Positions 1 through 64,000 of a stretch of 64,000 bases of DNA are shown piece after piece; position 1 is the first letter of the stretch; each line of letters starts with the position of its first letter. Position numbers and translations under genes: made by a program. The notes beneath the pieces were generated by a model. It was not told where the DNA came from. It saw only the letters and a list, made by a program, of their open reading frames with translations, and did not search any database. The stretch is from Paludibacteraceae bacterium. GTDB lineage: Bacteria > Bacteroidota > Bacteroidia > Bacteroidales > Paludibacteraceae. The DNA is taken from the NCBI GenBank assembly GCA_017503075.1, contig JAFVTU010000021.1, forward strand, positions 42,437 to 106,436, given 5' to 3'.

Positions 1-1
1 T

Positions 2-502
2 ACATTAGCAGCAAAGATGCGTGCGATAGCCAATCATGGCATGGTGGTGAGATATTACCATGAAATGGTGGGTGTAAATAGTCGTTTGGATAGTATTCAG
101 GCGGCAGTATTGGATGTGAAATTACAGTATTTAGATGAATATATAGCATCTCGTCAAAAGGCAGCCGCATATTATGACAAGGCGTTTGCAGGTAATGAAA
201 AGATTTTGATTCCTGCTCGGAATGCTCAATCCACGCATGTATATCATCAGTACACTTTGCGTTTGCAGGGTGTGGATAGAGATGCATTGCGTGCAGAGTT
301 GGGTGATAAGGGCATTCCTGCGATGGTGTATTATCCTGTGCCATTGCATCTGCAGAAGGCATATAGAGATGACCGTTATGCAGAAGGAGATTTTCCTGTG
401 GCAGAGCGTTTGTCTGGGTGCGTCTTATCGCTGCCTATGCACACGGAGTTGGATGAGGAGCAGTTGGAGTATATCACACGTAGTGTGTTGGATGGAGTGT
501 AA
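2..502 (+). CDS. DegT/DnrJ/EryC1/StrS sugar aminotransferase, C-terminal part
   Basis: The gene is cut by the left edge; the frame is open from base 2 and the first visible residues are TLAAKMRAIANHG. The remaining 166 residues match the C-terminal half of PLP-dependent sugar aminotransferases of the DegT/AHBA synthase family: an RYYHEMVGVNSRLDSIQAA segment (the NxRL/QAA region), PVPLHLQKAY, and the LSLPMHTELDEEQ end typical of these enzymes. Such enzymes transfer an amino group to keto-sugar nucleotides for surface polysaccharides. The PLP lysine lies outside the window. The exact sugar substrate cannot be told. A full-length member of the same family lies at 50555. Confidence 0.88.
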   Translation, partial: TLAAKMRAIANHGMVVRYYHEMVGVNSRLDSIQAAVLDVKLQYLDEYIASRQKAAAYYDKAFAGNEKILIPARNAQSTHVYHQYTLRLQGVDRDALRAELGDKGIPAMVYYPVPLHLQKAYRDDRYAEGDFPVAERLSGCVLSLPMHTELDEEQLEYITRSVLDGV

Positions 503-576
503 GATGATTGGACGCCGCAAGCGGTTATGGAGGGACGCGTTTAAGGTTTAGGGTTGAAGTGTAAAAGGTGAGAAAT

Positions 577-2040
577 ATGGGAAATAAGTTATCATTGATT
601 CAGCAGCAGCGCCAGCAGTTACGATTGTCGCCTGCACAGATACAAGTGATGCGCATGTTGGAGTTGCCAGCATGTGAGTTGCAAGCGCGTATCAATGAGG
701 AATTGCAAGTCAATCCTGCACTAGAAGAAGGTAAGGAAGTCAATTCGGAACAGGATTACACTGAAATGGAGATGCAAGATGGGGATTATGAGAATCCGTT
801 GAAGAATGAAGATTTTGATTACGACGACTATGTGCAAGATGACGATGTGCGTGAAGTGCAAGGAGGTCATAGTCGTCCGCACGAAGATATCCCATTCTCA
901 ATGGGAATGAGTTTTGCAGAGTATTTAAAGGGGCAGATTTATTTGACCAAAATGAATAAGGAAGATCGTCATATTGCCAAGTTTGTTGTGGGTAATATTG
1001 ACGATGATGGTTATTTGCGCAGAACGGTAGAGGAATTGGTTGATGACTTAAGTTTCCGCGAAGGATTGCTAGTCAGCGAAGAAAAGATGCGTGAGATAGT
1101 GGATGCGGTGAAGGAATTTGATCCTATAGGAGTAGGTGCATATGATTTGCAAGAATGCTTGTTGATACAATTGAATAGAAAAGAAGACAGGACGAGCAGT
1201 GTGGAATTGGCAGAGAAGATATTGACTCACTATTTTGATGCCTTTCATCGTCATCAGTTTGATAAGATTAGCCAGCGTTTGCAAGTGAGTGAAGACGAGT
1301 TGAAGGATGCTGTGAATGAGATAGTCCGTTTAAATCCTCGCCCAGGTAATGCATGGGCAGGTACGGTGGTGGATAGAACGCAATCTATAGTTATTCCAGA
1401 TTTTGTAGTGGAGCAAGTGGATGATGATTTGGTGATAAGTCTGAACAATGGCAACATATCAGAATTGCACGTGTCGGCTGATTACCAGCGTATGTTGGAG
1501 GAGTATTCGGGCGTTGTGAGTCAGAATAGTGCTCAGATTCGCGAGGCAGCGAAGTTTGTTAAGACGAATGTAGAGAATGCAAAATACTTTATCAATGCTA
1601 TTCGTCAGCGTAATGAGACAATGATGCGAAGTATAGAGGTATTGGTAGGTTTGCAGCGCGATTTTTTCTTGCATGGCGATAGTATGTATTTGCGTCCTCT
1701 AACCTTGAAGGACGTGGCTGATCGTACGGGGTATGATGTATCAACAATTTCTCGTACTTTTGCCAACAAGTACGTTCAAACCGAGTGGGGCATCTTTCCG
1801 TTGAAGTTCTTTTTCTCGGATAAGATTTCCAATAGCGAGGGGGCAGAGATATCTACTCGCGAAATCAAGCAGAAATTGCGTGAAGTAATTGAGCAAGAAG
1901 ATAAGAAGAATCCTGTGACGGATGATCAATTGGTGGAAATAATGCATGCCACAGGTTATCCAATAGCTCGCAGGACCGTGGCAAAGTACAGGGAGCAGAT
2001 GGGCATTGCAGTAGCAAGATTGCGCAAGCAGATGTTTTAA
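577..2040 (+). CDS. rpoN: RNA polymerase sigma-54 factor
   Basis: Protein of 487 residues. The N-terminus (QQRQQLRLSPAQIQVMRML, then LQVNPALEEG) is the activator-interacting region I of sigma-54. An acidic stretch rich in D and E follows (about residues 60-105), then the core-binding domain. The DNA-binding half has a helix-turn-helix (DVADRTGYDVSTISRTFANK) and ends with the RpoN box, ARRTVAKYRE. Length matches Bacteroidota RpoN. I chose ATG 577 over GTG 568 because AAGGTGAG sits just upstream of the ATG. It directs transcription at -24/-12 promoters with an enhancer-binding activator; no such activator is in this window. The next gene starts 3 bases after the stop. Confidence 0.96.
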   Translation: MGNKLSLIQQQRQQLRLSPAQIQVMRMLELPACELQARINEELQVNPALEEGKEVNSEQDYTEMEMQDGDYENPLKNEDFDYDDYVQDDDVREVQGGHSRPHEDIPFSMGMSFAEYLKGQIYLTKMNKEDRHIAKFVVGNIDDDGYLRRTVEELVDDLSFREGLLVSEEKMREIVDAVKEFDPIGVGAYDLQECLLIQLNRKEDRTSSVELAEKILTHYFDAFHRHQFDKISQRLQVSEDELKDAVNEIVRLNPRPGNAWAGTVVDRTQSIVIPDFVVEQVDDDLVISLNNGNISELHVSADYQRMLEEYSGVVSQNSAQIREAAKFVKTNVENAKYFINAIRQRNETMMRSIEVLVGLQRDFFLHGDSMYLRPLTLKDVADRTGYDVSTISRTFANKYVQTEWGIFPLKFFFSDKISNSEGAEISTREIKQKLREVIEQEDKKNPVTDDQLVEIMHATGYPIARRTVAKYREQMGIAVARLRKQMF

Positions 2041-2043
2041 TCG

Positions 2044-2676
2044 ATGAAGAAGTGGCTGCGGATAATGTCGGAGGTGTATAGTGTGGTGCTTTACCCTATG
2101 CTGATGCCCTTGTACGGGATTCTGCTATTTTGCGCTGGTATCGTGCAGATTACCCCTGAATTACCAAAAGTATATTTGTGGTTATGCATCGGCGGTACAG
2201 GCGTATTAACGGTATTAATCCCCATATTATTGCTTATATATTTGAAGTATAAGGGGAATATTGATTCATTGCACATTGATGATGCCAAGCAGCGAACGAC
2301 ACCCTACATATACACACTCGTGTGCTATGGATTTTGGGCATATTTCTTACGTGGCACTATGGGTCTGCCAGTAATAATGCTTTGTGTAGCATTGGGGGCA
2401 ATAGTGGCGTTGGCGACAGTGACGGTGGTGAATCGCTGGTGGAAGATCTCCGCTCATCTGACAGGTATAGGTGGGCTGTTGGGAGGGGTATGTAGTTTTG
2501 CATTGTATTATTCGGTACTGCCTACCTACCTCGTGATGGGGCTGCTATTGGCAGCATTGCTATTGATGTACGCACGAATATATTTGGGTGCACATACACC
2601 GATGCAAGTGGTATGTGGATTATTACTAGGGCTAGTTTGTACTTTTTTACCAACAATGATAATAAGTTATGCGTAG
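2044..2676 (+). CDS. PAP2-like integral membrane protein
   Basis: A 210-residue hydrophobic protein with about six membrane segments. Two histidine-containing motifs of the PAP2 (phosphatidic acid phosphatase type 2) fold are visible: SAHLTGIGG near residue 137 and YLGAHTPMQV near residue 185. The first canonical PAP2 motif (Kx6RP) is not obvious, as is common in the short Bacteroidota forms. Probable role is dephosphorylation of a lipid phosphate such as undecaprenyl or phosphatidyl-glycerol phosphate at the inner membrane; the substrate is inferred, not seen. It is 3 bp after rpoN and overlaps the following DUF4105 gene by 8 bp, so it probably belongs to one transcript. Confidence 0.72.
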   Translation: MKKWLRIMSEVYSVVLYPMLMPLYGILLFCAGIVQITPELPKVYLWLCIGGTGVLTVLIPILLLIYLKYKGNIDSLHIDDAKQRTTPYIYTLVCYGFWAYFLRGTMGLPVIMLCVALGAIVALATVTVVNRWWKISAHLTGIGGLLGGVCSFALYYSVLPTYLVMGLLLAALLLMYARIYLGAHTPMQVVCGLLLGLVCTFLPTMIISYA

Positions 2677-3655
2677 GATAGCGTTACTGATATTGCTCGT
2701 ATGGAGTTGCATGATGTATGCAACGCCCCAACTCAGCGAGGGTGCGCGTGTGAGTTTGTTGACCTGTACCCCAGGCACAGAAGTATGGTCAAAGTACGGT
2801 CATACGGCGATTCGAGTAGAGGACGAGACAAACGGGATGGATATTGTCTTTAATTATGGAATTTTCAATATGATGTCGGATCACTTCTATTGGAAGTTCG
2901 TTCGCGGAGAGACATATTATCAATTAGGCATAGATTCATATACAGCATTCAAGAGGTTCTATGGTAGCATCGGTCGGCAAACCTATTATCAAGAATTGAA
3001 TCTGACGCTGGAGCAAAAGCAGAAGATCTTGGATGCGTTGGTGGTGAATTATCGTCCTGAGAATAGGTATTATCTGTATAACTTCGTGTTTGATAACTGT
3101 GCTACTCGTCCCTATCACTTGCTAAAAGCAGCATTGGGCGATAGTATTATGTCCAACTACAAGGGGTATGCTGGAGTATGTTTTCGTGAAGCGATTTCGC
3201 ATTATACAGGCAAGGGGGCGTGGGTAGACTTTGGTATCAACATGGTCTTCGGTAGCAAAGCCGATAAGGAGATGACGAATGAAGAGCGATTATTCTTGCC
3301 AGAGGAATTGATGAATTATATATCTGCGGCTCATTTGGCAGATGGTCAACCGCTGGTTAAGGAGGAAAAGATTGGTAAGTTTGATATAGCGCCAGTGCCT
3401 TGGTATGCAAATTGCTGGTTGGGTATTGGCTTGCTTGGTGTGTTGATGATAGCGTTATCGTGGTATGATAGGAAGCGTGGTAAATGGAGTTGGGGAGTGG
3501 ATTTGGCGTTGGTTTGCGTGTATATAGTATTGATGTGTTTGGTGGTCTTCTTGACTTTCTTCTCATGTCATCCATTGGTGGGCTTTAATTGGCGATTGCT
3601 GTTATTGCCACTGATACATATATGTGCTAGGGCAGTGTATTTTGTAAAGAAATAA
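2669..3655 (+). CDS. DUF4105 envelope protein (possible lipoprotein N-acyltransferase type)
   Basis: A 328-residue protein with a signal peptide (MRRIALLILLVWSCMMYA), a periplasmic DUF4105 domain and two to three C-terminal membrane helices (from about residue 248). Conserved family features are WSKYGHTAIRV (candidate catalytic His), FNYGIF, and NFVFDNCATRPY (candidate catalytic Cys). From memory, a DUF4105 protein was reported as the Bacteroides lipoprotein N-acyltransferase (Lnb); I recall this with moderate certainty, and equivalence to that enzyme is inference. The start overlaps the PAP2 gene, which suggests an envelope-lipid pair. Confidence 0.78.
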   Translation: MRRIALLILLVWSCMMYATPQLSEGARVSLLTCTPGTEVWSKYGHTAIRVEDETNGMDIVFNYGIFNMMSDHFYWKFVRGETYYQLGIDSYTAFKRFYGSIGRQTYYQELNLTLEQKQKILDALVVNYRPENRYYLYNFVFDNCATRPYHLLKAALGDSIMSNYKGYAGVCFREAISHYTGKGAWVDFGINMVFGSKADKEMTNEERLFLPEELMNYISAAHLADGQPLVKEEKIGKFDIAPVPWYANCWLGIGLLGVLMIALSWYDRKRGKWSWGVDLALVCVYIVLMCLVVFLTFFSCHPLVGFNWRLLLLPLIHICARAVYFVKK

Positions 3656-3671
3656 ATTATAACTATAAGAT

Positions 3672-4085
3672 ATGATATTTTACGAATTGAAGATTAGTTA
3701 TACTCGTCAGACGGGCGAGGATAACCCTAAAGCGGTAAAAGAGACCTACTTAGTAGAGGGATTGACCGCAGCCGATGTAGAAGAGCGTTTGTTGGGCGAG
3801 ATACAGAAATACATCTCTGGCGAATGGGAAACAAAAAGCTGCAAGCAAGTGCAGTTTTATGACCTCATCCCTAATCCAGAGGGCGACCAATGGTATAAGG
3901 CACGCGTAGAGATGATTACCATTGAAGATAACGGCAAAGAGAAACGCAAAGCCGTAACTATCTATGTACAAGCTGGTAATATCACTGAGGCAAATAAATC
4001 GTTGCATCAATCGGTAAGTAATCTCGACTGCGAAGTAATCAGTATCACTCGTTCACCTATTCTGGAAGTGTTCCGCGCAGTGTAA
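3672..4085 (+). CDS. DUF4494 protein
   Basis: A 137-residue soluble protein of the Bacteroidota DUF4494 family: MIFYELKISYTRQ start, KETYLVEGLTAADVEER and a final SITRSPILEV. No signal peptide, membrane segment or catalytic motif is visible, and no function is known. It lies 16 bp after the DUF4105 gene and 24 bp before yggS; the DUF4494-yggS pair is, from memory, common in Bacteroidales. Confidence 0.78.
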   Translation: MIFYELKISYTRQTGEDNPKAVKETYLVEGLTAADVEERLLGEIQKYISGEWETKSCKQVQFYDLIPNPEGDQWYKARVEMITIEDNGKEKRKAVTIYVQAGNITEANKSLHQSVSNLDCEVISITRSPILEVFRAV

Positions 4086-4109
4086 CCCGATTGATTGCCT
4101 AGTAGCCCT

Positions 4110-4847
4110 ATGCCTATTGCCTCACATATTGCCTCACATATTGCCTCAATTCGCGCAAATATTCCTGCGGGAGTGACGCTTGTTTGTGTGAGCAAGTTTC
4201 ACTCTGAGAAAGCGATCATGGAGGCATATCAATGTGGCGAAAGGGATTTTGGTGAAAGTCGCGTACAGGAGTTGATGACGAAATACGAAGCCCTGCCAAA
4301 AGATATCCGTTGGCATTTTATTGGTCATCTGCAAACGAATAAGGTCAAGCAGATTGTGCCTTTTGTGCACATGATTCACTCGGTGGATAGTGTGCGATTA
4401 ATGGACGTTATCAACCGCGAGGCAGAGAAGATTGGGCGTCGAGTGAAAGTGTTGCTAGAGGTGCATGTAGCCAAAGAAGAAACCAAATCGGGCTTCACAC
4501 CAGAAGAGTTCTTGTCACTAAATACTAAACTCTCAACACTAAACCACATAGAAGTATGCGGAGTGATGGGTATGGCGACGAATACGGATGATAAGGATGA
4601 ATGGCGGCGCTGCTTCCGCGAGATAAAATCCCTCGGAAAACAACTTCTAAACAACACTACACAATCCTACACTACACTACACCATCCTACACTACAGATT
4701 TCCATGGGCATGTCCGACGACTACCTCGTGGCCATTGAAGAAGGAAGCACCATGGTGCGCATCGGTTCGACCATCTTCGGGTCGAGAGGCTCGACACCCG
4801 AAAATAATCGGATTCCCGAATCCCAAATCCCGACTCAAAAAAAGTAA
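4110..4847 (+). CDS. YggS/PROSC-type pyridoxal phosphate homeostasis protein
   Basis: A 245-residue alanine-racemase-fold protein. The PLP lysine is K29 in LVCVSKFHSE; ERDFGESRVQE and WHFIGHLQTNK follow, and GMSDDYLVAIEEGSTMVRIGS forms the phosphate-binding end. The family buffers PLP and is not a racemase. ATG 4110 is preferred over the upstream TTG 4095. The protein carries three low-complexity patches encoded by repeated words: IASHIASHIAS at the N-terminus (12-bp tandem repeat), a TTQSYTTLHHPTLQ patch around 4655-4695 made of CCTACACTACA words, and a C-terminal tail RGSTPENNRIPESQ. The normal core is intact around them, so the gene is probably functional. Confidence 0.9.
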   Translation: MPIASHIASHIASIRANIPAGVTLVCVSKFHSEKAIMEAYQCGERDFGESRVQELMTKYEALPKDIRWHFIGHLQTNKVKQIVPFVHMIHSVDSVRLMDVINREAEKIGRRVKVLLEVHVAKEETKSGFTPEEFLSLNTKLSTLNHIEVCGVMGMATNTDDKDEWRRCFREIKSLGKQLLNNTTQSYTTLHHPTLQISMGMSDDYLVAIEEGSTMVRIGSTIFGSRGSTPENNRIPESQIPTQKK

Positions 4848-4851
4848 AACA

Positions 4852-5442
4852 ATGACTATCATCCTCGACATGGGCGGAGTGCTAATGCTGCACAACATGC
4901 CAGAATGTATTGCTCGCTTTACCGATATACTGGGTGAAGAGAAAATGAAAACTATTCTTGGTTTGGCTAGTAATGGCGAAGGTATTGGAGATAGTTTGAT
5001 GGAGCAATATGAGCGCGGAGAGATATCCACAGATGCCTTCATTGATGGTATTATGCTACATGCTCAACGCCCTACTACCCGCGAGGAAGTGATTGCTGCA
5101 TGGAACGCCATGCACGGCGGTATTCCTGAGGAGCGATTACAATTGATCCAATCATGGAAAGATGCGGGACATCAATTGTTTCTCTTGAGTAATAATAACG
5201 ATTTGCATTGGCATCATATCCTCTCATTGTACGATATGTCAATATTTGAGCATTGTTTTGCATCACACTTGATGCATATGAGTAAACCCGACCCACGCAT
5301 ATACCAAGAAGTTGATAATCAACTGCGTGCATGGCACTGCGATCATCCATTCCACTTCGTAGACGACATAGCCATCAACCGAGAAGAAGGTAAGAAAATT
5401 GGATGGCAAACTTACGAAACTATTTACGAATTGAATATATAA
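4852..5442 (+). CDS. HAD-family hydrolase (YihX/GGVL subgroup)
   Basis: A 196-residue haloacid dehalogenase-like phosphatase. Motif I is ILDMGGVLM (D6 nucleophile; the second Asp of DxD is Gly, as in the FDLGGVL subgroup), motif II is LFLLSNNN, motif III is SKPDPRIYQ, and motif IV is FHFVDDIAINREEGKK. Substrate is probably a small phosphorylated metabolite. The start at ATG 4852 gives the family N-terminus; the frame is open further upstream into yggS but that part has no similarity. It follows yggS by 4 bp and is closed by a strong terminator at 5451. Confidence 0.88.
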   Translation: MTIILDMGGVLMLHNMPECIARFTDILGEEKMKTILGLASNGEGIGDSLMEQYERGEISTDAFIDGIMLHAQRPTTREEVIAAWNAMHGGIPEERLQLIQSWKDAGHQLFLLSNNNDLHWHHILSLYDMSIFEHCFASHLMHMSKPDPRIYQEVDNQLRAWHCDHPFHFVDDIAINREEGKKIGWQTYETIYELNI

Positions 5443-5450
5443 TAAAAATG

Positions 5451-5476
5451 AAAGGAGGTGAAAAACCTCCTTTTTT
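5451..5476 (+). terminator. Rho-independent terminator after the rpoN-HAD gene run
   Basis: Stem AAGGAGGT (5452-5459) pairs perfectly with ACCTCCTT (5465-5472) around a GAAAA loop, followed by T residues. It lies 9 bp after the HAD gene stop. The A-rich left flank could also serve the converging gene that ends at 5483. Confidence 0.85.
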
Positions 5477-5482
5477 GTTATA

Positions 5483-5809
5483 TTACTGATTACATCTCTG
5501 TCGTGTAGATTGAAGTGCCTGCGCTAGGTTTATGACTGTTTGCTGGCAGACCCCCGATTCGTCGTAGAGTTTGGGAGCAAGGCGCTGCAGGCTAAGGTAT
5601 ATTTTCTCGGCTTCTTGCAAGGCATTGAGCGATTCTTCACTCCCATCAACCGCCTTTCCTAACAAGAGATTTATCATATCCACCCCACACCAAAACATCG
5701 CTAAACTGGTATATTTGCCATGGTGCACACGGTACATCGGTAGGATGGCATTGTAAGCCTCTTCTACCCGCCCCTCGCGACGAAGTTCGAAGATCTGCTT
5801 GACGGTCAT
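5483..5809 (-). CDS. Small helical protein of unknown function
   Basis: A 108-residue protein with no signal peptide or membrane segment. The pattern is all-helical and TPR-like: VKQIFELRREGRVEEAYNAI is a typical TPR helix pair, then LAMFWCGVDMINLLL and LNALQEAEKIYLSLQRLAP. It ends with a polar tail (LQSTRQRCNQ). I recognise no named family. It is transcribed towards the HAD gene and lies downstream of ffh on the same strand. Confidence 0.6.
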   Translation of the reverse strand: MTVKQIFELRREGRVEEAYNAILPMYRVHHGKYTSLAMFWCGVDMINLLLGKAVDGSEESLNALQEAEKIYLSLQRLAPKLYDESGVCQQTVINLAQALQSTRQRCNQ

Positions 5810-5811
5810 GG

Positions 5812-5911
5812 TTCAAAGTTGTTCAATGTTATTCAATGTTGTTCAACATGGTTCAAAGTTGAACGCAAAGCGCTGAACTATTCTGAACAGCGCAAAGCGC
5901 TTTTGAACTAT
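5812..5911. repeat. Tract of GTTCAAAGTT/GTTCAATGTT words with an internal hairpin
   Basis: The 100 bp between ffh and the small helical gene consist of at least five copies of the word GTTCAA(A/T)GTT and near variants, followed by AACGCAAAGCGCTGAAC and AACAGCGCAAAGCGCTTTTG, which share the AGCGCAAAGCGCT word. It is typical of the word-like intergenic DNA of this genome. Confidence 0.7.
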
Positions 5912-7219
5912 TTATCTGCGGCGTAAGCCTTGCATTTGCTGCATTTTCTTCATCATCTTGCTAGTTTGCTCAAACTGCTTGAGGAAGCGATTGACCTCCA
6001 CAATGCTTGTTCCTGAACCTTTGGCAATACGATTTTTACGACTACCATTGAGCAACGCTGGATTAGCACGTTCAGCTGGAGTCATAGATGAGATGATCGC
6101 CTCTATCGGTTTGAAAGCATCATCGTTAATTTCCACATCCTTGAGGGCTTTGCCCATACCAGGAATCATACCCATCAAATCCTTCATCGAACCCATCTTC
6201 TTGATTTGGGCGAGTTGAGAGAGGAAGTCGTTGAAGTCAAATTGGTTTTTCGCAATCTTCTTGCTGATGCGGCGTGCCTCAGCCTCATCGTATTGCTCTT
6301 GTGCACGCTCTACGAGTGACACCACATCACCCATGCCCAAGATTCGGTCTGCCATACGCGATGGGTGGAAGACATCCAGTGCATCCATCTTCTCGCCTGT
6401 ACCGATGAACTTGATTGGTTTTTGTACCACCGAACGGATACTCAATGCAGCACCACCGCGGGCATCACCATCGAGTTTTGTGAGAATAACTCCATCGAAA
6501 TCAAGGCGGTCGTTGAACTCTTTGGCAGTGTTCACGGCATCTTGACCGGTCATAGCATCTACGACGAAGAGGGTCTCTTGTGGGTTGATGGCTTGCTTGA
6601 TAGCAGCAATCTCTTGCATCATCTGCTCATCCACAGCCAAACGACCAGCGGTATCGACGATAACCACATCATAGCCATATACTTTGGCTTCTTGGACGGC
6701 TTTCTGAGCTTTAATAACAGGGTTGGTTTCGCCTTCACCTGTATATACTTTGGCATTGATCTGCTCGCCTAGTACGCGCAACTGCTCGATAGCCGCAGGA
6801 CGATAGACGTCGCATGCTACCATCATTACGCGTTTGCTTTTCTTGGTTTGGAGATAGTTCGCCAATTTCGCTGAGAAAGTGGTCTTACCCGAACCTTGGA
6901 GACCACTCATCAGGATGACAGCGGGGGTACCTTTGAGGTTGATTTCGGCAGTTTCGCCACCCATGAGGTCGGCTAGTTCGTCGTGAGTAATCTTGACCAT
7001 GAGTTGCCCAGGTCGAACGGCGGTCATCACGTTTTGACCGAGTGCTTTGGCTTTAACCTGATCGGTAAACTGCTTTGCAGTCTTGTAGTTGACATCGGCC
7101 TCTAGGAGGGCTTTTCGGATGTCTTTGACTGTTTCTGCGATATTGATTTCGGTGATACGACCTTCACCTTTGAGAATCTTAAATGATCTTTCTAGTCTTT
7201 CAGATAAATTGTCAAACAT
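5912..7219 (-). CDS. ffh: Signal recognition particle protein Ffh
   Basis: A 435-residue SRP54 GTPase. N domain (MFDNLSERLERSFKILKG), G domain with G1 MSGLQGSGKTT, G3 VDTAGRLAVDE, G4 TKLDGDARGGAAL, and the Met-rich M domain (MGSMKDLMGMIPGMGK) that binds SRP RNA and signal sequences. It delivers ribosome-nascent chains to FtsY at the membrane. The frame is open up to 7306, but ATG 7219 gives the family N-terminus and lies about 24 bp downstream of a consensus promoter (7243-7274), so I use it. Confidence 0.97.
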   Translation of the reverse strand: MFDNLSERLERSFKILKGEGRITEINIAETVKDIRKALLEADVNYKTAKQFTDQVKAKALGQNVMTAVRPGQLMVKITHDELADLMGGETAEINLKGTPAVILMSGLQGSGKTTFSAKLANYLQTKKSKRVMMVACDVYRPAAIEQLRVLGEQINAKVYTGEGETNPVIKAQKAVQEAKVYGYDVVIVDTAGRLAVDEQMMQEIAAIKQAINPQETLFVVDAMTGQDAVNTAKEFNDRLDFDGVILTKLDGDARGGAALSIRSVVQKPIKFIGTGEKMDALDVFHPSRMADRILGMGDVVSLVERAQEQYDEAEARRISKKIAKNQFDFNDFLSQLAQIKKMGSMKDLMGMIPGMGKALKDVEINDDAFKPIEAIISSMTPAERANPALLNGSRKNRIAKGSGTSIVEVNRFLKQFEQTSKMMKKMQQMQGLRRR

Positions 7220-7242
7220 AGTACTCCATATTAAAATGCGTA

Positions 7243-7274
7243 CAAAATTACTGCTTTTTTTGGACATATGCAAA
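7243..7274 (-). promoter_or_regulatory. Promoter of ffh
   Basis: On the minus strand TTTG (7271-7274) and TAATTTTG (7243-7250) are 20 bp apart, matching the Bacteroidota sigma pattern TTTG-N19/20-TAnnTTTG. It confirms the start of ffh at 7219. Confidence 0.8.
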
Positions 7275-7351
7275 TTTTCTAGAGAATGTTTGTAATATTC
7301 ACACATAGAACAAAAAAAATCATATGATAAAATGAAATTTTATCTAAAAAC

Positions 7352-7382
7352 TTGCGTATATGCTTTTTTTTTTGTAATTTTG
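7352..7382 (+). promoter_or_regulatory. Promoter of tilS
   Basis: TTG (7352-7354) and TAATTTTG (7375-7382) are 20 bp apart, the Bacteroidota promoter pattern. The -7 box ends 39 bp before the tilS ATG at 7422 and lies inside the longer open frame, so the upstream ATG at 7332 cannot be the real start. Confidence 0.78.
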
Positions 7383-7421
7383 CAGGTTGTATTAATTGGG
7401 CAAACAGTGCTGCGCAGGGTT

Positions 7422-8324
7422 ATGAAATATATACGCGACAACAAGTTACTGGAAAAAGGTAACAAGGTGTTGGTATGCGTGAGCGGTGGGGCAGACAGCG
7501 TAGCATTACTAGATGTTCTGCAACGAGGAGGATTTGATTGCGTAATAGCACACTGCAATTTTCACCTCAGAGGCGAAGAAAGCGATCGAGATGAGGCGTT
7601 TGTGAGGAGGTTGGGCGATGAGGAGAGAGGCGGAGGAGTTATCGTGAAGCATTTTGACACAGTGGAGTATGCCAAAGAGAAAGGGATAAGCATCGAGATG
7701 GCGGCACGGGAGTTACGCTACAGGTGGTTTGCCGAAGTGGCTGAAGCAGAAGAATGTAAGGCAATAGCCGTGGCACACCATCAGAACGATCAAGCGGAAA
7801 CCGTACTGCTGAACCTGAAACGCGGTGCAGGCATTAGGGGACTATGCGGGATGCGGGCAAAAGCGGAGAATGCGTATGGATTAGACGGTGAAGCTGTGAA
7901 GCAGTCAAGCGAGAGGATACCGATTATTCGTCCGTTATTGTGTACGACGAGGGATTACATAGAGCACTACCTGCGCGACATACGGCATATAGAATGGATC
8001 GAAGATTCAACAAACAGCGATACGAAGATCAAACGCAATGCCGTGCGAGACCAACTGAAAAGTTACAGCAAGGCCGAGATAGAACACATCGCAGCAACGG
8101 CAGAAAGGATGCAAGGGTATGTGGATTGGTTAGAAGGACAAGATACAAAAGAAGCAGGCAGAGCCAAGCTTTACGAAGAGTTGAAAGACTATGGTTTTGC
8201 GGAGATAGACAAAATATACGATGCATTGCATAGTAGCGTTGGCGGAAAAGTGTTTGAGTCGGCAACACATAAGGTAATCATCAGACGAAAGGCGATGAGG
8301 TTAGAGGCGAAAGGCGAGAGGTGA
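7422..8324 (+). CDS. tilS: tRNA(Ile)-lysidine synthase, short form
   Basis: A 300-residue N-type ATP-pyrophosphatase. The P-loop is VCVSGGADSVALLD near residue 19; CNFHLRGEESDRDE, AVAHHQNDQAETVLLNLKRGAG and WIEDSTN are TilS signatures. It converts C34 of the minor isoleucine tRNA to lysidine so that it reads AUA. The usual C-terminal domains of Bacteroidales TilS (about 430 residues, from memory) are absent: the protein stops after RLEAKGER, inside a purine-rich word tract (8291-8330) that recurs in the virE gene. Either this is a natural short form, as in some bacteria, or the 3' end was lost at the repeat. The stop lies 5 bp before aroE. Confidence 0.9.
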   Translation: MKYIRDNKLLEKGNKVLVCVSGGADSVALLDVLQRGGFDCVIAHCNFHLRGEESDRDEAFVRRLGDEERGGGVIVKHFDTVEYAKEKGISIEMAARELRYRWFAEVAEAEECKAIAVAHHQNDQAETVLLNLKRGAGIRGLCGMRAKAENAYGLDGEAVKQSSERIPIIRPLLCTTRDYIEHYLRDIRHIEWIEDSTNSDTKIKRNAVRDQLKSYSKAEIEHIAATAERMQGYVDWLEGQDTKEAGRAKLYEELKDYGFAEIDKIYDALHSSVGGKVFESATHKVIIRRKAMRLEAKGER

Positions 8325-8330
8325 GAGGTA
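8291..8330. repeat. Purine-rich word tract at the tilS/aroE junction
   Basis: About 40 bp built from GGCGATGAGG, AGGCGAAAGG and CGAGAGG words. The reverse complement of 33280-33317, inside the virE gene, aligns with it over nearly its whole length; a shorter relative lies in aroE at 8752-8776. It encodes the C-terminus of TilS and supplies the purine-rich ribosome-binding region of aroE. Confidence 0.65.
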
Positions 8331-9058
8331 TGAAGAGATATGGTATAATAGGCAATCCATTGGGACATTCGTATTCGGAGCGATACTTTACTGACTTGTT
8401 TGTACGAGAAGGGTTAGATGCAGTGTATCACCCCTATGCAATAGAAAGTATTGAGGAAGCGAAAGGTTTGTTGATGGAGTTGGACGGTGCAAATGTAACC
8501 TACCCCTACAAGGAAGCCATCATACCCTACCTACGCGAAGTGGACGAAGTAGCAAGACAAATCGGTGCGGTAAATGTGATACACAAAGGAAAAGGACACA
8601 ACACCGATTGGATAGGTTTTAGGGATAGTCTGGGAAGTATACTGACAACAGACGACAAGCGTGCGTTACTACTAGGCACCGGAGGCGTGAGCAAAGCCAT
8701 ACAATATGCATTGCAAGAGATGGGGATAGCATGTACGGTGGTGAGCAGGAAGGTAAAAGGCGAGAGGCGAGAGGTAATCAGTTATGATGAAGTGTATGAG
8801 GAGGTGATGGCAGCACATCAGATAGTGGTGAATTGTACGCCTCTGGGTATGCATCCACTAGAAGGGGAGATGCCAAAGATACCCTATGAATGGCTGACGG
8901 AGAAACATTTGCTATACGACTGCATTTATAATCCCGAAAAGACCCTGTTCTTGCAGATGGGAGAAAGACAAGGATGCAGGACAAAGAACGGTCTGGAGAT
9001 GCTACAAAAGCAAGCAGATGAGGCGTGGAAGATTTGGACGCTCGCAGAGCGAAAGTGA
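8330..9058 (+). CDS. aroE: Shikimate dehydrogenase
   Basis: A 242-residue protein reducing 3-dehydroshikimate with NADPH in aromatic amino acid synthesis. Signatures: GNPLGHSYS near residue 8, NVTYPYKEAI (catalytic Lys), NTDWIGF, the NADP-binding LLGTGGVSKAI and NCTPLGMHP, ending in NGLEMLQKQADEAWKIW. The loop after VVSRK contains KGERREV, encoded by the purine-rich word tract at 8752-8776; this replaces the usual short loop. ATG 8330 has GAGAGG just upstream and gives the family start. Confidence 0.93.
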   Translation: MKRYGIIGNPLGHSYSERYFTDLFVREGLDAVYHPYAIESIEEAKGLLMELDGANVTYPYKEAIIPYLREVDEVARQIGAVNVIHKGKGHNTDWIGFRDSLGSILTTDDKRALLLGTGGVSKAIQYALQEMGIACTVVSRKVKGERREVISYDEVYEEVMAAHQIVVNCTPLGMHPLEGEMPKIPYEWLTEKHLLYDCIYNPEKTLFLQMGERQGCRTKNGLEMLQKQADEAWKIWTLAERK

Positions 9059-9083
9059 GAGTTGAGAGATAAGTGATAAGTAT

Positions 9084-10148
9084 ATGAAAAAGTGTATTTT
9101 GAGTATTTTGGTTATGTGGGTGGCAATGATGTGCCACGCACAATTGGTCTTAGAGAATGAGGCTGCAGTGGTGTACTATATGCCTAAGAACGAAGTGGCT
9201 ATCACATTGCATTACACGGTAGTGGATGAGGAGCCTGGCATCTTCTATCAGTATGCTAAACGCTATTTAGGCGCACAGGAAGTAGTAACCGAAGCAAAGA
9301 GAAGTTACCTATTGACACATATAAGTACCGAGTTACTAACAGAAGCGGACATCACTCGCGCATATAAGGTAACTGCTGGTCAAGGTGTCAAAGAGCAGTT
9401 AATTACCCTAAGCGAGGATGGTAGGTTGTTGGGGTATGGTTTGGAGGGCGCAGCAGAGCCGTTATTGTTTAGCGGACTGACAGAGCCCTGTTGTTTAGAG
9501 GACGCGGCAAAGCCAAACTGTTTAGAGGAGGGAGAGTTGATGCCATTATTGGAGGAGCAATTTATGGCTAGTTCGACGATGAAGATGGCGGAAGGTGCTG
9601 CGAAATTGATTTATCGTATTCGTGAAACACGATTGAACTTATTGGCTTGTGAAGTGGAGCATATGCCTGCCGACGGTAAAGCGATGGAGTTAGTTTTGGC
9701 GGAATTGGATAAGCAAGAGCAAGCATTGGTGGAATTGTTTGTAGGAAAGAAGAAAACGCATATTCAATCCAAGACTGTTAAGTATTCGCCTGAGGAGTGC
9801 GTACAGAAAGCGGTATTGTGTAGGTTCTCAATGCACAATGGTGTGGTAGATGCAGATGACTTGAGTGGTGAGCCAGTGTACATAAGTGTAGATGCTACCC
9901 AAGAGATGGTACAAACGCTGATAGATGAGCAGAGCAAGATGCCAGCATTGTCGCAGTTGTATTACAACTTGCCAGGAGAGGCACAGTTGGTAATGGAGTA
10001 CAAGGGTGAAGAAATGGTCAATGAAAAGTACCAGATAGCGCAGTTGGGTGTGGCAATACCATTTGCAAAGCAATTATTTACCAGTAAGCAGAGTCCAGTG
10101 ATTAGAATTAATCCATTTACTGGAAACATCTTGTCTATTAAGCAATGA
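9084..10148 (+). CDS. DUF4831 secreted protein
   Basis: A 354-residue protein with a signal peptide (cleavage near CHAQ) and a sequence resembling the Bacteroidales DUF4831 family: VVYYMPKNEVAITLHYT, a glycine- and acid-rich middle, and a final NPFTGNILSIKQ. Residues about 127-150 contain an internal repeat (AEPLLFSGL, EPCCLEDA, KPNCLEEG) encoded by near-duplicate 27-30 bp words at 9456-9530, absent from a normal fold and probably an inserted word tract. Function unknown. The stop overlaps the next start by 4 bp (ATGA), which indicates coupling with the DUF4835 gene. Confidence 0.72.
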   Translation: MKKCILSILVMWVAMMCHAQLVLENEAAVVYYMPKNEVAITLHYTVVDEEPGIFYQYAKRYLGAQEVVTEAKRSYLLTHISTELLTEADITRAYKVTAGQGVKEQLITLSEDGRLLGYGLEGAAEPLLFSGLTEPCCLEDAAKPNCLEEGELMPLLEEQFMASSTMKMAEGAAKLIYRIRETRLNLLACEVEHMPADGKAMELVLAELDKQEQALVELFVGKKKTHIQSKTVKYSPEECVQKAVLCRFSMHNGVVDADDLSGEPVYISVDATQEMVQTLIDEQSKMPALSQLYYNLPGEAQLVMEYKGEEMVNEKYQIAQLGVAIPFAKQLFTSKQSPVIRINPFTGNILSIKQ

Positions 10149-11053
10149 AACGAATAGTATGGGTAATAGCCCTTTTGGGTAGTGTATGGAGTGTGTATGG
10201 TCAGGAGTTGCGCTGTACGGTGACAATCAACTCGGATCAGGTGCAAGGTAGCAACAAGGAGATGTTTAACACTTTGAAGCAAAGCATCGAGGAGTTTGTG
10301 AACACATCTCGTTGGACTAATATGACCTTTCAAGAGAAAGAGAAGATCGAGTGCAACATGTTGCTAGTGGTGAAGAGTGTGGAGAATGATATGTTGAATT
10401 GTGAGTTTACTTGTCAGAGTCGTCGTCCAGTGTATGGTACGAGTTATACCACCCCTACCTTGAATTTTAAGGACAACAATTTTGTATTCACCTATCAAGA
10501 GTACGACCGACTGGATTATCAGCAAAGTGTGTTTACAACCAATCTGACAGCTTTATTGGCTTATTACTGTTATCTGATTATTGGTCATGACATGGATTCG
10601 TTTTCCAAGTTGGGTGGTACGCCATATTTTCAAGCATGCGAGAACATTGTGACTGCGGCGCAATCGGCATCATTAGACAACGCTGAAGCTGCAGGATGGA
10701 AAGCATTTGAAAGCAATCGCAATCGCTATGCACTTATCAACAATTTGATGGATGAAGCGTTTAAGAAATATCGGATATATTACTATGATTACCACCGTCA
10801 TGGTTTGGATGAGATGGTGAACAATGTAGCTAATGGTCGTGCGCGTATCGCAAAAGATATTAAAGTACTGAAAGAGGCATACAACGCAAGACCTGCCACT
10901 TATGTAATCAACGCTTTCTTAGACGCAAAGTCCGATGAATTGGTGAATATATTTAAGAAAGGTACTAGCGAAGAAAAGAAAATGGTATATGAATTGCTGA
11001 TGGACATTGATCCTACCCGACAAAGCACATATGACGAGATTAACCGTGACTAA
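10145..11053 (+). CDS. DUF4835 periplasmic protein (PorD-type, T9SS-associated)
   Basis: A 302-residue protein with signal peptide (VYGQ cleavage) and the DUF4835 pattern: ELRCTVTINSDQVQGSNKEMF, TNLTALLAYYCYLIIGHDMDSFS, GGTPYFQACENIV and MDEAFKKYR. From memory, this family is annotated as type IX secretion protein PorD in many Bacteroidota; that role is plausible here because the window encodes T9SS cargo (55675-63703), but it is inference. Coupled to the DUF4831 gene. Confidence 0.78.
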   Translation: MKRIVWVIALLGSVWSVYGQELRCTVTINSDQVQGSNKEMFNTLKQSIEEFVNTSRWTNMTFQEKEKIECNMLLVVKSVENDMLNCEFTCQSRRPVYGTSYTTPTLNFKDNNFVFTYQEYDRLDYQQSVFTTNLTALLAYYCYLIIGHDMDSFSKLGGTPYFQACENIVTAAQSASLDNAEAAGWKAFESNRNRYALINNLMDEAFKKYRIYYYDYHRHGLDEMVNNVANGRARIAKDIKVLKEAYNARPATYVINAFLDAKSDELVNIFKKGTSEEKKMVYELLMDIDPTRQSTYDEINRD

Positions 11054-11080
11054 TAAATAGCAAATAAATAACAAAACAAT

Positions 11081-13606
11081 ATGAATATTTCGTATAATTG
11101 GCTCAAACGCTACATTGCGTTGAATGATTCTGCAGAAGAAGTAGCACAGGTTTTGACTTCCATCGGTTTGGAAGTAGGCAAAGTAGAGAATGTACAAACC
11201 ATCAAAGGCGGGCTAGAAGGTCTCGTAGTAGGTGAAGTAATCACCTGCGTAGATCACCCTAACTCCGACCACCTACATATCACAACTACGCGCGTGGCTC
11301 CCGATGCAGAGCCATTGCAAATTGTTTGCGGTGCACCTAACGTAGCAGCAGGTCAAAAGGTGATTGTAGCTACCGTAGGCACTGTACTCTACGATGGCGA
11401 TGAGAAATTTACCATCAAGAAAGGCAAGATCCGTGGCGAGGAGTCGTTGGGTATGATCTGTGCCGAAGATGAGATTGGTGTAGGTACCAGTCACGAAGGC
11501 ATCATGGTACTCCCTGCCGACACTCCAGTAGGTATGCCTGCTAAGGAGTATTTCGGCGTAGAAGACGATACTCTCATCGAGGTGGACATCACACCTAACC
11601 GTGCAGACGGTGCTAGTCACTATGGCGTAGCACGCGACCTATATGCATACTATCAAGCCAAAGGTGTGAATGTTGCATTGGTTAAGCCAAGCGTTGAGGA
11701 TTTCAAAGTAAATAGCAATGCATTGCCTATCGAAGTAGTGGTAGAAAATGCTGAAGCATGCCCTCGCTACACGGGCGTGAGTATCAAAGGCGTAACGATC
11801 AAGGAGTCGCCCGATTGGCTCAAGAAAGCCCTCAACACCATCGGTATTCGCCCTATCAACAACGTGGTGGACGTGACCAATTTCGTACTTCACGAGATGG
11901 GACAAGCACTCCACTCTTTTGATGCAGATAAGATCAAAGGCAATAAAGTGATTGTGAAGAACGCTACCGAAGGTCAGAAGTTCGTGACCTTGGACGGTGT
12001 AGAGCGTACCCTCTCAGCAGCAGACTTGATGATTTGCAATGCAGAAGAGCCAATGTGTATAGCAGGTGTATTCGGTGGACAAGACTCTGGTATCAGCGAA
12101 ACAACTACTAACGTCTTCCTTGAGAGCGCATACTTCGACCCTGTGAGCATTCGCAAGACCGCTCGCCGTCATCAACTATCTACCGATGCAAGTTTCCGCT
12201 ATGAGCGTGGTTGCGACCCAAATAATACACTCTATGTACTCAAGCGTTGCGCATTGCTCATCCAAGAGGTAGCGGGTGGAGAAATTGCAATGGAGATTGT
12301 AGATCGCTGCGCTGTAGATGGTAGATCGGCTACGCCTGTAGATGGTAGTAAAGTGTTTGCGCCATTCCCTGTTGAGTTAAACATCGACCGCGTAAATGCA
12401 TTGATTGGCAAAGAGTTGGGTGAAGAGTTGATAGAGAAGATTCTTCGTGCGATGGAAGTTGATATATATAGCAAAGAAGGTAAAGTATGGCAGTTAGGCG
12501 TGCCTCGCTACCGTGTAGACGTACAACGCGAATGTGATGTAGTGGAGGATATTCTCCGCATCTACGGCTACAACAATGTAGAGTTCCCTGAGAAGTTAAA
12601 TACTTCTCTCAGTTATAATCCAAAGCCCAACCCAGTGGCATTGCAGATTCGTATATCCGAGCAACTTACTGCTCAAGGGTTCAATGAGATATTGAACAAC
12701 TCACTCACCAAAGTATCATACTATGAGCCATTGGAAGGATTGTCGTTGGCTACCTGCGTGAAGATCATGAACCCACTGAGCCAAGACTTGGGCGTGATGC
12801 GTCAGACCTTGCTCTTTGGTGGACTGGAGAGTATTCAACGCAATGCAAATCGCAAGAACGCCGACCTGAAGTTATATGAGTTTGGCAACTGCTACCATTA
12901 CAACGCACAGAAAATTGCAGATAGACAAGCCAAAGATCCTCATTGGACATATGATCCTCTTTATGCATACTACGAAGAGCCACACTTGGCATTGTGGTTG
13001 ACAGGTAACAAATCTGCACAATCATGGGTGCAAAAAGAGGAGAAGACTAGCTTCTACACCCTGCATGCATATGTGAACAATGTGCTCCGTCGTTTGGGCG
13101 TGAATATAGCAAACTGCACACTCGAGCCACAGGAGAATGAGTTATGCGCCGACGGTATGGCTATCAAAGCACCTAACGGCAAGCAGATAGGATATATGGG
13201 TATCGTAAATGGCAAATTGCTCAAGGCATTCGACATTGACAATCCTGTTTATTATGCCGACTTGGATTGGAACATGCTGCTCAAACTCAACAAGCAATAC
13301 AAACCAGTAATCAACGACCTGCCTAAGTTCCCAGAGGTGAAACGCGATTTCGCACTCCTCGTGGACAAGTCGGTGAAGTTCGCTGATTTGGCTAAAGCCG
13401 CCTTGGCAGCAGAAAAGAAACTGCTGAAGGCAGTCAACCTCTTCGATGTGTACGAAGGCAAGAATCTCGAAGCAGGCAAGAAGAGTTATGCACTATCATT
13501 CATCCTGCAAGACACAGAGAACACCCTCAAAGATAAGCAAATCGAAGCCATCATGGCGAAACTGCTCAAGACCTTCGAGGAGAAATTCGGAGCAAAACTG
13601 CGTTGA
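11081..13606 (+). CDS. pheT: Phenylalanyl-tRNA synthetase beta chain
   Basis: An 841-residue protein with the bacterial PheT layout: MNISYNWLKRYI N-terminus, tRNA-binding domain (CVDHPNSDHLHI, IVCGAPNV), B3/B4 editing domain, B5 domain (about residues 410-490), the degenerate catalytic-like domain (LPKFPEVKRDFALLVD) and a C-terminal anticodon-binding fold (FDVYEGKNLEAGKKSYALSF). It works with PheS, which is not in the window. The DNA uses noticeably more C-ending codons than neighbouring genes, as expected for a highly expressed gene. Confidence 0.97.
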   Translation: MNISYNWLKRYIALNDSAEEVAQVLTSIGLEVGKVENVQTIKGGLEGLVVGEVITCVDHPNSDHLHITTTRVAPDAEPLQIVCGAPNVAAGQKVIVATVGTVLYDGDEKFTIKKGKIRGEESLGMICAEDEIGVGTSHEGIMVLPADTPVGMPAKEYFGVEDDTLIEVDITPNRADGASHYGVARDLYAYYQAKGVNVALVKPSVEDFKVNSNALPIEVVVENAEACPRYTGVSIKGVTIKESPDWLKKALNTIGIRPINNVVDVTNFVLHEMGQALHSFDADKIKGNKVIVKNATEGQKFVTLDGVERTLSAADLMICNAEEPMCIAGVFGGQDSGISETTTNVFLESAYFDPVSIRKTARRHQLSTDASFRYERGCDPNNTLYVLKRCALLIQEVAGGEIAMEIVDRCAVDGRSATPVDGSKVFAPFPVELNIDRVNALIGKELGEELIEKILRAMEVDIYSKEGKVWQLGVPRYRVDVQRECDVVEDILRIYGYNNVEFPEKLNTSLSYNPKPNPVALQIRISEQLTAQGFNEILNNSLTKVSYYEPLEGLSLATCVKIMNPLSQDLGVMRQTLLFGGLESIQRNANRKNADLKLYEFGNCYHYNAQKIADRQAKDPHWTYDPLYAYYEEPHLALWLTGNKSAQSWVQKEEKTSFYTLHAYVNNVLRRLGVNIANCTLEPQENELCADGMAIKAPNGKQIGYMGIVNGKLLKAFDIDNPVYYADLDWNMLLKLNKQYKPVINDLPKFPEVKRDFALLVDKSVKFADLAKAALAAEKKLLKAVNLFDVYEGKNLEAGKKSYALSFILQDTENTLKDKQIEAIMAKLLKTFEEKFGAKLR

Positions 13607-14157
13607 TGACCAATCTCCTCTCACATATCGCCGTGTTTGCTTCTGGCACTGGTACCACGCTGCAAACGTTGATTGATCAGCAAACGCAGCGCGGCTACTA
13701 CATTGCATTGGTAGTTACCAATCGCGAATGTCCAGCCATAGAGCGAGCCAAACAGGCAAATATCCCTACTCTACAATCAAAAGACTGGACTGAGATTGAC
13801 AATGCACTAACTGGTCATCATATCCAATTGATTGTATTGGCTGGTTACCTTGCCATCATCCCAGAGTGGATATGCACAAAGTGGGAAAAACGCATTATCA
13901 ATATCCATCCATCGCTCTTGCCCAAACATGGTGGCAAAGGTATGTATGGAATGCATGTGCACGAGGCAGTATGGAAAGCAGGGGAGAAGGAAACAGGGTG
14001 TACAGTACACTACGTCAGCGCAGAGATAGATAGCGGCAGTATTATCGCTCAGTCGGTAGTGGAGGTTAAAGAAAGTGACACTCCCAATACTATTGCACAA
14101 CGTGTACAAGCAGCCGAAAAAGTGTTACTCCCTCGCGTGATTGGGGAGTTAATCTGA
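13606..14157 (+). CDS. purN: Phosphoribosylglycinamide formyltransferase
   Basis: A 183-residue formyltransferase of de novo purine synthesis (GAR to FGAR with 10-formyl-THF). Visible motifs: FASGTGTTLQTLID (substrate loop), VLAGYLAIIP, INIHPSLLPKHGGKGMYG (catalytic Asn/His) and TGCTVHYVSAEIDSGSIIAQ (catalytic Asp). The ATG overlaps the pheT stop (TGATG). Its 3' end overlaps the converging pnuC gene by 9 bp. Confidence 0.95.
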   Translation: MTNLLSHIAVFASGTGTTLQTLIDQQTQRGYYIALVVTNRECPAIERAKQANIPTLQSKDWTEIDNALTGHHIQLIVLAGYLAIIPEWICTKWEKRIINIHPSLLPKHGGKGMYGMHVHEAVWKAGEKETGCTVHYVSAEIDSGSIIAQSVVEVKESDTPNTIAQRVQAAEKVLLPRVIGELI

Positions 14158-14829
14158 TTTATTCTTGATGTTTTCCAGCGATTTAGTCCATTGGATGTAA
14201 CCATACACACAGTTAGCACACCAAAATGCATACTGCGCTGCCATGCAATAGTTTGCGGCGCGCAACCACATCACCAAAGCTAGTATATCTACGATCAACC
14301 ATAAGTACCATTGCTCGCGGTACGCCATTACCATCAATATTTGTGCAGCAATAGCAGGCACCGTCGTGAACGCATCCAAATACGGTTGCGGGTCGTCTGT
14401 ATATTGCTGTAAGAGCCACCCTGTGAACACCGATAGCAATACGACAGCCACAATCAAGAACGGGAATACATTTTTGGACAAACGGCGTGTATGTACCTGC
14501 AATGTATTACTATTCATGCGCCTACGCCAACAATAAACGCCATAAATCATGGTAATAAAATAGTAGATATTGATAGCTATCTCAGCATAGAAATGCTCAA
14601 CGCAGCATAAGTAGGTATAAGTGATTACTTGTGCAAAGCCAAACACAAAAGTAAGTATGTTTCCTTGCGCCCCAAGTACGACGGAGCATATGCCCAACAT
14701 GCCACTGACCAAAGCCAGCGGGCTATGGGGAGCTATGAAATAAACAACAAGTTGCACGATCAAGCCCAAAGCAAGAAACCACCAAGTAGCTTGTGAGATA
14801 AACAGTATGGAACTACTTCTTCTTGGCAT
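14149..14829 (-). CDS. pnuC: PnuC-type nicotinamide riboside transporter
   Basis: A 226-residue membrane protein with about seven helices. The glycine-rich GMLGICSVVLGAQGNILTF, FGFAQVITYTYLCC, YYFITMIYGVYCW and YREQWYLWLIVD segments match PnuC, which takes up nicotinamide riboside or related vitamins by facilitated diffusion with intracellular trapping. The first 16 residues come from overlap with the upstream gene's end; a start near SSSILFIS is also possible, but no other ATG fits. Confidence 0.85.
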   Translation of the reverse strand: MPRRSSSILFISQATWWFLALGLIVQLVVYFIAPHSPLALVSGMLGICSVVLGAQGNILTFVFGFAQVITYTYLCCVEHFYAEIAINIYYFITMIYGVYCWRRRMNSNTLQVHTRRLSKNVFPFLIVAVVLLSVFTGWLLQQYTDDPQPYLDAFTTVPAIAAQILMVMAYREQWYLWLIVDILALVMWLRAANYCMAAQYAFWCANCVYGYIQWTKSLENIKNKSD

Positions 14830-16699
14830 TCTTACTAGTCAAAGCTTTGGGTTTGGACAAAATTTGTGGTTTGGCTAGATGATCAAACACTTCTTCAAAA
14901 TCCCAGTTGGCACGTAGCTTGAGTTTTTTAGGATAGTAGTAAATTGGCTCAGGTTGTTGCAATAGCAGCCAGTCGCCAGTAGTCCATTTCCCATCTCCAT
15001 TCTGGTCGATATACAAGCGCAGATAAAAAGTAGCCGGCTTAAGATATTGGAACAATGCTCCATCTGCACTAGCAGGCAATTCCTTAAGCACCTTCTCTTT
15101 TTCATCTAGTAATTGGATGCGTGCAAGAGGATCAAAAGCTGCCATCTTAACGCGCAAAGAAGAATAATCGTTCTTAGATTTTAGTTTTATATTTTTCTGA
15201 ATACTATCGTTGCTAGCCCCATAAATATCAATACAAGCTGCAGAGTCAATCTTGAGCAGGTATGTCTCCTCTGGCTGTAGGTTAGCAATAATATACAACA
15301 TCATCGCGAGGGAGTCGCTGCGCAGAATTTCGAATGACATAGGATGCATGAGAGTATCCACCTTGTGCGACAGGTGAAAGAGCGAATCATGGATATCTGC
15401 TATAGGAAAAGCAGAAGTAATACGAATCGTATCAAATATATCAAATGATGCAGAAGCATTGGTTCGGAGTTCTAATTTACGTTCGCGTTTCTTCCGCTCG
15501 ATGGCTTCGCGAGCTTTGTCAGACATACGAGGACGACGGTAGACAGCCAAGACGGTATCCGTCTGTGGAATTAGATTATAAAGCGAATCTGTGACTAAGT
15601 ATTGCATTTGCATATAAATGCTATCCATACTAATGGCAATGGAGTCTGTAAGCCAATAGGTGATTGTATCAAAGTTTTGTGACGCTTGAAAAAGGCAATA
15701 GTTGGTGAAATTTACCCATGCCGAATCATTGTGCAATGAGTCCACTTCGCTAGGGCGCAAAGCTTGAATCATAGGCATTGAGTCTTGAGGCGCTGAGAAG
15801 ATTAAGGTAAATGCATGTTGCTCATCACGACGTATCCCTTGAAAGTAGCGACGCTGTTTACTTTCCTCAAAATACCATAGCACCAACGAATCAGGGTAGA
15901 AATGTGTAATAGAATGGTGTAAGATAGAGTCCGGTAATCGAGTGAAGAGCGTATCTCCAGTAATGGAATCAAGAGCAAGCGTATCGCGCCATAGAGTATC
16001 ATAGTGTAGTTTTATATCAAATGACGGCGTGATGACAGAGTCATAGAAAGCTAAGCCCTCACCAGGTTGGTATATGAAATCACGGCTGATATCATTGAGA
16101 GCATAGAGGCGATAGCTACCAGGTTGGATGTTGTGAATAACGAAGTTCCCCTCGGAGTCAGTACGCGTGACACGTGCAAAAGGAAGGGCACTCAAAGCTG
16201 AATCTGCCATATTACGATGGATACCGACCAAGACAGCCGGTTTAGGGCTTAGTGTAGCCGCATCATAAACCGTTCCAGAGATGGCGAGAGAGTCAATATA
16301 GTCACCTGTAGAGAAAGCAAAAACATATCCTTCTAATGGTACTTTCTCATTATAATCGCAGATAGCCGCTCCAAAATTGATTGTATAGGTAGTAGAATCT
16401 TGTAAATCCTCTTGAAATATCACAGATAACGTCTTGCCAATGGCTTTCACCTCAGGTGCATTTTGCTGAGGTGGCGAGATGAGGACATTATTTTGAATAT
16501 CATCCAATTGAATGTATTCGTCAAAGGTTACCTCTATTGTTTTACCTTTAAATGCGAGCATTCCGTTGATAGGCAACTCCTTGAGTACCTTTGGAGGAAT
16601 CGTGTCACGAGGCCCTCCCTGAGGTCCTTGTCCGCGATTAGCACATGACGCTATTAAAAGCATCATCATAACGACTATGTATAGGTATCTTTTATTCAT
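14813..16699 (-). CDS. Ig-like domain lipoprotein
   Basis: A 628-residue predicted lipoprotein: the signal peptide ends in the lipobox LLIASCANRG. Directly after is GGPRDTIPPKVL, then a Big_5/Ig-like domain (ITVTFDEYIQLDD-type pattern, LSVIFQEDLQDSTTYTINFG, up to about residue 130), a carboxypeptidase-like module (GNFVIHNIQPGSYRLYAL near 190) and a long beta-rich tail. It ends with a Lys-rich tail. This family is widespread in Bacteroidota, of unknown function and probably surface- or periplasm-exposed. ATG 16699 is preferred to TTG 16708. Confidence 0.82.
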   Translation of the reverse strand: MNKRYLYIVVMMMLLIASCANRGQGPQGGPRDTIPPKVLKELPINGMLAFKGKTIEVTFDEYIQLDDIQNNVLISPPQQNAPEVKAIGKTLSVIFQEDLQDSTTYTINFGAAICDYNEKVPLEGYVFAFSTGDYIDSLAISGTVYDAATLSPKPAVLVGIHRNMADSALSALPFARVTRTDSEGNFVIHNIQPGSYRLYALNDISRDFIYQPGEGLAFYDSVITPSFDIKLHYDTLWRDTLALDSITGDTLFTRLPDSILHHSITHFYPDSLVLWYFEESKQRRYFQGIRRDEQHAFTLIFSAPQDSMPMIQALRPSEVDSLHNDSAWVNFTNYCLFQASQNFDTITYWLTDSIAISMDSIYMQMQYLVTDSLYNLIPQTDTVLAVYRRPRMSDKAREAIERKKRERKLELRTNASASFDIFDTIRITSAFPIADIHDSLFHLSHKVDTLMHPMSFEILRSDSLAMMLYIIANLQPEETYLLKIDSAACIDIYGASNDSIQKNIKLKSKNDYSSLRVKMAAFDPLARIQLLDEKEKVLKELPASADGALFQYLKPATFYLRLYIDQNGDGKWTTGDWLLLQQPEPIYYYPKKLKLRANWDFEEVFDHLAKPQILSKPKALTSKNAKKK

Positions 16700-16701
16700 A
16701 A

Positions 16702-17334
16702 TCAACAACTTGTGATCAACGGTTTTATTTCATATCCATTAGCTTGTAACCACTTGATTATTAAAGGAAGCAAGTGCAACATTCTATCTCGTGATTTGAG
16801 CGAATCGTGCAAAACAATGATACTACCATTGCGGGTGTATCGTTTGACAACTGATAGCATTTTTTCCACCGAATATGATGGATTGTAATCGTGTGTAAGC
16901 ACGTCCCACAAATAGATACTATAGCCCGCTTGTAGCAAAGCCCGTTTTTGTGCTAAACGCATTCTGCCATGCGGCGGTCGAAAAAGTTTAGTTTGTAGTA
17001 CTTCAGCAGCATGCTTGACATCAGCTATATAGTTATCGGTGCAAGATTGGCAACCGCGCATATGGTGGTAGGTATGATTTCCTATGGTATGTCCTTCAGC
17101 ACGCACACGAGCCAACAACTCAGGATAACGTTCTGCATTTTCTGCTACCATAAAAAAGGTGGCTTTGACATCATATTGAAGAAGGATGTCTAACACTTGT
17201 GGTGTACACTGGGGAATTGGACCATCATCAAAGGTTAGATATACGACCCTCGACGATGGTTTCATTCGCCATACAACTCCTCTATAGAGGCGTTGCATCC
17301 ATGTTGGGAATTGATATAATAGTCTAATAAGCAC
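16702..17334 (-). CDS. Polysaccharide deacetylase (NodB homology)
   Basis: A 210-residue NodB-type metal-dependent deacetylase. Motif 1 YLTFDDGPIP, motif 2 HTIGNHTYHH (metal-binding His), motif 3 LFRPPHGRMR, motif 4 YLWDVLTHDY and motif 5 IIVLHDS are all present. An N-terminal hydrophobic arc (MLIRLLYQFPTWMQRLYRG) may anchor it. The likely substrate is peptidoglycan or an N-acetylated glycan; which one is unknown. It is followed by the Ig-like lipoprotein gene after 2 bp. Confidence 0.9.
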   Translation of the reverse strand: MLIRLLYQFPTWMQRLYRGVVWRMKPSSRVVYLTFDDGPIPQCTPQVLDILLQYDVKATFFMVAENAERYPELLARVRAEGHTIGNHTYHHMRGCQSCTDNYIADVKHAAEVLQTKLFRPPHGRMRLAQKRALLQAGYSIYLWDVLTHDYNPSYSVEKMLSVVKRYTRNGSIIVLHDSLKSRDRMLHLLPLIIKWLQANGYEIKPLITSC

Positions 17335-17362
17335 CTAACAGTAGCATCGCTAAACACCATTC

Positions 17363-18322
17363 TCAATCCCCCCAAGCCAATGCTGAGGCACCTAATACCG
17401 CGGCATCTGCCTCTTTCAAATCTGAGAAGAGCACTTGCACCTTGTTGCGCCACAAAGGAAGCACGTTGTCATTCATAGCCTTCTCTACAGGGTCTTTGAT
17501 CCAATGACCAGACTTAGTCAAGCCACCAAACATCACAATTGCCTCTGGTGCACTGAAAGCAATGAAATCTGCCAATTGCTGACCCAGAATAGTGCCTGTG
17601 TAGTCAAAAATCTCTTTGGCTACTTCGTCACCTTGTTCAGCAGCATCATATACGTCTTTTGAGGTAATAGCATCGATGTCAAGATTGCGAAGCACGGTTT
17701 CCTTAGTAGTAGAAGAGATAATCTCTTTGGCTGTACGCGCTACACCAGTAGCCGAAGCATACGCTTCAAGGCAACCTTTCTTGCCACAATTACATGGGCG
17801 ACCAGCTTCGCCACGCACAGCGCAGGTGTGACCCAATTCGCCAGCAAAGCCATCATGACCATATACCACTTTGCCATCTACTACGATACCCGAACCTACA
17901 CCTGTACCCAAAGTAATCATGATGAAGTTCTTCATACCACGAGCAGCACCATAGGTCATCTCACCCATAGCAGCTGCATTGGCATCATTGGTAATCTTAC
18001 ATGGCAAACCAAAACGATCTGACATAATTTGTGCAAATGGAATAGATTGCCACGGCAAGTTCATAGCACCTTCTATCATACCTGTATAATAGTTACCATT
18101 AGGTACGCCAGCACCTATGCCACGCACTTGTTCAAAGCCACCTAATGGCTCAATTATCTTTTCTGCTTCTACATACAATGCATTCACATAATCATTAATA
18201 TCAGTAAATGATTGAGTTTTCACTGATGTTCGTGCCAATACATGACCGCGTGCATCTACGACGCCCAATACGGAGTTGGTTCCTCCCATATCAAGGCCTA
18301 TTACATAGGGTTTCTTTTGCAT
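17363..18322 (-). CDS. ROK-family sugar kinase (glucokinase-like)
   Basis: A 319-residue ROK kinase: phosphate-binding IGLDMGGTNSVLGVV, substrate loop ITNDANAAAMGE, MITLGTGVGSGIVVDG, GELGHTC and the zinc motif CNCGKKGCLEAYAS. It lacks the N-terminal helix-turn-helix of ROK repressors, so it is an enzyme, most likely glucokinase or a related hexokinase. It lies downstream of an FHS-type sugar transporter on the same strand, which suggests uptake and phosphorylation of one sugar. Confidence 0.9.
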   Translation of the reverse strand: MQKKPYVIGLDMGGTNSVLGVVDARGHVLARTSVKTQSFTDINDYVNALYVEAEKIIEPLGGFEQVRGIGAGVPNGNYYTGMIEGAMNLPWQSIPFAQIMSDRFGLPCKITNDANAAAMGEMTYGAARGMKNFIMITLGTGVGSGIVVDGKVVYGHDGFAGELGHTCAVRGEAGRPCNCGKKGCLEAYASATGVARTAKEIISSTTKETVLRNLDIDAITSKDVYDAAEQGDEVAKEIFDYTGTILGQQLADFIAFSAPEAIVMFGGLTKSGHWIKDPVEKAMNDNVLPLWRNKVQVLFSDLKEADAAVLGASALAWGD

Positions 18323-18361
18323 AACTTAGTTAATTATGAATTATGAATTTTGAATGATGAA
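18323..18361. repeat. ATTATGAATT word repeat
   Basis: The 39 bp between the ROK kinase and the transporter gene are almost entirely near-copies of (A)ATTATGAATT, another example of word-like intergenic DNA. Confidence 0.5.
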
Positions 18362-19651
18362 TTATTCTGTAGGAATATCTTTGTTTACATTTTTACTACC
18401 AATGAGGGCATAAAAGAGGATGTATACAGCACATGCTACCACTACGATATAGCTCATTTGGAAGTTGCCAAACACATCTGCTAATTTACCTTGAAGTGGT
18501 ATCAAGATACCACCACCGCAAACCATAGTCATAAATGCACCAGATGCGATGGAAGTATATTTTCCTAATCCTTCAACTGCCATATTAAAGATTCCACCCC
18601 ACATCACAGATGTACACAATCCTACTAATATCAAAGCTAACACACCCACAGGTACTTCCGCTGTAATTATATTCAAACTCGCCCAATCAATGCCCGGCAT
18701 TTTCACAATCATCTCTGATGGCAAAAACATCCCCAACAACACCAATACAAGGCATGCACTTGACACACTAACAATTTGTACACGACTACTTACCTTACCA
18801 CTAATCATACCACCCAAAAAACGTCCCACAAGCATCAGTAACCAATACACAGCCACAATCATCCCTACGATATTAGCATTAATACCCAAACCAGGAGTGG
18901 CTGCATCGGTAGCTGTTGTCAAATATTGCATTACATATGTAGGAACTCCTACTTCTATTCCCAAATACATAAAGATAGCCACCATGCCTAATCTGAAATG
19001 ACGAAATGAAAATGCAGAATGTTTATTACCTTTTCCCGTCTCTGTTACTGATTGTATCTCTGGCTCTGGTATTTGCACAAGCACCAAAACTAGGAATGCA
19101 ACAGCAAACACGCTCAAGGCAATCAACAAAGCAGGAGTAGCATCAGCAATCTTTGCTCTACTTGCATCGGCAATCAGACTTCCCATAATGATAGTTACCA
19201 ATACGGCAGCAGTTGAGCCACAGACACCTCCAAACTGCACCAATTGATTTCCTCTATTGCCTCCACCACCCAAGATATTTAACATTGGGTTCACTACTGT
19301 ATTCAACATACACATACAACAACCTGCGGTGAAAGCACCAACTATATACACCCAAAAACTTTCAATAGTAGCCCATCCGGACGTATATTGCAAAAACACA
19401 CCCGTAAAACCAACTAAGATAGCCACCAATGCTGTCTTACGATAGCCGATTTTCTTCAGCAACATACCGGCAGGAATACCCATCACAGCATAAGCAATAA
19501 AGTTAGCTGCATTGCCCAATTGTGATGCAAAATTGGACATAGCAAAAGTACTCTTCACAATCACAGCCATCGGATTGCACAAGTTGGTCACAAATGCAAT
19601 CATAAAAAATAGCATGTACATTACCACAATGGGGAGGATATTCTTTTTCAT
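18362..19651 (-). CDS. MFS sugar transporter (FucP/GluP-like, FHS family)
   Basis: A 429-residue permease with about 12 helices. The NLCNPMAVIVKSTF and FASQLGNAANFIAYAVMGIPAG segments and GYRKTALVA are the FHS-family N-terminal pattern; the second half has MLVGRFLGGMISGKVS and GLCTSVMWGGIFNMAVEGLGKYTSIASG. The family takes up fucose, glucose or galactose with protons or sodium. Gene order (peptidase, transporter, ROK kinase) suggests co-transcription from the promoter at 21821. Confidence 0.88.
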   Translation of the reverse strand: MKKNILPIVVMYMLFFMIAFVTNLCNPMAVIVKSTFAMSNFASQLGNAANFIAYAVMGIPAGMLLKKIGYRKTALVAILVGFTGVFLQYTSGWATIESFWVYIVGAFTAGCCMCMLNTVVNPMLNILGGGGNRGNQLVQFGGVCGSTAAVLVTIIMGSLIADASRAKIADATPALLIALSVFAVAFLVLVLVQIPEPEIQSVTETGKGNKHSAFSFRHFRLGMVAIFMYLGIEVGVPTYVMQYLTTATDAATPGLGINANIVGMIVAVYWLLMLVGRFLGGMISGKVSSRVQIVSVSSACLVLVLLGMFLPSEMIVKMPGIDWASLNIITAEVPVGVLALILVGLCTSVMWGGIFNMAVEGLGKYTSIASGAFMTMVCGGGILIPLQGKLADVFGNFQMSYIVVVACAVYILFYALIGSKNVNKDIPTE

Positions 19652-19655
19652 AATG

Positions 19656-21791
19656 TTATAAATTTCTCTTCAAGAATAGCATGATGCGATTATGCAAGTG
19701 CTCGTAATTATTGCCATTACGCAAGAAATGGTTGTCATCGGGATACATCTGCATCTCAAATTGTTTGCCCGCTTGCACTAGAGCATCCACATATAGCCAC
19801 GACTGCTGTGCATGTACATTATCGTCTGCTAAACCATGAACCAACAACAAGTTTCCCTTCAAATCTGCTGCTAAATTAATCACATCTGCCTTTTCATATC
19901 CATACTCATTCACCTGCGGACGGCGCATATAGCGTTCGGTATATGCCGAATCATACAAACGCCAACTAGTTACTGGAGCTATTGCAATACCACATTTCCA
20001 CACCTGTTCATTCTGCTTGCTGAGGCACATCAGCGTCTCATAACCACCATAGCTCCAACCACATATAGCCATTCGCTCACCATCAACATAAGGTAATGTC
20101 TTTAAGTACGCAGCCGCACTTATTTGATCCTCTGCCTCTTTCACGCCCAATTCCAAATATGTTGCATTGCGCCAATCACGACCTCTAGCATTCGTTCCAC
20201 GACCATCCACACACACCACCAGATATCCCTCCGAGGCCAAATAATGACCGAAGCGCTTGCGCCAAGTATCTGTCACTCGCTGGCTGGCTGGACCACTATA
20301 TTGCATCATCACTACGGGGTAACGCTTAGTTGCATCAAAACCCATCGGCTTAATCATCCACCCATTTAACTTATCATTACGCTCTGTTACGAACGTAAAA
20401 AACTCCTTGTGGGGAAGTCCACTTACCTCCCATGCATTATTAATCGAATCATTAGCCAATATCACACTCCCTTTGCCTCCCCTAACATCATGCAGCATAT
20501 ATCTCTGTGGAATAGTATTACTTTGATAACAATCTATATAACGCTTCCAATCTTTGGAGAACCTCAGATTATGTGTACCCTCGCCATGAGTAAGCTGAGT
20601 AGTCATATTTTTCTTTACATTTAACGCATATGCTTGACGCGTCATTGGCGTATTAGCAGCTTGATAGTAAAGTGTTTGCGTTTTCTCATCATACCCATAT
20701 ACCGCAGTCACGTCGCGCTGCTCTGGCGTAAGCAATCTCTGCTCTATGCCTTGCGATGAATACATATATACCTGCGTATACCCACCTTTTTCGCTCACAA
20801 CTGCTACACGACCGTCCGACAACCACTGCCAATCATCAAACAACTGGTAATCAATATAATACTCATCACTCTCCTCTACATAAAAAGGATGAGACACAGT
20901 GGATTTGGGATTAGCTGTATAGACGGACATCTTCGTTTGATCTCGATTTAAGACCAAAGCAACCACACTTGCCAAGGTCGGTTCCTTACCTTTCTCAGAT
21001 TTAGGTTGTGATGTCCAACACAAACGAGGAATATAATCATCCTCCTTAGTAGGTAAATCCAAAGTCACAATAGTCTTCTTCTGCACATCATATACACATA
21101 CACTTGCCACTGCATTCTCCTCACCCGCCTTTGGGTAGCGCAAACTGTGCAACGTTGGGTACAATCCTTTTTCTGAATTCACTCTTCTATTTTCACTCTC
21201 CAAATACGTCTGCCACTCAAATGTAGGTACCTCTCGCTCGTTCAATCGAACAAATGCCAGATACTTGCTATCAGGAGAGAAGGCAAACAGCCCTGTTATA
21301 CCAAACTCTTCCTCATACAACCAATCAGCTACTCCATTGTATATCTGCGTATTTGTTTTTACCTCCACATCCATCAGCGCAACTTCATCACGAGAAAGGG
21401 TCAAAGGCACTTCCGTCTTAAAGTCCACCTTATAAATATACAGGTTGTTATCCGCCTTAGCATATACCACATATTTGCCATTTGGCGACATCACCGCGTC
21501 ACGCACTGGGCTATCACTCATCAGTATTGTATCATTCTTCTTGGTATCTATCAAGTAGTAATCAGCATAGTACGAATGACGAAAGAGTTGCTCCTTATTC
21601 TTATACCCTATACGATATCGATGATTCTCACTCATCTCATCGCTATTCAATACACTATCCATTTCTGCAAGAGTCATTGTCTTGGCATCAAAACCACCAC
21701 GAAGCAAATGCATCATATCAACATTATTATTTGCATAGCACATGACGCATATAGAAAATAATGTTAGCAATAATGAAATTTTTCTTTTCAT
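19656..21791 (-). CDS. Dipeptidyl-peptidase IV-like S9 peptidase
   Basis: A 711-residue secreted serine peptidase with signal peptide (MKRKISLLLTLFSICVMCYA), an N-terminal eight-blade propeller of the DPPIV_N type (LFAFSPDSKYLAFVRLNE, EEEFGITGL carrying the double-Glu motif) and a C-terminal alpha/beta hydrolase. The triad is Ser in CGWSYGGYE, Asp in VHGLADDNVHA and His in YPDDNHFLRNG. It should release X-Pro or X-Ala dipeptides in the periplasm, feeding peptide catabolism. It has its own strong promoter. Confidence 0.93.
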   Translation of the reverse strand: MKRKISLLLTLFSICVMCYANNNVDMMHLLRGGFDAKTMTLAEMDSVLNSDEMSENHRYRIGYKNKEQLFRHSYYADYYLIDTKKNDTILMSDSPVRDAVMSPNGKYVVYAKADNNLYIYKVDFKTEVPLTLSRDEVALMDVEVKTNTQIYNGVADWLYEEEFGITGLFAFSPDSKYLAFVRLNEREVPTFEWQTYLESENRRVNSEKGLYPTLHSLRYPKAGEENAVASVCVYDVQKKTIVTLDLPTKEDDYIPRLCWTSQPKSEKGKEPTLASVVALVLNRDQTKMSVYTANPKSTVSHPFYVEESDEYYIDYQLFDDWQWLSDGRVAVVSEKGGYTQVYMYSSQGIEQRLLTPEQRDVTAVYGYDEKTQTLYYQAANTPMTRQAYALNVKKNMTTQLTHGEGTHNLRFSKDWKRYIDCYQSNTIPQRYMLHDVRGGKGSVILANDSINNAWEVSGLPHKEFFTFVTERNDKLNGWMIKPMGFDATKRYPVVMMQYSGPASQRVTDTWRKRFGHYLASEGYLVVCVDGRGTNARGRDWRNATYLELGVKEAEDQISAAAYLKTLPYVDGERMAICGWSYGGYETLMCLSKQNEQVWKCGIAIAPVTSWRLYDSAYTERYMRRPQVNEYGYEKADVINLAADLKGNLLLVHGLADDNVHAQQSWLYVDALVQAGKQFEMQMYPDDNHFLRNGNNYEHLHNRIMLFLKRNL

Positions 21792-21820
21792 ACAAAATAC
21801 CCATTTTATCTAAAATCGCG

Positions 21821-21851
21821 CAAAGGTACAAAAAAAAACGCATATTACAAA
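21821..21851 (-). promoter_or_regulatory. Promoter of the DPP IV-transporter-kinase run
   Basis: On the minus strand TTTG (21848-21851) and TACCTTTG (21821-21828) are exactly 19 bp apart, a textbook Bacteroidota promoter, 30 bp upstream of the ATG at 21791. Confidence 0.85.
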
Positions 21852-21951
21852 GAAAAATACAAAAAAACATCTTTTTCTTCGCATACATATCCTACCTATC
21901 GTTTATAACTGCAAAACAAACCTTGCACTTTTATTATTTCTTTGAAATAAA

Positions 21952-21983
21952 TTTGTATATCTCAAAAATTTTTAGTAATTTTG
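21952..21983 (+). promoter_or_regulatory. Promoter of the nqr operon
   Basis: TTTG (21952-21955) and TAATTTTG (21976-21983) are 20 bp apart. The transcript would have a leader of about 145 nt before nqrA. Confidence 0.8.
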
Positions 21984-21996
21984 CACGCTTTTTATG

Positions 21997-22010
21997 GATT
22001 CTTAAGAATC
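21997..22010. promoter_or_regulatory. 14-bp perfect palindrome in the nqr leader
   Basis: GATTCTTAAGAATC lies 14 bp after the -7 box of the nqr promoter, at about +7 to +20 of the transcript, a place where a repressor could bind. No cognate regulator is identified. Confidence 0.4.
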
Positions 22011-22136
22011 AACACTTTTTCTTCCATCTTCATTTATCCCGAAGATACCCCGAAGATAAGCCAACAATAGAAAGCCCCCAAGCGACAAAAATCTTAAAAA
22101 AAGACATAAAACAAAACAATAAAATCAATTAACATC

Positions 22137-23489
22137 ATGCAAAAAATCCAACTGAAACGTGGTTTGGACATCCCATTTGATGGAGCGGCAGCCCTCACAC
22201 TCGGTAGTGTGAATCGTCCTGCTATCTTCCACATCGTCCCAGACCATTTCGCTGGCGTGACCCCAAAACTCATGGTCCGCGAAGGCGACAGCGTGAAAGC
22301 AGGTTCTCCCCTCTTCCACGACAAGTCATTTGCTGAGATGCTCTTCACATCGCCTGTTAGCGGTAAGGTGGTAGCCATTGTACGTGGCGAGCGCCGCAAG
22401 GTGATGTCCATCGACATCGAAGCTGATGCTACGATTGAGTATGAGTCCTTCGACCTTAAGCAAGACGCTAAAGCCCTCTTGCTGCAATCGGGTCTTTGGG
22501 CACTCATTAAGCAACGTCCTTACGATTGCATCGCTCTCCCAAGCAAGCAACCTAAGGCCATCTTCATCTCTACCTTCGACACCGCTCCTGTAGCACCAAA
22601 CTACGAGTGGGTGCTCAATGGACAAGGTGCAGTGCTGCAAGCTGCAGTAAATGCACTCGCTACTATCGCACCTGTGTACGTAGGCATCAAATGTTGCGCA
22701 AGCGCACCTGTTTTCCGTGGCTTGACCAACTGCGAGAAATACGAGGTTAAAGGTCCTCACCCAGCAGGCAACGTAGGTGTACAAATCAACCACGTGGCTC
22801 CTATCGCTAAGGGCGAGACCGTTTGGACTATCAACATCCAAGACCTCGCGCTCATCGGTCGCCTCTTTACTAAAGGTATCGTGGACATGCAAAAGAAAGT
22901 GGCGCTCACAGGCCCTCTCGCCAGCGGTGCACAATACTACAACGTATTGCCAGGCATGCCACTCAGCGCAATCTTCACCAGCAACATCTACAAGGGCTGC
23001 AACGCTCGCCTCGTAGCAGGTAACGTGCTCTCTGGCCACCAAGTATGCGCTGATGAGATGGTTAGCATCTACGACAACCAATACACCGTACTCCCTGAAG
23101 GTGACGAGACACACGAGTTCATGGGATGGATCATGCCTCGCTTCAATAGCTTCAATGCTGGCAAGACCGACCCTGCTAAGATGGTGAACAACTGCGTGAC
23201 CGAGTGGCTCTTCGGTAAGAAGAAATACAACTGGGACGCTCGCCTCAAAGGTGGTCGCCGTGCTATCATCGTGAGCGGTGAGTATGACAAGGTGTTCCCT
23301 ATGGATATCTATCCTGAGTATTTGATTAAGGCAATGATTGCTGGCAACCTCGACAGCATGGAGCAACTTGGTGCATACGAAGTAGCACCAGAGGACTTTG
23401 CGCTCTGCGAGTACGTATGTACAAGTAAGATGCCATTGCAAGCTATCGTTCGTGCCGCATTGGATAACTTAAAAAAGGAGATTGAGTGA
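22137..23489 (+). CDS. nqrA: Na+-translocating NADH:quinone reductase subunit A
   Basis: A 450-residue soluble subunit. Family features: MQKIQLKRGLDIPFDGAA start, barrel-sandwich hybrid (VREGDSVKAGSPLFHDK), FTSPVSGKVVAIVRGERR, HPAGNVGVQINHV and a C-terminal RnfC-like part. It caps the membrane complex on the cytoplasmic face. The six nqr genes are contiguous on one strand with overlaps or gaps of a few bases. Codon use is rich in C-ending codons, indicating high expression. Several long antisense open frames are shadows. Confidence 0.97.
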   Translation: MQKIQLKRGLDIPFDGAAALTLGSVNRPAIFHIVPDHFAGVTPKLMVREGDSVKAGSPLFHDKSFAEMLFTSPVSGKVVAIVRGERRKVMSIDIEADATIEYESFDLKQDAKALLLQSGLWALIKQRPYDCIALPSKQPKAIFISTFDTAPVAPNYEWVLNGQGAVLQAAVNALATIAPVYVGIKCCASAPVFRGLTNCEKYEVKGPHPAGNVGVQINHVAPIAKGETVWTINIQDLALIGRLFTKGIVDMQKKVALTGPLASGAQYYNVLPGMPLSAIFTSNIYKGCNARLVAGNVLSGHQVCADEMVSIYDNQYTVLPEGDETHEFMGWIMPRFNSFNAGKTDPAKMVNNCVTEWLFGKKKYNWDARLKGGRRAIIVSGEYDKVFPMDIYPEYLIKAMIAGNLDSMEQLGAYEVAPEDFALCEYVCTSKMPLQAIVRAALDNLKKEIE

Positions 23490-24694
23490 TGCTAAAGAAA
23501 TTACATAACATAGTAGAGAAACTTCGCCCTACCTTCTCAGAGGGTGGCAAGTTGTCCGCGCTGCACTCGTTGTTTGACGGTTTCGAGACTTTCCTCTTCA
23601 CCCCCAACACCACCGCTAAGCGCGTAGGTTCGCAGATCCACGATGGTTCGGATAGCAAGCGAACCATGATCCTTGTGGTAATGGCACTCGTTCCAGCACT
23701 GCTCTTTGGTATGTTCAACGTAGGTTACCAACACTTCCTCGCTACTGGCGAGTTGGTACGTGGCGCTATGACCTGCGCAATGTTCTGGAAGAGCTTTGGC
23801 TTTGGTGCGTTGGCTGTATTGCCATATATCATCGTTAGCTATGGTGTAGGTCTCGGTATCGAGTTCACCGTAGCACAATGGAAGAAAGAAGAAATCCAAG
23901 AAGGTTTCCTCGTATCAGGTATGATTATTCCACTTATCGTGCCAATCAACACTCCTCTCTGGATGGTGGCTGTGGCTACTGCTTTTGCGGTCATCTTTGC
24001 AAAAGAGGTATTCGGCGGTACAGGTTACAACATCTTCAACGTCGCTCTCATCGCGCGCGCGTTCCTCTTCTTTGCTTATCCTACCCACATGACTGGTGAC
24101 AAGTGCTTCGTTCGTACCGAAGGTACTTGGGGCTGGGACAACGGACAAACCCTCGTGGACGGTTTCTCTGGTGCTACCCCACTCACCCAACTCGCTACTT
24201 CTACCGAAGCTAACCTCATGCCAGTGGACTTCTGGACTGCCTTCAATGGTCTTATCCCAGGTTCTATTGGTGAGACTTGCTGCTGGGCTATCTTGCTCGG
24301 TGCTGCATTGCTCATCGTGACTGGCGTAGCAAGTTGGAAAACCATGCTTAGCATCTTCGCTGGTGGTGCACTCACCGCTTGGCTCTTCAACCAATTTGGT
24401 GCAGAGACTGCTGCGGCTAACTACCCATGGTACATGCACCTCGTTACAGGTGGTTTCATGTTCGGTGCTGTCTTCATGGCTACTGACCCTGTTACCTCTG
24501 CTCGTACTGAGTGCGGTAAGTGGATCTATGGTGCATTGATCGGTTTCATGGCTGTAGTGATTCGCGTACTCAACCCTGGTTATCCAGAGGGTATGATGCT
24601 CGCTATCCTGCTCATGAACGCTTTTGCTCCACTCATCGACTGGTGCGTAGTGCAAGTGAATATTAAGAAACGTATGAAACGCGCTAAAATTTAA
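23489..24694 (+). CDS. nqrB: Na+-translocating NADH:quinone reductase subunit B
   Basis: A 401-residue membrane subunit with about ten helices. FSGATPL holds the Thr that carries covalently bound FMN; the RnfD/NqrB signatures TGGFMFGAVFMATDPVTSA and PGYPEGMMLAILLMNAFAPLID are present. It forms the Na+ channel with NqrD and NqrE. The ATG overlaps the nqrA stop (TGATG). Confidence 0.97.
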   Translation: MLKKLHNIVEKLRPTFSEGGKLSALHSLFDGFETFLFTPNTTAKRVGSQIHDGSDSKRTMILVVMALVPALLFGMFNVGYQHFLATGELVRGAMTCAMFWKSFGFGALAVLPYIIVSYGVGLGIEFTVAQWKKEEIQEGFLVSGMIIPLIVPINTPLWMVAVATAFAVIFAKEVFGGTGYNIFNVALIARAFLFFAYPTHMTGDKCFVRTEGTWGWDNGQTLVDGFSGATPLTQLATSTEANLMPVDFWTAFNGLIPGSIGETCCWAILLGAALLIVTGVASWKTMLSIFAGGALTAWLFNQFGAETAAANYPWYMHLVTGGFMFGAVFMATDPVTSARTECGKWIYGALIGFMAVVIRVLNPGYPEGMMLAILLMNAFAPLIDWCVVQVNIKKRMKRAKI

Positions 24695-25545
24695 TGAATA
24701 TGGCACAGAAGAAATTTGTATGTTCCGTTTGTGGCTATGTTCACAACGGCGATAAGGCACCTGAGGTTTGCCCACAATGCAAGCAATCTGGCGTCTTTGT
24801 AGAAGAAAAGAAAAAAGGTCTGGATACCAATAGCAACGCATACACCATTATCTATGCTACTATCATCGTAGTTATCGTGGCTGTCATGCTCGCTTTGGTA
24901 AGCCAAGTGCTCAGCCCTCGCCAAGAGGCTAACCGCTTGCTCGACCAACAAAAGCAAATCCTCGTAGCCCTCAACCAAAACTACGACAACACCGACCCTG
25001 CTGCATTGTATCTCTCATTGGTAAACGATACCATCGACGTGAACGGTGCTCCTGTATTCGTGGCTAATATCGAGGGTAATACTAAGTATGTACTCAAACT
25101 CCACGGTGCTGGTCTTTGGGGCGGTATCGGTGGTTATTTGGCTTTGGATGCTGATAAGAACACTATCTACGGTATCAACTTCAACCATGAGTCTGAGACT
25201 CCAGGTTTGGGTGCTGAGATCGTAACAGAGAAGTTCCGCAGTCAGTTCCCTGGCAAGCATATCCGCAATGCTGCTGGCGAAGTAGTTTCAGTAGTTGTGT
25301 TGAAAGCAGGCAAAGTGGCTGATGGTCAAGAGCAAGTAGATGCCCTCTCTGGTGCAACTATCACTTGCGACGGCGTTAGCACCATGATTGCAACCAACCT
25401 CGCTGAGTACGCAGAATTCTTAAATAACGTGAGCGAAGCGAACCAACCTTCGTGCGAAGCACCATGTAACGCGAGCGACAGCGAGCCAACAACGTGCGAA
25501 GCACCAACTAACGTGAGCGAAGCGAACTTAAATATGGAGGAATAA
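24694..25545 (+). CDS. nqrC: NqrC with an N-terminal rubredoxin-like zinc ribbon and a repeat-derived tail
   Basis: A 283-residue protein. Residues 8-33 form a rubredoxin-like knuckle pair (CSVC at 10-13, CPQC at 26-29, with GYVHNGD and APEVCP) like the C-terminus of rubrerythrin. A single membrane helix follows (about 50-73), then the periplasmic FMN domain with LSGATITCDG, whose Thr222 should carry FMN. Known NqrC proteins start directly with the membrane helix, so the ribbon is an added cytoplasmic module; that it feeds or senses electrons is inference. Residues 245-283 are an extra tail, NVSEAN/SCEAP/NASDSE words, encoded by GAGCGAAGCGAAC-type repeats (25427-25540). The ATG overlaps the nqrB stop by 1 bp. 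Confidence 0.95.
   Translation: MNMAQKKFVCSVCGYVHNGDKAPEVCPQCKQSGVFVEEKKKGLDTNSNAYTIIYATIIVVIVAVMLALVSQVLSPRQEANRLLDQQKQILVALNQNYDNTDPAALYLSLVNDTIDVNGAPVFVANIEGNTKYVLKLHGAGLWGGIGGYLALDADKNTIYGINFNHESETPGLGAEIVTEKFRSQFPGKHIRNAAGEVVSVVVLKAGKVADGQEQVDALSGATITCDGVSTMIATNLAEYAEFLNNVSEANQPSCEAPCNASDSEPTTCEAPTNVSEANLNMEE
25427..25540. repeat. GTGAGCGAAGCGAAC word tract inside nqrC
   Basis: Words AACGTGAGCGAAGCGAAC (twice), CGTGCGAAGCACCA (twice) and AACGCGAGCGACAGCGAG alternate over about 114 bp in the 3' end of nqrC. They keep the reading frame and encode the non-conserved tail. Same type of word-like DNA as seen between genes elsewhere. Confidence 0.7.
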
Positions 25546-25548
25546 GTT

Positions 25549-26169
25549 ATGGCATTATCTCAAAAAACAAAAGAGGTGTTGTTTGGCCCTCTGAACATTA
25601 ACAACCCAGTGGTTGTTCAAGTGTTGGGTATCTGTTCTGCATTGGCTGTGACCGTGCAACTGAAGCCAGCGTTGGTAATGGGTATTGCCGTTACTATCAT
25701 CGTGGCTATGGCGAACGTAATTGTATCACTCATTCGCAACACTATCCCAATGCGAATCCGTATTATCATCCAATTGGTGGTAGTAGCAGCGTTGGTAACT
25801 CTCGTGAGCGAGGTGCTGAAGGCCTTTGCTTATGATGTAGCAATGCAACTGAGTGTATATATCGGTTTGATTATTACCAACTGTATCCTCATGGGACGTC
25901 TTGAGGCGTTTGCTATGACCAACAAAGTGTGGGATTCTTTCCTCGATGGTCTTGGCAACGGTTTCGGCTATGCTATCATCCTTGTGATTGTAGCATTCTT
26001 CCGTGAGTTGCTGGGAGCTGGCACTTTGCTCGGCTTCCCAATCATACCTGCAAGTTGGTATGCAGCTGGTTATCAAAACTGTGGTATGATGATGATGCCA
26101 GCTATGGCACTGATTCTCGTAGCATGTATAATCTGGGCTCATCGTGGCTATAATAAGGAGTTGAAGTAA
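25549..26169 (+). CDS. nqrD: Na+-translocating NADH:quinone reductase subunit D
   Basis: A 206-residue, six-helix RnfE/NqrD-family protein: [20 protein letters not shown] start, [19 protein letters not shown] (carrying the conserved Cys that helps hold an iron site between NqrD and NqrE) and [13 protein letters not shown]. It starts 3 bp after nqrC. Confidence 0.97.
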
Positions 26170-26170
26170 T

Positions 26171-26779
26171 ATGGAACACGCTATTAGTTTATTTGTTCGC
26201 AGTATTTTTGCTGACAACATGATTTTCGCATACTTCTTGGGTATGTGTTCATACTTGGCTGTGTCCAAGAATGTAAAAACAAGTGCTGGCTTGGGTGTAG
26301 CAGTCATCTTCGTGTTGGCTATCACCTTGCCTGTAAACTACTTGTTGCAAGTGCATGTGCTCAATCCACTTGGTTTGGGTTACTTGTCCTTCATCCTCTT
26401 TATTGCGGTGATTGCAGCTATCGTACAACTCGTGGAGATGGTGGTTGAGAAGTTCTCTCCTTCGCTCTATGCTTCGTTGGGTATTTTCTTGCCATTGATT
26501 GCAGTAAACTGCGCCATCATGGGTGGTTCGCTCTTTATGCAACAACGTATCTTGCTCGAGCCAGAGAATGTGAAAGCGATTGCTAACCTTGGTGATGCTT
26601 TTGCTTACGCATTAGGTTCTGGTATCGGATGGTTGCTCGCTATCGTCTGCCTGGCAGGTATCCGCGAGAAAATGGAGTACAACGATGTGCCACGTCCATT
26701 GCAAGGCTTGGGTATTACCTTCATCGTAGTAGGTCTGATGGCTATGGCATTTATGTGTTTTAGTGGTTTGAACATTTAA
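26171..26779 (+). CDS. nqrE: Na+-translocating NADH:quinone reductase subunit E
   Basis: A 202-residue, six-helix RnfA/NqrE-family protein: [20 protein letters not shown] start, [20 protein letters not shown] with the conserved Cys of the NqrD/E iron site, and [18 protein letters not shown]. It starts 1 bp after nqrD. Confidence 0.97.
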
Positions 26780-26794
26780 TAGGAGGAAAGAAGT

Positions 26795-28066
26795 ATGAAT
26801 ATGTTAGCAATTTTATATTCTGTAGGAGTTTTCCTTGCTGTGATTCTCCTGTTAGTAGTGATTCTCTTGGTAGCTAAGAAATACCTCGTTCCTTCGGGCG
26901 ACGTGAAAGTGGTTATCAACGGTGATAAGGAATATCATATCCCTGCAGGTGGCACATTGCTTGGCGCTATGGGCGAAGCAGGCGTACACTTGCCATCTGC
27001 TTGTGGTGGTAAGGGTTCTTGCGGTCAATGTAAGTGCCAAGTGCTCGAAGGTGGTGGCGAGATTCTCCCTACTGAGACGGTTCACTTCACCCGCAAACAA
27101 CAAAAAGACCACTGGCGTCTTGGTTGCCAAGTCAAGGTGAAAGGCGATATGCAACTCAAGTTAGACGAGTCTGTACTCGGCGTTAAGGAATGGGAGTGTA
27201 CCGTTATCAGCAACCGCAACGTGGCTACCTTTATCAAGGAGTTCAAGGTGGCTTTGCCTCCAGGCGAGCACATGGACTTCGTGCCTGGTTCGTATGCACA
27301 AATCCTTATCCCTGAGTACGATATCGATTACAACAATTTCGACCGCGAGTTGATTGGTGACTTGTATGTCCCAGCATGGGAGAAATTCGGACTCTTTGGC
27401 TTGAAGCAAAAGAATACTGAGGCAACGGTGCGTGCATACTCTATGGCTAACTACCCAGACGAGGGTGATATCATCACCTTGACTGTGCGTATTGCTACCC
27501 CACCATTCAAACCAAAAGAGCAAGGTCCTGGCTTCATGGATGTACCATGTGGTATCGCTTCTACCTATATCTTCAACCTCAAACCAGGTGATAAGGTGAC
27601 TATGTCAGGTCCTTATGGTGACTTCCACCCTATCTTCGATAGCAAACGCGAGATGATTTGGGTCGGTGGTGGTGCAGGTATGGCTCCATTGCGTGCACAG
27701 ATCATGCACATGTTGAAGACCTTGCACACTCGCGACCGCGAGATGCATTATTTCTATGGTGCTCGTGCTATTGATGAGGTATTTTTCATGGAGGACTTCT
27801 TGGCATTGGAGAAGGAGTATCCTAACTTCCATTTCCACTTGGCATTGGACCGTCCAGATCCTAAGGCAGATGCTTTGGGTGTTAAATATACCGCTGGCTT
27901 CATTGCTCCAGTCTTGGGCGACACCTATCTGAAGCAACACGACGCTCCAGAAGACATCGAGTACTACCTCTGCGGCCCTCCTATGATGGCAAAGACAGTG
28001 CTTGACCTCTTGCACTCGCTGGGTGTAGAGGACGATATGATCATGTTTGACAATTTCGGTGGTTAA
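26795..28066 (+). CDS. nqrF: Na+-translocating NADH:quinone reductase subunit F
   Basis: A 423-residue NADH-oxidising subunit. One N-terminal helix, then a [2Fe-2S] ferredoxin domain (SACGGKGSCGQCKC with the fourth Cys in RLGCQVKV), an FAD domain (RAYSMANYP) and the NADH domain (WVGGGAGMAPLRAQI, YLCGPPMM). AGGAGG ribosome site upstream. It ends VEDDMIMFDNFGG. Degenerate copies of its last 20-30 codons occur at 28173-28226, 28334-28412 and 47231-47325. Confidence 0.98.
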   Translation: MNMLAILYSVGVFLAVILLLVVILLVAKKYLVPSGDVKVVINGDKEYHIPAGGTLLGAMGEAGVHLPSACGGKGSCGQCKCQVLEGGGEILPTETVHFTRKQQKDHWRLGCQVKVKGDMQLKLDESVLGVKEWECTVISNRNVATFIKEFKVALPPGEHMDFVPGSYAQILIPEYDIDYNNFDRELIGDLYVPAWEKFGLFGLKQKNTEATVRAYSMANYPDEGDIITLTVRIATPPFKPKEQGPGFMDVPCGIASTYIFNLKPGDKVTMSGPYGDFHPIFDSKREMIWVGGGAGMAPLRAQIMHMLKTLHTRDREMHYFYGARAIDEVFFMEDFLALEKEYPNFHFHLALDRPDPKADALGVKYTAGFIAPVLGDTYLKQHDAPEDIEYYLCGPPMMAKTVLDLLHSLGVEDDMIMFDNFGG

Positions 28067-28085
28067 TCCGAAGGATTTAAATAAG

Positions 28086-28115
28086 AACAAGGGGCTCAAT
28101 GAGTCCCTTGTTTTT
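28086..28115 (+). terminator. Terminator of the nqr operon
   Basis: CAAGGGGCTC (28088-28097) pairs with GAGTCCCTTG (28101-28110) around AAT with one G-T pair, then TTTTT. It lies 20 bp after the nqrF stop. Confidence 0.88.
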
Positions 28116-28172
28116 ATTTAGTCTTATGTATCTCTGAGTTATTGAATATATTGTATTTCTTTTACTTTCATT

Positions 28173-28226
28173 CGAGTGGAGCAGGTCAAGTATAGTCTTT
28201 TTCATGGGAGATGAGCCGCAGAGGTA
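28173..28226 (-). pseudogene. nqrF 3' fragment, antisense copy (b)
   Basis: Reads YLCGSSPMKKTILDLLHS on the minus strand, against YLCGPPMMAKTVLDLLHS of nqrF. It stops there and is not attached to any gene. Its DNA (CTGCTCCACTC) is closer to the other two fragments than to the resident nqrF (CTCTTGCACTC). Confidence 0.8.
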
Positions 28227-28238
28227 CCCAATCAAACA

Positions 28239-28332
28239 GGGCTCCCGCAAATTTCTAATTTGTGGGAAGAGGAGGAATCGCGATCGCCCAATGCCGCAGA
28301 GCGGCAGTCAATGCGACAAGCGCATTCCGACG
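28239..28332 (+). repeat. Hairpin repeat A, copy 1
   Basis: First stem-loop TCCCGCAAATT/AATTTGTGGGA (28243-28253/28257-28267, one G-T). Outer arm GGAAT (28274-28278) pairs with ATTCC (28324-28328), then GCG with CGC and TCGC (28284-28287) with GCGA (28313-28316). Apical stem TGCCGC/GCGGCA (28292-28297/28301-28306, loop AGA). Arms differ in sequence from the other copies but keep pairing. It lies between nqrF fragments b and c. Confidence 0.75.
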
Positions 28333-28333
28333 A

Positions 28334-28412
28334 GGCAAAGACTGTGCTTGACTTGCTCCACTCATTGGGTGTTGAGGACGACATGATTATGTTCGATAAT
28401 TTTGGCGGATAA
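28334..28412 (+). pseudogene. nqrF 3' fragment, sense copy (c)
   Basis: Encodes AKTVLDLLHSLGVEDDMIMF and DNFGG with a stop, the same protein end as nqrF, but with many synonymous differences, so it derives from a diverged nqrF and is not a fresh duplicate. The stop codon lies in an 11-bp perfect stem-loop, AATTTTGGCGG (28398-28408) with CCGCCAAAATT (28414-28424). TTCGGCTGTTGG follows, as it does (slightly changed) after fragment d. Confidence 0.85.
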
Positions 28413-28466
28413 ACCGCCAAAATTCCTTCGGCTGTTGGATTTATGGCATGCCGAAAGACAATAATA

Positions 28467-28483
28467 TAATACACGCGCACATG
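28467..28483 (+). repeat. Island-boundary word, left copy
   Basis: TAATACACGCGCACATG is identical at 28467-28483 and 47117-47133, on the inner side of the nqrF fragments at each end of the island. Confidence 0.75.
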
Positions 28484-28496
28484 CGCGGATATGCAA

Positions 28497-28523
28497 AGAG
28501 AGCCGCTGATAGTGCGGCTCTCT
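28497..28523. terminator. 10-bp perfect hairpin
   Basis: AGAGAGCCGC (28497-28506) pairs with GCGGCTCTCT (28514-28523), loop TGATAGT. No long T-run follows, so termination is uncertain; it could be a transcription barrier at the island edge. Confidence 0.5.
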
Positions 28524-28687
28524 TCGTGTATACTTGCTATCCGATGAAAGAAAGAGTTGGTTTCCCGAATGCCGAACGCGAGATTTCGCCCATTTTTAAA
28601 TGTCCGCTCACTTCGTTCGCGTGTTATAGCATGTTTCGTCTGCCAAAACAATTCTACTTAATCCGCTATCGCGTTATTCATTTAATA

Positions 28688-28785
28688 TGGGGTCCCCGCA
28701 AATTTTCAATTTGTGGGGAGAGCGAAGGCAGCAGTCGCCCTAATGTCGCCGAGCGACATTCATTGCGACCTGCTTGCCGAACGCG
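28688..28785 (+). repeat. Hairpin repeat A, copy 2
   Basis: Begins GGGGTCCCCG. First stem CCCCGCAAATT/AATTTGTGGGG (28694-28704/28708-28718). Long stem GGCA, GCAG, TCGC (28727-28738) with GCGA, CTGC, TGCC (28765-28778; single-base bulges at 28769 and 28774). Apical stem AATGTCGC/GCGACATT (28742-28749/28753-28760). Same order of elements as the other three copies. Confidence 0.82.
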
Positions 28786-28890
28786 ATTTTGCGCCCTCTG
28801 GTCGCAACATCTGATAACAGATGTATTCCCATAGTCTGTCCTGTGCTCGGCGGTAGATCGCCGAGTATTTCCGCCTATTTCCTATAGTAG

Positions 28891-28983
28891 CTTGCGGCGT
28901 CCAATAGCGAAGCGTCCAATATCCAATAGCCCGTAGGGCGTCCCATATCCTATAGCCAGCGCTTCAGCGCGAGGCGTCCTATT
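28891..28983 (+). repeat. Hairpin repeat B, array of three units
   Basis: Three units of the form CCNATAG, a variable stem-loop, CGTCC: stems are CG/CG, CCC/GGG (CCCGTAGGG) and CC-GCGC/GCGC-GG (around TTCA). The same unit with other stems occurs three times inside the DUF5675 gene (29528-29590). Confidence 0.72.
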
Positions 28984-29369
28984 GTCAGCACGAGGATTGC
29001 CAACAGCAATCCCGTGCACCACCGATAGAACTTCGGCACATACCGCTCTGGCGGTAGTTGAACCACCTCTTTTTCTACCCGCACATCTACTACCGTATCG
29101 CGTTCCACCCGTGTCCGCCAGCAGTCCCGCCATTCCACCCGCGTCAGAAACACCGTGTCACCTTGCTGTTTCTCACTCACAAACACGCTGTCGTGCAAAT
29201 AAATGGTATCAACCCTTGCACTCCTCTGGATGAAGCTCGTAGTATCGTTGCTCTGCACGACGGGCATCGATTTCGTGCTTTTGCAACTCACGCTCACAAG
29301 GATGATTATACCCATACTCAGTACCCGCACGAAAATCCGTGACTTCCAAAATAATCTCTTCATGTTCAT
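28950..29369 (-). CDS. Small lipoprotein with a C-terminal membrane helix (u-spanin-like)
   Basis: A 139-residue protein. The N-terminus MKRLFWKSRIFVRVLSMGI leads to a lipobox-like LVSVSC near residue 30 (-3 position is Ser, so imperfect). A charged, probably extended middle (VDTIYLHDSVFVSEKQQGD, then RTRVERDTVVDVRVEKEV) precedes one C-terminal helix (WCTGLLLAILVLTIGRLALKRWL). An outer-membrane lipid anchor plus an inner-membrane helix in one chain is the architecture of phage unimolecular spanins. The first 54 codons overlap the end of the DUF5675 gene in another frame, as spanin genes often nest. The function is inferred from architecture only; other small envelope proteins could look alike. 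Confidence 0.6.
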   Translation of the reverse strand: MNMKRLFWKSRIFVRVLSMGIIILVSVSCKSTKSMPVVQSNDTTSFIQRSARVDTIYLHDSVFVSEKQQGDTVFLTRVEWRDCWRTRVERDTVVDVRVEKEVVQLPPERYVPKFYRWCTGLLLAILVLTIGRLALKRWL

Positions 29370-29778
29370 TTTGTGCTTTTAGAATTAAACTTGTTAGTTC
29401 TCTCTCCACATCCGCCGCAGTTCGTCCAATCCCCTTGCCGCGCAATGTGTTGTCCGCCACTACCAGCACGCACCCACTTGAATGTTCTGGCTTACTACCT
29501 CTGTGTATGCGTATTCCTTGCCTATATCCCATAGCGCCATTGGCGCGTCCTATAGGCGTAGCCGTCCCATAGCCGCTTTGCGGCGTCCGGGGAACGCCAG
29601 TGACCAACGGCAGCAGCCGCTTAAATTTTGGCGATTGTGTCACGCAGACATGATAACATAGTGCAGGAATCTCCACGCCATTCCGCTCCAGCGTGTTGCA
29701 GAACCATCTGCCATCAATCACCAGCCGCCCAGTAATCGCATTCCCTTTTGCCTCATTTCGTATCAATCGTATATACAT
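29209..29778 (-). CDS. DUF5675 protein with an in-frame repeat insertion
   Basis: A 189-residue protein: MYIRLIRNEAKGNAITGRL, FCNTLER, SPKFKRLLPLVTGVP, GIRIHRGSKPEHSSGCVLV are the DUF5675 pattern (a fold seen in phages and mobile islands and possibly acting on cell wall; unproven). Between VTGVP and GIRIHRG, where the family normally continues directly, lie about 24 residues encoded by three hairpin repeat B units (29528-29590). The frame and the conserved parts on both sides are intact. The frame stays open to 29931 but ATG 29778 gives the family start. The last 161 bp overlap the u-spanin-like gene. Confidence 0.75.
   Translation of the reverse strand: MYIRLIRNEAKGNAITGRLVIDGRWFCNTLERNGVEIPALCYHVCVTQSPKFKRLLPLVTGVPRTPQSGYGTATPIGRANGAMGYRQGIRIHRGSKPEHSSGCVLVVADNTLRGKGIGRTAADVERELTSLILKAQNEHEEIILEVTDFRAGTEYGYNHPCERELQKHEIDARRAEQRYYELHPEECKG
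29528..29590 (+). repeat. Hairpin repeat B units inside the DUF5675 gene
   Basis: Units CCCATAG-CGCC/GGCG-CGTCC, CCTATAG-GC/GC-CGTCC and CCCATAG-CCGC/GCGG-CGTCC. They have the same flanks as the intergenic array at 28891 but different, still self-complementary, stems. Confidence 0.72.
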
Positions 29779-29795
29779 ATTCTTTCTCTTTGAGC

Positions 29796-29864
29796 GCGCC
29801 AGGATGTGCGGGGTCCCCGAAAAAGCTCGCTTTTTGGGGTGCTTTTGATTGGCGCGCAAGTTGT
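29796..29864 (+). repeat. Nested hairpin upstream of DUF5675
   Basis: CCCCGAAAAAG/CTTTTTGGGG around CTCG, preceded by GGGGT like hairpin repeat A, and enclosed by GCGCGCCA/TGGCGCGC arms. It looks like a further, structurally different relative of repeat A. Confidence 0.55.
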
Positions 29865-29902
29865 TTATGTTGTTTTCTAAAATAAAAAGAATACTTGTTG
29901 TC

Positions 29903-30088
29903 TTATTCCTTATATCTATACTTATAGTCAATCCCTATAAGCGAGCCCGAGAATGTCAGTATCTCTCCAAACGCTATCAATAGCGAGTGATGTATCTCGC
30001 CCACAGGCGGTGTCACAAAACCTGCTACCAGTAATGCGCAGCCAAAACTGCACATTACGATAGCAGTTGTCAATTGTAAGCGTTTCAT
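29903..30088 (-). CDS. Holin-like two-helix membrane protein
   Basis: A 61-residue protein with two membrane segments (LTTAIVMCSFGCALLVAGFV and HSLLIAFGEILTFSGSLIGI) joined by a short TPPVGEI loop and ending in a charged tail KYRYKE. Small proteins of this type are common in Bacteroides mobile modules. Class and size fit a holin, and the neighbouring DUF5675 and u-spanin-like genes support a lysis role; nothing in the sequence proves it. It lies 2 bp after the next upstream gene. Confidence 0.62.
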   Translation of the reverse strand: MKRLQLTTAIVMCSFGCALLVAGFVTPPVGEIHHSLLIAFGEILTFSGSLIGIDYKYRYKE

Positions 30089-30090
30089 GG

Positions 30091-30420
30091 TTATTTACCA
30101 CTTTCAATCTGATCGCGCATCAAGTTCCAAACATACTGATACAAAGTCTTGTACTTCGTTTGCTTGATAAAGCCCACCTGGTCTTGAGCGATGTGATTTG
30201 GATCCATCATGCGCTCACGAGTAGCAGCACAAATCTGTGCAAACATCTCTTGCCAAGCGAGTTCACTTGCTCCGTATGGAGTCGTTCGCTCACCTATCAC
30301 TGCGCATCCGCGTTGTCGTTTACCGCGCTTACGGCGTACTGCCACAAACTTTTGTTTTTTACCAAAAATCTTGCCCGATGCATTATCCACGGGCGCTAAA
30401 TAAAATACACTTCCAGCCAT
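30091..30420 (-). CDS. Small basic protein of the VirE module
   Basis: A 109-residue basic protein: MAGSVFYLAPVDNASGKIFG, then KFVAVRRKRGKRQRGC, and a helical C-terminal half (SELAWQEMFAQICAATRERM, QDQVGFIKQ). It shares the plan (short beta start, basic loop, helical tail) with the three other small proteins at 30540, 31272 and 31912. No function known. Confidence 0.62.
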   Translation of the reverse strand: MAGSVFYLAPVDNASGKIFGKKQKFVAVRRKRGKRQRGCAVIGERTTPYGASELAWQEMFAQICAATRERMMDPNHIAQDQVGFIKQTKYKTLYQYVWNLMRDQIESGK

Positions 30421-30539
30421 AGTTTTGTTTAGTTTTAATTGGTTTAAAAGTTTAATGATTGATTAGTTAAGAGTGTGCACCTTTAGAACTGTTTAAACAG
30501 CACCGCAGGTGCGACTAAAACTCTTTCAACTAGCGAAGC

Positions 30540-30851
30540 TTACTGCTTCGCGAATACTTGCGCCACCACATACCCACGCAGTGTCACATACTTCTTTTGC
30601 GCTTTGAATTTCGCTTCGTAGGTAGCTCGTTGCTCTGGATCCGCAAGGATAGTTGTCGCTTGTGTTTGTGCTTCTTTGAAAGCATTACGCACTGCCTGCT
30701 GCGCTTCACTGTTGCCACCGTCATAAGGGTTCTTCACACGCACACCAATGGTGGCATTGTCTTTCTTGCGGTTACGAAAATGAATCTCATCCGAACCTGA
30801 GAACTTCTTTTGAATCGAATCAAAAGGAGTGGAATTTTTGATAATTGCCAT
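30540..30851 (-). CDS. Small protein of the VirE module
   Basis: A 103-residue protein: MAIIKNSTPFDSIQKKFSG, DEIHFRNRKKDN, then a helical half with ADPEQRATYEAKF, matching ADPTQRAAYEQLQ in the 31912 protein, so the two are related. The stop codon lies in the loop of a 7-bp hairpin (GCGAAGC/GCTTCGC, 30533-30551). Confidence 0.65.
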   Translation of the reverse strand: MAIIKNSTPFDSIQKKFSGSDEIHFRNRKKDNATIGVRVKNPYDGGNSEAQQAVRNAFKEAQTQATTILADPEQRATYEAKFKAQKKYVTLRGYVVAQVFAKQ

Positions 30852-30958
30852 AGTTAAAATTTAGGTTTAATAATTAGGATTTTCAATGTCTCTAGAGTAT
30901 CTAGAATTTCTAAGACATCTATTTTCTCGTTTTTTTATCGCGTAGCGTGTTCCTTGTA

Positions 30959-31055
30959 TCCATCCGAGAACCTCGTGGGTTCGAGGATAGAGCGGAGGTA
31001 GCAGTCGCCTAACGATGCAAGGCATCGGTCATTGCGACCTGCTTACCGAACGCGA
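30959..31055 (+). repeat. Hairpin repeat A, copy 3
   Basis: First stem is rebuilt with other bases (GAACC/GGTTC, 30968-30972/30978-30982). Long stem GGTA, GCAG, TCGC (30997-31008) with GCGA, CTGC, TACC (31034-31047): the outer pair GGTA/TACC replaces GGCA/TGCC of copy 2. Apical stem CGATGC/GCATCG (31013-31018/31022-31027). Ends CCGAACGCGA like copy 2. Confidence 0.82.
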
Positions 31056-31113
31056 GTGCAAAGATACACATAAAACCCCTTTTTTGTTGGTGAATTTCAC
31101 CACTTGTTACTAT

Positions 31114-31275
31114 TTATCGCGATTTTCTTTTCGCCACAATCTGTCTCACTCTCTCCTCGCTCAAATAGAACTGTTTTCCAATCATTACATATAATTCCAT
31201 CACAGGCATTCCTTTGCCTAATTGTTCATAGAAGCATTTTCGTATTGCCTTATTTCTTCGTGCTTGATCTGTCAT
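31114..31275 (-). CDS. 53-residue HTH-like protein
   Basis: Short gene: MTDQARRNKAIRKCFYEQ, then KGMPVMELYVMIGKQFYLSE and ERVRQIVAKRKSR. The last half resembles a sigma-region-4 or Mor-type helix-turn-helix (YLSEERVRQIV). Its ATG overlaps the stop of the upstream gene (ATGA at 31272-31275), which supports translation. Probably a small DNA-binding protein; partner unknown. Confidence 0.62.
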   Translation of the reverse strand: MTDQARRNKAIRKCFYEQLGKGMPVMELYVMIGKQFYLSEERVRQIVAKRKSR

Positions 31276-31541
31276 ATCTCCTTGCCTTTAACTTCTAAAC
31301 CATTACCTCGCCCATCGGCGACACTACCGCTCGCTTGCGAGCCATCACCACGGCACAGCCGTCTATACTGCTGAATAAATCGTTGTTGATTTTCCCTTTC
31401 TTTCTCTGTTGCCACATGCCCCTTCCGATTCGGGCATCGTTGCACCACATATTTCCCATGCAGTTTTCGGATATAAAACCCATCCTCCAATCGTATTTTT
31501 CCCCTCACCCCTTCCACTGGTTTCTTAAATGTCACTATCAT
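31272..31541 (-). CDS. Small basic protein of the VirE module
   Basis: An 89-residue protein: MIVTFKKPVEGVRGKIRLED, KYVVQRCPNRKG, TEKERENQQRF. The middle resembles the 31912 protein (KTYAYQMRKTPKRIPSEKEK, KQRQRF), so they are distant paralogues. It is translationally coupled to the downstream 53-residue HTH gene. Confidence 0.62.
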   Translation of the reverse strand: MIVTFKKPVEGVRGKIRLEDGFYIRKLHGKYVVQRCPNRKGHVATEKERENQQRFIQQYRRLCRGDGSQASGSVADGRGNGLEVKGKEI

Positions 31542-31911
31542 ATATTCTTATATTATCAGTCGTTTTGTTTTGCCCACCAATGACTTTTATATTGTTTTGG
31601 GGTTGCCAATGCGCCCAGCGCATTCTTCCAACCCAAACAATATGTTCATTGAATTGACAATAATTGACAACCCTATTGACGTTAATTGTCTTAAAAAAAT
31701 GATCATTGATTTTTTCATATTTTTGTAGGCACATTGTGCCGTTATTTTTGTTTCAAATATTGTCGTTCTCAAATGCGCCCTTTCTTCAATGGGGTCCCCG
31801 CAAATTTTTAATTTGTGGGGAAATCGGAGACAGCAGTCGCCACAACGATGACGGGGTCATCGGTCAATGCGATCTGCTCGTTGACGATTAGGCGACCACC
31901 ATAGGACATCT
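31542..31911. other. Non-coding stretch with TTGACAA repeats and hairpin repeat A copy 4
   Basis: No gene seen. AATTGACAA occurs twice with 10-bp spacing (31652-31660, 31662-31670), followed by TTGAC (31676) and the inverted AATTGTC (31684-31690), a possible operator. Hairpin repeat A copy 4 fills 31790-31893. Confidence 0.5.
31790..31893 (+). repeat. Hairpin repeat A, copy 4
   Basis: Begins GGGGTCCCCG. First stem CCCCGCAAATT/AATTTGTGGGG (31796-31806/31810-31820). Long stem GCAG, TCGC (31833-31840) with GCGA, CTGC (31869-31877); its outer part is weak. Apical stem CGATGA/TCATCG (31846-31851/31857-31862). Confidence 0.78.
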
Positions 31912-32253
31912 CTAGGACATCTGTGGGCTTTCTGTGGCTGTTACTGGCAGCAATGTGGCAGCCACTTTTTGAAACACAAATTTCCGCAAGGTCATTTTCT
32001 TTGCCCCATATGTATCTTTCTGTAGTTGCTCGTATGCAGCGCGTTGTGTAGGATCTGCCATGATGGCTGACACCATTTTAGTAATGATTGAGAATCGTTG
32101 CCTTTGTTTCTTTTCTTTTTCGCTGGGTATCCGTTTCGGTGTCTTGCGCATTTGATACGCGTATGTTTTCCCCGATGGTGACTTACGAAAAACTACATCA
32201 CCGATTCTTCCACTGACGGATGCAATCCCATCCATAAATGTTACTCTTGCCAT
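31912..32253 (-). CDS. Small protein of the VirE module
   Basis: A 113-residue protein: MARVTFMDGIASVSGRIGD, VVFRKSPSGKTYAYQMRK, SEKEKKQRQRF and IMADPTQRAAYEQLQKD. This is the most typical member of the small family seen four times in this module; such proteins accompany VirE-type genes in Bacteroidales, from memory. Function unknown. Confidence 0.7.
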   Translation of the reverse strand: MARVTFMDGIASVSGRIGDVVFRKSPSGKTYAYQMRKTPKRIPSEKEKKQRQRFSIITKMVSAIMADPTQRAAYEQLQKDTYGAKKMTLRKFVFQKVAATLLPVTATESPQMS

Positions 32254-32420
32254 AGTCTTAAAATTTAGTTTGGTTTATATTCTGTTTGCTTTCTATGTCT
32301 ATTACTCTCAACTGCATTTCGGTATCCACCATATCCAGCATATCCACCTATTTTCTTTTCCTCGTCCCCGTACACGCGCGGACGAGTTTATATATTCTGC
32401 TGGATATGCTGGATACCATC

Positions 32421-33671
32421 TTACTCCTTCAACAGTCGCTTGAGACTTGCTATTTCATCCGTATCTCTTTGATATACAAGCCATCCGCGTATCAATCGTC
32501 CTCCTATTTTAGGTCGTGTTGATTGGTATCCAGCAGCACCTAACACCATCCCCAACCTACTCAAAGCCATCGGTTTCTTGATGTTACCGTATGTCACCAA
32601 CCGTTCACTGATCTGTGCCGTCGTCATAAACTCCCCTTTGCCCTCGGCAGGCACATCAAAGAGTATCGGCAGCAACTGCTCCTCATTACTCTCATCCCTA
32701 AAATGCTGATTATGCTCCTCCAGCACCTCTATCTCATCCAAATCAAACCAGTAACTGAACAGCGGATCTTGTGCCAATGCCCATGCTTGCGCATACATCC
32801 GCTCGTAAGGCAGGAGGGTGTAAAACGGATTCTGTATACTCTCCACCTCAAACGGCAACCAACGCCTATTGCCCGTAATATCCGTCAGGAAATCCCGCCT
32901 ATTGCCACTGGCGCAGAAACTCGCCAACCGCACCCTGCGCTCCTTGGTGTAAGCATAGGCAGCACGCTCGTTCACATCCGTGGCGGTAATGACTGATTTC
33001 AGTTGATTGAGCTCACGGTTATTCATCGAGTCAATCTCATCTAGCGAGATAAGCCCAAACTCCGCAATACGCAGCCGTTCATCTTTGTTCAAATCGTTGC
33101 TATTCGCCAACTTACACGCATATGCACGCAGATGTGGCGGTATAAGGTGTTCCAACCAAGTAGTCTTAAAGATACCTTGTTTACCAATCAGCACGAGTAC
33201 CTGATGATTCACCACCTCATCCTTCATCCAACTCGCCACCATCGCCACAAACCATTTCTTGAAGCATCCCCGCCATAATCTCTCGCCTCTCGCCTTATCG
33301 CCTTTAGCCTCATCGCCGAACGGTTTTACCGTCACCTGCTGCGCCACCCAATCAATCCAATCAGGCTGCTCCTCCGTCCATTCTCCACACGACAACACAT
33401 ACTCCCTCAGCGGGTGTACATCGGGTATCAGATCCGATTGGAGTGCAGTCATCACCTCGCGTGAGGTGATATTCGCATCGTACTCCTGCGCACAGTGACA
33501 CACAATAGAGTTAATATCATGCTTCGTCATCTCTCGCCAATATTCCCCGCCTTTAACCTCCTCCAAATCCATGCGAATTTGGAGTTTATCGCTCACAATG
33601 TCATGTCTCAATCGCCTATAATCCAAGTAATTCTCCGTAATGTACTTGATTGCAGCTTCTTGTTTGGTCAT
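32421..33671 (-). CDS. VirE/VapE-type P-loop ATPase
   Basis: A 416-residue protein of the VirE (PF05272-type) ATPase family found in mobile islands and phages, probably a replication helicase/primase helper. Walker A is GKQGIFKTTW near residue 168; SLDEIDSMNNRELNQLKSVI is Walker B with sensor; ASGNRRDFLTDITGNRRWLPF is a family signature. A winged C-terminus follows (TTAQISERLVTYGN). Residues about 119-131 (EAKGDKARGER) come from the purine-rich word tract shared with the tilS 3' end. Its ATG overlaps the XRE gene's stop (ATGA), so the two are one transcript. Confidence 0.85.
   Translation of the reverse strand: MTKQEAAIKYITENYLDYRRLRHDIVSDKLQIRMDLEEVKGGEYWREMTKHDINSIVCHCAQEYDANITSREVMTALQSDLIPDVHPLREYVLSCGEWTEEQPDWIDWVAQQVTVKPFGDEAKGDKARGERLWRGCFKKWFVAMVASWMKDEVVNHQVLVLIGKQGIFKTTWLEHLIPPHLRAYACKLANSNDLNKDERLRIAEFGLISLDEIDSMNNRELNQLKSVITATDVNERAAYAYTKERRVRLASFCASGNRRDFLTDITGNRRWLPFEVESIQNPFYTLLPYERMYAQAWALAQDPLFSYWFDLDEIEVLEEHNQHFRDESNEEQLLPILFDVPAEGKGEFMTTAQISERLVTYGNIKKPMALSRLGMVLGAAGYQSTRPKIGGRLIRGWLVYQRDTDEIASLKRLLKE
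33280..33317. repeat. Purine-rich word tract inside virE
   Basis: Reverse complement reads GGCGATGAGGCTAAAGGCGA, then TAAGGCGAGAGGCGAGAG, nearly the tract at 8291-8330 (tilS end). It is in frame. Confidence 0.7.
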
Positions 33672-33985
33672 AATATTTTAGCTATTTGTTGTAAGATGTT
33701 TTCGGTAATATCTTTGTTTGTTCTTATTGCAATGATAGTTGTGTTTTTATCCATGTATCGGACTATCTCATTCTCTTTTTCTGTTCTAATCAACTCTTCA
33801 CCATCCACCCCGAAGAACTCAGCTATTGGGTCAAGCAGGTTTAGGTCAAACGGGTGCTGCCCATTGAGCATTTTACCGAGATTGGACTTGTCCATGTCGA
33901 TGCCTTCAGCCAATTCACTTTTGGTGATGTTTCGTTCTCGGAGCAGGCGATTGACGTGCTCGCAAAGTATTTGTTTTGAGTTCAT
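33668..33985 (-). CDS. XRE-family transcriptional regulator
   Basis: A 105-residue repressor-like protein. A Cro/C1 helix-turn-helix covers residues 7-62 (LCEHVNRLLRERNITKSELA, MDKSNLGKMLNGQHPFDL). A C-terminal half follows (EIVRYMDKNTTIIAIRTNKD) that may dimerise. ATG 33985 is used rather than GTG 33991. Upstream are two identical-plan palindromes (34025-34041, 34055-34071) that fit an autoregulatory operator. It heads the minus-strand VirE module. Confidence 0.85.
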   Translation of the reverse strand: MNSKQILCEHVNRLLRERNITKSELAEGIDMDKSNLGKMLNGQHPFDLNLLDPIAEFFGVDGEELIRTEKENEIVRYMDKNTTIIAIRTNKDITENILQQIAKIL

Positions 33986-33995
33986 TTTCACGCTG

Positions 33996-34003
33996 CAAAA
34001 TTA
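33996..34003 (-). promoter_or_regulatory. -7 box upstream of the XRE gene
   Basis: TAATTTTG on the minus strand, 10 bp before ATG 33985. The matching -33 position falls in operator 1 and does not show a clear TTTG. Confidence 0.5.
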
Positions 34004-34024
34004 CTGCTTTTTATTGATACTGCG

Positions 34025-34071
34025 GTGGTAGCATTTACCACAAATGCAGCAGAAATGGTATGTGCTACCAT
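34025..34071. promoter_or_regulatory. Paired palindromic operators of the XRE regulator
   Basis: Operator 1 is GTGGTA-N5-TACCAC (34025-34041), operator 2 is ATGGTA-N5-TACCAT (34055-34071), extended to a 12-bp perfect arm GCAGAAATGGTA/TACCATTTCTGC (34049-34077). Centres are 30 bp apart, about three helical turns, so two dimers could bind the same face. Operator 1 covers the expected -33 region of the XRE promoter. Confidence 0.72.
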
Positions 34072-34104
34072 TTCTGCACTATTCTTTCCATATGAACATA
34101 AAAG

Positions 34105-34139
34105 AATCTCGCCCAGTCCATAAAGAACTGGGCGAGATT
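34105..34139 (-). terminator. 13-bp perfect stem-loop downstream of the GAF gene pair
   Basis: AATCTCGCCCAGT (34105-34117) pairs with ACTGGGCGAGATT (34127-34139), loop of 9. On the minus strand TTCTTTTATG follows, a weak T-tract. It separates the gene pair 34192-35317 from the XRE operators. Confidence 0.6.
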
Positions 34140-34191
34140 AGAGAAAACATTTCCTGTAAACACGATAATTACCTCATAATTACCACTATAC

Positions 34192-34461
34192 TTATGTTAA
34201 TTTCAGAATGTTTAACACTCTTCTATATCCTGTTAAATTCTTAGCTTGTCTTTGCCGTTCAGAAATTTCAGCTGCAAGGCTTTGCAAACGCTCTGCTTCT
34301 TTAGCTTCAAAATAATGTACTGATAATTTTGGCAAGAACCTTTCATCTTCTCGTCTTCTTCCTCTTTTCGAAGAAAGAACTCTTTTTAGAACCACAACAT
34401 CTTCACTTTTCCGAAGAACCTCAAAACCTATATTATGTGATGCTTTTTTCATATTATCCAT
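34192..34461 (-). CDS. Small basic coiled-coil protein, partner of the GAF-like membrane protein
   Basis: An 89-residue protein: MDNMKKASHNIGFEVLRKSE, KRVLSSKRGRRREDERFLPK, and a helical tail ERLQSLAAEISERQRQAKNL. No family recognised. The frame continues upstream, but ATG 34461 lies inside the end of the upstream gene (8-bp overlap), a normal coupled arrangement. Confidence 0.62.
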   Translation of the reverse strand: MDNMKKASHNIGFEVLRKSEDVVVLKRVLSSKRGRRREDERFLPKLSVHYFEAKEAERLQSLAAEISERQRQAKNLTGYRRVLNILKLT

Positions 34462-35317
34462 TGTTTCTTCTTGTAAATAAATCATATATTCCGTCTGCAA
34501 CACCCTGTACCAGAGGGATGTCATAGCGGTTTTCATCAAACTTATTGGATTCATTGCAATCAATACATATAAATCCTTTTAAAGCTCGGTGATTAGTTTG
34601 ATTACCTTTGATTGGTACTATAGGGTAAACTAATTCACTATTGTACGGAAAGATCCCATCTTGATAGGCTTCTTTGCTAGTATTTTCATAATCAGATGAT
34701 TCTGCGATATTGTTATTTACATAGGCTAAATGTTTTTGATTGCCTCTCAGTATTTTATTTACAATTATTGAATAAGCAGTATTCCCGATTATCCTATGTT
34801 TAATTTGTTTATATACTTCGGTATCTCTACTTTTGCTTTTATGTGAACTATCTCTGCATAAATTGTACAATTCTAATGTCTCCAAATTATCACCACTTGA
34901 TATGGGAACCTTTATAGACACACAGCAATTCGCTTTTGTCTTTTTGTCAAAAATCTTTTTCAAAGTGTCACATAACTTTACCATAACAGTGATAAATTCT
35001 GTGTCACTTATATCCTCCTGTTTTCTCAGGGAATGTATTTCAGAATAAGCGTTTTTGAGTTCAACAATTGCATCTCCCCATATGGAGTCTATGAAAGTAT
35101 TATGACAATATTTAATAAGTGCTTCACATAGAAGATAGAGGAAACGAAAAAGCCATAAAGTAATTAGTGATATAACACCCAACAATATAGATGTCTTTAT
35201 ATCCAGATTGAAATAATTACTACCAAACATAAGTATAAGAACAAGACCGCCTAAACTAGGCACGCACCATCTCCATACTTTCCATTTAACAGATTTTATG
35301 AATAATTCTTTAAGCAT
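34454..35317 (-). CDS. Two-helix membrane protein with a GAF-like domain
   Basis: A 287-residue protein: two membrane helices (about residues 19-34 and 41-66), a helical linker (VELKNAYSEIHSLRK, VMVKLCDTLKKIFDKK) and a cytoplasmic domain with the order of a GAF fold: CCVSIKVPI, AYVNNNIAESSDYEN and the closing GFICIDCNESNKFDENRYD with a last helix VQGVADGIYDLF. GAF domains bind small ligands, often cyclic nucleotides; here ligand and effector are unknown. AT-rich like the rest of the cargo. It forms a pair with the small gene at 34192. Confidence 0.62.
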   Translation of the reverse strand: MLKELFIKSVKWKVWRWCVPSLGGLVLILMFGSNYFNLDIKTSILLGVISLITLWLFRFLYLLCEALIKYCHNTFIDSIWGDAIVELKNAYSEIHSLRKQEDISDTEFITVMVKLCDTLKKIFDKKTKANCCVSIKVPISSGDNLETLELYNLCRDSSHKSKSRDTEVYKQIKHRIIGNTAYSIIVNKILRGNQKHLAYVNNNIAESSDYENTSKEAYQDGIFPYNSELVYPIVPIKGNQTNHRALKGFICIDCNESNKFDENRYDIPLVQGVADGIYDLFTRRNNG

Positions 35318-35351
35318 ATAAGATCATGTTATGAATTTTATCGGTAATATT

Positions 35352-35465
35352 TCACTTTTTCTCTTCCAACATCCATGGTGGAGGTATTTCACGTCCTCGC
35401 TGTATATCCTCTTGTTGAGGCTTGCTTTTCCGAACTGATGATTGTTTCTTCAATTTTTGTTCCAT
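35352..35465 (-). CDS. Possible 37-residue peptide
   Basis: MEQKLKKQSSVRKSKPQQED, then IQRGREIPPPWMLEEKK. It starts 12 bp after the DUF3244 stop in the same direction. Strongly basic start and proline-rich end; no homologue recognised. It could be non-coding. Confidence 0.35.
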   Translation of the reverse strand: MEQKLKKQSSVRKSKPQQEDIQRGREIPPPWMLEEKK

Positions 35466-35477
35466 AATACTTTCTCT

Positions 35478-35849
35478 TTATTTTACTTCAAACTCACCAG
35501 TCATAATAGTGTTACCAGAGTAAATTTGTATAGTGTATGAACCTGCTTGATCTATAGTAGCCTCAATTTCATCTACGAACTCTTCTTCTACGACAACTTT
35601 GCCTGTTTCTTGATCAATAACCTCTACATAGAGAGGATAAGCTGTACTTGTATTCACATGCAGACGTGTATTATCAATAGTAGCACGAATTTGATTTGGA
35701 TCAGGACCTTCTCCTATGGTCTCATTACCAGGGTCATCTAATGGCATAATCGTATACATTTCACTCAAGATAATCTCTTGAACCATTCCAAACATAGACG
35801 CATTGCTAATACCTAGTAGAAACAATGCAATAAATAAAATTTTTCTCAT
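35478..35849 (-). CDS. DUF3244 secreted protein
   Basis: A 123-residue protein with signal peptide (MRKILFIALFLLGISNASMFG) and a small Ig-like DUF3244 fold (NTRLHVNTSTAYPLYVEVID, TGKVVVEEEFVDEI, GSYTIQIYSGNTIMTGEFEV). Such proteins are common small exported proteins of gut Bacteroidales with no known role. It has its own promoter, with a G10 tract upstream. Confidence 0.75.
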   Translation of the reverse strand: MRKILFIALFLLGISNASMFGMVQEIILSEMYTIMPLDDPGNETIGEGPDPNQIRATIDNTRLHVNTSTAYPLYVEVIDQETGKVVVEEEFVDEIEATIDQAGSYTIQIYSGNTIMTGEFEVK

Positions 35850-35874
35850 GATAGTTATATGTTAAAATTTTCTG

Positions 35875-35905
35875 CAAAATTACAACAATATCACGAATTG
35901 TGCAA
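35875..35905 (-). promoter_or_regulatory. Promoter of the DUF3244 gene
   Basis: Minus strand TTG (35903-35905) and TAATTTTG (35875-35882), 20 bp apart, 26 bp before the ATG. A run of ten G (35932-35941) lies about 26 bp upstream of the -33 box. Confidence 0.72.
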
Positions 35906-35931
35906 TAGAAAAATAAAACCGATAAACCAAT

Positions 35932-35941
35932 GGGGGGGGGG
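35932..35941. repeat. Homopolymer G10
   Basis: Ten consecutive G between the TPR regulator gene and the DUF3244 promoter, the longest G-run noticed in the window. Such runs change length by slippage. Confidence 0.9.
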
Positions 35942-36000
35942 TAATTTGTTGATTATCAATAAATTACAATTACAATCAATAAAGTGTTGCAATTCCCCTT

Positions 36001-37452
36001 CTACATCTCCTTTGACATTTCTTGCAAATAATCCACCAATTGTGTAGATGTTATGCCTACCTTTTTTACAACATGGGTCCTAATAACTTGTACTCCTCCC
36101 TTTGTCATACACATGAATTTAGCAAGTTCCTCTGCAGAAAGATATGGATAAAGGAAGATAAATGTACACAGAACTTTTTCTCTATTGGTCAAATTCAACT
36201 CTTCTAATGCTGTAAGCCAAGTGCTCAAATATGGGTTAATGTCAGTCTTTAATCGGCAATAATCATTCCACTTATTGGGCGGAGTTGGATATTTGATACG
36301 AATCTCATCAATCATTTTAGTTTGATGATTCTTTTGACACGCTATGTTAAGTTCATTTTCTTGTTTTTCCAATTGTGTCGACAATTCTACGATATGTTCA
36401 TTGGACATATGCAATTGAAGTTTTGTGCGTTTACGATAAATAAGAATGCCAGCGATTAAAACACCGCACATTGCTATCATAAGGGCCAGTAAAAGCCATA
36501 CCCAACGCCAAGGATAAGGGTTGAATAAATATTCTTTCAACAAAGGAATTGCTTCTGAGTAGGAACTTATAGATAGATCTAATAATCTATTTGCATCCTC
36601 TCGGGCATGAGCATAATCGCTTAATAATGATGTGTTAGTGTTTATCTGTGCATCAAGCATTAAACAAAAATATGCATTTGAAATATAATTTGGATTTTTT
36701 GAGAAAGAAACAATTTTTTGAGCATAATTCAAAGTACTATCGATATTTTTATAACCGAAATAGTATGATTGCATTATTTTCAAATACCCAAAGCATTTAT
36801 CTTGTTCGTTGTCTCGAAAGTTTAGTCCGAGTTTAAAGCATATCAAAGCAGAATCATATTGTTGCTGCTCGTAAAAATAAACCCCTCGTACTTCATAAAA
36901 ACGTGCTTTATAGGAGCTATCTAACTGATGTATTTTTGCATGTTGCCATAAGCTATCTGATTCTTTGAACTGATGTAAATGTGCATGCCTTAAACAGACA
37001 TTTAATAAGCTTTGTGCATATCTCCATTCGTTACCGCTTTCTAAGAAATCTTTACTTGCCCGCTCATAGAATATCAACGCCAAACTATCGCTATTGTTTT
37101 GAGCACAGATATATCCCATGCACGAATTCACTCGTCCTCGATAAATCGGGTCATCTATTTGCAAGCGGTCTGCTTCAATGTAGCACTCGGCAGCTTCTTT
37201 TATCTGATTAGATAGGCTATAGTTGCGTCCCATATAGTAGTACGCCTTGCCCAATGTATTAGACATCAAAATCCTTCCTGCTGGATTATCTAATGAACAA
37301 ATCACCCTCTTTAATGCCATGGTATCATCATAGATTACATGCTCAGTTTGATCAATACTATCAGCAATTATATTCTTTGCTTCCTGCCAGTGACAAGAAG
37401 ACATAGAATATAGGACACTTAATAGCAATATAACTACTCGTACACGATGCAT
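36001..37452 (-). CDS. TPR membrane regulator with C-terminal helix-turn-helix
   Basis: A 483-residue protein. The signal sequence ends in a lipobox-like SMSSCHW; periplasmic TPR repeats cover about residues 60-290 (LGKAYYYMGRNYSLSNQIKE, ALIFYERASKDFLESGN, ALICFKLGL). One membrane helix (WVWLLLALMIAMCGVLIAGI, near 320) and a coiled coil follow, then a cytoplasmic LuxR-like DNA-binding end (LTNREKVLCTFIFLYPYLSA, ELAKFMCMTKGGVQVIRT). This plan is frequent in Bacteroidota and links an outside signal to transcription without a kinase. It lies 28 bp after the 37481 gene and upstream of the DUF3244 gene, both probable partners or targets. Confidence 0.78.
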   Translation of the reverse strand: MHRVRVVILLLSVLYSMSSCHWQEAKNIIADSIDQTEHVIYDDTMALKRVICSLDNPAGRILMSNTLGKAYYYMGRNYSLSNQIKEAAECYIEADRLQIDDPIYRGRVNSCMGYICAQNNSDSLALIFYERASKDFLESGNEWRYAQSLLNVCLRHAHLHQFKESDSLWQHAKIHQLDSSYKARFYEVRGVYFYEQQQYDSALICFKLGLNFRDNEQDKCFGYLKIMQSYYFGYKNIDSTLNYAQKIVSFSKNPNYISNAYFCLMLDAQINTNTSLLSDYAHAREDANRLLDLSISSYSEAIPLLKEYLFNPYPWRWVWLLLALMIAMCGVLIAGILIYRKRTKLQLHMSNEHIVELSTQLEKQENELNIACQKNHQTKMIDEIRIKYPTPPNKWNDYCRLKTDINPYLSTWLTALEELNLTNREKVLCTFIFLYPYLSAEELAKFMCMTKGGVQVIRTHVVKKVGITSTQLVDYLQEMSKEM

Positions 37453-37480
37453 AAAAGACTATATTTGAAAAAGTTCTCTT

Positions 37481-38335
37481 TTATTTTACTTCCATTCCCA
37501 TGACATTGTAGGTCTTATCTTCATGTTGAATCCACAATTGTCCTTCATGAAGCGTCTTATAAAAAGAATTGATAGGTGAATCTATAATTTCCACAGTTGA
37601 ACCTACACCACCATCACACAAGCACTCTGTATTCAAACTGTCCATTTCAGCATCGTCCATTTGATAAATAAGCACCCCATCGCGACTGACACATACCAAT
37701 CGTTCGCCATAATAGCAAGTGGGGACATCAAAAGGATGTGCTAACTTAACATATTCGCCAGCATATTTACCAACATTACCAATACCTTCTACATAATAAT
37801 CTCCTATCTCCCAATCATAGCCAAATAGCCACGCTTTGTATTCATGTCCATCTAAGAATCTCATAGTTGAAATATCTTTCACTCGTTTCTTTCCTAATGG
37901 CTTTTTGACAATTGTTCTATTTCCAAATTCGTCATATTCCTCGTATGCAACATAATCCACTACAGCAGTATATTGAAGCTCAGGGAAAGAGTATGGATCA
38001 ATACCAAGATTTTGCAGCGAATCGCCTATTTCCAATGTCCAATCATACAAAACAAAATCTTTCTCATATGGAAAACTATATATCAGCACTTTAGAATTTT
38101 CTTCACGCAAAAACACACCACCATATTTAGCATATAGTTTTCCGTTTATTTCTTTGATTTCATCAGCATGCATTAGATAAGTTTTATTTTCTTTGCAATC
38201 AACATATTCACTACAAACTGTTCGTTGCAAGCCCGCCAGAGTTGGGAACAACTCATTTGGAAGGTCATTTTGAGAAAACATCTGTACACTCATCAATGCA
38301 CAAAACACTAAAAGTAATGCTCGTTTCATAGGCAT
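37481..38335 (-). CDS. Secreted protein with a short T9SS-like C-terminus
   Basis: A 284-residue protein with signal peptide (MKRALLLVFCALMSVQMFSQ) and a beta-rich body rich in Tyr and Asp (YVDCKENKTYLMHAD, DGHEYKAWLFGYDWEIGDYY, YGERLVCVSRDGVLIYQMDD). The last residues, LWIQHEDKTYNVMGMEVK, resemble a shortened T9SS type A sorting end. This family of T9SS-like proteins is common in Bacteroidales; function unknown. Two starts (38335, 38329) are equally possible. Confidence 0.68.
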   Translation of the reverse strand: MPMKRALLLVFCALMSVQMFSQNDLPNELFPTLAGLQRTVCSEYVDCKENKTYLMHADEIKEINGKLYAKYGGVFLREENSKVLIYSFPYEKDFVLYDWTLEIGDSLQNLGIDPYSFPELQYTAVVDYVAYEEYDEFGNRTIVKKPLGKKRVKDISTMRFLDGHEYKAWLFGYDWEIGDYYVEGIGNVGKYAGEYVKLAHPFDVPTCYYGERLVCVSRDGVLIYQMDDAEMDSLNTECLCDGGVGSTVEIIDSPINSFYKTLHEGQLWIQHEDKTYNVMGMEVK

Positions 38336-38364
38336 GAAATTTTATAGGATTTTACTTTCGGTTA

Positions 38365-38395
38365 CAAAGGTACTACAATTTCCCCATATTTGCAA
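38365..38395 (-). promoter_or_regulatory. Promoter of the 37481/36001 pair
   Basis: Minus strand TTG (38393-38395) and TACCTTTG (38365-38372), 20 bp apart, about 30 bp before the ATG. Confidence 0.75.
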
Positions 38396-38400
38396 CCTTA

Positions 38401-39186
38401 TTATTGTTTTTCAATTAAATAATACATCGCGGTAGTATAGAAATCCGACAAATACGGAATCTGCAAACACTTAGGCAATACGCATGGACGCAAACCGAAC
38501 TTTATCTCATAGTTTGGGTTAATGAGATAGTGAGTGTGCTGCAATACCTTGTATTGCTCCTTATGTATAATTCGCTCAAATCGGTGCAAACTGATACCAG
38601 TTGCCTTGATCTCCAAAAGGGCTTTGATGGTACTATCCGACTCTCCGCCCCATTGCAACACTTTACTATATAACCAATTGGGCAGCAAATGCAACCAAGG
38701 CGTATGCGATAGCCATTTGTTTCTGCATATCTGATGATGACCCCCAAAAGGATTACACCAAACTGGAAAACCAAAGAAAACAATCGATTCGCCATGCATA
38801 AATCCCTTCAGATAGTGCATAAACCGCTCTTGATTGGGTATATGCTCTATCACATCTCGAAGCACAATAATATCAAAAGTGTCTATTTCATCTGGTGTAA
38901 CTGTATAAATATCGCGCGCAATGAGGGTAAGTTTCTCATCGTGAGAATAATCAGAAAGATATTGCTTAGCTTTTTCTAATTGTGCCACATCAATATCCAC
39001 ACCCACGCATTGGCACCCAAGTTCCAAGAATGGTTTGAGATTGCCGCCTTCGCCACACCCAATCTCCAAAATCCGAAGATTGGGTGTTACGGGTAATACT
39101 TGCTCAATATAAGGAATTACATATCTTCGAGTGCATTCTGCCTGCTCTTGAAAATATATCATTCTATCTCGGTGACGTTGTTGCAT
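38401..39186 (-). CDS. Class I SAM-dependent methyltransferase
   Basis: A 261-residue methyltransferase. Motif I is LRILEIGCGEGGNLKPF, the acidic loop is CVGVDIDVAQLEKAKQYL, and motif IV is FDIIVLRDVIEHIPNQERFM. The C-terminal half (FFGFPVWCNPFGGHHQIC, PWLHLLPNWLY) is typical of methyltransferases acting on small molecules or glycans in Bacteroidales. The substrate is unknown. It has its own promoter (39271). Confidence 0.87.
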   Translation of the reverse strand: MQQRHRDRMIYFQEQAECTRRYVIPYIEQVLPVTPNLRILEIGCGEGGNLKPFLELGCQCVGVDIDVAQLEKAKQYLSDYSHDEKLTLIARDIYTVTPDEIDTFDIIVLRDVIEHIPNQERFMHYLKGFMHGESIVFFGFPVWCNPFGGHHQICRNKWLSHTPWLHLLPNWLYSKVLQWGGESDSTIKALLEIKATGISLHRFERIIHKEQYKVLQHTHYLINPNYEIKFGLRPCVLPKCLQIPYLSDFYTTAMYYLIEKQ

Positions 39187-39270
39187 AGCGGTATCAATTG
39201 CTTTTGTTTTTTCTTGTGATTACGCCAATCTATTATTAAGTGTCCTTGCAATAGATTGTAATTTTTAATG

Positions 39271-39301
39271 CAAAATTACTACAAATCAAAGATTTGCGCA
39301 A
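39271..39301 (-). promoter_or_regulatory. Promoter of the methyltransferase gene
   Basis: Minus strand TTG (39299-39301) and TAATTTTG (39271-39278), 20 bp apart; leader about 80 nt. Confidence 0.68.
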
Positions 39302-39338
39302 TAGTTCAAAGCGACCTATAAAACCGAGAAAATATAAC

Positions 39339-39361
39339 GGACTGATTAACAGTCCCTTTTT
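39339..39361 (+). terminator. Plus-strand terminator-like hairpin
   Basis: GGACTG (39339-39344) pairs with CAGTCC (39350-39355), followed by CTTTTT. No plus-strand gene precedes it. Confidence 0.5.
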
Positions 39362-39431
39362 GCGAAAATCAATAAATCCCGACAATCGTAACATTACCTT
39401 CAGCAAATCCGACATACTATCGCTAATATGT

Positions 39432-39470
39432 GAAAAATAGGGTGTGTCAGCATTTTGACACACCCTATTT
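39432..39470 (-). terminator. Strong stem-loop ending the putative small RNA
   Basis: AAATAGGGTGTGTCA and TGACACACCCTATTT (39436-39470) form a long near-perfect stem; on the minus strand TTTTT follows. Confidence 0.75.
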
Positions 39471-39559
39471 CTGCTATTTTGTTACTTTTTATCCCAATCC
39501 CAGCACACAGACCATTCTGCATGCTTGACTGAATATATATGCTATCGAAATTCTCATTC
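39436..39559 (-). ncRNA. Possible small RNA of about 125 nt
   Basis: A full consensus promoter (39566-39597) fires leftwards and the first strong terminator lies only about 125 bp away, with no real gene between. The only frame inside is a 22-codon one (39489-39557, MRISIAYIFSQACRMVCVLG) whose ATG lies at or next to the predicted transcript start. It could be a small RNA or a leaderless peptide. Confidence 0.45.
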
Positions 39560-39565
39560 CGCCGA

Positions 39566-39597
39566 CAAAGGTACTACATTTTTCCGACATGTGCAAA
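39566..39597 (-). promoter_or_regulatory. Free-standing promoter
   Basis: Minus strand TTTG (39594-39597) and TACCTTTG (39566-39573), 20 bp apart. The sequence around it resembles the promoter at 40709. Confidence 0.7.
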
Positions 39598-39787
39598 CAA
39601 ATCTACCATAACTCTATCCATTGCATTCGTAATAGATCAATTTATGTTTTTGTTTTAAGGCAAATTTTTCGACAAAGGCGATTAACATGCTCACTCGCCA
39701 AAGTCTTCAAACTATTTACCAGCGTAAGACTCAAATCCGTCAAAAACTCTCCATCCCCGAAGCCGACGACATCCTTAACTATATATC

Positions 39788-40687
39788 TTAATACTTTCCT
39801 ACATTTTGATACTCCAAATCACATTGTTGTATAGCAAAGATGAAATCTTGGCTACTATCAAACATAAATAATTTGAGATGTTCCTCAAAGTATTTGATTT
39901 TGTGTAAATTTATTTTGCAGGTATGAAATAGCATTTTCTTTCGCAATCTATATTCATTTTTATTTTTATTAACACTGTAATATAATCTAACAAACCATTG
40001 ATCATAAGCACAATAGATTGTAAACATATACAAGTATGGTACAATAGTTATTGTGAGGATTGTAGGTAAAGCGACACTTTGTAAAAACATTGACAAAGTA
40101 GATCCAATAGGATGAGTAAATGTTTGATAGAGCATAAATATTAAGATTGCAAATCCCAAGATCACATTAGTTTTATTGAAGCAACCTAATAATTGTTCAG
40201 AAGACTGATCTTGTTTTTTTTGTACCTGAATAGTCGCTATACTCACAGATAAAAAACAAAGCACAAATTGTAGCAATAGCTCTCCTATATAGCCGAGTGT
40301 GTAGATATTTAAGTATGCAGATATCAGTGCGCTATATTTGACTTGTTTGAATACTAACTGACCGAATTCTTGTTGTGAGGAATAGGAAATCACTTCCATT
40401 AACAATGGAAATGCAGTGAAAGAATAAAGGATAACATCCTTCAGATACTCATTTCTCCACATCCCTACTAATTGGAGCATGTAACACATGGCTATGATGC
40501 AGAGACTTAGTAAACTATATGGAATGAAAATTTTAGGAGATAGAATTGTTTTGATGACTTGATAGGTGCTCTTTCTGACACTTTTGAATGATATAAAATA
40601 TAGCGACAGCAGCCCTATTATTGTCATAGATGCCAACTCCCGATTGGATAGAGATTGAAATATATTTTGCAATATGTTATCTGTCAT
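39788..40687 (-). CDS. Multi-pass membrane protein of unknown function
   Basis: A 299-residue protein with about six to seven helices: LASMTIIGLLSLYFISF, FIPYSLLSLCIIAMCYMLQL, ISAYLNIYTLGYIGELLLQF, VILGFAILIFMLYQ and TILTITIVPYLYMFTIYCAY. A cytoplasmic tail rich in Lys follows (KKMLFHTCKINLHKIKYFEE). No family recognised. The frame opens further upstream, but ATG 40687 follows the promoter at 40709, so it is the start. It is divergent from the P-loop ATPase gene at 40866, sharing a 178-bp control region, which suggests a functional pair, perhaps an effector pore and its ATPase. Confidence 0.68.
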   Translation of the reverse strand: MTDNILQNIFQSLSNRELASMTIIGLLSLYFISFKSVRKSTYQVIKTILSPKIFIPYSLLSLCIIAMCYMLQLVGMWRNEYLKDVILYSFTAFPLLMEVISYSSQQEFGQLVFKQVKYSALISAYLNIYTLGYIGELLLQFVLCFLSVSIATIQVQKKQDQSSEQLLGCFNKTNVILGFAILIFMLYQTFTHPIGSTLSMFLQSVALPTILTITIVPYLYMFTIYCAYDQWFVRLYYSVNKNKNEYRLRKKMLFHTCKINLHKIKYFEEHLKLFMFDSSQDFIFAIQQCDLEYQNVGKY

Positions 40688-40708
40688 ATAAAGCGTATTT
40701 TTCGTTGA

Positions 40709-40740
40709 CAAAGGTACTACATTTTTCTGACATACACCAA
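40709..40740 (-). promoter_or_regulatory. Promoter of the membrane protein gene
   Basis: Minus strand TTG (40738-40740) and TACCTTTG (40709-40716), 21 bp apart, 21 bp before the ATG. Confidence 0.7.
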
Positions 40741-40775
40741 TATTTTCTACATTTTTCTCCAAATCTCAACTTTTA

Positions 40776-40807
40776 TTTGCATATCTCAAAAAAATATCGT
40801 ATCTTTG
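40776..40807 (+). promoter_or_regulatory. Promoter of the P-loop ATPase gene
   Basis: TTTG (40776-40779) and TATCTTTG (40800-40807), 20 bp apart, full consensus. Confidence 0.82.
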
Positions 40808-40865
40808 CAGGCAGAAATAAATCATTTTTTTATATAGTGTATACAAATCTAATAATATAAAAATC

Positions 40866-42317
40866 ATGGCTAAACATACAACTAGAAATCTATTTTTAGG
40901 ATTGCCGGAAGCAGAGGCAGAAGCTCAAAACATGCTCAATCTATACCAAGATTACATGGGAATTGAAACTGCATTATCCCATGGAAAGTTCATTGTTACA
41001 GGTAGAAAGGGGTCTGGAAAATCGGCATATGCCGTTTGGTTGAATGAAGAAGCTAAAACTTCCCAAGAAATATGGTGTAAAATAGTTAAACATAATGATA
41101 GACTTTTGGAACAAGTATTTCGTATACCAGATGCAGCAGGTTTTGATATGGTAGTGTTGTTTGAATGGATAATTATATACCATTTAATAATTCTCATTAC
41201 AGATTCTGGAGAAGGGAAGTATGGGGAATATGCTTCTAAACTTTACGATTTCCGAAAAGACAATGCTAAGTTGATGAATGAGGGGATGTATGATTTAAAA
41301 GAACTGGTAAATAAAGGTGGTATTGATTTAACTAGCTTGAGAATTCCATTACTTAAAATATATGGGACAAGTGAGAAAAAATTGTATAAAGCAGACTTCT
41401 TGTCTACAATACATTATTTAAAGGCTGTACTTATAGAAGCACTAAAACAAGAGAATTTAAAGCATCTTAAATATTACGTTATTTTTGATGATTTGGATGT
41501 AAAATTTAAACTAACTTCAGAAACAGACAAAGTTAAACTAGTAGATCTAATCCGTACAGTAAGAGATTACAACACATCCCATTTGTTGGGAACGGCATCG
41601 CGTGTTGTATTGCTTTTGAGAGATGATATAAGCGCTAAGTTATCAGGAGTAGAGTGTGATACTAATAAAATTCTCGAAAGCTATGAACATCATATAGATT
41701 GGTATACTCATTATGATGACGGTAATCACCTACGTCAGTTTATTAATCGTCGCATAGAATTAGCGTTAGAAAAAAATAGTATTTCTGTAAATCTCAAAGA
41801 TAAGGATTATTGGAATTGGCTCGTTGGTTCTGAAATAGATTATAAATCATCCTTTAAGTATATTCTAGACAATACGTATTATTTGCCAAGAGATATATTG
41901 ACAATTTTTAAGGAAATAGGTGCACGTAGTTATTCTATTCCTATTTCGCGTGATAAAATAGACTTTTTATTGGAGGAGTACGCTAAATCAAAGTTCTACG
42001 AAATCAGGAATGAGTTAGTTGTTGTTTGGAATGAACAAAAAATTGATACTATATTCGAGATGCTAGGAGATATGTTTGATTTAATTTGTGATAGAAATGA
42101 TATTTCATATGAAGATTTATCAAAACTAGCAGAAGATTATAAATTAATGGAAAATGACTTAGATATTCTCGTTGAATATAGTTTGATAATACCAAGAGAC
42201 ATCCATACTAACAAATTATTTATTAAATATAGAGAAAAAGTTCCTACTCGTAAAAAAACTCGATATTTTTATGGACTTCACAAAGTTTTGATGTTGTATT
42301 TTAATGCGATGCAATAA
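40866..42317 (+). CDS. P-loop ATPase, Sll1717-like
   Basis: A 483-residue ATPase. Walker A is FIVTGRKGSGKSAYAVWL near residue 45; Walker B is YYVIFDDLDVKF near residue 205; an arginine-rich RVVLLLRDDISAKL sensor-like strand follows. The C-terminal 200 residues are helical (SFKYILDNTYYLPRDILTIF is a family signature). I recognise the P-loop ATPase, Sll1717 family annotation; such proteins occur in mobile and defence regions and no activity is established. Low GC and AT-rich codons differ from core genes, indicating transfer. Two bases separate it from the next frame. Confidence 0.72.
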   Translation: MAKHTTRNLFLGLPEAEAEAQNMLNLYQDYMGIETALSHGKFIVTGRKGSGKSAYAVWLNEEAKTSQEIWCKIVKHNDRLLEQVFRIPDAAGFDMVVLFEWIIIYHLIILITDSGEGKYGEYASKLYDFRKDNAKLMNEGMYDLKELVNKGGIDLTSLRIPLLKIYGTSEKKLYKADFLSTIHYLKAVLIEALKQENLKHLKYYVIFDDLDVKFKLTSETDKVKLVDLIRTVRDYNTSHLLGTASRVVLLLRDDISAKLSGVECDTNKILESYEHHIDWYTHYDDGNHLRQFINRRIELALEKNSISVNLKDKDYWNWLVGSEIDYKSSFKYILDNTYYLPRDILTIFKEIGARSYSIPISRDKIDFLLEEYAKSKFYEIRNELVVVWNEQKIDTIFEMLGDMFDLICDRNDISYEDLSKLAEDYKLMENDLDILVEYSLIIPRDIHTNKLFIKYREKVPTRKKTRYFYGLHKVLMLYFNAMQ

Positions 42318-42370
42318 TTTTGAAGCTTTATTTAGAAACAAGCCCCATTCTAATAGAAAAATTTCAAAAT

Positions 42371-44188
42371 ATGATAAATCATTCCTTACATAAACTACCA
42401 GTAGGAGTACAAAATTTCGAATCACTCATTCGAGATAACTTTTTATATGTGGATAAGACTGCGCATATTTGGCGTCTTGTAAATACTGGCAGACATTATT
42501 TTCTAGCACGTCCACGCAGATTTGGTAAAAGTTTGCTACTCTCTACAATAGAAGCCTATTTTCAAGGTAAGAAAGAATTATTTGAAGGCTTATACATTCA
42601 GCAACAGGAAAAGGAATGGCAGCCTCATCCAATCTTTCATATTGATTTAAGTCCAGAAAACTATTCTTCTGTAGAAGTTTTAACTGCTCGTTTAGATTGG
42701 CACCTAACACAATGGGAGAATATCTATGGTAAAGAAGATGTTCAACGATCGTTATCTGCTCGATTTGAAAATTGTATCATGCGAGCAGTTCAACAAACAG
42801 GTAATCGTGCTATTATATTGGTCGACGAGTATGATAAACCGATTTTATCTGCGATAGGTAATCCTGATTTGCAAAATGAGATGCGTACCATTTTAAAAGC
42901 CTTTTATGGTGTACTTAAAAGTCAAGATGGAAATATTCGTTTTTCCTTGTTGACAGGTGTTACCAAATTTAGTAAGGTCAGTATTTTTAGCGACTTGAAT
43001 AATCTTAATGACATTTCAAGAGATCGTTACTACTACGATATATGTGGTATATCACAATCTGAGATAGATACTATCATGCAACCATACATACAAGCATTTG
43101 CAGAAGTGAATGGTGCAAGTTTAGAGTCTACCTACGAAATATTTCGGTCTTTGTACGATGGTTATCGTTTTACTGCCTCCGCAAAGGAGAATATATACAA
43201 TCCATTTAGCGTATTAACAGCTTTGGTTAAAAGTGAGTATGGTTATTATTGGTTTGAGACCGGAACGCCAAATTTTATTGTCGAACTCCTCAAAAACAAT
43301 AATTATATATTGTCAGATTTAACAGCAAAACCAATTGATAGCACATCATTGGATAGCAAAGATGATCATGGACAAAGTGTAGTGCCATTGCTGTTTCAAA
43401 GTGGTTATTTGACGATTAGTCACCACGACGCAGAAAGTGGATTGTACTATATGGATTTTCCAAATGATGAGGTCAAGTCTGGTTTCTTCCGCTATATATT
43501 ACCATTTTACACCTCGCTCAAAAAAGAGGAAAGTGCTTTCTCTATCGGCCAGTTTGTAGAGGAAATACGTACTGGAAAACCACAAGAGTTCCTGGCGCGT
43601 TTACAGTCGTTTTTTGCAGATTTCCAATATGATGCTCAAACGACTCCTGAGTCTCATTTTCGAAATGTGCTTTTTATCTTGTGCAAACTATTAGGTATGC
43701 ATGTAGATGCCGAGTATATGACTTCTGATGGACGCATTGATTTATTGATACGAACAAATGACTATATATACATTATTGAATGTAAATTAGATTCAACCGC
43801 TGAGATTGCATTACAACAAATTGAGGATAAACAATATTCTTTACCATGGGCTCTTGATCATCGCGAACAAATAAAGATAGGAGTAAATTTTTCTTCTGAA
43901 AAACGTAGACCAGATACATGGCTTATATGCAGGGATTCTGATGCAGATGAACAGAAGGAAATCCTCAATCAAGAAGATGACCTTCAAGGTGTCCCTCAAG
44001 ATGACCTTCAAAGTGACCTCCAAAATATTGAAGAATTGGTAAAAAATAATCCTAATATTACAAGAAAAGAAATGGCTGAGAAGTTACATGTTAGCCCAAA
44101 AACAATTGCTCGTCGTTTGGAAAAACTTTCTCATATTCGGTATGTTGGGAGTGGGTATAGTGGACATTGGGAGGTCATAACATTATAA
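42371..44188 (+). CDS. AAA-ATPase-like/PD-(D/E)XK nuclease protein with a C-terminal winged helix
   Basis: A 605-residue protein. LPVGVQNFESLIRDNFLYVD and the P-loop LARPRRFGKSLLLS open the AAA-ATPase_like domain, with Walker B AIILVDEYDKPI. A PD-(D/E)XK nuclease domain ends at about residue 520: GRIDLLIRTNDYIYIIECKLD gives the D...ExK triad. A periodic DDLQ linker (DDLQGVPQDDLQSDLQ) leads to a winged helix (NPNITRKEMAEKLHVSPKTI, ARRLEKL). The ATPase-nuclease part is hugely amplified in Bacteroidales and of unknown role; the added winged helix is unusual. ATG 42371 is preferred to TTG 42320. Confidence 0.82.
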   Translation: MINHSLHKLPVGVQNFESLIRDNFLYVDKTAHIWRLVNTGRHYFLARPRRFGKSLLLSTIEAYFQGKKELFEGLYIQQQEKEWQPHPIFHIDLSPENYSSVEVLTARLDWHLTQWENIYGKEDVQRSLSARFENCIMRAVQQTGNRAIILVDEYDKPILSAIGNPDLQNEMRTILKAFYGVLKSQDGNIRFSLLTGVTKFSKVSIFSDLNNLNDISRDRYYYDICGISQSEIDTIMQPYIQAFAEVNGASLESTYEIFRSLYDGYRFTASAKENIYNPFSVLTALVKSEYGYYWFETGTPNFIVELLKNNNYILSDLTAKPIDSTSLDSKDDHGQSVVPLLFQSGYLTISHHDAESGLYYMDFPNDEVKSGFFRYILPFYTSLKKEESAFSIGQFVEEIRTGKPQEFLARLQSFFADFQYDAQTTPESHFRNVLFILCKLLGMHVDAEYMTSDGRIDLLIRTNDYIYIIECKLDSTAEIALQQIEDKQYSLPWALDHREQIKIGVNFSSEKRRPDTWLICRDSDADEQKEILNQEDDLQGVPQDDLQSDLQNIEELVKNNPNITRKEMAEKLHVSPKTIARRLEKLSHIRYVGSGYSGHWEVITL

Positions 44189-44297
44189 ACCAACTATCAA
44201 TTACCATAGTTATAATTGAAAACATTTTAAGTTTATAGTGCTCATTGTATATTTTTAGAATGTAATTTGATAAATATCATTGACTAATAATTTAATC

Positions 44298-46943
44298 ATG
44301 GAAGAGAAAAAAATTATAAAATGCTTTATTGCTTCACCTGGAGATACTGCTGAAGAACGAGATAGATGTGAAAAGGTCTTCTCTGAAATAAATAGGGGAA
44401 TAGGTGTTGCTTATAATTTTGAATTACAGTCATTACGCTGGGAGAACGATGTTCATCCAGGAATAGGTGTGGATGGACAAGACGTTATAAATAGGCAGAT
44501 TGAAGGAAAATATGATTTATTTATTGGTATCATGTACACACGATTTGGCATGCCTACAGCTAGAGCAGAGTCTGGAACAGAAGAAGAATTTACTAATGCA
44601 TATAAACGTGCTATGGAACTAAAGAACATGGAGATAATGTTCTATTTTAATGATGAAAAAATTAGTCCTAGCAAAATTGATATCGAACAATATAGGAAAG
44701 TTCAACAGTTTAGAGATAATGTGGTTGCTAAAAAGTGTATGTATGCCCTTTATGAAGGTGTTGATGATTTTGAGGAAAAATTAAGAAAACATCTTAATAA
44801 ATATTTCAATGAACATTATTCTAGTCAAAACAAAAAAACGTCTGAACATTTTTCCAGAGTAAGTTTCATTTTGGAAGAACGATTGAATTCTGCTCTAAAA
44901 TTATTTAGCGGTCAGCCTAAGGTATGGGTAGATCCTATAATTAGTAAGAAAAATGATATTACAATAACGCCAAATGATGATGATGAGAATAGAGTAAAGA
45001 TTTCTGAAATTATAGAAGAACCTCGTTCTATGATTATTTCTGCTCCTCCATTATTTGGGCTAACATGTTTGTCACATTTTCTAGTATTAGAGGCATGGAA
45101 GCGAGGGCAATATTGGCTATATGTAAATTCTAGAAAACTAAAGTCCCATAACATAGAACAATACATATATAATGATTATACAGATTTAGAGGTGGATAGC
45201 AACTCTCTACCTATACGTTGTATTATTATCGACGAATGGAATCCATTAGAAAATGGTTCTATGAAAAAATTAAAAGCATTGTGTGAAAGATTCCCCACAC
45301 TGCCTATAATTGTTATGCGCACGATAGATGGAGTCAAATTTTTAAAAGAAAAACAAGAAGATATCAAAATTGACAGAGAGTTTCAAACTGTTTTTTTACT
45401 TCCAATGACTCGTGGTCAAGTTAGGTGTATTGTTAGCGCATACAATCAACAGGTTAAAATTGCAGATGACGATGTCTTGGTAGAAAAGGTTGTAAGCGAT
45501 TTAACAACATTAAATATTCATAGAACACCACAAAACTGTTTGACTCTCTTGAAAGTAGATGAGAGAAAATTTGACAACAATCCAGTCAATAGATGTCAAA
45601 TGTTGGAAGATGTTTTATATGTCCTTTTCGAGTTTTCTGATCTACCCAAGTATAATTCTGTTCCAGATGTAAAGGATTGTCAGTTTATCTTGGGTTGTTT
45701 CTGTGAAATACTAATTCGAGAGAATCGTTCTGTTTTTACACTGGATGAGTTTTATCGGAGATCTAGTGATATTAGCAATAGCAATCTGATTGATATTGAT
45801 ATAAAATGTATGTTTGACATTTTATTGGAAAACAATATCTTTACCGAAGATAATGGAAATATTTCATTTAAATCTGCTTTTTGGTTGTTGTATTTTGCAG
45901 CAAGACGGATGAATAGTAATCATGATTTTGCTGACTATATTTTTAAATCCAAAAAATATCTTGATTATCCAGAGATTATAGAATTCTATACGGGAATAGA
46001 TCGTAATAAAACAGACGCATTAACTGTTTTAAAGAAGGATATACAAGATACTTGCGATATGGTGTTTTCTCGTATTTCAATACCAGATACTTTTAATCCA
46101 TATAAATTTGCAAAATGGAATCCACAACAATTGGAAATCGAACAAATGCAACAAGAAGTAAGTAATTCTGTGATGAGTTCTGGTCTTCCTGTTGCCATTA
46201 AAGACAAATACCAAGATTTAACTTATAATCAATTAACTCCTTATGATCAAAATGTTAATATTCATGAATTTTTTGAAGAATATTATGTATATAATTTGAT
46301 GCAAGAGATAAGATCTTCTTCAAGAGCAATTAGAAATAGCGATTATGCTGATGCACATACTAAAAAAGAACTTTTACAGATTGTGTTACGTGGTTGGCTC
46401 CAAATCTCCAAAGTTTTATTCGCATTGATTCCTATTCTCGCCTCAAAGGGAAGAGCTGAATATGGTGGAGCTGACTTTTTACTTTCAGATAATTTTGGAG
46501 AAACCGAAGAAGAAAGAGCAAAAAACATTTTATTTGTTATATTAACAAATGTAGTTGGTTTTTTTAAAGATGATTTATATTCATCAAAAATAGCACCTTT
46601 ATTATATGATACTTTTTCAAAGACATCTAATCCTTTGATAAAACAACAACTTGCACTATTGTTAATTTTATGTAGACCAAATAAGTGGTATAAGCATGTG
46701 GAAGAATATATCATATCGTTATCAAAAGACTCTTTTTTCCTATATGAGGTTCTAAATGAGATGAGAGCTCAATATAGATTTGGTTTTATTGATGAGACAG
46801 ACATGAGAGCTCTATCAAATTTAATCAAAAAGTGTCTAGCTAAACATAATTTAGGAGTAAAGAATCCTTCTCCTGGGCAAATAAGACAAATACCATCTTC
46901 CTGCCTTCCAATTAGAGATGATGATTCCGATATTTTACATTAA
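44298..46943 (+). CDS. DUF4062 (TIR-like) protein with a STAND-like NTPase region
   Basis: An 881-residue protein. Residues about 1-115 form a DUF4062 domain, a TIR-like fold (KCFIASPGDTAEERDRCEKV, LRWENDVHPGIG, YDLFIGIMYTRFGMPT). A NTPase-like region follows with a degenerate P-loop (SAPPLFGLTCLSHFLVLEAW, without GK[ST]), Walker B IRCIIIDEWNPLE and a winged region. The last 350 residues are helical. The plan, effector domain plus STAND switch plus helical sensor, is that of anti-phage STAND proteins. The role is inferred. It is AT-rich. ATG 44298 is used rather than TTG 44280. Confidence 0.72.
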   Translation: MEEKKIIKCFIASPGDTAEERDRCEKVFSEINRGIGVAYNFELQSLRWENDVHPGIGVDGQDVINRQIEGKYDLFIGIMYTRFGMPTARAESGTEEEFTNAYKRAMELKNMEIMFYFNDEKISPSKIDIEQYRKVQQFRDNVVAKKCMYALYEGVDDFEEKLRKHLNKYFNEHYSSQNKKTSEHFSRVSFILEERLNSALKLFSGQPKVWVDPIISKKNDITITPNDDDENRVKISEIIEEPRSMIISAPPLFGLTCLSHFLVLEAWKRGQYWLYVNSRKLKSHNIEQYIYNDYTDLEVDSNSLPIRCIIIDEWNPLENGSMKKLKALCERFPTLPIIVMRTIDGVKFLKEKQEDIKIDREFQTVFLLPMTRGQVRCIVSAYNQQVKIADDDVLVEKVVSDLTTLNIHRTPQNCLTLLKVDERKFDNNPVNRCQMLEDVLYVLFEFSDLPKYNSVPDVKDCQFILGCFCEILIRENRSVFTLDEFYRRSSDISNSNLIDIDIKCMFDILLENNIFTEDNGNISFKSAFWLLYFAARRMNSNHDFADYIFKSKKYLDYPEIIEFYTGIDRNKTDALTVLKKDIQDTCDMVFSRISIPDTFNPYKFAKWNPQQLEIEQMQQEVSNSVMSSGLPVAIKDKYQDLTYNQLTPYDQNVNIHEFFEEYYVYNLMQEIRSSSRAIRNSDYADAHTKKELLQIVLRGWLQISKVLFALIPILASKGRAEYGGADFLLSDNFGETEEERAKNILFVILTNVVGFFKDDLYSSKIAPLLYDTFSKTSNPLIKQQLALLLILCRPNKWYKHVEEYIISLSKDSFFLYEVLNEMRAQYRFGFIDETDMRALSNLIKKCLAKHNLGVKNPSPGQIRQIPSSCLPIRDDDSDILH

Positions 46944-47116
46944 TACAGATATTAATGTCGCAAACTTATCTGTTGCACTTATAAGATAAATCTTTGCTGT
47001 TATACAGCTGATGCGCCATTTTTCTAGTTTACAGTTTAGGATTTCTCCCCAATTTCAAGGGACATAATTTAGGATGATGTCGTAGAGCCAGAAAGGGATT
47101 CGCAGAGACTATATAA

Positions 47117-47133
47117 TAATACACGCGCACATG
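47117..47133 (+). repeat. Island-boundary word, right copy
   Basis: TAATACACGCGCACATG, identical to 28467-28483. Here it lies in a near-palindrome (ACACGCGCAC-ATG-GGTGCGTGTGT). Confidence 0.75.
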
Positions 47134-47212
47134 GGTGCGTGTGTATTTTGTATTATCGTGAAACTGTAAAGGCATCCTATCGTGTAATCTTTTCCCCTAA
47201 CAACCGAAAGCG

Positions 47213-47325
47213 TATTGGCAGTTACTGCCAATATCATCAAACATAATCATGTCATCCTCAACACCCAGTGAGTGGAGCAGGTCAAGCACAGTCTTGGACA
47301 TCATTGGAGAGCCACAAAGGTAGTA
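47213..47325 (-). pseudogene. nqrF 3' fragment, antisense copy (d)
   Basis: On the minus strand it reads YYLCGSPMMSKTVLDLLHS, then LGVEDDMIMFDDIGSNCQ, the nqrF end with a changed last part. A 9-bp stem-loop TATTGGCAG/CTGCCAATA (47213-47233) sits where fragment c has its own, differently sequenced hairpin, and TTTCGGTTGTT follows, as after c. Its DNA is much closer to fragment c than to nqrF. Confidence 0.82.
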
Positions 47326-47981
47326 TTTTTTTGCAAATATAATAATATTTTGACGGTAAAATACACAATTATTACATAATAAACAAGTTATCCATTGTTA
47401 TCTGCGCATTATTTGGCTAAGTTTTTCACATTATTTTACACAAACCCAGCCAAATCTTGCTTTTTTTTACACATTTGGAGCAGGGTATAAGTGTTTTATG
47501 CTTTTTCGGTAACGGATAAGGGATATATTTAAGGATGATCTCGTAGAGGTCGAAAATGAACTGCCAATCAAAGTAATATGCAAAATCTGCATAATACCTA
47601 ACGCTAGTTGTCGCAAATTTTGAGACAACTGCTTTCTTAAGGGGTCGATTTCGCCCCTCCCACTTATGTTTCCCCAAATAGCAATAGGGCACATGTTCCA
47701 TTTTGGAACACATGAGTGTCGTGTAATCCCATCGAATTCGATAGGTTCAAACTATCTGATTCTGAACGAGATAAACTGGTCACAATTTGTGACTGGTTCC
47801 TTTGGGAATGTTATCACAAATTGCGATGACATAGTTTCTAATACTCTATGACTCGTCGCAAATTGCAAGCACTTCCTCAGTTCATTCCATTTTGGAACTA
47901 ACTGCCTACTCCAAAATTAAAAAAGTGCATTTTTTTGTAAAATTCTTTGACAAACTGACAAGTTTTAGCAGTTTGATGTAG

Positions 47982-47989
47982 TACCTTTG
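47982..47989 (+). promoter_or_regulatory. -7 box of the rhuM promoter
   Basis: TACCTTTG; the -33 region (around 47962) reads TTTT and is a weak match. Confidence 0.5.
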
Positions 47990-48050
47990 CAGCGGATTTC
48001 TTATTTCGTATTAAAAATACTCAAACGATAACTACAAAAAAAGCAAAATT

Positions 48051-48956
48051 ATGAACAATGAAATGAAAAATGAATTGGCCGTAACCAATACTTCAACAAA
48101 CGAAATTGTATTATATCAACCAAACGAAACTATCCAATTGGAAGTGCGCTTACAAGACGAAACTGTTTGGCTCAATCAACAACAAATAGCAGTGTTGTTT
48201 GGTACACAACGCCAAGCAATTACTAAGCACCTGAAAAATATTTTTGAAAGTGGAGAACTTGAGCGCCAGGCAACTTGTTCCATTTTGGAACTAGTTCAAA
48301 AAGAAGGTAATCGTATGGTTCGTCGTAATGTTGAAATATACAACTTGGATGTTATTATTTCTGTTGGTTATCGGGTTAATACCAAACGAGGTATACAATT
48401 CCGTCAATGGGCGAACAAGATAATCAAAGACTATATGCTAAAGGGGTATGCAATAAACCAACGTCTCCTTGCGATGGAAGAACATATGGATAAACGAATA
48501 GGACGAATAGAAAACACATTAGCATCTCATCAAGAAAAAATCGACTTCTTTGTCCGTACAAGCCTACCTCCTCACCAAGGTATCTTCTACGATGGGCAAA
48601 TCTTTGACGCCTACACCTTTATCAACGACTGCATACGCGAAGCAACCACGCGCATCATTCTCATTGACAATTACATTGACGATAGCGTGCTAACCATACT
48701 ATCCAAACGAGCAGACAAGGTGGCTGCTACCATTTACACCAAGAAACCATCTGCACAACTGCAACTCGACCTTCAAAAGCACAACGCACAATATCCTCCG
48801 ATAGAAGTCATCACCTTTGACCGCTCTCACGACCGCTTCCTATGCATTGACGAGACGGTCTATCACCTCGGTGCCAGCATCAAAGACCTCGGCAAAAAAT
48901 GGTTCGCCTTCAATCGCATGGAAATGCCCACCTCAGAACTATTGCAGAAAATATAA
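48051..48956 (+). CDS. RhuM-family protein
   Basis: A 301-residue protein of the virulence RhuM family: VRLQDETVWLNQQQIAVLFG is a helix-turn-helix, followed by ITKHLKNIFESGELE and YNLDVIISVGYRVNTKRGIQ. The C-terminal half (FYDGQIFDAYTFINDCIREA, IILIDNYIDDSVLTIL, FDRSHDRFLCIDETVYHLGA) resembles a phospholipase D-like or DNA-repair-like module common in these proteins. Role unknown; the family is frequent on mobile DNA. Base 48277-48291 carries the same inverted repeat as the upstream gene-free region. Confidence 0.85.
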   Translation: MNNEMKNELAVTNTSTNEIVLYQPNETIQLEVRLQDETVWLNQQQIAVLFGTQRQAITKHLKNIFESGELERQATCSILELVQKEGNRMVRRNVEIYNLDVIISVGYRVNTKRGIQFRQWANKIIKDYMLKGYAINQRLLAMEEHMDKRIGRIENTLASHQEKIDFFVRTSLPPHQGIFYDGQIFDAYTFINDCIREATTRIILIDNYIDDSVLTILSKRADKVAATIYTKKPSAQLQLDLQKHNAQYPPIEVITFDRSHDRFLCIDETVYHLGASIKDLGKKWFAFNRMEMPTSELLQKI

Positions 48957-48974
48957 TTGATTGTCAACAATCAC

Positions 48975-49005
48975 TTGCCTATATTGATATTTTTTTGTAC
49001 CTTTG
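48975..49005 (+). promoter_or_regulatory. Promoter of the HD hydrolase gene
   Basis: TTG (48975-48977) and TACCTTTG (48998-49005), 20 bp apart. It starts right after the rhuM stop and shows that the ATG at 49032 is the real start. Confidence 0.8.
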
Positions 49006-49031
49006 CAGGGTCAAATATTAGATTACACATA

Positions 49032-49640
49032 ATGACACTGCACGAATACATCGAACAATATATCTTGCCACGCTATGCGGCGTTTGACAAGGGGCACCAA
49101 AGAGATCATGCGGAGAGTGTGATTCAAGAGAGTATGGTGCTTGCCGAAGAACATGGAGCTGACCTAGATATGTCATACACGATTGCTGCCTTCCATGATT
49201 TAGGATTGGAAGTTAATCGTGAGTTGCATCATATTCATTCGGGTGAGATATTGATGACTGATCCCATATTGCCACAGTTCTTTACCGAGGAGCAACGAGA
49301 GATCATGCGCGATGCGGTGGAAGACCATCGTGCGAGCAGCAAACATGCGCCACGAACCATCTACGGTGCCATCGTGGCAGAAGCCGATAGGCATATTGAC
49401 CCCGAAACGATACTGCGACGCACCTTGCAGTTTGGCATGAAGCAAAACCCCAATGCCGACTTCGAATGGCACTTTGAGCGGGCATATGAACACATGCTGG
49501 AGAAATATGCCGATGGTGGATATATGCGCCTTTGGCTTCACTCGAAGCGCAATATAGAAGGGCTAACTGCACTCAGGGCCATCATTGACGATAAGGAATA
49601 TCTGAAAACTATTTGTAAACGAATATTTCAAACATTATAA
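49032..49640 (+). CDS. HD-domain phosphohydrolase
   Basis: A 202-residue HD protein: GHQRDHAESVIQES (first His), AAFHDLGLEVNRELHH (HD pair), VEDHRASS and EADRHIDPE complete the metal site. The substrate is probably a nucleotide or related phosphate; not determinable. Found in core Bacteroidales regions. It precedes an SDR gene by 3 bp. Confidence 0.85.
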   Translation: MTLHEYIEQYILPRYAAFDKGHQRDHAESVIQESMVLAEEHGADLDMSYTIAAFHDLGLEVNRELHHIHSGEILMTDPILPQFFTEEQREIMRDAVEDHRASSKHAPRTIYGAIVAEADRHIDPETILRRTLQFGMKQNPNADFEWHFERAYEHMLEKYADGGYMRLWLHSKRNIEGLTALRAIIDDKEYLKTICKRIFQTL

Positions 49641-49643
49641 ACT

Positions 49644-50402
49644 ATGTCTAAAATCGTATTTATCACAGGAGCGTCATCTGGTATCGGTGCAGCCTGTGCA
49701 CGCAAGTTTGCCAAGGAAGGCTATACCTTATTATTAAACGCACGTAGCAAGGATAAATTGCAAGCGCTCAAAACGGAGTTGGAAAATGCTTATAGCACAG
49801 ATATTTTGCTATTGCCATTCGATGTGCGTGACCGTGAGGCAGCTGCGAAAGCATTGGCCACCCTACCCGATTCCCATCAAACGATTGATGTCTTAGTAAA
49901 CAACGCGGGCTTAGCACTCGGTATGGACAAAGAATATGAAGGTACGGAGGAGAACTACGACACGATGATTGATACCAATATCACTGCCCTGCTGATGATT
50001 ACACGCCTAGTAGTGCCTGGTATGATTGCTCGCGGAAGAGGTCATATCATCAATATCGGTTCGGTGGCTGGCGATGCGGCATATCCAGGAGGAAGCGTGT
50101 ATTGTGCGACAAAAGCCGCAGTGAAAGTGCTGAGCGATGGACTGCGTATGGACCTAGTAGATACCCCATTACGCGTGACAAATGTGAAGCCAGGATTAGT
50201 AGAAACAAACTTCAGCGTGACTCGCTTTGCGGGAGATAAAGAGCGTGCTGACAAAGTATATCAAGGTATTAAGCCACTGACGGGTGAAGATATTGCGGAA
50301 GTAGTGTACTTCGCTGCTAGCGCACCAGAACATGTACAAATAGCCGAAGTACTCGTACTAGCCACCCACCAAGCTAGTGGATCATTGGTGCATCGCCAAT
50401 GA
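49644..50402 (+). CDS. SDR-family oxidoreductase (YdfG-like)
   Basis: A 252-residue short-chain dehydrogenase: TGASSGIGAACARKFA (NADP loop), LLPFDVRD, VLVNNAGLALG, and the catalytic Ser (IGSVAG) with YCATKAAVK. The fold and length resemble YdfG-type serine/3-hydroxy acid dehydrogenases; the substrate is inferred. Cytoplasmic. Ends before a purine-rich word tract and a terminator. Confidence 0.9.
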   Translation: MSKIVFITGASSGIGAACARKFAKEGYTLLLNARSKDKLQALKTELENAYSTDILLLPFDVRDREAAAKALATLPDSHQTIDVLVNNAGLALGMDKEYEGTEENYDTMIDTNITALLMITRLVVPGMIARGRGHIINIGSVAGDAAYPGGSVYCATKAAVKVLSDGLRMDLVDTPLRVTNVKPGLVETNFSVTRFAGDKERADKVYQGIKPLTGEDIAEVVYFAASAPEHVQIAEVLVLATHQASGSLVHRQ

Positions 50403-50466
50403 GACGAGAGGTAAAAGCCGCGGTGTAAAGTGTAGGGTATAAGGTGTAAAGTGAAAGGTAAGGAGA
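50403..50466. repeat. GTGTAAAGTGTAGGGTATAAGG word tract
   Basis: The spacer consists of GTGTAAAG, GTAGGG, GTATAAGG and similar near-copies. A relative lies at 63754-63783 and a short one at 555-570. Confidence 0.6.
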
Positions 50467-50469
50467 AGA

Positions 50470-50495
50470 AAAACGCTCAATTGGGCGTTTTTTTT
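50470..50495 (+). terminator. Terminator after the SDR gene
   Basis: AACGCTC and GGGCGTT pair (one G-T) around AATT and are followed by eight T. The T-run overlaps the -33 box of the next promoter. Confidence 0.8.
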
Positions 50496-50524
50496 GCATA
50501 TATAAAAAAAAAGTTGTACCTTTG
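50493..50524 (+). promoter_or_regulatory. Promoter of the aminotransferase gene
   Basis: TTTG (50493-50496) and TACCTTTG (50517-50524), 20 bp apart, full consensus. Confidence 0.83.
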
Positions 50525-50554
50525 TAGGCTTTATACTATAAAATAGTTAAAAAC

Positions 50555-51814
50555 ATGAGTCAAGATAAAAAGATGATCTACCTCTGTTTGGCACATATGT
50601 CAGAAGAGGGATTGGAGCAAAAATATATCAAAGAGGCCTTTGACACTAACTGGGTGGTGCCCTTGGGACCTAACGTAAATGCCTTTGAGGAAGACCTCAA
50701 ACGGTTTCATGGTAACGAAAAAGAGGTGGTTGCCCTTTCTTCGGGAACCGCAGCTGTACATTTGGCTCTGATTGCTTGCGGTGTACAACCTGGGGATGAG
50801 GTATGTGTGCAATCATTCACTTTTTGCGCCTCTTCCCACCCTATTACCTATTTGGGTGCGACACCCGTGTTTATTGACTCCGAGAAAGATAGTTGGAATA
50901 TGGATCCCGAGTTGCTAGAACAAGCTATAGAGGATCGTATTGCCAAGACTGGAAAGAAGCCCAAAGCCATAGTTCCTGTGGCATTGTATGGAATGCCATA
51001 CGATATTGAGCGCATTATGGCAGTAGCAGAGAAGTATGCTATTCCTGTGATTGAGGATGCGGCTGAGGGATTTGGTTCGTGCTACAAGAGGCAGATGTTG
51101 GGCACATTTGGCAAGTTTGGTGTACTGAGTTTCAATGGTAATAAGATGATTACCACCTCAGGTGGCGGTGCGCTACTATGCGAGAATGCAGAGCTGAAGA
51201 ATAAGGTTATGTGGTATGCCACTCAAGCACGAGAAGCCTATCCATACTATCAGCATGAAGAAATAGGATATAACTATCGCATGTCGAATATCTGCGCGGG
51301 TATCGGCCGCGGACAAATGGCGATCGCCAATGAGCATATTGCTCATCATAGACATGTGCAGGCATTGTATGAAGAGTTGTTGGCTGATGTAGAGGGCATA
51401 ACCATACATAAAGCACCATCGACAGACTATGACTCCAACTACTGGTTGTGTACAATAGAGTTGGCTCCGACATTGCGCATCAAAGGGCAAGAGAACGCCT
51501 ACAAAGAGGTGATCACTAGTGCTGTAGGCGGCGCAGCTGGTGTGATACACGCCGTGGATTCAGCTACGACGGATTGTCAGCCCAATGACAATGTAGAAGC
51601 ATTGCGCGTATATATGTTGGCGGCAAAGATAGAGGCTCGCCCAGTATGGAAGCCTATGCACAAACAACCGGTGTATAAGCATGCTCCTGCTTATGTTAAT
51701 GGGGTGAGCGAGGCGGTGTTTAAGGTAGGCATGTGCTTGCCCGCTGGTCCATATGTAAGCGACGATGATGTGCGCTATATAGTAGAAACCATCAAATCAG
51801 CTATTGAGAAATAA
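50555..51814 (+). CDS. DegT/DnrJ/EryC1/StrS sugar aminotransferase
   Basis: A 419-residue PLP enzyme: ALSSGTAAVHLALIACGVQP, VQSFTFCASSHPITYLGATP, VIEDAAEGFGS and the PLP lysine in SFNGNKMITTSGGGALL, then GYNYRMSNICAGIGRGQM. The product is an amino-sugar nucleotide for a surface glycan (PglE/WbpE-like layout). Residues about 310-345 (LRIKGQENAYKEVITSAVGG and the next 15) are an extra loop not seen in all members. It precedes the CapD-like gene by 4 bp. Confidence 0.92.
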   Translation: MSQDKKMIYLCLAHMSEEGLEQKYIKEAFDTNWVVPLGPNVNAFEEDLKRFHGNEKEVVALSSGTAAVHLALIACGVQPGDEVCVQSFTFCASSHPITYLGATPVFIDSEKDSWNMDPELLEQAIEDRIAKTGKKPKAIVPVALYGMPYDIERIMAVAEKYAIPVIEDAAEGFGSCYKRQMLGTFGKFGVLSFNGNKMITTSGGGALLCENAELKNKVMWYATQAREAYPYYQHEEIGYNYRMSNICAGIGRGQMAIANEHIAHHRHVQALYEELLADVEGITIHKAPSTDYDSNYWLCTIELAPTLRIKGQENAYKEVITSAVGGAAGVIHAVDSATTDCQPNDNVEALRVYMLAAKIEARPVWKPMHKQPVYKHAPAYVNGVSEAVFKVGMCLPAGPYVSDDDVRYIVETIKSAIEK

Positions 51815-51818
51815 CAGC

Positions 51819-53771
51819 ATGAAAAAATTAAACGAACTCAAAAAGACTGACCTATTTTCGCATTGGGTTAATATTGGTTACCTACCTCGCTGGGGCGTAT
51901 TACTGCTAGATTTGTTTATTGCTCTAATAGCATTCGTAGTTAGTTATCTGATTGGAGATAGCATTGTGGGTTACGATCTGAATGTCCGTATGCCGTTGTG
52001 GGAACAAATGGGATTGGTATTAGCTACACAATGCCTATTCTTTTGGGTTTTTCATACTTATTCTGGTATTCTACGCTACTCCACCTTTGTTGACACGCTA
52101 AAAGTAACATTCTCTGTGGGTGCTACAGGTTTGTTGCTGATTGCGATTAACTTAGTGATTAAATATGCTCTTCAGCATACAGCACCATTCTTAACATCGA
52201 TACTACTGATTTATATTTTTGTAGGCATAACGCTACTCTTTGCATGGCGAGTAAGTATCAAAACTATTTTTGAATACATCTCCCATCATAGTGATAGCGT
52301 ACAAAAAGTATTGATCTATGGCACTAAATCAGCAGGACTATCAATTGCTAAGATGCTACAATCCAATATGGAGAGTCATTATCGCCCCGTAGGATTTGTA
52401 GCGGACTCCAAAGATAACATGCATCATAACCTATTAGGTTTGAAGGTTTATCCGCTTAATAATGATTTGATTGCATTGATGAAGAAACAGAAGATTAGCA
52501 ATCTGATCATATCCCCCCTTAAGATGAAGGAAATCAATCCGCTACAAGACCTGTCGATATTCATTGAGAACAACATTCGAATTCTCACTACTCCGTATTT
52601 CACGGACTACTCACCTAGTCAAGATGAGAATGTGCTGCAGAAGATAGGTCGCATTGAGTCCATTCAGGTAGAAGATTTATTGGAGCGTCCAACTATACAT
52701 ATCACCACCAATCATGTAGAGGCAATTTTGGCTAATAAAGTAGTATTGGTTACTGGTGGTGCAGGTAGTATCGGTAGTGAGATTGTGCGTCAAGTGGCGA
52801 AATTTACGCCTAAAGCTATTATCTTAATGGAGATAGCAGAGTCTCCACTGCATGATCTGACGGTAGATTTAAGAAGAAAGCATCCTAATTTACAGTTCGT
52901 ACCAATCATTGCAGATGTGAGAGATGCAGGGATGGTAGAAAAAATGTTTGAGGAATATCATCCCACCGTCATTTTCCATGCTGCAGCATACAAGCATGTA
53001 CCACTGATGGAGGACTTCCCTACTCAGGCTATCATCGCCAATGTACTCGGCACAAAGAATATGGCTGACATGGCCATCAAATACAATGCAGAACGCTTTG
53101 TGATGATATCTACGGACAAAGCTGTTAACCCCACAAATGTGATGGGTGCTTCGAAGCGTATAGCGGAAATCTATGTGCAGTCGCTATTCTTAAAACAGTC
53201 CAAAAGCAATCCTAACTGCACAAAATTCATCACAACCCGCTTCGGCAATGTATTGGGTAGTAATGGGTCAGTAGTGCCATTCTTCAAAAAGCAAATTGCG
53301 GAAGGTGGTCCAGTAACCGTTACCCACCCAGATATCATTCGTTACTTTATGACTATACCAGAGGCTAGTTGCCTCGTTTTAGAAGCAGCCACACTCGGTA
53401 ATGGAGGAGAGATTTTCTGCTTTGATATGGGTCATCCTGTACGCATTGCAGATTTGGCAAAGAATATGATTCGTTTGGCGGGTTATGTTCCGGGAAAAGA
53501 TATTGAGATTACCTATACAGGTCTTCGTCCTGGCGAGAAACTATATGAGGAATTGCTGAATCAAAAGGAAATCACTTTGCCTACTAGCAATGAGAAAATT
53601 TTGGTGGCAAAAGTACGCGAATATGATTTTGATACGGTATCGGTAAGTATTCAAGCTCTGATCGAAGATGCAAAACAAGGCAAAGTCTTCCCTGTAGTAC
53701 AAAAGATGAAAGATATCGTGCCAGAATTCAAGAGTAAGAACTCCGTGTACGAACAATTGGATAAGAATTAA
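51819..53771 (+). CDS. CapD/FlaA1-type nucleotide-sugar epimerase/dehydratase
   Basis: A 650-residue inner-membrane enzyme: four N-terminal helices (LLLDLFIALIAFVVSYLIG and three more), a CoA-binding-like domain (VLIYGTKSAGLSIAKML), then an SDR domain with VLVTGGAGSIGSEIVRQVAK, AAAYKHVPLMED and the catalytic STDKAVNPTNVMGASKR. It makes 4-keto-6-deoxy sugars, the substrates of the preceding aminotransferase. ATG 51819 is preferred. The pair would feed an amino-sugar (bacillosamine-type) into a glycan. Confidence 0.93.
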   Translation: MKKLNELKKTDLFSHWVNIGYLPRWGVLLLDLFIALIAFVVSYLIGDSIVGYDLNVRMPLWEQMGLVLATQCLFFWVFHTYSGILRYSTFVDTLKVTFSVGATGLLLIAINLVIKYALQHTAPFLTSILLIYIFVGITLLFAWRVSIKTIFEYISHHSDSVQKVLIYGTKSAGLSIAKMLQSNMESHYRPVGFVADSKDNMHHNLLGLKVYPLNNDLIALMKKQKISNLIISPLKMKEINPLQDLSIFIENNIRILTTPYFTDYSPSQDENVLQKIGRIESIQVEDLLERPTIHITTNHVEAILANKVVLVTGGAGSIGSEIVRQVAKFTPKAIILMEIAESPLHDLTVDLRRKHPNLQFVPIIADVRDAGMVEKMFEEYHPTVIFHAAAYKHVPLMEDFPTQAIIANVLGTKNMADMAIKYNAERFVMISTDKAVNPTNVMGASKRIAEIYVQSLFLKQSKSNPNCTKFITTRFGNVLGSNGSVVPFFKKQIAEGGPVTVTHPDIIRYFMTIPEASCLVLEAATLGNGGEIFCFDMGHPVRIADLAKNMIRLAGYVPGKDIEITYTGLRPGEKLYEELLNQKEITLPTSNEKILVAKVREYDFDTVSVSIQALIEDAKQGKVFPVVQKMKDIVPEFKSKNSVYEQLDKN

Positions 53772-53944
53772 ACACTGTAGTTGGCTTGCAAGCGTCCTCT
53801 AATTCCCTGCCGGTTACGGGTTCTTGACGGGTTCATAACGGGTAGATAAGTGCACATCTCTATCACATCTCTATCACATCATTATCCTATCTTAATAAGT
53901 GGTATAGGATAGGAGATATTGACATCTACTCGTATATAGTTTCC

Positions 53945-53983
53945 AAAAAAATACTGCCTGACGATGGTCAGGCAGTATTTTTG
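53945..53983. terminator. Bidirectional terminator between converging genes
   Basis: AAAATACTGCCTGAC and GTCAGGCAGTATTTTT (53947-53982) pair perfectly over 15 bp around GATG; A-run on the left, T-run on the right, so it ends both strands. Upstream (53800-53935) are CACATCTCTAT words and CGGGTT words, without a gene. Confidence 0.88.
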
Positions 53984-54000
53984 TATCAACTAGTTTGGGA

Positions 54001-55659
54001 TTAGTTGAAGAAGTAGCTACTATCGAAGTTGAAGGCAACCTTGACACCTACATTCATATATCCAAACTTGTTAGAGTATGCAGTAGACAACGACTGTACA
54101 TCCACGATTGCAGCACTAGCAGCAGTAGGAGGAGTGACAGTAATCAATTTGCCTGTAGGATCTGCAGTATTCTTATATGCATTGAGGATAGAATAGTCGG
54201 CAAATACACCCAAGTCAATAGACTGACCATACCTTCTGAGTTTGATATTGTAACCAAGTTCAGCGCCCAAAGCGAGTGAGAAGAGTTTGCATGGGTTATC
54301 AACGAGGAATTTGTTTTTGTAAACATTTTCTGCTTTACCCATAACTACTTCATTAGTAATTGGATTACTTCCCAACTCTGGGAGGTATGCACTAATGGTA
54401 GAATTGAGTTTTTGGTGGTATTGGCTATACACAGGCAGGATGAGTTTTGGTCCTACATTGAGGAAGAATCTACCAGGAGTTTGCATAGCAAACATGATAG
54501 GTACTTCGAATTGGAGTTGGTGGGTATTTTGATTTACCTTGTCAATCTCAATGGTATAGTCAACATTACCATCTACTGTTGGTACAGTGTATTTATCAAC
54601 CTCAGGAGTTTTGCTTTGGTTAGTATATACATAGCCCAAGCTCAAGCCAGTCTTGATACCGAAGGCAGTTTTCTCTGCGCCAGCTACCCAATAGTGAGCA
54701 AAGTTGAAGTCGAGCAATGCACCGCAACCGAGAGGCAATTTCTCACCAGCGAAGTTAGATGCAAAACCTAGGCGAGCACCTGCTGACCAGCGGTCAACAT
54801 GATATGGTACGTTGACAGTCCAACCAGGTACAACTGGAGTCACTCCCTTGCCATATCTCTTTTGGTCTTTAAACTTGAGATGCAATTCCTCGATGATATC
54901 GCAGCCATAGGAGTCAGTACCAGCAATACGAGATGTATCACCAATATTCTCCATCACGATTCCTTTCCACTCATAAGGCAATTCGCGTGGGCGAATCTCA
55001 AGAGTAGTCTTACGGTGAGTAGGTTGCTTGATGGTCAAGTGTAAGGTAACGATACTGTCGCAACCATTGGCAGCAGTTGTAGTAAAGGTATAATCGCCAC
55101 TGGTAGTATATGTCTCGCCAGTTGCGTCCCAATGATACTCACTACAAGCGACCTTATTAATTACAGTGTTTGGGATAGCATTAACAGTCAAGAACAATAC
55201 AGCAGTACTATCACATCCGTTAGCAGCTTTTCCCTTGAACACATATTCTCCACTTTCGGTGTAGGTAGAGTCGGTCGCATACCAATAATACTCGCCACAA
55301 GCGCTAACGGTGATAGTATCCGTTTTAGGCATTTTAGGAGTAACTGGATAGATGGTAGGTGGATATACCCATGAGTAGATACCTCTCAACAAGATACCAG
55401 ATGGATAACGGCGACCACCAACTTGTTGTACGGTATGAGGTTTCTTATATACCCATTTAGAGATACGCTCACCTGTCAAATAACGGAGGGTATCTGGATG
55501 AATGCGAACGGTGTCTCCCACCTCAATAACTTGTCCTCCAGGATAGGTAAGGACTGGTTTGGTAGCTGTAGGTTCAGCTGCATTGATTGGCTGTGCAGCC
55601 CCTGCTGCAAGCAGCAGGAACGCACCAACCGATAAGATATTTTTAATTACTTGTTTCAT
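54001..55659 (-). CDS. Outer-membrane beta-barrel protein with GCDS-type repeats
   Basis: A 552-residue protein with signal peptide (cleavage near INAAE). Residues about 105-290 hold two and a half GCDS repeats (CGEYYWYATDSTYTESGEY..ANGCDSTAVLFLT; CSEYHWDATGETYTTSGDY). The C-terminal 250 residues are a barrel (RWSAGARLGFASNFAGEKLP, AHYWVAGAEKTAFGIKTGLS, QLQFEVPIMFAMQTPGRFFL), ending in FNFDSSYFFN with terminal Phe/Asn as in PorT-like barrels. The repeats would face the outside. First of three minus-strand surface genes; the link to T9SS is inferred from the shared repeats. Confidence 0.82.
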   Translation of the reverse strand: MKQVIKNILSVGAFLLLAAGAAQPINAAEPTATKPVLTYPGGQVIEVGDTVRIHPDTLRYLTGERISKWVYKKPHTVQQVGGRRYPSGILLRGIYSWVYPPTIYPVTPKMPKTDTITVSACGEYYWYATDSTYTESGEYVFKGKAANGCDSTAVLFLTVNAIPNTVINKVACSEYHWDATGETYTTSGDYTFTTTAANGCDSIVTLHLTIKQPTHRKTTLEIRPRELPYEWKGIVMENIGDTSRIAGTDSYGCDIIEELHLKFKDQKRYGKGVTPVVPGWTVNVPYHVDRWSAGARLGFASNFAGEKLPLGCGALLDFNFAHYWVAGAEKTAFGIKTGLSLGYVYTNQSKTPEVDKYTVPTVDGNVDYTIEIDKVNQNTHQLQFEVPIMFAMQTPGRFFLNVGPKLILPVYSQYHQKLNSTISAYLPELGSNPITNEVVMGKAENVYKNKFLVDNPCKLFSLALGAELGYNIKLRRYGQSIDLGVFADYSILNAYKNTADPTGKLITVTPPTAASAAIVDVQSLSTAYSNKFGYMNVGVKVAFNFDSSYFFN

Positions 55660-55674
55660 GATTGAATCCTCCTA

Positions 55675-58600
55675 TTATTTAACAACATAACGAAGTGATA
55701 CTTTTTCTGTCTCAGTTTGCACATTTACCACATAGTAGCCTGTCAACTCAGCAGCAGGGAATGTAGTTTCCTCTTGGTTAGCGACTTGGAATGTAGAAAT
55801 CAAGTCACCAGTTGTGCTGTAGATGCTGATGGTAGAAACTGCATCTGCGTTCAGGTTGAGCACCTTGATGAGTTCTTGTGGGCGAGCCACTGTAGGCATC
55901 AGCTTAGGTGCTTTGTTAGCTTCTTCAACAGTAACAGACTGAGTTTGGATTGTTCCATCGCAAGCCTCTGGATTGCTGCGAGTGTGATCAATGCGAGCGT
56001 AGTATTTACCTGCTGGCAGTGGAGTACCATCTTCCTTGGTTAGATAGAAGCCAGTACCTACTACTTGGTCGCCATTGTACCATGTCACATCATCAGCCAC
56101 TACGTCCCAATCGTGATTCTCCTTGATGTAAACGAGATCCACAGTCAAGAGGCGGTTGCCATACTTGCTATAAATAGGTACGATATTGTCTAATTCAGGA
56201 TCATTCTCATATGTAGGTTTCTCTACAGTGATGGTCATTTCTTCTGAAGTTACATCCTCGCAAGCGGTATTGAGTGTATAACGAACAACAACGGTAGCAT
56301 CTGTTCCATCAGTAGGTTGGAGGCTTACCCATTGGCCATCAACTTTTTGCTCCCAAACGATGCTCTCGATTGCAGGAGCCAACTCTACTGCCTCTACATG
56401 AGCTTTGACATATGCCTCAGCCTTAGCCACATTAGCTGTTTTACCGCAGAGAGCAAGGATACTATCTTGAACATTCGCAGTAGCAGGAAGTTCTACAGCA
56501 GCCATTACGGTGAGCTCGAGGGTGTAGATCAAGCTGTCGCAACCCAAAGAGTTCTTAACCACATGGGTATAAGTCTTGCTCTCGTTGCAGTCCTGACCAT
56601 TCCATGGATAAGATTCGCCATGGCAGATAGTCTTCTTCTCTACTGGGAGGTTTTGTACATCTGGCAATACGGTGAGCTCGAGGGTGTGGATCAAGCTGTC
56701 GCAACCCAAAGAGTTCTTAACCACATGGGTATAAGTCTTGCTCTCGTTGCAGTCTTGACCATTCCATGGATAAGATTCGCCATAGCAGATAGTCTTCTTC
56801 TCTACTGGGAGAGTTACAACATCTGGCAATACGGTGAGCTCAAGGGTGTGGATCAAGCTGTCGCAACCCAAAGAGTTCTTAACCACATGGGTATAAGTCT
56901 TGCTCTCGTTGCAGTTCTGACCATTCCATGGATAAGAGCCGCCATAGCAGATAGTCTTCTTCTCTACTGGGAGAGTTTCAACATCTGGCAAAATAGTCAG
57001 GTGCAACTCATGATATACACTGTCGCAACCAGTAATGGTGCTAGGCTCCGTATATTTATGAACACCAGTTGTAGTGTATGATTGACCATTTACATCCCAT
57101 GTATATGATACACATGCTACTATAGTATCTTTCTTGGTAATAGTATCAGGAGTAACCTCGATTTGTAGAGGCAGGTTAAATACATTATCACATTCAGCCT
57201 TAATCGTAAGTACCATCATGCGCTTTTTCTCGTCGCAATCTACTACAACATCGGCCTTGCTCCAAGACACCTCACTGATATCAGCAATAGTCTCTGAATC
57301 TTTGTCTGCATAGTACTTCTTGATAGCATCAATAGACGCATCTACCTTTGGCAAATAACCAGGAGTCAATACTGGTTTTGCATCGAGGCTATCCAAGATT
57401 TGCTCAGTGATAGGCTCAAACACTACCATTGCAAATGTATACTCAACTACAGAATAGAAGATGGTGTCAGTTGTTACGATAGAATCTGCAATATATGTAA
57501 ACATTGTATCGTTTTGCATTTCAATCGGTGTACCAGATACAGGGTGTACATATTCTTCACCTTGGCAGACATACTCAGTTACTTGTGTAGTATCATATAC
57601 CAGAACAGGGTCTAGCTCAGGCATCTCCATCTCAATCTTGAAGTTGAGTGCTTCATCGGTCGTTACTTGTACAAAATACTCGTGTACATCCTTGCTAATG
57701 AATTGACGCATCAAACCAATAGCCCAAATAGGTACATTGACATCCACCGTATCCATAGCAGGGATTGGCAATTTACCACGAGTGAGGATACCATACTCGC
57801 AACCTACAGTAGCACCCGTAGTAACATGAGCCGTTTTTCCGCTCTTGTTAGCAAAGCTGAAGCGTGCATGAGTATCTACAGTATTGATGAATGGGTCAGC
57901 AGAGAACTTATACCAGCTGGTACCTGGTTGTATGGTATAGAGTACGTTTGGCTCTACAACAGTAGCAAGGGTACAGTCGGTAGCAGGTGTTACCTTAGCC
58001 GTTTCTTGCATAGCATCGATTCTAATATGTGAATCGGTATATACAGCTAGGTACATTGCGTCAAATGGTGCAGACGCGATGAAGCTATAGTCAATCCACT
58101 TATCCACGCTAGCGCCAGCAGGTACAGGGAATACCATTGGCAATCCTGCCTTGAATGGGCACTCGTATGTAAGGAATGCAGCCACCCATGCGATAGAGTC
58201 AGCCGTATTGGTGAATGTGAGTTTAGCTTGCATCTCATTGGCTTTGAGTTCGGTGATATCAAACTTATGCCATTGTGCATCACGTGGGGTGACTGTCACG
58301 CCAGTATTCCAGTCAAATTCTCTAGCGTTGTCGCAACCAAACATATTACCGTATGCGATATCGATACCAAACATGATAGGTTGGTCGGTGGTAAGCTCTA
58401 CATAGAACTCAGTTACATCGTCATTAACAAAGCGATCTACTGCTTCGCCAATCCAGCGTGGGAGTGAGAGTGTAAGGTCACCCCATGTAGGCACCTTGAT
58501 AGTACCCTTGGTAAGGATGCCATACTCGCAACCTACGGTAGAACCCATTGTGAGGTGAGCAGTAGCAGAACCATTGTTAACGAAGGTAAACTCTGGGAAG

Positions 58601-61176
58601 AAGCTCAACTCATCGAGCAATGCATCTGGCACGTGGTACCATTGTGTAGTACCCGCTTCTTGTGTATAGGTAACGCCCTTCTCGATAGTGAGTGCATTCT
58701 TGCAGCCCTCAGGTTTCTCAATTACTGCGGACTCCTTATGTGCTATGAGTTGTAATGGAGCATCAGTGATAGCAGCCACATACAAGTCAGTCATAGGAGA
58801 AGCCGCAAAGAAGCTGTAATCAACCCATTTATCTACACTTGCGTGTGCAGGTACTGGGAAGACAGTAGGAATACCAGCATAGAATGGGCACTCGAGTGTA
58901 ACGAAAGAAGCCACCCATGCAGTAGAATCCGTAGGGTTGGTAAAGGTAAGTTTGACTTGTTGCTTATCCTCACGCAACTCTGTGATATCAAATTTATACC
59001 AATTAGGATTACGAGGAGTGAGTGTAACGCCAGTACCCCAGTTAAATACCTGTGCATCATCGCAGCCGAGTGAAGATGGGCGAATCAATCCGAAGCCAAA
59101 TGCGATAGGCTGATCGGTAGTAATCTCCACATAGAACTCTTTCACACTCTCATCCACAACCTTATCAACTGCGTTGAAGAATGCAGCAGGATAGAGTGTA
59201 GTCAAATCTACCCACTTAGGTACATTCACTGAGAACTTAGTAGCGATACCATAGTTGCAACCGATAGTAGCCCCTAATGTCACATTTGCAGGTTTATCGC
59301 CATAGGTTTCCAATGTGATAGTAGATAGCAATTGCAGTTCGTTCATCATAAACTCGTCGGTGATGCGATACCACTTGGTAGTACCAGCGTCTTGTGTATA
59401 GAGTTTGCCTTTCTCTAGTGTTTGGTGAGTAGTTTGACAGAGTGTAGGATCTACCAGTGCAGAAGCCCTAGTAGCTGTCAATTCAATTTCTGCATCAAGA
59501 TTGGTTGATACCAAATCCATTGCATCCTCTTTGGTCTTAATCGATTTAACATCTTCAAGAGAAGTGATTGCAGTAGGCACCAAGAGAACAGATATATAAG
59601 CGTGGTCGAGTGGTGATGCAGCAAATAGGCTGTAGTCAAGCACCTTATTGATCGTTTTACCTCCAGGTATAGGAAGGACGTATGATATAGTATCCTTAGA
59701 GTTGCAATCAAGCAAGATAGAGCCGATTGCGATCATCATAGAGTCAGTAGAGTTGGTAAAACTGATTTGTACTTGCTCTTTGTTTTGCTTAATAGGAGCG
59801 ATATCCAGTTCGTACCATTTGGTTTTGAAAGCTTCGTGCTTGATGGTAGAGTTCCAATCGAAGAGATAACTTTCGTCGCAAGCAGGTGCTATCACCACAG
59901 GTTCTGGAGCAGGAGCGTCCACAAGCACTTTCTTGAATGAGATATTCATAGTGCCGGTTGTGCTCAAGCGGAAGTAAGCAACCTCGCTCTTGATATTGCT
60001 AAGCGTTTTGTTGGAGATAATCATTTCCACTTTCGTCTCAGCAGCAACGGTAAAGTTCTTCACCTCGGAGTTGTGGATAGTAGCCAGAGGTTCGAATGCA
60101 ATTTCCTGTTTGAGTGTAGCCTCGGTAGCACCAATATTGGAGACCTCGCATACAGTCTTGTATCCCTTAGGAGCCATGAGGCTATCCAAGATTACCTTGA
60201 CGATCTTAGACTCGTTGTTGAGGGAGAGTTTGTTGCCCAAAACAGGAGCACCAGTAGCGTCGAAGAGGTCATCAGCAGGAGTAGGAGGAGGAAGCACTTC
60301 CTTCTCTACCATGAGTGATATCTCTTGGTCGGTAGTGAGTTTGAGGTACACATAATCACTAGCGATTTGGTTGAGCAGGAAGCGTCCAAGAGACTCTTTC
60401 TTCTCGCCGCCAGCAGCAATTGTCCAATCATAATCGAGAGCAATCGCACTAGCAGGGCAGTTGAGATATAGGTCGAAAGCCACGTTAGCGTCAGTAGCGC
60501 CAGCGTTCTTTACCACAAAGTTGAGTTTCTCATTGCTAGCTTTTACCTCTGCGAGGTTGAGATAGAACCATTTCTCGCCTGGGTTCACCGTCTCACCTGC
60601 CCAATTAAAATCAACAGAGTTGGTACAAGCATCTTCGATAATCTCCTCTTTCTCATAGACAGAGGTAAGAATGTCAATCTTCTTGTCGCTTTGTACCTGT
60701 AGGTAGATTTGAATACCATAGCTACAAAGTTCGAGTAATGATACATGCGTTGGGTCATCGAAAACATTCTGTAGTAGTTTATTGTCACCTATTTGCTCAG
60801 AAAGGTCGAATGAAGTAGGCAATTGCCAAATGTCGTGACCTTTGCCTTCAATCAGATAAGTTTTAGGATCAATCGTGAACTCTTTCTCAACCTTCTGTCC
60901 CAAAAACTCTATTTTGAACACGGCGCATGCAGCTATTTTAACATTGGCTTGTTCTGCAGCAGTGTTGTTCAAATAGAGCGCAATAACAGGGTCATTAGCC
61001 TTTTCACTAAGATCTGAGAGTCCAAGACAATACCAGGTTTCGGAATTAGCCTCAACCGTGTTTGTACCATCCCATTCAAAGTGAATAGCTTCTGATCTAC
61101 TTGATCCATCGCCTCCAGCAGCCATCATAGTAGCTGATGTGATGAGTGCGATAGCAAAAAATAAAAATTTACGCAT
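55675..61176 (-). CDS. Giant T9SS-type surface protein with repeated modules
   Basis: An 1833-residue secreted protein (signal MRKFLFFAIALITSATMMAA). From about residue 300 to 1270 a large module recurs: CDxAxxFxW, WYKFDITEL, QVKLTFTNPTDS, FPVPAxASVDKWxDYSF, TVGCEYGI, FYVxxTTDQPIxFG. Then a GCDS block with three 54-residue near-identical repeats (TICYGGSYPWNGQNCNES, NSLGCDSLIHTLEL; DNA unit 162 bp, 56507-56992) and a T9SS type A sorting end (STISIYSTTGDLISTFQVAN, SLRYVVK). An adhesin or surface-layer role is inferred. Strong promoter at 61281. Confidence 0.88.
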   Translation of the reverse strand: MRKFLFFAIALITSATMMAAGGDGSSRSEAIHFEWDGTNTVEANSETWYCLGLSDLSEKANDPVIALYLNNTAAEQANVKIAACAVFKIEFLGQKVEKEFTIDPKTYLIEGKGHDIWQLPTSFDLSEQIGDNKLLQNVFDDPTHVSLLELCSYGIQIYLQVQSDKKIDILTSVYEKEEIIEDACTNSVDFNWAGETVNPGEKWFYLNLAEVKASNEKLNFVVKNAGATDANVAFDLYLNCPASAIALDYDWTIAAGGEKKESLGRFLLNQIASDYVYLKLTTDQEISLMVEKEVLPPPTPADDLFDATGAPVLGNKLSLNNESKIVKVILDSLMAPKGYKTVCEVSNIGATEATLKQEIAFEPLATIHNSEVKNFTVAAETKVEMIISNKTLSNIKSEVAYFRLSTTGTMNISFKKVLVDAPAPEPVVIAPACDESYLFDWNSTIKHEAFKTKWYELDIAPIKQNKEQVQISFTNSTDSMMIAIGSILLDCNSKDTISYVLPIPGGKTINKVLDYSLFAASPLDHAYISVLLVPTAITSLEDVKSIKTKEDAMDLVSTNLDAEIELTATRASALVDPTLCQTTHQTLEKGKLYTQDAGTTKWYRITDEFMMNELQLLSTITLETYGDKPANVTLGATIGCNYGIATKFSVNVPKWVDLTTLYPAAFFNAVDKVVDESVKEFYVEITTDQPIAFGFGLIRPSSLGCDDAQVFNWGTGVTLTPRNPNWYKFDITELREDKQQVKLTFTNPTDSTAWVASFVTLECPFYAGIPTVFPVPAHASVDKWVDYSFFAASPMTDLYVAAITDAPLQLIAHKESAVIEKPEGCKNALTIEKGVTYTQEAGTTQWYHVPDALLDELSFFPEFTFVNNGSATAHLTMGSTVGCEYGILTKGTIKVPTWGDLTLSLPRWIGEAVDRFVNDDVTEFYVELTTDQPIMFGIDIAYGNMFGCDNAREFDWNTGVTVTPRDAQWHKFDITELKANEMQAKLTFTNTADSIAWVAAFLTYECPFKAGLPMVFPVPAGASVDKWIDYSFIASAPFDAMYLAVYTDSHIRIDAMQETAKVTPATDCTLATVVEPNVLYTIQPGTSWYKFSADPFINTVDTHARFSFANKSGKTAHVTTGATVGCEYGILTRGKLPIPAMDTVDVNVPIWAIGLMRQFISKDVHEYFVQVTTDEALNFKIEMEMPELDPVLVYDTTQVTEYVCQGEEYVHPVSGTPIEMQNDTMFTYIADSIVTTDTIFYSVVEYTFAMVVFEPITEQILDSLDAKPVLTPGYLPKVDASIDAIKKYYADKDSETIADISEVSWSKADVVVDCDEKKRMMVLTIKAECDNVFNLPLQIEVTPDTITKKDTIVACVSYTWDVNGQSYTTTGVHKYTEPSTITGCDSVYHELHLTILPDVETLPVEKKTICYGGSYPWNGQNCNESKTYTHVVKNSLGCDSLIHTLELTVLPDVVTLPVEKKTICYGESYPWNGQDCNESKTYTHVVKNSLGCDSLIHTLELTVLPDVQNLPVEKKTICHGESYPWNGQDCNESKTYTHVVKNSLGCDSLIYTLELTVMAAVELPATANVQDSILALCGKTANVAKAEAYVKAHVEAVELAPAIESIVWEQKVDGQWVSLQPTDGTDATVVVRYTLNTACEDVTSEEMTITVEKPTYENDPELDNIVPIYSKYGNRLLTVDLVYIKENHDWDVVADDVTWYNGDQVVGTGFYLTKEDGTPLPAGKYYARIDHTRSNPEACDGTIQTQSVTVEEANKAPKLMPTVARPQELIKVLNLNADAVSTISIYSTTGDLISTFQVANQEETTFPAAELTGYYVVNVQTETEKVSLRYVVK
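56507..56992. repeat. Three tandem 162-bp repeats
   Basis: Units start at 56507, 56669 and 56831 and are almost identical (ACGGTGAGCTCGAGGGTGTA and variants), while the flanking module copies are diverged. Recent expansion or gene conversion. Confidence 0.85.
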
Positions 61177-61224
61177 TTTACTTTGATTTTAATAAGTTAA
61201 TATATTTTGTTAGTTATTTTCAAA

Positions 61225-61268
61225 TTAGCATCATTGTGCGCTTGCGCATCATGCGCATGCGTGCAATG
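61225..61268 (-). promoter_or_regulatory. 5' leader hairpin of the giant surface protein gene
   Basis: On the minus strand TGCGCATGATGCGCA (TGCGCA-TGA-TGCGCA) with further GCGCA/TGCGC words at the very start of the predicted transcript; could stabilise the mRNA. Confidence 0.5.
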
Positions 61269-61280
61269 CAAATTTGACGC

Positions 61281-61312
61281 CAAAATTACTATTTTTTTTT
61301 GAATTTCACAAA
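61281..61312 (-). promoter_or_regulatory. Promoter of the giant surface protein gene
   Basis: Minus strand TTTG (61309-61312) and TAATTTTG (61281-61288), 20 bp apart, full consensus. Confidence 0.83.
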
Positions 61313-61345
61313 TTTTATGCCATTTTTCTAAAAAAAAGTTGCATT

Positions 61346-63703
61346 TTATTCCATAATCTCCACTTTTCGGCCCGTAAGGTCGTAATATTCTGTGGATTTG
61401 GTGCCTTGAACTTGGATATAAAGCGATTGGTTGATCATCACCAATTTGGCATTTTCACCTTCAGCCACGATGGTATTCTCAAATCCTGCGCTGCTATTGA
61501 TGGTCAGTTGCAGAATCTCGAGGCTATCACACCCTTGATCGGTCTTGGTGAGGTAGGTATAGGTACCCGACTCGGTATATTCGATGTCGTGCCATGTATA
61601 GGAGTCGGTAGCCGTTACAGGAGCAAGCTCAACGGTGTCGCCATAGTTGATTGTCAATTGCAACAACTCAATATGATCGCATCCTTGTGCCGTTTGAGTG
61701 CGGTGGGTATAGATACCAGAGGTGGTATATTTCACATCCTTCCAAACAAAGTAATCACATACCTCTGCTGAGTACTTAGTTGTATCGCTATAGTTGATAG
61801 TCAGGTGCAAAATCTCGGTGCTGTCGCAACCTTGTTGAGTTTGGGTGAGATAGGAATATGTACCCGATTCGGTATATTTCTTATCGTGCCATATCAGTGA
61901 GTCGCATGCAGTTTGATCGATCTCCACTGTAACGCTGTGGTTGATAGTCAGATGCAGAATCTCGTGTGTTTGTTTGCCCTGAGTATCTTGAGAATGATGC
62001 TCATAGGTACCAGATTCGGTATAGGTAGTACCTTTCCACTCGTAGGATTCACATGCATTGACGGTAGTTTCTATGGTATCAATGACAATTTTCTCAATCT
62101 GGTGTGTTATCAAATATCCTTCAGCATCGCTACGGAGGCGGAGGTAGAGGTTATTTTTGTCATCTGCAAAGTCTTCTACTAGGTAAGCCATATAATCCTC
62201 ATCAAGTTCTACAGTCTCATTAGGATTGATTTCCATGTATTTACCCACATGCACATTGTATGGTGCGAGTGGGAATGAGCAAGTATCGGCAATAAAGATA
62301 TATGCTTGGCGGTTTCCTCGCCATGTAAAGGTATGGGCATGATCCTTCCATGCATCCACAGGCATCTTATAGCTAGTATTGTAGTAGTTAGCAGGCATAT
62401 ACACACTGTCATTAGGTTGGAGGAGTACACTCTTGCTGTCGCAATCTGGCTCTACCACCTCGTAGGTATCCCACCAGAAGGTACCTGCCTCCTGGCGATA
62501 GATTTGCATAAAGAGCCAGCCGTCGGTATTTTGCTTCACTAGCTTATTGACGCGCTCCATTGGCATCTCGGCTATCATAGCTTGTTCAGCCTCGTTATAG
62601 ACAAAGTGCACCGTATCAATCACATCTGGGTCAGATGGCATCAAATCAAATCCACAGAAGTTAGCGAAGTATGCTACCGCGAGCTTATTTTCGGTAGTTT
62701 TCCACTTGAGGCGGATATTCTGGTTTTGAATATCGGTCGCCTGAATACGATATGATTTAGAAGGGATCTTTGCTGCAAGAGCCAAACCTTCTGCCGCAGT
62801 AGGGAAAGTAATCGCGGTGGATTTAGTATTCTTGGTACACGAATTAATCGTCACCGAACCATGATCAACATAATCACCGACATAGACTTCTCCATCTTCG
62901 GGTGCCATAAAGAGGACATACATATTGCCATCTTCTGCATCGCGAATATAGTTATCCACATCATTTTCAATGATTTGCTGGGTATACAATCCATTGACTT
63001 GGTTCGCAAACTTATAAGTATATTCACTGGTAAGGGTATCAAAATCACAATCTGTTTCCAAATATGCCCGAATAGGAGTAGAGCCAGTCCAAGTGAAAGA
63101 CATTTTTTTATCCTTCCACTCCGTAACTGGGAAATACACCAATCCTGGTCTATTGGCTTGTAGATAGATGGTATCTCTCATTTCTACGCGTTGATGAAGA
63201 TCAGTACAAAGCGTAACAGTCTTAACATTATCCATTTGAATAGATCCCGCTACTAGAGAACGGAATGACACATATACTGGTATAGTATAATCAATACCTA
63301 ACATTACGAGCAACTCCAAAAGGTCACGCTCATAATTCATCCAATAGACTCTCTTACCGTCTACCTCTAGTGTATCACACATAGCACTTAAAGGGAAATA
63401 AATACCCATGTCTATCGCTAAATCTACAATATCGCGGATATTTTCGTCCTCATACACACCAGGTTCGCAAGTAAAATCGAAATACACTTCTGGTGCAATT
63501 TCGGTATCTTGATCAGGATAGAAATACACCTTCAACGGGAGATCATCTGTGTTCGCTGTAAACCAATATGTGGTATTCGCCTCTATTCGTTGAATAAGAG
63601 TAGAATCCACATAGATAGCATTCTCACAAGTAGAGCCATCGTTCTGCGCCATTGCCGTCATGGTAAACAACACGGCAAGGATAGTTAATAATACATGTTT
63701 CAT
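61346..63703 (-). CDS. T9SS-like surface protein with four GCDS-type repeats
   Basis: A 785-residue protein with signal peptide (MKHVLLTILAVLFTMTAMAQ), a long N-terminal beta-rich part with repeated WTG/WRG motifs (KMSFTWTGSTPIRAYLETDC, HTFTWRGNRQAYIFIADTC), and four repeats of about 45 residues (CDSLIWHDKKYTESGTYSYL, TQQGCDSTEILHLTIN and variants) near the C-terminus. It ends GTKSTEYYDLTGRKVEIME, a shortened T9SS-like end. It shares the repeat with the two genes to its left. Confidence 0.82.
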   Translation of the reverse strand: MKHVLLTILAVLFTMTAMAQNDGSTCENAIYVDSTLIQRIEANTTYWFTANTDDLPLKVYFYPDQDTEIAPEVYFDFTCEPGVYEDENIRDIVDLAIDMGIYFPLSAMCDTLEVDGKRVYWMNYERDLLELLVMLGIDYTIPVYVSFRSLVAGSIQMDNVKTVTLCTDLHQRVEMRDTIYLQANRPGLVYFPVTEWKDKKMSFTWTGSTPIRAYLETDCDFDTLTSEYTYKFANQVNGLYTQQIIENDVDNYIRDAEDGNMYVLFMAPEDGEVYVGDYVDHGSVTINSCTKNTKSTAITFPTAAEGLALAAKIPSKSYRIQATDIQNQNIRLKWKTTENKLAVAYFANFCGFDLMPSDPDVIDTVHFVYNEAEQAMIAEMPMERVNKLVKQNTDGWLFMQIYRQEAGTFWWDTYEVVEPDCDSKSVLLQPNDSVYMPANYYNTSYKMPVDAWKDHAHTFTWRGNRQAYIFIADTCSFPLAPYNVHVGKYMEINPNETVELDEDYMAYLVEDFADDKNNLYLRLRSDAEGYLITHQIEKIVIDTIETTVNACESYEWKGTTYTESGTYEHHSQDTQGKQTHEILHLTINHSVTVEIDQTACDSLIWHDKKYTESGTYSYLTQTQQGCDSTEILHLTINYSDTTKYSAEVCDYFVWKDVKYTTSGIYTHRTQTAQGCDHIELLQLTINYGDTVELAPVTATDSYTWHDIEYTESGTYTYLTKTDQGCDSLEILQLTINSSAGFENTIVAEGENAKLVMINQSLYIQVQGTKSTEYYDLTGRKVEIME

Positions 63704-63733
63704 ATCGTTTGTTGTTATAGTTAGTATATTGTT

Positions 63734-63790
63734 CTTGCTCGGTGGAACCGAGCGGTGTAGGGCGTAGAGTGTAAGATGTAAAGGCGGGGG
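63734..63790. repeat. Hairpin and word tract before the last gene
   Basis: GCTCGGT-GGA-ACCGAGC forms a 7-bp hairpin, followed by GTGTAGGGCGTAGAGTGTAAG words like those at 50403. Confidence 0.6.
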
Positions 63791-63793
63791 TGG

Positions 63794-64000
63794 TTATTCT
63801 TTTTTTACCAATCTATATCGCTGTAACCTGCTACTTGGTTTTTCCGGAATAGTCATCGCAACTAAACCTGCAGAAAGTGCTGGTTGCAAGTAATTTAACC
63901 TAAAATTCCGCCGATCCTTCAACTTTAACAAATCCATTAGCTCCAAGACATTCTTATCCCCACTATTCAATACCGATAACAATCCTTTGACTTGGGGGGT
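63794..64000 (-). CDS. C-terminal winged helix of a Fic- or ATPase-type protein, cut by the window edge
   Basis: The frame is open to the last base (TPQVKGLLSVLNSGDK at the edge). The visible 68 residues form a winged helix (VLELMDLLKLKDRRNFRLNY, LVAMTIPEKPSSRLQRYRL) preceded by a TPQV element. This end is typical of Fic proteins and AlbA_2/divergent-AAA proteins; which one cannot be told. Complete gene lies beyond 64000. Confidence 0.7.
   Translation of the reverse strand, partial: TPQVKGLLSVLNSGDKNVLELMDLLKLKDRRNFRLNYLQPALSAGLVAMTIPEKPSSRLQRYRLVKKE

Follow-up and report, generated by a model that had tools for sequence, protein, structure and literature searches.

REP-like repeats are widespread in bacteria, and passages of PMC3733652 describe REP and REPIN sequences as palindromes of 20-40 bp tagged with GTAG or CGTC. 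According to the same passages, the CGTC families have a stem of 8-9 bp that almost always starts with a paired AT and a CCA-like tail; they are reported without a dedicated transposase, and how such families spread is an open question. Genes of the TnpAREP subclass 2.6 of Bacteroidetes are flanked by atypical hairpins with copies elsewhere in the genome, as stated in part of PMC6006769.

Here we consider short foldable interspersed repeats of one genus of gut bacteria, encountered in a window (the whole stretch of DNA analysed) of 64,000 nucleotides. The element is about 100-115 bp long and has two hairpins. Miniature elements derived from IS200/IS605 (PATEs) have subterminal hairpins and are probably recognised as single strands. 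Our family resembles them in its hairpins and probably in its recognition; it differs in that no link to a transposase was found and the left side is just an A/T-rich, G-poor stretch with no fixed target tetranucleotide (112 left ends). Mobile double-hairpin elements of mitochondria are likewise short, consist of two hairpins and are dispersed in spacers; those are organellar, and the likeness meant here is one of layout.

As far as the passages on REP and REPIN extend, the family is like them in being dispersed, species-specific and extragenic, in its ability to fold and in having one end with a fixed foot. The reverse strand of type 1 starts with TCGTC ahead of the stem. Unlike the 20-40 bp REP described there, it has two unlike hairpins, a bulged and freely varying stem, no GTAG tag, and a right end flush with gene boundaries. 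Its stems also differ from those given for CGTC REPs: they start with GG in nearly all copies, are bulged and longer than 8-9 bp, and lack the initial paired AT. RAYT-mobilised REPs have a Y1/HUH gene flanked by copies, whereas of 14 inspected HUH loci of the genus only L144 shows an unambiguous copy less than 1.5 kb away, as assessed visually from loose word matches. The hairpins of TnpAREP subclass 2.6, compared by their description in PMC6006769, are similar in occurring in Bacteroidetes, in their unusual secondary structures and in having copies elsewhere; the single HUH locus with a copy and the eight copy-bearing genomes without a Y1_Tnp match set our family apart.

The four copies in the window

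The original prediction placed four hairpin copies in a single orientation in the window, which is borne out by covariance-model matches. The model was built from nine copies of the same genome, these four included; they score 71.9-106.5 bits, and the best other match in the window scores 14 bits. The features are as follows.

26795..28066, plus strand: ORF of the intact nqrF gene, from which the duplicated 3' end derives
28173..28226, minus strand: part of the 3' end of nqrF repeated in inverted orientation, immediately to the left of copy 1, 74% to 27965-28018 (inverted repeats I1 and I2)
28236..28333, plus strand: copy 1, type 1; model match 28236-28337, 92.9 bits; fold z -3.95; hairpin 1 (GGGCTCCCGCAAATT..AATTTGTGGGA), then AGAGGAGG, bulged core hairpin GGAATCGC..GCGCATTCC and tail GACGA; right end 28333
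28334..28416, plus strand: duplicate of the 3' end of nqrF (direct repeat D3; 81% identity with 27988-28070)
28687..28786, plus strand: copy 2, type 2; model match 28687-28789, 106.5 bits; fold z -5.08; hairpin 1, then GAGAGCGAAGGCA, variable stem GCAG/CTGC, TCGC/GCGA, apical stem and TTGCCGAACGCGA; right end 28786
30955..31055, plus strand: copy 3 (locus L008), type 2; model match 30955-31058, 91.7 bits; fold z -3.16; right end 31055
31059..31066, minus strand: promoter-like -7 box TATCTTTG, identified by its sequence
31789..31887, plus strand: copy 4, type 2-like with tail GACGA; model match 31789-31893, 71.9 bits; fold z -4.62; right end 31887

All four are about 100 bp long and share two hairpins, one on the left and a bulged one that forms the core. 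The numbers of shuffles (of 200) folding as well as copies 1 to 4 are 0, 0, 1 and 1, respectively. The predicted stems (GCAG/CTGC, TCGC/GCGA, apical and outer) are present, as is the common tail CCGAACGCGA of copies 2 and 3, and hairpin 1 of copy 3 appears to contain tandem G-A mismatches. The likeness claimed for the four copies holds for the layout but not for the subtype, copy 1 being a distinct type 1 that ends in ATTCCGACGA; copy 4 ends in GACGA. The location of copy 1 is corrected as well: it was said to lie between minus-strand genes and is found just past nqrF on the plus strand. The name nqrF is our reading of the sequence, made without a database assignment.

The duplicated 3' end of nqrF begins at the first base beyond the right end of copy 1. 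Three bases past the right end of copy 3 lies the box TATCTTTG, which we read as promoter-like on what we take to be the -7 consensus, TAnnTTTG; it is directed into copy 3 and also points toward a 103-aa gene at 30540-30851. Small proteins of 100-130 aa near some copies were considered as a mobilising factor and set aside; three members in the window have no Pfam/NCBIfam match above the curated cut-off and nothing better than E 0.033 in PHROGs.

Extent of the family and pairing of its stems

A search of this and related genomes, proposed as a check in the original prediction, showed a large family: 31 places in the genome of the window and 1-53 copies in each of 32 of the 39 genomes of the genus. 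A search of limited sensitivity gave no copies in 390 genomes from the order's other genera. Phage or plasmid carriage was rejected, the exact pattern being absent from viral contigs (0) and blastn with copy 2 giving no phage or plasmid match at E<=0.01. At the outset the layout had not been recognised as that of any named element, and no such element turned up here: Rfam 15 gives no gathering-level match in the window, no match at E<=1 covers a copy at 10 loci (sX4 matches weakly, at E 0.11, mostly over tRNA-Ser, and shares 12 nt with the end of one copy), and no earlier description was found in the literature searched.

The set used for counting comprises 212 copies, 11 of 223 regex hits having been removed by a pairing filter; earlier tests used smaller sets (104 matches in one test, 103 in the flank-repeat tests, 96 cores in the strand test). 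Nine of the 212 carry a total of 5 or more substitutions across their end words; four of them at least, in L028, L145, L256 and L268, look false. The counts were repeated without all nine. The copies fall into two related types, whose fixed ends are GGGGTCCCC..GGGGAGAGCGGAGGCA / TTGCCGAACGCGA and AAGAGGAGGAAT / ATTCCGACGA; read on the reverse strand, type 1 is TCGTCGGAAT and type 2 is TCGCGTTCGGCAA. Among 194 type 2 copies the right end word is kept to CGCG and is then mostly followed by A (81%), past which none of 14 positions has a base above 44%. Relative to genes the copies lie in either orientation; some form tandem arrays, in part with the same orientation. The proposal that new copies always arise to the right of old ones was discarded: same-orientation word matches, many of them due to chance, are equally common on both sides (14 left, 15 right, n=212). 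At one genomic site the type can be seen to differ between species (infB, tRNA-Arg, tRNA-Leu), which fits re-insertion and also evolution in place.

The compensatory changes noted in the stems of the four copies are found far above chance in the family. Among 143 distinct cores the first pair of the variable stem is Watson-Crick in 142 and the second in 141, all four pair types being common. An alignment was made of 115 matches, drawn from 99 sources that comprise the window plus 98 loci picked by hand. Pairing is kept in 92.3% of its cells, with a covariation score of 0.532; shuffled partners give 0.149 (none of 500 shuffles reaches the observed score) and slid ones no more than 0.075. This alignment was fitted to the covariance model; hence the test was repeated on anchored, unfitted arms, where 108 of 143 pairs are perfect complements against a mean of 13.5 for shuffled partners. 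The suggestion that the fold is selected is supported as far as its maintenance is concerned. One-base bulges on the right arm stay while the adjacent pairs change.

Right ends and gene boundaries

The right end is sharp, joined to unrelated sequence, and very often placed exactly at the start or end of a functional unit; this flushness is new here and was not visible from the four copies. Counting as boundaries a tRNA/tmRNA end, a start codon, a facing stop codon or a promoter box, 81 of the 212 copies have their right end 0-5 nt from one; for the left end the number is 5 of 212, and shifted controls give 6-10 of 212. Dereplicated right flanks give 58 of 177, and without the nine doubtful members the counts are 80/203 (right), 4/203 (left) and 58/169 (clusters). 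The boundaries are of unlike kinds: 5' ends of tRNA/tmRNA, 3' ends of tRNA, start codons, facing stop codons and promoter boxes. tRNA/tmRNA ends are 0-5 nt away in 42 of 212 copies and start codons in nine; 37 of the 46 same-strand downstream tRNA/tmRNA genes begin 0-3 nt from the right end (18 at exactly 0). Stop codons of facing genes are 0-4 nt away in 13 of 108 cases, one of which overlaps a tRNA-Gln case, and the next is at 19; promoter-flush right ends number 20, copy 3 included. With a rough left boundary, start codons lie 0-2 nt off the left end in 4/138 copies versus 9/134 for the right end; with a fold-defined one, a single start codon lies within 0-5 nt. The genes flush at their start codons include some that we read as infB and L32. 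Several of the start-codon copies have the stem TCGG in common, together with an additional hairpin on the left.

In other cases the right end is joined to an internal point of another copy (L018, L055, L092), of tRNA-Gln, of nqrF or of what we read as 5S rRNA. About one copy in ten has long direct repeats (12 of 103 above the 99th percentile of controls, one of them an artefact). Among the 14 best real ones the right copy begins at most 2 nt from the element end in seven and does not in the other seven. Inverted flanks were rejected as a general feature (5 of 103 above the same percentile, one being the artefact L094, which is retained in the flank-repeat tables). By our reading they are clear at nqrF and 5S, and perhaps at tRNA-Gln.

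Orthologous sites were compared. Among 30 displayed loci, only G000 has an element before groEL; an AT-rich stretch precedes the start in element-free genomes and is absent in G000 up to T|ATG. Most of these displays seem to have a groES-groEL arrangement. Leaders of tRNA-Arg in close genomes have the left part in common and differ next to the tRNA. The sets compared are too diverged to show a target duplication or an exact empty site, and they include no clean insertion/empty pair with near-identical flanks. In G041 and G074 the tRNA-Arg leader lacks the element but finishes with ...ACGCGCACGA and ...ACGCGCGAG, so these "empty" sites may be decayed copies. Flushness at tRNAs may also be useful in itself, because in 14 of the 21 tRNA-Arg leaders lacking element words the last base is likewise paired and lies 0-2 nt before the tRNA (41% after shuffling); for tRNA-Leu(GAG) the count is 9/25.

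Possible explanations

We tentatively favour, at somewhat below an even chance, a genus-specific, non-autonomous mobile DNA element of single-strand type with one active (right) end, eroding or replacing neighbouring DNA until selection stops it. The left hairpin and the long bulged core hairpin would be recognised in single-stranded DNA by a putative enzyme supplied in trans, the right end presumably being the active terminus. Aborted or repeated one-ended events would join the right end to nearby DNA, so that the right-side spacer would be lost until the next base protected by selection; joining to a point further upstream would produce the tandem duplications at 5S rRNA, tRNA-Gln and nqrF. 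Compensatory change would follow, since a copy no longer able to fold could be neither mobilised nor kept. As in miniature transposable elements, the copy number differs among relatives (0-53 in 39 genomes) and the ends are conserved. We also count in favour the Watson-Crick-like covariation, both orientations, the sharp flush right end, the joins inside other copies, 5S rRNA, tRNA-Gln and nqrF, and the groEL and tRNA-Arg ortholog sets; the boundaries are of unlike kinds, for which a common target signal would not be expected.

Against it stand the lack of a clean empty pair, the paired-ended element-free tRNA leaders, the left-end start codons seen with the rough boundary, the scarcity of long direct repeats, the different types at one site in different species (which evolution in place would also explain), and the failure to find a transposase linked to the family by Y1_Tnp/HUH and reverse transcriptase searches of genus genomes. 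A RAYT/TnpA-type enzyme had been proposed; Y1_Tnp matches do not follow the copies, which speaks against RAYT in cis or in trans. Of 25 genus genomes searched both ways, 12 have copies and Y1_Tnp, eight copies only (G002, G004, G005, G006, G012, G014, G017 and G021, some of them incomplete; threshold E<=0.01), two Y1_Tnp only and three neither. Reverse transcription was rejected likewise: RVT_1 occurs in 9 of 39 genomes and does not track the copies, and among the genomes with at least 16 copies (G000, G001, G007, G009, G014, G050, G051, G054) only G054 has a match (E<=0.001).

The tRNA/tmRNA ends and start codons next to right ends (infB and L32 by our reading, groEL in G000) would also suit a structured RNA, a spread 5' leader or a processing/stability element of tRNA, tmRNA or mRNA whose 3' end falls at an RNase P site or start codon, as would the TCGG stem with its extra hairpin and a copy (L038) upstream of a TPP-riboswitch-like sequence (51.1 bits, below the gathering 54.3). 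The excess of G-T over A-C in hairpin 1 (97 to 44), apical stems (37 to 17) and the variable stem (19 to 5) points the same way; however, G-T is nearly absent at variable-stem pairs 1 and 2 (1/143 each), and type 2 cores as a whole give 54 to 51, type 1 cores 7 to 13, compared with 21 to 1 in control tRNA acceptor stems. From the counts for hairpin 1 and whole cores, L065 and L094 were omitted as false, along with a single match in L028 and another in L067. Copies also adjoin the stop codons of facing genes as well as promoters in antisense; there the RNA would come from the opposite strand. We consider this explanation unlikely. Insertion directed at the boundaries themselves, e.g., at single-stranded or paused DNA at RNA ends or at hairpin feet such as the tRNA cloverleaf, would account for the tRNA/tmRNA genes beginning 0-3 nt away and for the same sites being occupied in several species, yet facing stop and start codons share no biochemical mark and the base preference next to the right end is not strong; we find it quite unlikely.

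Paired changes could arise free of selection by template-switch correction of quasi-palindromes in inert old repeats, which would yield Watson-Crick-only arms without wobble. Such correction should erase the right-arm bulges, which persist beside changing pairs, and the sharp, flush right end would be left unexplained, so this is improbable. Still more doubtful is an att-like folded recombination site, as in integrons, with DNA units inserted beside the right end: it agrees with the conserved ends, bulged bases on one arm, variable inner stems and some same-orientation arrays, while the units at the right end look like native neighbours, e.g., groEL in its apparent groES-groEL arrangement, and integron core words were not noticed.

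If the favoured one-ended element is real, it could represent a new kind of mobile DNA, a double hairpin that has one active terminus and time and again removes or replaces the DNA on one side up to the first selectively protected base; we regard this as possible, though rather unlikely. Covariance models from the family find copies in related genomes. The family combines an unusually strong record of paired change with a measurable one-sided relation to gene boundaries, and therefore transposition with one-sided deletion, RNA leader function and boundary targeting make different testable predictions. Were the first of these true, the right ends would map functional boundaries of the host: tRNA ends, start and stop codons, and promoter boxes.

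Architecture and maintenance of the fold

The four hairpin repeats of the original prediction are real. Copies 1 to 4, each about 100 bp (window positions 28236, 28687, 30955 and 31789, plus strand), have the same orientation, and each folds better than shuffled sequence. A covariance model (R1), built from nine copies of this genome with these four among them, matches them at 72-106 bits; the next-best match in the window scores 14 bits. From left to right, a copy has hairpin 1, then a short linker rich in purines, then a core hairpin. The core hairpin has three stems, outer, variable and inner (TCGC/GCGA, with a single bulged base on the right arm), and an apical stem-loop. The usual form of type 2 (copies 2-4, of which copy 4 deviates) has the left foot GAGAGCGGAGGCA and the right foot TTGCCGAACGCGA; type 1, which includes copy 1 and many others in the same genome, has AAGAGGAGGAAT and ATTCCGACGA. 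Mixed forms occur: at the tRNA-Arg locus of genome G070, a type 2 core follows a hairpin 1 resembling that of type 1.

Hairpin 1 also occurs alone, without the core hairpin, at window 29810-29839 (GGGGTCCCCGAAAAAGCTCGCTTTTTGGGG). At five loci of genome G009 (L049, L100, L104, L117, L118), a tandem G-A mismatch at the inner-stem junction (CC-GA-GGAC / GTCC-GA-GG) takes the place of the single bulged base; a motif like it is present in hairpin 1 of copy 3.

The repeat is strongly maintained as a foldable sequence. The compensatory stem changes seen in the four copies extend to 115 matches, with a covariation score of 0.532 versus 0.149 for shuffled and at most 0.075 for slid partners; 92.3% of the alignment cells are paired, and 32 of 33 pairs are altered on both sides somewhere. 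These matches were drawn from the window plus 98 loci chosen by hand (99 sources in all; a word search found copies in 190 loci), and their alignment was fitted to the structure; therefore, the variable stem was retested with anchoring on the fixed words only. The numbers of Watson-Crick cases among 143 distinct cores are 142 for its pair 1 (CG 50, TA 38, AT 37, GC 17; the remaining one TG), 141 for pair 2, 129 for pair 3 and 116 for pair 4 (plus 13 with G-T), and the arms are perfect complements in 108 cores vs 13.5 with shuffled partners.

We consider it rather unlikely that the repeats are structured RNA. The pair counts themselves point both ways. Wobble is nearly absent at variable stem pairs 1-2, and the cores have no clear excess of G-T over A-C (54 vs 51 in type 2, 7 vs 13 in type 1), which points to DNA or a strand-blind process; however, hairpin 1 (97 vs 44), the apical stems (37 vs 17) and the variable stem (19 vs 5) are richer in G-T, which counts against this and in favour of RNA. 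Similarly scored tRNA acceptor stems give 21 vs 1.

Distribution of the repeat

Searching the window's genome with R1 gave 31 places at E<=1, including the same three copies on both contigs C13 and C29. Matches in the first genome set came from 18 of its 41 genomes, every one of the same genus. A second model (R2), made from the 115 matches, found 1-53 copies per genome in 32 of 39 genus genomes; across the order, with stricter filters and 10 candidates scored per genome, it matched none of 390 genomes outside the genus (three of them of the same family), and the only positives were three same-genus genomes. Scanning 84,980 species genomes for the exact pattern yielded at least 119 stretches; the 80 titles listed are of Paludibacteraceae, Bacteroidales or Bacteroidia apart from one of Prevotellaceae, and the hosts, where given, are mostly ruminant. 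The same type of scan found no copies in viral contigs, and blastn with copy 2 found no match in phages or plasmids. No prior description of the double-hairpin family was found in the literature searched, including the accessible text of PMC3733652 and PMC6006769 (supplementary files and most subscription papers were outside its scope); the text passages of PMC12306157 contain no occurrence of "Paludibact-".

The right end and its gene boundaries

The flanks were studied in 212 copies (223 regular-expression hits in 275 loci minus 11 without pairing). The type 2 right end (n=194) is conserved to CGCG; the next base is A in 81%, and thereafter no base exceeds 44%. Same-strand tRNA or tmRNA genes on the right start 0-3 nt from this end in 37 of 46 cases (18 at exactly 0), and antisense ones end 0-1 nt from it in 5 of 9. 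For open frames of 60 aa or more, the start codon is 0-2 nt away in 9/134 (at the left end, a rough boundary, in 4/138). Facing stop codons lie 0-4 nt away in 13/108 (19 nt for the next); of these 13, one overlaps a tRNA-Gln case. In 20 copies, copy 3 among them, a CAAAnnTA box, which we take to be a promoter consensus, lies 1-5 nt off the right end and points into the copy (17 at 2-3 nt). Counting all boundary kinds within 5 nt, 81/212 right ends are flush vs 5/212 left ends and 6-10/212 in a control with the test start moved 15-90 nt to the right. Merging similar right flanks leaves 58/177 clusters flush; with nine doubtful copies removed, the values are 80/203, 4/203 and 58/169.

We know of no sequence or biochemical state common to these boundaries; what they share is that the DNA beyond is protected by selection. 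All boundary kinds would fit a process in which DNA on the element's right side is removed or replaced until the loss turns harmful. Joins into the interior of other sequences are consistent with it: right ends are joined inside another copy, in hairpin 1 (L018) or the apical loop (L055, L092), and to duplicated 3' parts of what we take to be 5S rRNA (L073, L097), of tRNA-Gln (L029) and of nqrF (window). Long direct repeats at the flanks occur in a minority of copies, exceeding the control 99th percentile in 12/103 (one of them, L094, is a regular-expression artefact); in 7 of the 14 best, L094 excluded, the right repeat begins no more than 2 nt from the right end.

Near the intact nqrF gene (name presumed from sequence) there are three extra fragments of its 3' end, direct and inverted (28334-28416, 28173-28226 and 47199-47295, minus); on our reading, the one at 47199 is preceded by its own promoter-like sequence.

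Ortholog sites, neighbours and mobilisation

Gene names here are presumed from sequence for groEL, infB and rpoD. Upstream of groEL, the element is present in G000 alone among 30 loci displayed of 52 genomes matched; in most element-free loci displayed, ATG is preceded by an AT-rich run, which G000 lacks. The infB site carries type 1 in G000 and G055, type 2 in G074, a decayed form in G070 and no element in G014 and G041. In the tRNA-Arg leader, the promoter-proximal part is common to closer genomes, and the tRNA-adjacent part is the element or other sequence. At tRNA-Leu(GAG), different subfamilies occupy the same place in different species, and 25/30 displayed loci lack the element words by a simple test. 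A hairpin ends 0-2 nt from the tRNA in 14/21 element-free tRNA-Arg leaders (shuffled 41%) and lies beside it in 9/25 tRNA-Leu ones, and some element-free leaders end in words resembling the element's tail; thus, these leaders may derive from copies that have decayed, or a flush end may have a use of its own.

In four genomes (L375, L381, L384, L385), another hairpin type, GCGGAGGCCGCTCCTCCCG..CGGGAGGACGCTCCG, abuts the tRNA-Arg 5' end. An extra left hairpin of CCCCTCnnnnnGGCAnGGAGG type is carried by copies whose end is at or close to a start codon (L195, L225, L234, L237, L219, L080, L026), several of which share a TCGG variable stem; copies of this kind are possibly a specialised leader subfamily.

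Three of the four window copies lie close to a mobile-looking module of VapE-like, HTH and DUF5675 genes. The neighbouring genes are:
29209-29931, minus strand, DUF5675 protein
30091-30420, minus strand, small basic protein family, about 100-130 aa
30540-30851, minus strand, same family
31912-32253, minus strand, same family
32421-33671, minus strand, VapE-like protein
33668-33991, minus strand, Cro/C1-type HTH protein

The small basic proteins are multi-copy (others at L184, L195, L160, L356 and elsewhere), with the motif MA.V.......VSG.L.K; the three in the window have no Pfam or NCBIfam match above cut-off. Several of their genes start directly after an element copy.

The proposed link to a RAYT/TnpA-type transposase is not supported: at E<=0.01, 25 genus genomes divide into 12 with copies and a Y1_Tnp match, 8 with copies alone (including the 98% complete G014 and G017, with 16 and 12 copies), 2 with Y1_Tnp alone and 3 with neither. 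The window's genome encodes a single weak Y1_Tnp protein (369 aa, L009:754-1863, minus), with no copy nearby; it combines an HUH/Y1 domain with a long C-terminal part, and its gene adjoins one resembling a type I restriction specificity gene. A reverse transcriptase was rejected as mobiliser, G054 alone having a match among eight genomes with at least 16 copies. Y1_Tnp and reverse-transcriptase searches of the genus genomes identified no mobilising enzyme. We believe that the repeats are a new, apparently genus-restricted family of REP-like double-hairpin repeats. Most likely, they are mobile DNA that an enzyme moves in trans and that has its active end on one side only.
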